NCBI GenBank assembly: GCA_024636705.1
Contig: JAGXGN010000169.1
Coordinates: 1-33,866 of the forward strand
Origin: Halomonas sp.
GTDB lineage: Bacteria; Pseudomonadota; Gammaproteobacteria; Pseudomonadales; Halomonadaceae
Reading direction: 5' to 3'
Length of the DNA: 33,866 nucleotides
The notes under the pieces were generated by a model, which made no database searches, was not told the origin of the DNA, and saw nothing but the letters and a program-made list of their open reading frames with translations. A program made the translations under genes and the position numbers. Below are positions 1 to 33,866 of the stretch, piece after piece; positions within the stretch are counted from its first letter, which is position 1; each line of letters starts with the position of its first letter.

Positions 1-859
1 CGAGACCCGCGCGATTGTTGGGATTGTAGGAGGGCTGGTTGGCCATCGCCAGGACCTCGCCGGTGCGGGCGTCCATCATCACCACGACGCCGCCATCGGC
101 CTTATGCTCGGACACGGCGGTACTGAGTTCCCGGTAGGCCATGTATTGAAGGCGTTGGTCGATGGACAGGATAAGTTCGCCGCCGGGTCGGGCCTCGCGC
201 AACAGCTCGAGTTCACGAACCAACCGTCCGCGCCGGTCCTTGAGCACCCTGCGCTGGCCGGGCTCACCGGCGAGATAGGGCTGGTAGGCGAGCTCCAGGC
301 CCTCCTGGCCGGCATCATCGACGTTGGTCACCCCGATCAACTGGGCCGCGACAGCCCCCGTCGGGTAGTAGCGCTTGTACTCATCCTGGGCATAGACACC
401 GGGAATACGCAGATCCAGGACCCGTTGTGCCGCCTGCGGCGTCATCTGGCGACGCAGGTACATGAATTCACGCTCACTGAAGCGCGCCAACCGAGACTCG
501 AGCGAAGCGAGATCCATGCCCAGGGCCTGGGCGAGCATCAACTGCTGGATGCGGTCCTCCGGGAGATCCTGGGGATTCACCCATAGGGTCACCACCGGGG
601 TGGAAATGGCCAGGGGCTCGCCATTGCGATCGGTAATCATCCCGCGGTGGGCCGGAATGGTATCGGTGCGCAGGGTACGGGCATCGCCCTGGCCCTGCAG
701 GAAGGTCCAGTCGACCACATGCAGGATGACGATGCGTCCAGCCAGGAGCCCCAGACCAAGCACGACCAGCAGCAGCATCAGCCTGTATCGCAGCCCACCC
801 ATGGGCGCCATGGGCGAGGGACGGCGTGGTGTCACGCCACTGCGAACCTCGGTACTCAT
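1..859 (-). CDS. ftsI: Peptidoglycan D,D-transpeptidase FtsI (PBP3), N-terminal part; 3' end lies outside the window
   Basis: Reverse-strand reading from ATG at 859: MSTEVRSGVTPRRPSPMAPMGGLRYRLMLLLVVLGLGLLAGRIV...TIPAHRGMITDRNGEPLAIS; runs off the left edge at NQPSYNPNNRAGL, a class B PBP motif; next to ftsL and rsmH. Confidence 0.95.
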   Translation of the reverse strand, partial: MSTEVRSGVTPRRPSPMAPMGGLRYRLMLLLVVLGLGLLAGRIVILHVVDWTFLQGQGDARTLRTDTIPAHRGMITDRNGEPLAISTPVVTLWVNPQDLPEDRIQQLMLAQALGMDLASLESRLARFSEREFMYLRRQMTPQAAQRVLDLRIPGVYAQDEYKRYYPTGAVAAQLIGVTNVDDAGQEGLELAYQPYLAGEPGQRRVLKDRRGRLVRELELLREARPGGELILSIDQRLQYMAYRELSTAVSEHKADGGVVVMMDARTGEVLAMANQPSYNPNNRAGL

Positions 860-1182
860 GGGCGAATCACCTCGACCTCGTCGACATCGGGCAACCGCAT
901 TTCCAGCCGCTCGACCGCCAGACGCTCGATACGCGCCGGGGATGACCAGGCACTCTCCTCAAGCAGCAGCTGCCCCCACTCGGTCTGCAACTGGTTCTGT
1001 TCACGCTCGAGTTGCTGCAGCCGCGCATACTGATCACGAGTCAGGTGGCTGGCAGTGATGACGGCCAGGGCACTGGTCAGGCAGACCACCACCAGGGAGA
1101 CATTGACCGCCAACAGCAGGGTCGGCCTCATGGCCAGAGGCCAGCCGGAAATGGATGACTGGATGGATCCTTCCCGGGGCAT
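856..1182 (-). CDS. ftsL: Cell division protein FtsL
   Basis: Small bitopic protein with an N-terminal TM segment and a coiled-coil region (RLQQLEREQNQLQTEWGQLLLEESAWSSPARIERLA), between rsmH and ftsI. Confidence 0.93.
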   Translation of the reverse strand: MPREGSIQSSISGWPLAMRPTLLLAVNVSLVVVCLTSALAVITASHLTRDQYARLQQLEREQNQLQTEWGQLLLEESAWSSPARIERLAVERLEMRLPDVDEVEVIRP

Positions 1183-1191
1183 GCCCCCTCC

Positions 1192-2148
1192 TCAGAAACG
1201 CTTGCGTGCCATGCGCATCACGGCGCTACGAGCACGGGGGTTGTCCTGCACTTCGCCGGCGGAAGCCCGCTGTGCCTTGCCCAGCGATTCCAGACGACGC
1301 TGGAGCTGATCATCGCGAATCGGCATCCCGCGGGGCAGGTCGCTATCGCCGCGCACATGATCACGGATGAAGCGTTTCACGCGGCGATCCTCCAGCGAAT
1401 GGAAGCTGATGACCACCAGGTGGCCGCCGGGGGCCAGGGCATCCAGGGCCGCCACCAGGCCGGCATCCAGCTGTTCCAGCTCGCCGTTGACCTGGATGCG
1501 CAGTGCCTGAAAGACCCGGGTCGCCGGATGCTTGCCCTTCTCCCAGGCGGGATGGGCAGCCTTGACCACCTCGGCGAGGTCTGCGGTGCGCTCGAAGGGC
1601 CACTCGGTACGGCGCGCGACCACTGCCCGGGCCAGGCGCCGCGCGAAGCGCTCCTCGCCGTAGGCCTTGAAGACCCGGGCGATCTCGACCTCGCCACACC
1701 GGGCGATGAAGTCAGCGGCACTCTCGCCGCGGGTCGGATCCATCCGCATGTCCAGGGGCCCGTCACGCAGGAAACTGAAACCCCGTTCCGGATCATCGAG
1801 CTGCGGTGAAGAGACCCCGACGTCGAGCAGTATCCCGGCCAGGCGACCATGCAGGCCATGACATTCGGCGATCGCATCGAGGCGGGCAAACTCGCCCTGC
1901 TCGATGGTGAAGCGCGGGTCGTCGATGGCCGAGGCCTCGGCGATGGCCTGGGGATCGCGATCGATGGCCAGCAGGCGTCCGGCGGGTGCCAAACGCGCGA
2001 GGATGGCGCGAGAATGGCCGCCACGGCCGAAGGTGCCGTCCAGATAATATCCTTCTGGGTCATGGACCAGTGCCTCGACGGCACCCTCGAGGAGCACACT
2101 GGCATGACGGAAGCCGCTAGCGGTGGTTTCTGAAGCGGATGGCGTCAT
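1192..2148 (-). CDS. rsmH: 16S rRNA (cytosine(1402)-N(4))-methyltransferase RsmH
   Basis: [27 protein letters not shown]...[16 protein letters not shown]...[12 protein letters not shown]; typical MraW/RsmH motifs. The ORF track start at 2247 is an upstream in-frame extension. Confidence 0.96.
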
Positions 2149-2199
2149 GGGTCTCTCGAAGAACGGGCCGGGGAAACGGGGGCGACATGAGAATCGCGA

Positions 2200-2553
<354 letters not shown>

Positions 2554-2559
2554 GGGGGG

Positions 2560-2588
2560 AGCATAACAGTGCACCGCCCCGGCCTCAA
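2560..2588 (-). promoter_or_regulatory. Putative sigma-70 promoter of rnpB
   Basis: Reverse strand TTGAGG (2588-2583), 17-nt spacer, TATGCT (2565-2560), about 7 nt before the predicted RNase P RNA 5' end at ~2553. Confidence 0.7.
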
Positions 2589-3448
2589 TCGCGTTGCGCG
2601 TCCTTGAGGGTCTGGGCACGGGCATACCAGGCCTTCTTCGATCCCCCCAGTACACGACTGGTGACGGCCGCTGCCTGCTTGATGCCCACCGCTTCGGCCA
2701 GCAACGCCCCCAGCAGCGCATCGGCCTCCACGGTGGCGCCATCCGGGGCATCCGCCTTGGGGATACCGGCCACCATGATCACGAATTCGCCGCGGGCCTG
2801 GTCGGGGTCCTCCTCCATGCGGGCCAGGAGCTGAGCCGCGGTGCCTTCCAGGAAGGTCTCGAAGGTCTTGGTCAACTCGCGCCCCAGCACCAGGTCACGA
2901 TCCCCCAGGGTGGTGCCGAGATCCTTCAGGGTGGCGAGAATACGGTGTGGTGATTCATAGAAGACCAGGGTCTCCGCATGATCGGCCAGTGCCTCGAGAC
3001 GGGCCCGCCGGGCCGAGCCCTTGGCCGGCAGGAAGCCGCTGAACAGGAAGCGGTCCGTCGGGAGCCCGCCTGCCGACAATGCCGCCACCAGGGCACAGGG
3101 ACCGGGCACCGGCACGATGCGATGACCACGCCGTCGCAACTCGCGCACCAACACGAACCCCGGATCACTGATCAGGGGGGTACCGGCATCGCTGATCAGG
3201 GCGATGTCAACACCGGCAGCAAGCCGCTCCGCGAGCTGGTCGACACGCGCCGACTCATTGTGCTCATGCAGGGAAAGCATGGGCACCGAAAGCCCCAGAT
3301 GACGCAACAGGCGCGCGCTGTGGCGGGTATCCTCGGCGGCGATCAAGGCCACCTCGCCCAGCAGACGGATCGCCCGGGCGCTCAGATCCTCAAGATTCCC
3401 AATCGGTGTGGCAACGACGTACAATATGCCCATACTGGCGTCAGACAT
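2585..3448 (-). CDS. rsmI: 16S rRNA (cytidine(1402)-2'-O)-methyltransferase RsmI
   Basis: MSDASMGILYVVATPIGNLEDLSARAIRLL...EDTRHSARLL...SDAGTPLISDPGF; tetrapyrrole methylase family motifs. The longer ORF to 3718 is an extension. Confidence 0.96.
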   Translation of the reverse strand: MSDASMGILYVVATPIGNLEDLSARAIRLLGEVALIAAEDTRHSARLLRHLGLSVPMLSLHEHNESARVDQLAERLAAGVDIALISDAGTPLISDPGFVLVRELRRRGHRIVPVPGPCALVAALSAGGLPTDRFLFSGFLPAKGSARRARLEALADHAETLVFYESPHRILATLKDLGTTLGDRDLVLGRELTKTFETFLEGTAAQLLARMEEDPDQARGEFVIMVAGIPKADAPDGATVEADALLGALLAEAVGIKQAAAVTSRVLGGSKKAWYARAQTLKDAQRD

Positions 3449-5238
3449 GTCGGCTCCCGGAAGCTCCACGGACGAGGAAGGATTCATGCAGATATTGCCC
3501 CGCGGCCTGTTGGTCAGCGCGCTGATGGCGCTGCTGCTGGCTGGCTGTGCCTCACAGCCCGGCCTCGTTGATCGACTCCCGGGCGATGATCCCGGAGAGC
3601 TGCTGTCACGCGCCGAACGGCAGGCGCCCGAGCAGGCCGCGCTGACACGGCTGGAAGCGGCCGATATTCTAGCACGCCAGGGGGATCGCACCCAGGCACT
3701 GGAGATCGCCGGCGACATCGAGGACGACCTCCTGCCGACCCCGTCACGGGCTCGCTGGGCCCTGCTGCTGTCGTCACTGGGTGAGGAGCTGAATGATCCC
3801 TGGTCAGTGATACGCGCCGGCCAGAACCTGGACGAGCTGGACCTGTCCGGGGATCAGGACATCACCCTGCGCCAACGACTGGGCCTCGCCCTGCTCGAGG
3901 TCGACGAGCCTGCAGCCGCCGCCGATGAACTCCTGAGCGTCCAGGCGAGGACCGACAGCGAGCGGCTCAACGATCCCATCTGGAAGGCCCTGTCGCGTCT
4001 CGACGGCCGCGAGCTCAACGACCTGCGCGAGGACGCCGATGACCTGACCCGCGGCTGGCTGGCCCTCGCCGAACTGTCGAGGTCCAGTGGTGGCGACATC
4101 CAGAACCTGTTCGCCCGCCTCGATACCTGGCGCGATCGACACCCACGACACCCGGCCTCACGCCAGTTGCCCGCCGATCTGCTGGCGCTGCGTGACCTGC
4201 GTGGCCAGGAGGTCAACCATATTGCCGTCTTCCTCCCGGAGTCCGGGGCCCTTTCCGGGGTCGCCGGCGCGATCCGCAACGGCATGCGCACCCATCACCT
4301 CAATGTGGTCAATGCCGGAACCGCTAGCGTTCGCTTGAGCTTCCTCGACAGCAGTCATGGCAATCTTGAGGCCCTGTACCGCGAGGCCGAAAACCTCGGG
4401 GCCCAGGTCGTGGTCGGCCCTCTGGACAAAGACATGGTCACCCGACTCGAGAATCAGCAGAGCGTACCGCTGCCCACACTGGCGTTGAACTATGGGCATG
4501 GCCAGCGCAACCAGGCCTCCGGCCTCTTCCAGTATGGCCTCTCGGCGGAGGATGAGGCACGGCAGGCCGCACGTCGAGCCTGGCAGGACGGACATCGCAG
4601 TGCCGCCGTATTGGTCCCCGACAACGGCTGGGGACAGCGTGTCGGCGAGGCTTTCTGGGACGAATGGCAGGCCCGTGGCGGCAGTATCACCAATGCCGTC
4701 CGCTACAACCCCCAGGCATCGGCCACCGAAAGCACCCGACGCGCGGTCGCAAGCCCTCGTCCCGATATGCTGTTCCTCCTCGCGCTGCCCGAATATGCCC
4801 GCCAGGTACCGCCGACACTGGACTACTACAATGCCGGCGACCTGCCCATCTACGCCACCTCCCATCTTCACGAGGGCCGCCCTCAACCACGTCTGAACCA
4901 TGATCTGGATGGCGTCCAGTTCGTCGATATTCCCTGGCAGATCCCCGAGGCCTCGGTCGGCGGGGTCGAGGCCCTACCCTTCAGTGAAAGTTATCGGCAG
5001 TTGCGCGATGAATCCGACTCTGCGCTATTCAGACTGATGGCCATGGGCGTCGACGCCTATGAGTTGGCACGTCGTCTGCCGCAGTTCCAGGCCATGGCGG
5101 ACAGCGAGCTGTTCGGTGCGACCGGAACGCTTCGCCAGGCCAGTGATGGACGAATCCAACGCCAGCTGCCCTGGGCTCGCTTCGAGAATGGCATGCCCGC
5201 GCCGATCCTGATGCCGGGGCTCTTCGACCGACAATGGG

Positions 5239-6254
<1,016 letters not shown>

Positions 6255-6260
6255 TTCACC

Positions 6261-6839
6261 ATGAAGAAGCTTTCCCTGTTCACTCCCCTGCTGCTGTCCG
6301 CAGTGCTCATCATCGGTGGCTGCACCGCCGTGACCGGCGTCACCAATCCCGGCACCATCGACGAGAATTATGGCAAGAGAACGGTTGGGACCCAGGTCGA
6401 AGACCAGAGCATCGAGACCAAGATCAGTCACAACCTTGGTCGCACGGATGCCCGTCTCGATGATGCCCGCATCAATGTGGACAGCTACAACGGCGTGGTG
6501 CTGCTGACCGGCCAGGTCCCGAGCCAGGAACTGAAAACCCTGGCCACCGAGGTCGCCACCGACGTGCGTAACGTCCGCAATGTCCACAATGAACTGACCA
6601 TTGCCGCCAACCTGCCGGCCAGCCAGCGTCTCTCGGACACCTGGCTGAATACCCGCATCCGCACCAGCCTCGCGGGCAACGAAACCATCGACTCCAGCCG
6701 CATCCTTGTGGTCACCGAGAATGCCAGTGTCTACCTGATGGGCATCGTCAATCGCCGCGAGGCGGACCGTATCGTCGATGCCGTATCACGCGTCGGTGGC
6801 GTCCAACGCATCGTCAAGGTGTTTGATTACCTGAATTGA
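6261..6839 (+). CDS. dolP: BON-domain outer membrane lipoprotein, DolP/YraP-like
   Basis: Lipobox LIIGGCTA; two BON-like repeats (INVDSYNGVVLLTGQVPS..., ILVVTENASVYLMGIV...); conserved position after diaA. Confidence 0.9.
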   Translation: MKKLSLFTPLLLSAVLIIGGCTAVTGVTNPGTIDENYGKRTVGTQVEDQSIETKISHNLGRTDARLDDARINVDSYNGVVLLTGQVPSQELKTLATEVATDVRNVRNVHNELTIAANLPASQRLSDTWLNTRIRTSLAGNETIDSSRILVVTENASVYLMGIVNRREADRIVDAVSRVGGVQRIVKVFDYLN

Positions 6840-6876
6840 CACCGACAGTCCTGACACCGACAGTCTTTACCTCTTC

Positions 6877-6913
6877 ACACAGAACGGCAGGCCCAAAGCC
6901 TGCCGTTCTGTGT
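6877..6913. terminator. Intrinsic terminator, possibly bidirectional, between dolP and sspB
   Basis: Perfect 16-bp stem ACACAGAACGGCAGGC / GCCTGCCGTTCTGTGT, 5-nt loop, followed on + by TTTTACCTTTACC. Confidence 0.85.
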
Positions 6914-6954
6914 TTTACCTTTACCTTAGTTTTCTTTCTACCTTCTCATCGTCA

Positions 6955-7422
6955 TCACTTGATGACGCGAAGCGAGGGTTTCTTCTTACGGGGCTTCTGA
7001 GGCGATGACGTATCTTCGGACGCGTCCTCGCCAGGGGTCTCGGTATCATCGTCCGGGCTATCGACACTCGACAGGTGAGAATCATCCTCCTGCGTCGCTG
7101 CCACCGGCAGCACGGGTTCGTGACCAAACACCATGCCGACACCGTTCTCACGCGCATAGATCGCCACCAGTGCCGTCATGGGCACCAGGATACGCATGGG
7201 CTGTCCACCGAAACGGGCACTGAAGCCCAGGGACTCGTTCTCCATGAAGAAATCACGCACGGCGGTCGGCGCCATGTTGAGCACGATCTGCCCGTTCTGG
7301 ACGAACTGGCGTGGCACCTCGACACCGGGCTGTTCGGCATCGACGACGACATAGGGCGTGAGCTCATTATCCAGCAACCATTGGTAGAGCGCCCTGGCCA
7401 GATAGGGGCGACTAGAATACAT
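6955..7422 (-). CDS. sspB: ClpXP protease specificity-enhancing factor SspB
   Basis: MYSSRPYLARALYQWLLDNELTPYVVVDAEQPGVEVPRQFVQNGQIVLNMAPTAV...; downstream of sspA. The ORF extends to 7449. Confidence 0.93.
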   Translation of the reverse strand: MYSSRPYLARALYQWLLDNELTPYVVVDAEQPGVEVPRQFVQNGQIVLNMAPTAVRDFFMENESLGFSARFGGQPMRILVPMTALVAIYARENGVGMVFGHEPVLPVAATQEDDSHLSSVDSPDDDTETPGEDASEDTSSPQKPRKKKPSLRVIK

Positions 7423-7476
7423 CTCTTGCCCTCCTCTCTGTTGGGACATCCGGTCGGGACATCCCGGAGACGGGAT

Positions 7477-8103
7477 TCAGGAACGCATCTCGCGTTCACT
7501 TTCACTGAGCGCCGTCTTGAAGCCCTCTCGGTCGAAGACCCGCTCCATGTAGCCGAGCAATGGCTTGACCTGCTTGTCGGCGAGATCGATCCCCAGAACG
7601 GGCAGACGCCAGAGGATCGGTGCCAGGCAGCAATCCACTAGGGTGAATTCCTCACTCATGAAGAAGGGGACATCCTCGAAGATGGGAGAAATCCCGATCA
7701 GGCTCTCGCGCAATTCCTTGCGTGCCTTGTCCGCCTCTTTCTTGGGACCATTCAGGACCTGATCGACGAGCGGACACCATTCACGCTCGATGCGATGCAT
7801 CCACAGGCGGCTCTGGGCACGCGCCACCGGGTAGACAGGCAGCAACGGCGGGTGCGGAAAACGTTCGTCCAGGTACTCCATCATCACCTTGGATTCGTAG
7901 AGCACCAGGTCCCGGTCCAGCAGCGTGGGTACGCTGTTGTAGGGATTGAGGTCGGCGAGTTCCTCGGGGTGATGCTCGTCGGTGACCTCGACGATATCGA
8001 CCGCCACCCCTTTCTCGGCAAGCACGATTCGCACGCGATGACTGAAATGATCATCCCCACCGGAATAGAAGATCATCGACGACCGTTTGGCCACTACACC
8101 CAT
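7477..8103 (-). CDS. sspA: Stringent starvation protein A (GST-fold)
   Basis: [33 protein letters not shown]...[39 protein letters not shown]. Confidence 0.94.
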
Positions 8104-8207
8104 GAAACAATCCTCGCATCAATTCGAAATGTCATGATAACACGTCACCCCGGCGCTTGAGGGACCATCGCCACGGCAGAAGGAAACTCGGCAGACCTCA
8201 TCAAGCA

Positions 8208-8242
8208 CAGGGGGCGCATGGCCTAAGGCCATGCGCCCCCTG
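8208..8242. terminator. Strong GC-rich hairpin downstream of petC
   Basis: 16-bp perfect stem CAGGGGGCGCATGGCC / GGCCATGCGCCCCCTG with a TAA loop, just after the petC stop; no clear U-tract on either strand. Confidence 0.65.
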
Positions 8243-8259
8243 GCGTCCTCGACAGGGTG

Positions 8260-9027
8260 TCAGTGAATGTCGCGCCAGTACTCGCGCTTGAGCAGGTAGG
8301 CGATGACACCGAAGATGACGATGAAGATCAGCACCCTCGGCCCAATCGCCTGCGCCTGCAGCTTGGAAGGCTCGCCGACATAGGCCAGGAAGTTGGTCAA
8401 ATCATAGACCGCTTCCTGGAACTCATCGGGCTCCATACTACCCGGGCTGGTCACTTTCAACACATCGCAGGACTGGTACTTGCCTGTCAGCGGATCCAGC
8501 TCGGCACCCTCCATGGGGCGGTCCGTCTCGGCACACACCTTCTCCTGCACCCCCTGGAGCGGCTCGAGCACATTGGGCATGGCCACCAGCGGGAAGACCT
8601 CGTTGTTGACGCCTGTGGTTGTGCTGGGATCCTTGTAGAAGGTCAGCAGGTAGGAGTAGATCCAGTCGGGACCGCGCAGGCGAGCCTCGAGACTAAGGTC
8701 GGGCGGCGGGGCACCGAACCAGTTCTCGGCATCGCCACTGTTCATGGCGATCTGCATCTGGTCATTGAAGGCCAACTCGGGGGAGAAGATCAGGTTCTCC
8801 TCCACCAGATCCTTAGGCATGCCGAAGTCTTCCGCCACACGGGCGAAGCGCTGGAACTCCAGGGAGTGGCAGCCCATGCAGTAATTGGTGAAGAGCCGCA
8901 TGCCACGCTGGATGGATGCCTCGTCTTCAAGATCCGGCGTCATCGAGTAGGGCAGACCCGCTCCCGGCGCCGCCAACACCGAGAAAGGCACCAGCGCAAA
9001 GAGCAGTGCGAACAGTTGCTTTTTCAT
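8260..9027 (-). CDS. petC: Ubiquinol-cytochrome c reductase, cytochrome c1
   Basis: MKKQLFALLFALVPFSVLAAPG signal peptide, heme motif NYCMGCH, C-terminal TM anchor. Start overlaps the petB stop by 1 nt. Confidence 0.95.
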   Translation of the reverse strand: MKKQLFALLFALVPFSVLAAPGAGLPYSMTPDLEDEASIQRGMRLFTNYCMGCHSLEFQRFARVAEDFGMPKDLVEENLIFSPELAFNDQMQIAMNSGDAENWFGAPPPDLSLEARLRGPDWIYSYLLTFYKDPSTTTGVNNEVFPLVAMPNVLEPLQGVQEKVCAETDRPMEGAELDPLTGKYQSCDVLKVTSPGSMEPDEFQEAVYDLTNFLAYVGEPSKLQAQAIGPRVLIFIVIFGVIAYLLKREYWRDIH

Positions 9028-10286
9028 TAGCCAGTCACCCTTTCCGGAACGGGTTTGGTCTTCTCCAGCCGGGTATAGAACGGCATCAGCAGGAAGAAGG
9101 CGAAGTAGATGACGGTACACAACTGGGACAGTAGGGTGCGTCCCTCGGTAACCGGTAGCACCCCGAGCACGCCCAGGATCACGAAGCTGATCGCGAACAG
9201 CGCGAGCATCAGCTTGGACATCCAGCCCTTGTAGCGCATGGAGCGCACCGGGCTGCGATCGAGCCACGGCAGCACGAACAGGACGGCAATCGCCCCACCC
9301 ATCGCAATGACACCGAGGAACTTGGCATTGAGGCCGAACAGCGAGAAGGTGATGGCCCGGAGGATCGCGTAGAAGGGCGTGAAGTACCAGACAGGCGCGA
9401 TGTGATTGGGCGTCTTCAGCGCGTTGGCCGGCTCGAAGTTGGGATTCTCAAGGAAATAGCCGCCGCCCTCGGGGAAGTAGAAGATCACCACCGCGAAGAC
9501 AAACAGGAACACCGCCACGCCGACGAGGTCCTTCACCGTGTAGTAGGGATGAAAGGGAATGCCGTCCAGCGGCTTGCCGGCCTCGTCCTTCTTCTTCTTG
9601 ATGTCGATGCCGTCGGGGTTGTTGGACCCGACCTCGTGCAGGGCGATGATGTGCAGCACCACTAGCCCCAGGATCACGATCGGCAGCGCCACCACGTGCA
9701 GGGCGAAGAAGCGGTTGAGGGTGATACCCGAGATCAGGAAGTCGCCGCGTATCCACTGAGTCAGGTCGGGCCCGATCACCGGAATTGCCGAGAACAGCGA
9801 GATGATGACCTGGGCGCCCCAGTAGGACATCTGCCCCCAGGGCAGCAGGTAGCCCATGAAGGCCTCGGCCATCAGCGCCAGGTAGATGGCCATGCCGAAG
9901 ATCCACACCAGCTCGCGAGGCGCCTTGTAGGAGCCGTAGAGCAGGCCACGGAACATGTGCAGATACACCACCAGGAAGAACGCCGAGGCGCCGGTGGAGT
10001 GCATGTAGCGGATCAGCCAGCCGAACTCCACGTCACGCATGATGTACTCGACCGAGGCGAAGGCGCCCTCGGCGGTGGGATTGTAGCTCATGGTCAGCCA
10101 GACACCGGTGAGGATCTGGTTGACCAGCGCCAGCAGCGCCAGCGAACCGAAGAAGTACCAGAAGTTGAAGTTCTTCGGTGCGTAATACTGCGCCATGTGG
10201 TCCTGCCACATCTGGGTGGCCGGGAAGCGGTCATCGACCCAGCGCATCAAGCCGCGCTCCGCCTTGACCTTGTTCGGGTTAGCCAT
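9027..10286 (-). CDS. petB: Ubiquinol-cytochrome c reductase, cytochrome b
   Basis: 419 aa; WWLT-like TM segments, RYMHSTGASAFFLVVYLHMFRGL, GYLLPWGQMSYWGA, PYYTVKDLVGV. Confidence 0.96.
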   Translation of the reverse strand: MANPNKVKAERGLMRWVDDRFPATQMWQDHMAQYYAPKNFNFWYFFGSLALLALVNQILTGVWLTMSYNPTAEGAFASVEYIMRDVEFGWLIRYMHSTGASAFFLVVYLHMFRGLLYGSYKAPRELVWIFGMAIYLALMAEAFMGYLLPWGQMSYWGAQVIISLFSAIPVIGPDLTQWIRGDFLISGITLNRFFALHVVALPIVILGLVVLHIIALHEVGSNNPDGIDIKKKKDEAGKPLDGIPFHPYYTVKDLVGVAVFLFVFAVVIFYFPEGGGYFLENPNFEPANALKTPNHIAPVWYFTPFYAILRAITFSLFGLNAKFLGVIAMGGAIAVLFVLPWLDRSPVRSMRYKGWMSKLMLALFAISFVILGVLGVLPVTEGRTLLSQLCTVIYFAFFLLMPFYTRLEKTKPVPERVTG

Positions 10287-10885
10287 CAGGCAGTCTCCTC
10301 ATCTTCGCCGACCGTGATCAGCACATCGCTGTCGAAGCGGTAAGGCGGCACCACGAGGTTGGTCGGTGCCGGCACGTTGCGGAACACCCGACCGGCCAGG
10401 TCGAAGCGCGAACCGTGGCAGGGGCAGAAAAAGCCGCCCGGCCAGTTATCCACACCGATCCCTTCGGCATCCAGCTCGGGCTTGAACAGCGGTGAACAGC
10501 CCAGGTGGGTGCAGATGCCGACGATCACGCCGATCTCCGGCTTGATGGAGCGCAGCGGTCCGTCGATGTAACCGGGTTGCTGGGGCACTTCGGAATTCGG
10601 GTCGGCCAGCCGAGAGGCATCGATCGACTCGGTACGCTCGATCATTTCCGAGGAGCGATTGAGGATCCACACCGGCTTTCCGCGCCATTCGACGATCATG
10701 CGCTGCCCGGGTTCGAGCTTCGACACGTCGGCCTGGACGGGGGCACCCGCCGCCCTCGCCCTGGCACTAGGCTGCCAGGAAGCCACAAAGGGGACCGCTA
10801 CCCCGACGGCACCCACCGCACCCACAACGGTGGTGGCACCTACGAGGAAACGGCGCCGCCCTTTGTTCACGCCGTTATCTGCCAT
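10286..10885 (-). CDS. petA: Ubiquinol-cytochrome c reductase, Rieske iron-sulfur subunit
   Basis: CTHLGCSP...CPCHGSRFD Rieske motifs; RRRFLVGATTVVGAVGAVG Tat-like N-terminus. Confidence 0.96.
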   Translation of the reverse strand: MADNGVNKGRRRFLVGATTVVGAVGAVGVAVPFVASWQPSARARAAGAPVQADVSKLEPGQRMIVEWRGKPVWILNRSSEMIERTESIDASRLADPNSEVPQQPGYIDGPLRSIKPEIGVIVGICTHLGCSPLFKPELDAEGIGVDNWPGGFFCPCHGSRFDLAGRVFRNVPAPTNLVVPPYRFDSDVLITVGEDEETA

Positions 10886-11060
10886 TTTCTGGTTTCTCCC
10901 ATCAGCTTAGCCGTTGTTATATCACGGACAGATACGCATACCGCGACCACGGATACCAAAAATTCATACTATGGTAAGAAATCGAATCGCGTCGCACAAG
11001 GACGAGACACCCTGACCATGGTGGTAAGTCGACAATAACTCACTGACGCCACAAACAAAA

Positions 11061-11085
11061 ACGCCCAGGCCATGGACCCGGGCGT
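11061..11085 (-). terminator. Intrinsic terminator downstream of rpsI
   Basis: Reverse strand ACGCCC-GGGTCCATGGCCT-GGGCGT followed by TTTTTG. Confidence 0.8.
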
Positions 11086-11106
11086 CGATGTTGCACTGAC
11101 GCTAAT

Positions 11107-11496
11107 TTAACGCTTCGAGAACTGGGGACGGCGACGCGCCTTGCGCAGACCGACCTTCTTGCGTTCCACCTGACGAGCGTCACGAGTGACGTATCCCGCC
11201 TCGCGCAGCTGGGGACGCAAGTCCTCGTTGTACACCATCAGGGCACGGGTAATGCCGTGCCGGATGGCCCCTGCCTGGGAGGAACCACCGCCACCCTTGA
11301 CGGTGACGAAAACGTCGAACTGTCCCAGGGTGTCGGTCAGTTCCAGGGGCTGGCGTACCACCATCCGGCCGGTAACACGACCGAAGTACTGGTCGAGATC
11401 ATGGCTGTTGACGGTAATCTTGCCGGTTCCCGCCTTCAGGAAGACGCGTGCGGTAGAGGTCTTGCGGCGTCCGGTACCGTAATACTGCTGAGTCAT
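11107..11496 (-). CDS. rpsI: 30S ribosomal protein S9
   Basis: [30 protein letters not shown]...[24 protein letters not shown]. Confidence 0.98.
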
Positions 11497-11509
11497 GGCA
11501 AAGGCTCCC

Positions 11510-11938
11510 TTAGAGGTTCAGTTCTTGCGGCTGCTGGGCGGCATGCGGATGCGTGTTGCCGGCGTATACCTTCAACTTCGTATACATGGCACGACCCAGG
11601 GGCCCCTTCGGTAGCATGCCCTTGACGGCGGACTCGATAATGCGCTCGGGTGCATGGTCGATCATCTTGTCGAATGTCATCGAGCGCAGGCCACCCGGAT
11701 AACCGGTGTGGCGGTAATAGGTCTTGTCCCTGGCCTTGTTGCCGGTCACCTTCACCTTCTCCGCATTGACGACGACGATATAGTCGCCGGTATCGACATG
11801 CGGGGTGAATTCCGGCTTGTGCTTGCCGCGCAGGCGACGAGCAATTTCGGTGGCCAGCCGGCCAAGCGTCTTGTCCGTGGCGTCGACGAGGTACCAGTCG
11901 CGCTGGACGGTCTGCGGTTTAGCAGTAAACGTCTTCAT
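11510..11938 (-). CDS. rplM: 50S ribosomal protein L13
   Basis: [59 protein letters not shown]. Confidence 0.98.
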
Positions 11939-11964
11939 GGAAATCTCACTGAATCGATATATTG

Positions 11965-11995
11965 GGTCCTGCCGCCGAAGGATCGGCATTGGACC
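11965..11995 (-). promoter_or_regulatory. Candidate L13 autoregulatory leader stem-loop in the rplM 5' UTR
   Basis: Reverse-strand RNA GGUCC-AAU-GCCGA-UCCU-UCGGC-GGCA-GGACC forms an interrupted stem just upstream of rplM. Confidence 0.45.
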
Positions 11996-12058
11996 ATCCC
12001 TATTTTTCTTGGTTGCGCCGCCCCATGAGAGGAGGCCGCAACGGTCGAGCGAGCCAGT

Positions 12059-12087
12059 ATTCTACACGACTCTTTCGCCAGGGTTAA
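12059..12087 (-). promoter_or_regulatory. Putative sigma-70 promoter of rplM-rpsI
   Basis: Reverse strand TTAACC (12087-12082), 17-nt spacer, TAGAAT (12064-12059). Confidence 0.6.
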
Positions 12088-12095
12088 GCACCGCG

Positions 12096-13280
12096 TCAGG
12101 GTTTGTGGGGCAGGCCGAGATACTCGAGGGACTGCATCTCCTGAAGACGTGACAGGGTGCGCTGGAACTCGAAGTCGAGACGCCCACCCCGATACAATTG
12201 CTCGGCAGGAACTTCCGCGGAAATCAGCAACTTGACACCACGGTCATAGAACTCGTCGACCATGTTGATGAAGCGCCGGGCCTGGTCGTCGGTCGCGCCG
12301 TCCATGCGCCTGACATTGGACAGCAGCACGCTGTGAAATTCCCTGGCCAGCTCGATGTAGTCATTCTGGCTACGGGGTCCATCACACAATTCGCGGAAGT
12401 CGAACCAGACGACGTCATCGTGCAAGCGACGGGCGTGCAATACCCGATGATTGATCTCGATGGGTGCCTTTTCTTCCCCCTCATGACCGCTGATATCCCG
12501 GAAACTGCGGGCGAGTTCCCTTTTGGCCGCTTCGTCCAGGGGCGAATGGAAGATTTCGGCCTTTTCCAGGGCACGCAAACGATAGTCGATCCCGGAATCG
12601 ATATTGACCACTCGGCAGTGACGGTTGAGCAAGTCGATGGCCGGCAGGAAACGCTCACGCTGCAGGCCATCCTTGTAGAGGTCATCGGGGACGATGTTCG
12701 ATGTCGCCACCAGCACCACCCCCCTCTCGAACAGTGCCTCGAGCAGGTTGGCCAGGATCATCGCATCGGTGATGTCCTTGACAAAGAACTCGTCGAAGCA
12801 GATCACGCGCGCCTCGGAGGCGAACTTGGCCGCCACCAGCATCAACGGATTCTTCTCGCCCCGGTAATGATCGAGCTCGTTATGCACCCGTTGCATGAAA
12901 CGGTGAAAATGGGTACGCATCTTCTCGGAGAACGGCAGGGTTTCATAGAAGGCATCGACCAGATAGGTCTTCCCCCGGCCGACCCCACCCCACAGATACA
13001 GGCCCTGGACGTCCGGAAGCACCGGCTCGGCGGGTTCTCGGCGGCGACCGAAGAGGCTCGCCATCCGCGACTTGAGGCCATTGGCCTCGACCCTGGCCCG
13101 CGGAGCGGTCCGGGGGCACGCCAGGAGTTCATCATGCAGTCGCTGGAGGTGGCCGACGGCCTTCTCCTGGGACGCATCATGATGAAAGTCAGGACGCTCG
13201 AGATCGGCACGATATCGTGACAGGGGTGTCGCGGATCGGCGTGTCTCATGCAGGGCCGACTCGGTGGCTGATGCCGTCAT
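12096..13280 (-). CDS. zapE: Cell division protein ZapE (AFG1-like ATPase)
   Basis: QGLYLWGGVGRGKTYLVDAFYETLPF Walker A, CFDEFFVKDITDAMILANLLEALFERGVVLVATSN; upstream of rplM-rpsI. Confidence 0.94.
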   Translation of the reverse strand: MTASATESALHETRRSATPLSRYRADLERPDFHHDASQEKAVGHLQRLHDELLACPRTAPRARVEANGLKSRMASLFGRRREPAEPVLPDVQGLYLWGGVGRGKTYLVDAFYETLPFSEKMRTHFHRFMQRVHNELDHYRGEKNPLMLVAAKFASEARVICFDEFFVKDITDAMILANLLEALFERGVVLVATSNIVPDDLYKDGLQRERFLPAIDLLNRHCRVVNIDSGIDYRLRALEKAEIFHSPLDEAAKRELARSFRDISGHEGEEKAPIEINHRVLHARRLHDDVVWFDFRELCDGPRSQNDYIELAREFHSVLLSNVRRMDGATDDQARRFINMVDEFYDRGVKLLISAEVPAEQLYRGGRLDFEFQRTLSRLQEMQSLEYLGLPHKP

Positions 13281-13358
13281 GACGCTCTATCACCCGCTAG
13301 CAAGGTTGATGTGACGCCTAGTATACGCAGCTGGTCTGCGGCCTGCATCGTCAGCCTC

Positions 13359-13392
13359 GCATTGACCGGAGCATTGACCCGAGTCCTATAAT
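13359..13392 (+). promoter_or_regulatory. Putative promoter of zapG
   Basis: Perfect TATAAT (13387-13392) with TTGACC (13362-13367) at 19-nt spacing; GCATTGACC occurs twice with a 12-bp period. Confidence 0.5.
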
Positions 13393-13446
13393 GGCCCGCG
13401 AGACATCGGTAGCATCGCCGTACCAGGCACCAAACGCCGCAGGGAG

Positions 13447-13896
13447 ATGGACGTGGACGAAAGCAAGATCAACTGGATGCTGGCCATCGCCAGTCTACTC
13501 GCCGGCATCGGAATCGGTGCCCTGGGGCATCATCTGCTCAATGCCGGTGCCAGGAGAACACAGAAGCTGCGCCGGCTGCTGGCCGAGCGTGAACGTGAGC
13601 TCGCCTCCCTCAAGAGCAGCGTCGATGATCATTTCAGCGAACTCGCCGGACTGGCCGAAAGCCTGCGGCAAGATAGCGACACCCTGATGCAGCATCTCGA
13701 GAAGGGCGCTGAGCGGCTCAACAGCATTCCCCACCAGACGCCCGGACTGGACGCCCCGACCGCCGATATCGAAGAGGCCACGGCATCCCCGCAGTTGAAG
13801 GCTCCCCGCGACTATGCCGATGGCAGCGGCGGGACCCTTTCCGAGGAGTTTGGACTGAAGGAAGACAAGGCGCCTCCGCAGCCGCCCCGCTACTGA
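13447..13896 (+). CDS. zapG: YhcB/ZapG family (DUF1043) membrane protein
   Basis: N-terminal TM (WMLAIASLLAGIGIGALGHHLL) followed by coiled coil (LRRLLAERERELASLKSSVDDHFSELAGLAESLRQDSDTL); next to zapE and degS. Confidence 0.85.
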   Translation: MDVDESKINWMLAIASLLAGIGIGALGHHLLNAGARRTQKLRRLLAERERELASLKSSVDDHFSELAGLAESLRQDSDTLMQHLEKGAERLNSIPHQTPGLDAPTADIEEATASPQLKAPRDYADGSGGTLSEEFGLKEDKAPPQPPRY

Positions 13897-13925
13897 CCTT
13901 CGTCTCCGGAGAGGACTCTCGCTCC

Positions 13926-14684
13926 TCAGGCTGGATTGTCGATATCCACGAAGCGATGTGTGATGCCGAACGTCTGCGCCAGCCACTCCCCCAGTGCCTG
14001 GACCCCGTAGCGTTCGGTGGCATGGTGGCCGGCTGCCAGGTAATGGATGCCCAACTCCCTCGCCATGTGCGTTGTGCGCTCCGAGATCTCTCCGGAGATG
14101 AAGGCCTCGGCTCCCGCCTCATGGGCGGCCGTGATCATGTCCTGGGCGCCCCCCGTACACCAGGCGATACGCCGGATCTCGTCGCCCCCCGGCGCTTCCA
14201 CCAGCAGGGGATCGCGTGCCAGGCAACGCCCCACATGGCTGGCCAGGCTCGACGCGTCGAGCCCTGCGGGTGGCTCGCCGAGCCATAGGAGCCCTTCACC
14301 GAGCTCGCCATCTGCGCAGCCGGTGACGCGGAACTCGCAACGCCGGGCGAGTTCCGCGTTGTTGCCCAGCTGCGGGTGGGCATCCAGCGGCAAGTGATAG
14401 GCCAGCAGGTTGATATCGTTGACCAGCAATGTGCGCAGCCGACACTGCTTCATTCCGGTGATGGCCACCGGCTCGTTTTTCCAGAAGTAGCCGTGATGCA
14501 CCAGTACCAGGTCGGCTCCCCAGGCGACTGCCTCATCCAGGAGACCCTGGCAGGCCGTCACTCCCGTCAGGACACGCCCGACCTCTGGCCGACCGGCTAC
14601 CTGCAGGCCATTGAGGGTGTAATCCTTGAATCTGCCCGGCTCCAGCAGTCGATCGCAGGCCATGACCAGCGTTTCCCGGTTCAT
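13926..14684 (-). CDS. Nif3-like dinuclear metal center protein (YbgI family)
   Basis: MNRETLVMACDRLLEPGRFKDYTLNGLQVAGRPEVGRVLTGVTACQGLLDEAVAWGADLVLVHHGYFWK...AGHHATERYGVQALGEWL. Confidence 0.93.
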   Translation of the reverse strand: MNRETLVMACDRLLEPGRFKDYTLNGLQVAGRPEVGRVLTGVTACQGLLDEAVAWGADLVLVHHGYFWKNEPVAITGMKQCRLRTLLVNDINLLAYHLPLDAHPQLGNNAELARRCEFRVTGCADGELGEGLLWLGEPPAGLDASSLASHVGRCLARDPLLVEAPGGDEIRRIAWCTGGAQDMITAAHEAGAEAFISGEISERTTHMARELGIHYLAAGHHATERYGVQALGEWLAQTFGITHRFVDIDNPA

Positions 14685-14787
14685 CCTTGCCTCCAAGCGT
14701 GGCTAAATCAGCAATGTTACACTGGCGGGATTGTATCGGCCGTTGCCGCGGATCGCGACTCGACACCCCGACCAGGAACCTCACTGC

Positions 14788-15981
<1,194 letters not shown>

Positions 15982-15991
15982 CGTCGGATCC

Positions 15992-17320
15992 CTAGTCCTT
16001 GAGGCGGTATTCCGCAGAGCGGGCATGGGCCGTCAGGGATTCTCCGCGAGCGAGGATCGAGGCCGTCCTGGCAAGCGCAGAAGCGCCCTCGGGCGAGCAA
16101 TGTATGATGGATGAGCGCTTCTGGAAGTCATAGACCCCCAAGGGGGACGAGTAACGCGCCGTTCCGGAGGTGGGAAGCACATGGTTGGGACCTGCGCAGT
16201 AATCGCCCAGCGCCTCGGCCGTGTGGCGTCCCATGAAGATGGCACCGGCATGGCGAACCTTCGACAACCACGCTTCGGGATTGGCCACCGATAGCTCCAG
16301 GTGTTCCGGGGCGATGCGGTTGATCAGCGCCACCGCCTCGTCACGGTCCCGGCAGCGGATCAGGGCCCCCCGACGTGCCAGGGACTCGCGTATGATGGCC
16401 TCACGCTCCAGGGTCGGCAGCAGGCGATCGATGGCTTTCGCCACCTCGTCGAGGTGGGTGTCATCCCAACTGATCAGGATCGACTGGGCATCCTCGTCAT
16501 GTTCGGCCTGGGCGAACAGATCCATCGCCAGCCAATCGACAGGGGTCTGCCCGTCCGAGACCACCACGATCTCGGAGGGACCGGCGATCATGTCGATACC
16601 CACCTGCCCGAATACCGCCCGCTTGGCGGTGGCCACATAGATATTGCCGGGCCCGACGATCTTGTCCACCCGGGGTACCGTCTCGGTGCCGAAGGCCAGG
16701 GCCGCAACCGCCTGGGCCCCTCCGATGGTGAAGACATGATCGACGCCGGCAAGATGCGCCGCCGCCAACACCAGTTCGTTGAGCACCCCATCGGGAGTGG
16801 GCACCACCATGACGATCTCGCGCACGCCGGCCACATGCGCGGGAATGGCATTCATCAGTACCGATGAGGGATAGGCCGCCTTGCCACCCGGCACATAGAT
16901 GCCGGCTCGATCCAGGGGCGTGACCTGCTGGCCAAGCACCGTGCCATCGGCCTCGGTGTATTGCCAGGAAACCGGCTTCTGGTGCTCGTGATACTGGCGG
17001 ATGCGCCCGGCCGCCGTGGACAGGGCGTCGCGCTGCTCAGGAGGCAACCCCGCATAGGCCGCCTCCAGACGCGCCGGGAGCAGGGTCAGCGCCGTCATGC
17101 TGGAAACGGACAGGCGATCGAAGCGATTGGTGGTCTCGATGACCGCGGCATCGCCCCGGGTCCTCACCGCTTCGAGTATCTCATCGACCCGATGCTGCAG
17201 GTCTGCGCCGGACACCCCCTCCCAGGCCAACAGGGACTGGAGGCGGGAATCGAAATCATCATCCGCTGTCGACAGGCGGGAAATGGCGGAGGAAGCAGGA
17301 ATCTCTGTCATGGGTGTCAA
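15992..17320 (-). CDS. hisD: Histidinol dehydrogenase
   Basis: Conserved [70 protein letters not shown]. Confidence 0.97.
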
Positions 17321-17339
17321 GCTCCGCTGAGGGGTCGAG

Positions 17340-17984
17340 TCATCGGGGAGTTCGAGCGGCCACGGCCGACTCGAGTCGCTGGATCAGGGGCATGATGCGG
17401 TCGTGCTTCATGGTCATGGCAGCCTTGTTGACCACCAGGCGGGTGCTGATCGTGGCGATCAGCTCGCGCGGCTCCATGCCATTGGCACGCAGGGTGTTCC
17501 CGGTATCCACGATGTCGACGATCTCGTCGGCCAGGTTCATCAGAGGCGCCAGTTCCATGGCACCATACAACTTGATCACCTCGGCCTGAATGCCCTGTTC
17601 GGCATACCAGCGACGCGCCACCTTGACGAACTTGGTTGCCACCCGTCGACGCGCCCTGGCAGGCTCGGCGCCGGTGATCCCGGCGGTCATCAGCCGGCAG
17701 GCGGCGATCTCGAGGTCCAGGGGCTCATGGAGGCCCTCGACACCATGCTCGAGCAGCACATCCTTGCCGGCCACCCCCATATCCGCGGCACCCAGCTGTA
17801 CATAGGTAGGCACATCGGTGGCGCGCAGCACCACCAGCTTGACATCGGGCAGGTTGGTGTCGAAAAGCAGCTTGCGGCTGGCGCCGTGATCCTCCGCGGG
17901 ACGGAGTCCGGCATCGGCCAGCAGTGGCAGGGTTTCCTCGAGAATGCGGCCCTTGGACAGGGCCAGGATCAATTGCTTGGTCAT
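17340..17984 (-). CDS. hisG: ATP phosphoribosyltransferase, short form
   Basis: [29 protein letters not shown]...; about 214 aa, without the regulatory C-terminal domain. ORF track start at 18143 is an extension. Confidence 0.95.
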
Positions 17985-17997
17985 CTTTTTGCCTGTA

Positions 17998-19528
<1,531 letters not shown>

Positions 19529-19659
19529 GAAACCAGCCTCCTGTGATTCACAACATCCTGCCGTGCCGGCGGACGGGCACAGCAGGGAATCCCGCCATGG
19601 TAAAGAAAAGTGGCCCCATTGGCGATGCCGGAGGCCGCGTCAAGGGCTCATGCAACAAT

Positions 19660-19992
19660 TCATGCGACCTGATCCAAGGGCAAAAGCCGATCCAGACCGG
19701 CGAGCCGTGTCAACCGGACCAGTGCAACGGGAAGTCGCACCGACTCCAGCGTCACCCCGGCTAGCCGGGCGGCGCGGGTCCATTCCAGCAGCACGCTGAG
19801 CGCTGCACTGCTGACACCGATGACAGCGGAAAGATCGAAGATCACCCGGGTGCCGCCAGGCTGGCCATCGAGCCAGTCACTGCCCGCGCTGGCGAGCCGA
19901 GTGGCGACATCGAAGTCGAGCTCACCATGCACGGCAAGGCCGTCGGGGCCGGCCTCCAGCCTGACGTCATCGAGGTCGAGCAGCAGGCTCAT
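19660..19992 (-). CDS. mlaB: STAS-domain phospholipid transport protein MlaB
   Basis: STAS signature GTRVIFDLSAVIGVSSAALSVLLEWTRAA; directly after mlaC. Confidence 0.9.
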   Translation of the reverse strand: MSLLLDLDDVRLEAGPDGLAVHGELDFDVATRLASAGSDWLDGQPGGTRVIFDLSAVIGVSSAALSVLLEWTRAARLAGVTLESVRLPVALVRLTRLAGLDRLLPLDQVA

Positions 19993-20648
19993 CGACTGCT
20001 GCCCTGCTCCAGTTCCTCGACGGCCAGTTCCGGCGCCCAGCCACTGATGACCGCGTCATAATCGCGGTTCTGATCACGCATGGCCTGATCGAACTGGTTA
20101 CGGAAGGTCAGTCCAAGGTTGATGCCATTGACGATGACGTTGACCACCTTCCACTGGTCGTCGGTCAGGCGCAGCGAGTAGCTGACCGGATAGACACTGC
20201 CGTCCGAGGCCACCACCTCCATGGCCACGCTGGCCTGGTCCTCGTAGCGCTGGGACTCCTGGGCATCCAGTACCCGCACCTCGCGATAATCGAAGGTGAC
20301 CAACCCCTTGGCATAGGTATCGATGAGGGTCTGGCGAAAGGTAACGGCGAAGCGAGAACGCTGCTGCGGCGTGGCATTCTGGAAGTAGCGCCCCATCACA
20401 CTGGCACCGATGTAGCGAAAGTCAGCGATATCCTCGAGGCTGTCATCGACCAGGTCCTGGAGCTCACCGATATTGTCGGCGAAGTAATCGCGACGACCCT
20501 CGATCTTGCCCATCAGCGCGTCGATACTGGCGCGGATCAGCTGCTCGGGACTCCGCTCGGGAGCTGCCTGAGCCGACAGGGGGAATAACGCCAGGCAGAA
20601 CGCCAGGGCGGCCAGACGAATAAAAACGGACATAGAGGCCATCATCAT
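19989..20648 (-). CDS. mlaC: Phospholipid-binding protein MlaC (Ttg2D family)
   Basis: Signal peptide then APERSPEQLIRASIDALMGKIEGRRDYF...FRYIGASVMGRYFQNATPQQRSRFAVTFRQTLIDTYAKGL. Confidence 0.94.
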   Translation of the reverse strand: MMMASMSVFIRLAALAFCLALFPLSAQAAPERSPEQLIRASIDALMGKIEGRRDYFADNIGELQDLVDDSLEDIADFRYIGASVMGRYFQNATPQQRSRFAVTFRQTLIDTYAKGLVTFDYREVRVLDAQESQRYEDQASVAMEVVASDGSVYPVSYSLRLTDDQWKVVNVIVNGINLGLTFRNQFDQAMRDQNRDYDAVISGWAPELAVEELEQGSSR

Positions 20649-20700
20649 CTCTCCTTGGGGAGAACCTCGACGCTCGAGAACGCCGTGGGACTCGGTCGGC

Positions 20701-21165
20701 TCAATTGCTGACCATATTTGACACGAATTGCTGGATGAGTTCTTCGAGCACCACCGCCGACTGGGTGTCGTGAATGATGTCGCCACTGGCAAGGGTCTCG
20801 GGGTCCCCGCCCACCGAGAGCCCGACATACTGTTCGCCGAGCAGGCCGGCGGTGAGGATCGCCGCCGTGGTGTCTCGGGAGAGCTGGTTCTCGAGTCGGG
20901 CATCGAGTTCCAGGATCACTCGGGCGTCATACCATTCGGTATCCAGCTCGATGGCCGCCACACGCCCCACCGTCACCCCCGCCATGGTGACCCTGGCGCG
21001 AGGCTTTAGACTGCCGATGTTGGCAAAGTTCGCTTCAAGCCGGAAACTCTCGCCGGGAGACGTGAAGGTCAGGCCACTGACCCTCAGCCCCAGAAAGACC
21101 AGGCCGAGGATACCGGCCAGCATGAACAGGCCGACACCGAGTTCCATCATCTTGCTACGCTTCAT
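20701..21165 (-). CDS. mlaD: MCE-domain phospholipid transporter subunit MlaD
   Basis: MKRSKMMELGVGLFMLAGILGLVFLGLRVSGL...NIGSLKPRARVTMAGVTVGRV; mla operon. Confidence 0.95.
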   Translation of the reverse strand: MKRSKMMELGVGLFMLAGILGLVFLGLRVSGLTFTSPGESFRLEANFANIGSLKPRARVTMAGVTVGRVAAIELDTEWYDARVILELDARLENQLSRDTTAAILTAGLLGEQYVGLSVGGDPETLASGDIIHDTQSAVVLEELIQQFVSNMVSN

Positions 21166-21184
21166 GCGGTTTCTCCGAACATCA

Positions 21185-21964
21185 TCAAATCCCCCCGAAC
21201 ATCATCGCGGTCAGCACGAAGTCGAGGCCGAGGACCGCCAGGGAGGAATACACCACCGTGCGGGTCGTCGCCCGTGAAATGCCTTCCGAGGTCGGGACCA
21301 GGTCGTACCCCTGGAAAACCGCTATCCAGGTGACCACCAGGGCAAAGACCAGGCTCTTGACCATCCCGTTACCGATGTCGGCCAGGAATTCGACGCTTGC
21401 CTGCATATTGCTCCAGTAGGAGCCTTCAAAGACTCCCAGCCAGTCGACGCCGACCAGGTAGCCCCCATAGATGCCCACCACGCTGAACCCGACAGTGAGC
21501 AACGGCAGGGCCACGAAACCGGCCCAGAGCCGTGGCGCCACCACGCGACGCAGGGGGTCGACACCGATCATCTCCATGCTGGAGAGTTGCTCGGTGGCCT
21601 TCATTAGGCCGATCTCGGCGGTCAGCGCAGAGCCGGCTCGACCGGCAAACAGCAAGGCCGCCACCACCGGTGCCAGCTCACGCACCAGGGACAGGGCAAC
21701 CATCTGTCCCAGCGCCTGTTCGGCGCCGAAATCAACCAGAATAGTATAGCCCTGCAGCGCCAGCACCATGCCGATGAAGAGCCCCGAAACCAGCACGATC
21801 GCCAGGGACAGGACACCGACGAAGTGCATCTGCTTCAGCCAGAGATGCCATCCTTCCCGGGATGGCACACCCACGGCGGACTGGGCCAGGAAAATCCCCG
21901 CCCGACCCAGCGCCTCGAGCAGGTGGCAACCCCGGCGACCGAGGCGCATGATGGCTTCGATCAT
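21185..21964 (-). CDS. mlaE: Phospholipid ABC transporter permease MlaE
   Basis: [81 protein letters not shown]. Confidence 0.96.
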
Positions 21965-22773
21965 CGCCGCACCTCGACATCGAGCATATCGGCGAGATAG
22001 TCGACCGCCGGGTAATGAAAGGGCACCGGCCCGTCTGCCTCGCCATGCACGAATTGCCTGACGCGGGGATCCGCGTCGACATCCAGACTCTGCGGGGTGC
22101 CTTGGGCCATGACCTGTCCGTCGGAAATCACATAGACATAGTCCGCGATGGTGAGGGTTTCCTTGATGTCGTGGGAAACGATGATGGAGGTCAGCCCCAG
22201 GGCCTCGTTGAGCCGCTTGATGAGCTGTACCAGTACGCCCATGGATATCGGGTCCTGGCCCACGAAGGGCTCGTCATAGAGGATCAACTCCGGGTCCAGG
22301 GCAATCGCTCGCGCCAGTGCCACCCGACGCGCCATGCCACCGGAAAGCTCCGCGGGCATGAGATGGCGTGCACCCCGCAGCCCCACGGCCTCGAGTTTCA
22401 TCAACACCAGATCGCGGATCATGGTTTCCGGCAGATCAGTGTGTACCCGCAACGGAAAGGCCACGTTCTCGAACACGCTGAGATCCGAGAAGAGCGCGCC
22501 ACTCTGGAACAACATGCCCATCCTCTGGCGCAGGGCGAACAATGCCCGGCGACTCTGTCGATGCACGTCCTCGCCATCGAAACGCACGCGGCCGGCCTCC
22601 GGATGGAGTTGACCGCCGATCAGCTTGAGAAGCGTTGTCTTTCCCGACCCGCTGGGGCCCATGATGGCCGTGATCTTTCCGCGAGGAACCTGAAGGTCTA
22701 CGCCACGGAAGATATCCATGTCACCGCGGGAAAAGAACAATCCCTCCACCACCACAACGGAGGTGTCGCTCAT
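21961..22773 (-). CDS. mlaF: Phospholipid ABC transporter ATP-binding protein MlaF
   Basis: [18 protein letters not shown]...[50 protein letters not shown]. Start chosen at the second Met of the 22806 ORF. Confidence 0.96.
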
Positions 22774-22839
22774 TGGTTCATCGTCCTGCCTGGAATTATC
22801 GAACATCGTATCCTAACCATACCCTGCGACGCCAGCCAT

Positions 22840-23035
22840 CGACTTGCAACTGCCAACGCCAGAACGTCTAATGCGCCTCCCGTCGATACCCTGGGAGGAG
22901 ACCTCATGCGGGTGCCCCTGATCCTCGGCATGCTGCTGCTATGGCACAGGAAGGGAAGGATAGGCCGCTTGCCTGCTGGCCCTCGGCTGTGTCGCCTATC
23001 TCGCCTGGCTGGGCAGCGCACAGCTTGCCGGCTGA
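22840..23035 (+). pseudogene. Probable 3' remnant of a YrbG-type Ca2+/Na+ antiporter gene
   Basis: Frame 1 gives PPVDTLGGDLMRVPLILGMLLLWHRKGRIGRL; frame 2 continues ACLLALGCVAYLAWLGSAQLAG* (stop 23033-23035). Composite looks like a YrbG-type C-terminus at the yrbG syntenic position; no N-terminal ~250 aa present. Confidence 0.5.
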
Positions 23036-23114
23036 GCATTTACTGCTCTCGTCTCCGGCATCGGCCTATCAAGGCAGGCTTGAGTCAGAGGGCACAAAGG
23101 GCAACAATCCACCC

Positions 23115-24110
23115 ATGAACAAAGACACCACGGCGGTTGCCGATGATTCCTCACTTCGCGAAAGCGCCCGACGGACCCTGTGGCTGGAGCAGGAGGCCAT
23201 CGCCGCCCTGATCGGCCGGCTGGATGACGACTTCGATCGTGCCTGCGCGTTGATCCTGGCCTGCACCGGCAGGGTGGTCGTCACCGGCATGGGCAAGTCC
23301 GGCCATATCGCCGGCAAGATTGCCGCCACCCTGGCCAGCACCGGCACACCGGCCTTCTTCGTCCATCCCGGGGAAGCCAGCCACGGCGATCTGGGCATGA
23401 TCACCCCCGGCGATGTCGTGCTGGCCCTCTCCAACTCCGGCGATACCGCCGAAGTGACGGCACTGCTGCCGCTTCTCAAGCGGATGGGCGTCCCGCTGAT
23501 CAGCATGACCGGACGACCCGATTCTACCCTGGCCCATCATGCCGAGGCCCATCTGTATGCCGGTGTCGAACGCGAGGCCTGCCCCCTCGATCTGGCCCCC
23601 ACGTCCTCGACCACCGCCGCCCTGGCACTGGGTGACGCCCTGGCCGTGGCACTCCTGGAATCGCGGGGATTCACCGCCGAGGATTTCGCGCGCTCGCATC
23701 CGGGCGGGAGCCTCGGCAAGCGCCTGTTGCTCACTGTCTCCGACCTGATGCATCGAGGCAGTCGCCTGCCCTCGGTACCCCTGGGAAGTCCGTTACGCGA
23801 CGCCCTGCTCGAGATCACCCACCAGGGTCTGGGCTTCACCTGCGTGGTCGACCAGGCAGGCATCCTGGTGGGGGTCTACACCGATGGTGACCTGCGTCGC
23901 ACCCTGGACCAATACAATGACCTCTCGACCCTCAAGGTCGACGATGTCATGACCCGACCCGGCAAGCGCATTGCCGCCGAGACCCTGGCCGCCGAAGCGG
24001 TGCGCATCATGGAAGACAACCGCATCTCGGCACTGGCCGTGGTCGACGAGGAGGGCCGACCGATCGGTGCCCTGCACATGCACGACCTGCTTGCCAGCGG
24101 TGTCGTCTGA
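23115..24110 (+). CDS. kdsD: D-arabinose 5-phosphate isomerase (SIS plus two CBS domains)
   Basis: VVTGMGKSGHIAGKIAATLASTGTPAFFVHPGEASHGDLGMI...ALSNSGDTAEV; CBS pair at the C-terminus; upstream of kdsC. ORF track start at 22941 is an extension into the remnant. Confidence 0.95.
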   Translation: MNKDTTAVADDSSLRESARRTLWLEQEAIAALIGRLDDDFDRACALILACTGRVVVTGMGKSGHIAGKIAATLASTGTPAFFVHPGEASHGDLGMITPGDVVLALSNSGDTAEVTALLPLLKRMGVPLISMTGRPDSTLAHHAEAHLYAGVEREACPLDLAPTSSTTAALALGDALAVALLESRGFTAEDFARSHPGGSLGKRLLLTVSDLMHRGSRLPSVPLGSPLRDALLEITHQGLGFTCVVDQAGILVGVYTDGDLRRTLDQYNDLSTLKVDDVMTRPGKRIAAETLAAEAVRIMEDNRISALAVVDEEGRPIGALHMHDLLASGVV

Positions 24111-24135
24111 CATTCGACCAGCCAAGGAAGCCCTC

Positions 24136-24696
24136 ATGTCCCTCGCGACTCCCCTCTGTGACCCTCAACTGGCAGAGCGTCTCCGGCGCATTCGCCTGCT
24201 GGCACTGGATGTGGACGGCGTCCTCACCGATGGTCGCCTTCATTTCCAGTCAGACGGCATCGAGATCAAAGACTTCCACACCCTGGACGGTCACGGCCTC
24301 AAGCTGCTCAAGCGGGTCGGCATCGAGGTCGCACTGCTCACGGGTCGTGACTCACCGATCGTCAGCCATCGCGCTTGTGCACTGGGCATCTCGCACGTCC
24401 ACCAGGGGGTAGAAATGAAATACCCGGTGCTCCTCGAGCTCTGTGGCCGGCTGGGGATCGCGCTGGATCAGGCCGCCTACTGCGGCGATGACCTGCCCGA
24501 CCTGGGCGCGATCCGGCATGCCGGCGTGGGTATCAGCGTGCCGGGGGCACCGGCATACATCCGCGACGCTGCCGACTGGGTGACGCAACGACCCGGTGGC
24601 CACGGAGCGGTCAGGGAAATCTGTGACATCCTGCTGCAGGCCCAGGGGCACTGGACATCCATCCTCGACAGCTACCGCAACGATCAGGGGCGATAA
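24136..24696 (+). CDS. kdsC: 3-deoxy-D-manno-octulosonate 8-phosphate phosphatase
   Basis: HAD motif RLLALDVDGVLTDGRLHFQSDGIEIKDFHTLDGHGLKLL; YCGDDLPDLGAIRHAGVGISV. Confidence 0.95.
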   Translation: MSLATPLCDPQLAERLRRIRLLALDVDGVLTDGRLHFQSDGIEIKDFHTLDGHGLKLLKRVGIEVALLTGRDSPIVSHRACALGISHVHQGVEMKYPVLLELCGRLGIALDQAAYCGDDLPDLGAIRHAGVGISVPGAPAYIRDAADWVTQRPGGHGAVREICDILLQAQGHWTSILDSYRNDQGR

Positions 24697-25292
24697 TGGC
24701 AATTCCGCGCCCTTCCTTTCGCGTCTGGCTCTTCCTGCTGTTGCTGGTTGTAGGCGGTGTGCTGACGCTGATCGACCGCCGTGGTGACGTGACGCCAGGC
24801 CCGGTACCCAGGGATGAAGCCGGGGAACCCGACTATTACCTGGAAGGCGTCCGGCTGGTTCGCTTCGATGCCAGTGGCCGGGCTTACCAGCGACTGGAGA
24901 CGCCCCGCCTGGTGCACACGCCCCATGATGACGTCACCCGCATCCAGACCCCGGACGCCAGGCTGATCGACGCTAACGAGCGCACCTGGTTGGCCAGCGC
25001 CGACACGGGCACCCTGGCGGCCGACGGCAACCCCTTGACACTCTCCGGGGACGCCCGACTCGAGGCGCCGGAAGAAGGCTGGCAGCTCGATACCGAGGTG
25101 CTCCATTACGATGCCGACACCGGCCACGCCTGGAGCGACACCCCGGCCCTGCTCCGCCAGCCACCCCAGGAGATGCGCGGGGAGCGCTTCGATGCCTGGA
25201 TCGATGACAATCGGGCCCGACTGACCGACAATGTACGCGGCTATCATCCGCCCGAGACAGCCCCCACTTCCGACGAGGATCTCCCACCATGA
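24696..25292 (+). CDS. lptC: LPS export system protein LptC
   Basis: N-terminal TM and beta-jellyroll-type sequence (DYYLEGVRLVRFDASGRAYQRLETPRLVHTPHDDVTRIQTPDARLI), between kdsC and lptA. Confidence 0.9.
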   Translation: MAIPRPSFRVWLFLLLLVVGGVLTLIDRRGDVTPGPVPRDEAGEPDYYLEGVRLVRFDASGRAYQRLETPRLVHTPHDDVTRIQTPDARLIDANERTWLASADTGTLAADGNPLTLSGDARLEAPEEGWQLDTEVLHYDADTGHAWSDTPALLRQPPQEMRGERFDAWIDDNRARLTDNVRGYHPPETAPTSDEDLPP

Positions 25293-25807
25293 TGCGACGA
25301 TCGTTTGCCTTCCTGGTCACCCAGGCACTCATCACCCTCGCCCTGACGAGCTCGCCGGCCCTGGCCCAGCAAGGCGATGCCAGCGCCCCCATCGAGGTAG
25401 AAGCCAACCAGTTCGATCTCGATGATCGCGCCGGCACCGCCGTCTATACCGGTGATGTGGATATCCGCCAGGGCAGCATGCAGCTGACCGGAGACCGGGT
25501 GGAGATCCAGCGCAATGCCGCAGGCGAGCTCTCGCGTGCGGTCGCCACTGGCGAGCGGGCCTATATCGAGCAGCAACCCGACCCCGCCGAGCCGATGGTC
25601 CGCGGCTGGGGGCGCACCATCATCTATCATGTCGCCGAGCGACGCGTCGAACTCATCGACCGCGCCGAGCTTCACCAGGGTGGCGATACCTTCGATGGTG
25701 GCTACCTGGAGTACTTCCTCGACCGCCGCGTCGTCCAGGCCCGCTCGGATTCCGAGGGTGTCGAGGAACGACAGCGCGTGAGGATGACCCTGCAGCCCGA
25801 GCAATAA
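25289..25807 (+). CDS. lptA: LPS transport periplasmic protein LptA
   Basis: Signal peptide then [44 protein letters not shown]. Confidence 0.94.
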
Positions 25808-25815
25808 GGCCACCC

Positions 25816-26541
25816 ATGAGAACCCTTCGCGCTCGCCATCTCACCAAGAGCTACAAGCGCCGACGCGTGGTGCAGGACATCACCCTGTCGATCGCCCAGG
25901 GCCGTATCGTCGGCCTGCTTGGCCCCAACGGAGCCGGCAAGACCACCTCCTTCTACATGATAGTGGGGCTGGTACGTGCCGATGCCGGGGAGGTCGCCAT
26001 CGACGATCAGGACCTCACCAAATCCGCCATGCATGAGCGCGCCCAGGCGGGCATCGGCTATCTGCCCCAGGAGGCCTCGATCTTCCGCAAGCTGTCCGTG
26101 GCCGACAACATAATGGCGATCCTCGAGACACGCCGGGATCTGGACCGCCATGCTCGCCGTGAGAGGCTCGAGAAACTCCTCGAGGACTTCCATGTCGGCC
26201 ATATCCGCGACAACCTGGGAATGAGCCTGTCCGGCGGCGAGCGGCGGCGCGTAGAGATCGCCCGGGCACTGGCCACCGAACCCGCCTTCATCCTGCTCGA
26301 CGAGCCCTTCGCCGGTGTTGACCCCATCTCAGTAGGCGAGATCAAGGCCATCATCCGCCAGCTAAAGGCACGCGATATCGGCGTCTTGATCACCGACCAT
26401 AATGTCCGCGAGACGCTGGATATCTGTGATTCCGCCTATATCGTCGGAGACGGCAAGATCATCGCCGAGGGTGATGCCGAGGCGATCCTCGCCAATCAGC
26501 GCGTCCGTGATGTCTATCTGGGTGCCGATTTCCGACTCTGA
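25816..26541 (+). CDS. lptB: LPS export ABC transporter ATP-binding protein LptB
   Basis: [19 protein letters not shown]...[57 protein letters not shown]. Confidence 0.97.
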
Positions 26542-26579
26542 CCAGACAAGCTACTGAAATTCTTACCAACCTATCTATT

Positions 26580-26613
26580 CGGCATAAAGATTGCGGATGG
26601 CATAATTATTGCT
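26580..26613 (+). promoter_or_regulatory. Two tandem sigma-54-like -24/-12 elements upstream of rpoN
   Basis: CGGCATAAAGATTGCG (26580-26595) and TGGCATAATTATTGCT (26598-26613); both keep GG-to-GC register and the TTGC -12 box. Confidence 0.5.
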
Positions 26614-26685
26614 CGACAAACGGTTGCATCCCCTCCGAGAGCTCGCTAGGGTAGCCTTTTATCGCCGTCTGGGTCTTCCTTACTC

Positions 26686-28101
26686 ATGGCAATGAAAGCA
26701 TCCCTGCAGCTCCGGGTCGGCACCCAACTGACCATGACCCCCCAGTTGCAGCAGGCCATCGCGCTGTTGCAGCTCTCCACCCTAGACCTCCACCAGGAGA
26801 TCCAGCAGGCACTGGAATCTAATCCCCTGCTGGAGATCGAGGATGACTTCGGTGAGCAGTCGGTGGCCGAGGCGGCCGAGGACGACTGGGCCAGCGATAT
26901 CCCCGACGAGCTGACCACCGATAGCGACTGGTCGGATACCTATCAGGACTTCGGACTATCGCCAGCCGGCACGGGCGAAAGGCCCGACTTCGAACGCCAG
27001 GCGGAACACCAGACACTCCAGGATCACCTGGCTTGGCAGCTGGCGATGACCGATTTCGATGAACGCCAGCGACAGATCGCCGAGAGCCTGATCGACGCCA
27101 TAAGCCCTGCCGGCTACCTGTCCCACTCCCTCGAAGACCTTCGTGAAGGCCTCAAGCCCCAGGGGTTGGGCGATCTCAAGAACCGCGAGATAGAGCAAGT
27201 CCTGCTGCACCTGCAACGGTTCGAGCCCACCGGCATCTTCGCCCGTGACCTTCGCGAATGCCTGATGCTGCAACTCGCCATCCTGCCGGACGACACCCCC
27301 TTGCTGCCTCAGGCGCGCCGCCTGGTTCGCCAGTTCCTGGAAGCCCTTGCCAATGATGACCGCCGTCAGCTCAAGCGACGCCTCGGTCTCGACGAAGACA
27401 GTCTCGATGCGGTGATCGCCCTGATTCGATCACTGGACCCGCGCCCGGGCAGCCGATTTTCCGATGCCACCGATGACTACGTCATTCCCGACCTGGTGGC
27501 TCGACACGACGGTCAGGGCTGGCAGGTCGCGCTCAATGCCGAGGCCCTGCCGAGACTGCGCATACAACCCGACTACGCCGCGCTGATCCGTCGGGCCGAC
27601 AAGAGCCAGGACAACCAGTTTCTCAAGGACCATCTGCAGGAAGCCCGCTGGCTGATCAAGAGCCTCTCCAGCCGCAATGACACCCTGCTGCGGGTGGGTC
27701 GGGAGATCATGGCCCGCCAGATGGCTTTCCTCGAGCAGGGTGACGAGGCCATGAAACCGCTGATACTGACCGATATCGCCCATGCCGTGGAGATGCATGA
27801 GTCGACCATCTCGCGGGTCACCACCCAGAAGTTCATCCATACCCCGCGGGGTGTCTTCGAGCTGAAGTATTTCTTCTCCAGTCAGGTCAGCAACAACGGC
27901 GGCGATGCGCATTCCAGCACGGCGATCCGTGCCCGCATCCGCAAACTGATCCAGGAGGAAACCCCGCGCAAACCGCTCTCCGACAGCAAACTAGTAACGC
28001 TCCTCGAGCAGGACGGGGTTCATGTCGCTCGACGGACGGTAGCCAAGTACAGGGAAGGCATGAAGATCCCCCCCTCCAGCGAGCGCAAGCGCTTAAGATG
28101 A
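26686..28101 (+). CDS. rpoN: RNA polymerase sigma-54 factor
   Basis: MKASLQLRVGTQLTMTPQLQQAIALLQLSTLDL...; RpoN box ARRTVAKYREGMKIPPSSERKRLR. Confidence 0.97.
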   Translation: MAMKASLQLRVGTQLTMTPQLQQAIALLQLSTLDLHQEIQQALESNPLLEIEDDFGEQSVAEAAEDDWASDIPDELTTDSDWSDTYQDFGLSPAGTGERPDFERQAEHQTLQDHLAWQLAMTDFDERQRQIAESLIDAISPAGYLSHSLEDLREGLKPQGLGDLKNREIEQVLLHLQRFEPTGIFARDLRECLMLQLAILPDDTPLLPQARRLVRQFLEALANDDRRQLKRRLGLDEDSLDAVIALIRSLDPRPGSRFSDATDDYVIPDLVARHDGQGWQVALNAEALPRLRIQPDYAALIRRADKSQDNQFLKDHLQEARWLIKSLSSRNDTLLRVGREIMARQMAFLEQGDEAMKPLILTDIAHAVEMHESTISRVTTQKFIHTPRGVFELKYFFSSQVSNNGGDAHSSTAIRARIRKLIQEETPRKPLSDSKLVTLLEQDGVHVARRTVAKYREGMKIPPSSERKRLR

Positions 28102-28121
28102 AAAGCGCGTGACGACAGCTG

Positions 28122-28149
28122 TTTGCAGGCGATGAAAAAGGGTTACAAT
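28122..28149 (+). promoter_or_regulatory. Putative sigma-70 promoter of hpf
   Basis: TTTGCA (28122-28127), 16-nt spacer, TACAAT (28144-28149), about 34 nt upstream of the hpf start. Confidence 0.45.
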
Positions 28150-28182
28150 CGAGGCATCAACCGACAGACGAAGGAGCGCGCC

Positions 28183-28491
28183 ATGCAAGTCAATATCACT
28201 GGCCATCATGTGGAACTGACCGATGCCCTGCGTGACTATGTCAACGACAAGCTCAGTCGAGTGGAACGCCATTACGACAACATCACCAATGTGCAGGTCA
28301 CCCTCTCCATAGAAAAGGAACGCCAGCTGGCTGCCTGTACCCTGCATGCTGCCGGCGCCGATATGCATGCAGAGGCCCAGGAAAACGACATGTACGCCGC
28401 TATCGACGCCCTCGCCGACAAGATCGACCGCCAACTCGTCAAGCACAAGGAAAAGGCACAGGCTCGCGCTCAAGGCGCCGGCGCCCGCTGA
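28183..28491 (+). CDS. hpf: Ribosome hibernation promoting factor, short form
   Basis: MQVNITGHHVELTDALRDYVNDKLSRVERHYDNITNVQVTLSIEKERQLAACTLHAAGADMHAEAQENDMYAAIDALADKIDRQLVKHKEK. Confidence 0.95.
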   Translation: MQVNITGHHVELTDALRDYVNDKLSRVERHYDNITNVQVTLSIEKERQLAACTLHAAGADMHAEAQENDMYAAIDALADKIDRQLVKHKEKAQARAQGAGAR

Positions 28492-28497
28492 TCACCC

Positions 28498-28971
28498 ATG
28501 ACACTGGAAACCATCCTGCCCCCCGAGCGCGCCCTCTTCGATGTGCCCGGGGGAAGCAAAAAGCGCGTACTGGAGTTCTACAGCACCTTCATCGCCCAGA
28601 ACACGCCCAGTCTCGACAGTCAGGAGGTCTTCAGCCGACTGATCGGTCGTGAACGGCTGGGCAGTACCGGTATCGGCAATGGGGTTGCCATTCCCCATGC
28701 CCGAAGCCCTCACTGCAAGGCGCCCATTGCCGGTTTCCTCAAGCTCGCCGAACCCGTGGACTTCGATGCCGTCGATGGCGAGCCGGTGGATCTGGTATTC
28801 GTGCTCCTGGTACCCGAAGAGGCCGACGACGCCCACCTGGCCCTGCTTGCTCAAGTCGCCGGGGTGATGAACGACGTCGAGACGCGCTCCACCCTTCGCA
28901 AGAGCGCAAGCCAGCAAGAGCTCCATGAGCGCCTCGTCGACGCGATTCGACGACAGGCACCATCGCGCTGA
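28498..28971 (+). CDS. ptsN: Nitrogen PTS EIIA component PtsN
   Basis: FSRLIGRERLGSTGIGNGVAIPHARSPHC with the phosphorylated His motif; rpoN cluster. Confidence 0.95.
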   Translation: MTLETILPPERALFDVPGGSKKRVLEFYSTFIAQNTPSLDSQEVFSRLIGRERLGSTGIGNGVAIPHARSPHCKAPIAGFLKLAEPVDFDAVDGEPVDLVFVLLVPEEADDAHLALLAQVAGVMNDVETRSTLRKSASQQELHERLVDAIRRQAPSR

Positions 28972-29016
28972 TCGCTTTCAGGGCCACCCGGCACCCCCTG
29001 GACCAGGAGACCCGCC

Positions 29017-29952
29017 ATGCAACTCGTGATCATCAGTGGCCGATCCGGCTCAGGCAAGTCGATCGCGTTGCAGGCGCTCGAGGATCTTGGCTACTACGCC
29101 ATCGATAATCTGCCGGCCATGCTGCTGGGGTCCCTGGTCGATGAACTCAGCAAGGCATCATCACGGCACACCTCCATTGCCGTCAGCATCGATGCCCGAA
29201 ACCTGCCCCATGCCCTGGAATGCTTCCCGAGTCTCCTGGCGGAGCTGCGCCAGCGGCAGATCGACTGCCAGGTCGTCTATTTCACCACCGATGCCCGTGT
29301 CCTCCTGGAACGCTACTCGGAGACCCGCCGGCGACATCCCCTGACGCGCCACAATGACATGACCCTGGCCGAGGCCATCGACTCCGAGGAAAGTGCCCTC
29401 GCCGAGATCCGTGACCTGGCGGACCTGGTGATCGACACCTCGCGGCTTTCGGTCCACGAGCTGCGCGGCCGTATCAGCGACCAGATCGCCAGCCACCAGG
29501 CCGAGCACCTGACGCTCACCTTCGAGTCCTTCGGCTTCAAGCGTGGCGTACCCCTGGACGCCGACATCGTCTTCGATGCCCGCTGCCTGCCAAACCCCTA
29601 CTGGGATCCGCAACTGCGCCAGTCCACGGGTCGAGACCCGGCCATCATCCAGTTCCTCGACGGTTATCCCATCGTCGGCGAGATGCACGACGATATATGC
29701 GGCTGGATGGAACGCTGGCTTCCCACCTATCAGGCCAGCCATCGCAGCTATCTGACCGTTGCTATCGGCTGTACCGGGGGCCAGCACCGTTCCGTTTACC
29801 TGGCCGAGCGCCTGGCGCACCACTTCGCCGCCCGGCATGCCGGTGTCAAGCTCCGCCATCGTGAACTGGGTATCCACGACGCCCTTGCCAAGGACGCCCC
29901 GCCTCCTGCGAGACAGCATCCGCCAGACGCAAACGACAGGGAAGGAAGTTGA
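29017..29952 (+). CDS. rapZ: RNase adapter protein RapZ
   Basis: MQLVIISGRSGSGKSIALQALEDLGYYAIDNLPAMLL...GCTGGQHRSVYLAERLA. Confidence 0.96.
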   Translation: MQLVIISGRSGSGKSIALQALEDLGYYAIDNLPAMLLGSLVDELSKASSRHTSIAVSIDARNLPHALECFPSLLAELRQRQIDCQVVYFTTDARVLLERYSETRRRHPLTRHNDMTLAEAIDSEESALAEIRDLADLVIDTSRLSVHELRGRISDQIASHQAEHLTLTFESFGFKRGVPLDADIVFDARCLPNPYWDPQLRQSTGRDPAIIQFLDGYPIVGEMHDDICGWMERWLPTYQASHRSYLTVAIGCTGGQHRSVYLAERLAHHFAARHAGVKLRHRELGIHDALAKDAPPPARQHPPDANDREGS

Positions 29953-29955
29953 GGC

Positions 29956-30225
29956 GTGCCGCACCGCAAGCTGACCCTGACCAACAAGCGCGGACTCCAT
30001 GCGCGGGCCACCACCAAGCTGGTGCAGTGCTGCCAGCCCTATGAGGCAGGTGTTACCGTCATCAACGGCAAGATCAAGGGGGACGCGACCAACATCATGT
30101 CACTGCTGATGCTGGCCGCTCCCTGTGGTACCGAACTGGAGATTCATGCCGAAGGCGAGGACGCCGACGCGGCCCTGGACGCCATTGCCGCGCTCTTCGA
30201 GGCCCGCTTCGAAGAAGATAGTTAA
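29956..30225 (+). CDS. ptsO: HPr-family phosphocarrier protein (NPr type)
   Basis: HRKLTLTNKRGLHARATTKLVQCC...KGDATNIMSLLMLAAPCGTELEI; GTG start; downstream of rapZ. Confidence 0.9.
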   Translation: MPHRKLTLTNKRGLHARATTKLVQCCQPYEAGVTVINGKIKGDATNIMSLLMLAAPCGTELEIHAEGEDADAALDAIAALFEARFEEDS

Positions 30226-31559
30226 CCCGCCACCATCATCTCGTCTATCAACCAGCTGCCGGTATGGATGCTGCCGCGGGTATCGGTATCGTCACCCACC
30301 GCCCGCAGGCCCTTGAACATGGCCTCGAGATTGCCCGCGATGGTGAACTCTTCCACCGGGTGCTGAATCTCGCCATTCTCGACCCAGAAACCGGCAGCGC
30401 CACGCGAGTAGTCCCCGGTCACGGCATTCACGCCCTGCCCCATCAATTCGGTCACCAGGACGCCGCGATCCATCCGCGCCAAGATCGCCTCCAGCGACGT
30501 GAGGGGTGCCATGATGCGCAGGTTGCGCGCACCGCCGGCATCGCCGGTGGTCTGCATGCCCAGGCGCCGGGCGCTGTAGGCCGACAGCATGTAGCTGGCC
30601 AGTCGGCCGTTTTCGATGAAGACATTGTCCCGCGTCTGCACCCCCTCGTTGTCGAAGGGACTGCTGGCCATGGCACCTGGCTCCATGGGCCGTTCGCCGA
30701 GGCTGAACCAGTCGGGGAAGATGTCATCACCCAGGCGGTCGCAGAGAAATGACGCCTGGCGATAGAGTGCTCCTCCGGCAATCGCCCCCATGAGGGAACC
30801 GATGAGGCCACTCGCCAGGGAAGGATCGAACAGCACCGGCAAGCGGCCGGTCGCGGGACGCCGGGCGCCGAGGCGTCGCAGGGTACGGCGCGCGGCGCTC
30901 TGGCCGACTCGCACCGGGTCGACAAGATCGCGCGGATGGCGAGCCGTGGTGAAGTCATAGTCACGCTGCATCCCGCTGTCGTCCTCGGCGATCAACATGC
31001 AGGAAAGCGAGTGGCGGCTACCCCGCTGACTGCCCAGGAAGCCGTGACTGTTGGCATACACCCGCACGCCCTCGCCACTGGACAGCGAGGCCCCATCGGA
31101 ACTTCGAATACCGCGGACGTCGCGGCCCGCCGTCTCGCAGGCCAACGCCAGATCGATGGCCTCCTCGGTGGTCAGTGCCCAGGGATGGTGAACATCCAGG
31201 TCGGGTAGGTCACGCGCCATCAAGGCGGCATCGGCCAGGCCTGCCACCGGGTCCTCGCCGGTATGACGGGCGATGGCCAAGGCCTTTTCCACGACGGCAA
31301 GAATGGAGGCGTCACTCGCATCCGTGGACGAGGCACTGCCCTTGCGTGACCCCACATAGACGGTCACGGCGATGCCCTGGTCGCGAGACAGCTCGACGGT
31401 CTCGACCTCTCCCTCGCGCACGCTGACGCCAATTCCCTGATCGACGCTGGCGCCCACCTCGCAGGCATCGGCACCGGCACGCCTGGCAAGCGCCAGCGCC
31501 GACTCGGCACGGGTTTCCAGCAACTGCTGCTGGGTGGTGGCATCGAAAGCCTGTGTCAT
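30222..31559 (-). CDS. pmbA: Metalloprotease PmbA/TldE
   Basis: Long TldD/PmbA-family protein (RAGADACEVGASVDQGIGVSVREGEVETVELSRDQGIAVTVYVGSRKGSASSTD; QGVNAVTGDYSRGAAGFWVENGEIQHPVEEFTIAGNL). Confidence 0.96.
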   Translation of the reverse strand: MTQAFDATTQQQLLETRAESALALARRAGADACEVGASVDQGIGVSVREGEVETVELSRDQGIAVTVYVGSRKGSASSTDASDASILAVVEKALAIARHTGEDPVAGLADAALMARDLPDLDVHHPWALTTEEAIDLALACETAGRDVRGIRSSDGASLSSGEGVRVYANSHGFLGSQRGSRHSLSCMLIAEDDSGMQRDYDFTTARHPRDLVDPVRVGQSAARRTLRRLGARRPATGRLPVLFDPSLASGLIGSLMGAIAGGALYRQASFLCDRLGDDIFPDWFSLGERPMEPGAMASSPFDNEGVQTRDNVFIENGRLASYMLSAYSARRLGMQTTGDAGGARNLRIMAPLTSLEAILARMDRGVLVTELMGQGVNAVTGDYSRGAAGFWVENGEIQHPVEEFTIAGNLEAMFKGLRAVGDDTDTRGSIHTGSWLIDEMMVAG

Positions 31560-31629
31560 GCGTTTCCCCCTAGTGACCGGCCCAGCGGCCGGTGGTCAAT
31601 CATTGCGCGATGCACAGTCCGCGCCTGCG

Positions 31630-31641
31630 AACTGGTATAAT
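31630..31641 (+). promoter_or_regulatory. Extended -10 promoter of yjgA
   Basis: TGGTATAAT extended -10 (TATAAT at 31636-31641), 32 nt before the ATG at 31674. Confidence 0.55.
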
Positions 31642-31673
31642 GAATATTCCGAGCCCCAACCGATGGAAGCGGC

Positions 31674-32207
31674 ATGTCCCAGGAATTCTCTCGCCAGGCA
31701 TTCGACCGACTGTCTAAGATCGATGACGACGAGCCACCCAGCAAGTCCCAACTCAAGCGTGACATGCACGCCCTGCAGGCCATCGGCGAGCACATCATCG
31801 CCATGTCGCCTGCCGAGCGAGCCCGCTTCCCGCTTTCCGATACCCTGCTGGCGGCCGTGGAGGAGACATCACGGATCCGTTCCCATGAAGGCCGAAGGCG
31901 CCACATGCAATACATCGGCAAGCTCATGCGTCGGGAAGATCTCGACGCTATCCGGGCCGTCTTCGATGAAATCGAGCAGGAGGAGATGAAACGCAACCAT
32001 GCCTTCCATCGCCTCGAACGCTGGCGTGACCGCCTCATCGAGGAGGGAGACGCCGCCGTGGAGCCCTTCATCGAGGCATTTCCCGCGGCCGATCGCCAGA
32101 CCCTGCGCCAACTGATCCGCAATGCCCGGCGGGAAAAGGATCAGGGCAATCCGCCCACCAGCTCCCGCAAGCTGTTCCGACTAATCCGTGATACCGCAGG
32201 ACTGTAA
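31674..32207 (+). CDS. yjgA: Ribosome-associated protein YjgA/DarP (DUF615)
   Basis: KIDDDEPPSKSQLKRDMHALQAIGEHIIAMSPAERARFPLSDTLLAAVEETSRIRSHEGRRRHMQYIGKLMR; divergent from pmbA. Confidence 0.94.
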   Translation: MSQEFSRQAFDRLSKIDDDEPPSKSQLKRDMHALQAIGEHIIAMSPAERARFPLSDTLLAAVEETSRIRSHEGRRRHMQYIGKLMRREDLDAIRAVFDEIEQEEMKRNHAFHRLERWRDRLIEEGDAAVEPFIEAFPAADRQTLRQLIRNARREKDQGNPPTSSRKLFRLIRDTAGL

Positions 32208-32215
32208 GCCTGGTG

Positions 32216-32335
32216 CCGAGCTCGGGGCTAACCCGGCGGCAACCCTTCGAGGAGGCGCTGTGAATACCTCCGTGTACGCTACCGACGCCATCCCTGGCGT
32301 AGGACCTCCTCTTCGGGCTGCCCCCGGTGCCCCTC
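32216..32335. repeat. Structured intergenic inverted-repeat element between convergent yjgA and tldD
   Basis: Nested complementary segments: GGGGC (32224-32228)/GCCCC (32329-32333), GGCA (32238-32241)/TGCC (32319-32322), CCC/GGG, GAGGAGG (32249-32255)/CCTCCTC (32305-32311), and inner hairpin ACGCCA-TCCC-TGGCGT (32285-32300). Confidence 0.6.
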
Positions 32336-32354
32336 GTGTTGTGTGCTACCAACC

Positions 32355-33809
32355 TCAGGACTGGGTGCCGCCGATCGTCAGCTCGTCTAGTTTGAGGGTC
32401 GGCTGGCCGACACCCACCGGCACGCCCTGGCCTTCCTTGCCGCAGACGCCGATCCCGGTATCCAGCGCCATGTCATGGCCGATCATGGAGACACGACCCA
32501 TGGCCTCGGGTCCATTGCCGATCAGGGTCGCACCCTTGACCGGCGTGGTGATGCGACCGTCCTCGATCAGGTAGGCCTCGCTTGCCGAGAAGACGAACTT
32601 CCCCGAGGTGATATCCACCTGGCCCCCGCCGAAGCTCACCGCATAGATGCCGCGCTTGACACTGCGCAGGATATCCTCGGGGTCATCCTGTCCGGCCAGC
32701 ATGTAGGTATTGGTCATTCGCGGCATCGGCAGGTGGGCGAAGGACTCGCGGCGGGCATTGCCGGTCGGGGCCATGCCCATCAGGCGTGCATTGAGCTTGT
32801 CCTGCATGTAGCCGGTGAGGATGCCGTCCTCGATCAAGGGGGTGTACTGGCCCAGGGTACCTTCATCATCGACAGTCATCGAACCACGCCGATCGGCCAG
32901 GGTCGCATCGTCGACCACGGTGACGCCGGGAGAGGCCACCCGCTTCCCCATGCGTCCGGCGAAGGCCGAGCTGCCCTTGCGGTTGAAGTCCCCTTCCAGG
33001 CCGTGGCCTACCGCTTCGTGCAGCAGGATGCCCGGCCACCCCGGGCCCAGCACGACCGGTAACTGGCCGGCCGGTGCATCGACGGCCTCGAGATTGACCA
33101 ACGCCTGGCGAACCGCCTCCTTGGCATAGCGCTCGGCGACCTGCTCGTCGCGAAGACGCGCCATGGAATAGCGTCCGCCACCACCGGCACTACCGCGTTC
33201 ACGCCGGCCATTCCTGACCACGATGACGCTGACATTGAAACGCACCAGCGGGCGGATATCCGCCGCCAGGGTGCCATCGCTGGCCCGCACCAGCACCAGT
33301 TCATGGACACCGCTGAGCGAGGCACTCACCTGGGATACCGCGGGATCGGCCGCCCGCGCGGCCCGATCGGCCTGCTTGAGCATGGTGATCTTGTCCTCGG
33401 CGGAGAGCCCGGAGAGTGGATCCACCCCGGCATAGGCGGCAGGGTGGCGTGCCGCGACTCTCGTAGCGGACTTGAGCTGGCTACCACTTCGCACGATCCC
33501 GGCGGCCGTGCGTCCTGTCTCGGCCAGGGCCTCGGGCGATATCTGGTTGGAATAGGCGAAGCCCGTCTTCTCACCGGCCATGGAGCGAACCCCCACACCC
33601 CCGTCGATGTTGTAGCTGGCCTCCTTGACCTCGCCATCCTCGAGTACCCATCCCTCCTGCCAGGTGCGCTGGAAATAGAGATCGGCATAATCGATGCCGC
33701 GTCCCAGGGCATGGCCCAGCCCCACGTCCAGGGTGTCGAGGTCCAGTCCACCGGGAGCGAGCAGGGTCTCGGCGACGTCATCGAGAAGAAAGTCTTGGCG
33801 TGATGTCAT
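32355..33809 (-). CDS. tldD: Metalloprotease TldD
   Basis: 484 aa; [67 protein letters not shown] (HExxxH metal site). Confidence 0.97.
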
Positions 33810-33835
33810 TCGGCATTTTCCACAGAGATCTGCGG

Positions 33836-33866
33836 CTGTCTCTTATACACATCTGACGCTGCCGAC
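33836..33866. other. Illumina Nextera (Tn5 mosaic end plus adapter) sequence, non-genomic
   Basis: CTGTCTCTTATACACATCT followed by GACGCTGCCGAC, the reverse complement of the Nextera Read 1 transposase adapter, exactly at the end of the window. Confidence 0.97.

Follow-up and report, generated by a model that had tools for sequence, protein, structure and literature searches.

Untrimmed Nextera library adapter at the contig end upstream of tldD in a Halomonas draft genome

The window analyzed here, a stretch of 33,866 nucleotides, is the entire contig C67 (bases 1-33866) of a Halomonas sp. draft genome, so that the window edge is the contig end. The draft comprises 180 contigs and 2,605,834 bases and is 79.9% complete and 1.7% contaminated. 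The right-hand end of the contig carries the following features.

32355-33809, minus strand: tldD (PmbA/TldD metallopeptidase), complete (Pfam PF19289, PF19290 and PF01523).
33806-33835, minus strand: last genomic stretch, the 3' end of yhdP (...PQISVENAE, stop), identified from the translation, contig C113 and relatives.
33836-33854, plus strand: synthetic Tn5 mosaic end, 19 bp, CTGTCTCTTATACACATCT, an exact match of which the first C is possibly genomic.
33855-33866, plus strand: Nextera Read-1 adapter in reverse complement, 12 of 14 nucleotides, GACGCTGCCGAC, assigned from the 31-nucleotide adapter match.

The tldD reading frame encodes a protein of 484 amino acids with PmbA/TldD domains 1-3 as judged by Pfam. 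Its start codon occupies 33807-33809 on the minus strand, and the gene is undamaged by the adapter. The TGA stop codon of yhdP overlaps this start codon (ATGA), giving the gene order yhdP-tldD, and the 3' end of yhdP ahead of tldD is conserved in relatives.

The final letters of the window, at 33836-33866, are CTGTCTCTTATACACATCTGACGCTGCCGAC. All 31 are identical to the Illumina Nextera Read-1 transposase adapter in reverse complement (CTGTCTCTTATACACATCTGACGCTGCCGACGA), of which they represent bases 1-31 of 33. Specifically, they consist of the 19-bp Tn5 mosaic end, present as a single copy in the window with no mismatches, followed by 12 of the 14 Read-1 bases. The last two nucleotides (GA) of the full adapter are missing since the contig stops; the same Read-1 tail is found on other contig ends of the draft, where it reaches the full 33 nucleotides. 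PMC3046479 lists the sequence of the mosaic end. In PMC6460022 the reverse-complemented Read-1 adapter serves verbatim as a trimming target, and its Read-2 counterpart is likewise a standard one. An earlier note, made from the letters of this DNA, had described the last 31 nucleotides as mosaic end plus Read 1 adapter at an untrimmed contig end; the sequence and coordinates proved exact, and the window does span the whole contig.

The true continuation of the chromosome is found on another contig of the draft, C113. The end of C113 (13445-13486) overlaps window positions 33795-33836 over 42 bases, of which 39 are identical. C113 encodes a YhdP protein (PF13116) ending in PQISVESAE, with the TGA stop codon again overlapping the tldD ATG, and alignments of the sequence past the overlap with relatives extend over 0.6-1.5 kb, with an identity of roughly 70-77%. 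Ordinary chromosome thus lies beyond the junction in C113 and in relatives, and C113 has no insertion at the site. The window sequence departs from C113 and from all relatives exactly at the junction. Because the first base of the adapter (C, 33836) is also the C expected in the genome from C113 and the relatives, the boundary lies at either 33835 or 33836. The end of genomic DNA that the earlier note had placed at about 33835 therefore stands, with one ambiguous base. Its distance of 26 nucleotides from the tldD start also holds (33810-33835), with the refinement that these nucleotides are coding, as the 3' end of yhdP. The three differences in the 42-base overlap suggest that C67 and C113 may represent slightly different strains present in the sample; the draft would then be a strain mixture. 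Such a slight strain difference could be a cause of the assembly break near tldD.

The earlier note had proposed looking for the same sequence at other contig ends, and this search was positive. Exact copies of the mosaic end occur on 23 contigs, one on each, all within 48 nucleotides of a contig end and pointing outward. A 24th copy, with one mismatch, is found where C130 begins, and Read-2 adapter follows it. About 6% of the contig ends (23-24 of 360) therefore carry adapter, and the non-genomic tails measure 19-48 nucleotides. The Read-1 adapter is entered by at least 2 nucleotides in 10 of the 23 exact copies, C67 included, and the Read-2 adapter by at least 1 nucleotide in six; in the remaining seven the contig stops exactly at the mosaic end. 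The full 34 nucleotides of the Read-2 adapter are present in three tails (C30, C60 and C159), which extend identically into GCTCA. The longest tail, on C159, continues with GCTCATGA and then ATCTCG, which we take to be the start of the flow-cell adapter. GCTCATGA is the i7 index N714 (PMC7589761). On C59, three bases (CTC) follow the Read-1 adapter; they would fit the i5 index S505 (GTAAGGAG, reverse complement CTCCTTAC), three bases being too few to say. The TruSeq adapter core is absent from the draft, leaving Nextera as the only adapter type seen.

The AGNTYWRANCT preference of Tn5 for its targets is weak and palindromic. In the genomic flanks of the 23 mosaic ends, G is found at position 1 in 14 (binomial P ~0.004 at the base composition of the window) and C at position 9, also in 14. 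These two positions were picked, after all positions in the 23 flanks had been viewed, because they mark the two termini of the known 9-bp target. An independent check was provided by 144 junctions on public contigs with the same adapter, among the matches listed, in which G occupies position 1 in 56 (P = 4e-4) and C position 9 in 63 (P = 1e-6). The AGNTYWRANCT target preference is as given in PMC3046479. The bias in the flanking bases supports fragment ends made by a transposase and agrees with tagmentation in vitro.

The mosaic end is derived from the ends of Tn5, and the flanks share a Tn5-like target bias. Engineered mini-Tn5 transposons terminate in it as well, and it is the point at which many contigs of the draft break. 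We therefore considered a real Tn5-derived transposon, such as a mini-transposon used for mutagenesis, lying upstream of tldD, with the contig broken at the repeated transposon. This is very improbable, and a real insertion was rejected, as the earlier note had also concluded. Beyond the mosaic end lie Read-1 or Read-2 adapter and a sample index rather than transposon, so that the mosaic end leads into two distinct sequences, and no IS50 or transposon sequence was found after it. C113 crosses the site uninterrupted, as do the relatives, and it would be implausible for a single draft to hold 23 insertions that all coincide precisely with contig ends. A search for the Tn5 outside end yielded no wild-type copy; the only match was the mosaic end, at three mismatches. 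The Tn5 transposase dimerization domain (PF02281) had no match in the draft, which is ~80% complete, or in the control genomes; with no positive control behind this search, the result does not prove that the domain is lacking. In contrast to a Tn5/IS50 transposon, no transposon body or wild-type end was found at the end of C67, and its mosaic end was attached in vitro and not inside a cell. That the strain had been deliberately mutagenized with a mosaic-end transposon is even harder to credit. A natural genomic sequence resembling the adapter by chance is a negligible prospect and is refuted by the exact match over 31 nucleotides, where no match is expected in the window even for the mosaic-end 19-mer with up to 3 mismatches, by the 23 copies at contig ends, by the point of divergence from C113 and every relative, which falls precisely on the junction, and by the absence of the mosaic end from all 89 other genomes of the genus that were searched.

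We regard it as virtually certain that the end of C67 is untrimmed Nextera library adapter retained at an assembly contig end, a technical artefact and not a biological feature. This reading is borne out by the identity of the adapter, its confinement to contig ends, the presence of both adapter types and an index, the continuation of the chromosome elsewhere in the draft and the Tn5 bias of the flanks; no evidence against it was found in this analysis. As to the cause, we infer read-through of a short insert combined with missing trimming. During library preparation, Tn5 transposase loaded with mosaic-end oligonucleotides would have cleaved the chromosome immediately upstream of tldD and attached the Read-1 adapter at the cut. 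If the insert fell short of the read length, the read would have passed from genomic DNA into the adapter, which was probably left in place before assembly. The assembler may then have retained the junction of genome and adapter as a dead-end path, so that the contig would end within the adapter.

Retained adapter of this kind is not novel. Adapter contamination of public assemblies is a target of the NCBI contamination screens (PMC10246020), and C67 is an ordinary case that does not differ from it. At least 119 stretches with the same adapter were found in public genome contigs, nearly all at the very end; among the matches listed, all lie within ~100 nucleotides of the contig end, with the exception of six loci more than 100 nucleotides from the end of the stretch. 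Most of the adapter-bearing records listed are metagenome-assembled genomes, and some are from isolates. A literature search for surveys of Nextera adapters in public genomes returned general contamination papers only. In public contigs L081, L065, L117, L126 and L141 the Nextera adapter is located ~170-500 nucleotides from the end, possibly inside a chimeric contig and not at its tip. In two IMG/VR viral contigs (L180:11399-11427 and L181:14330-14358), the Read-2 adapter, GCTCATGA and the flow-cell adapter occur close to the end of the stretch. The shared index says nothing of a common origin, because one index is reused across laboratories.

For the locus itself, the retained adapter matters only as data hygiene, and the sequence should be trimmed before annotation. 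Left in place, an adapter can cause false matches between unrelated contigs, and a retained index marks the library from which an assembly originated. Untrimmed adapter can also be translated by gene callers. At this contig end the adapter is in frame with the tail of yhdP over 33806-33866 on the minus strand (19 protein letters). Ten adapter-derived residues are here joined to the YhdP tail, and a partial protein derived from adapter could be reported at these positions by a gene caller that accepts genes without closed ends.
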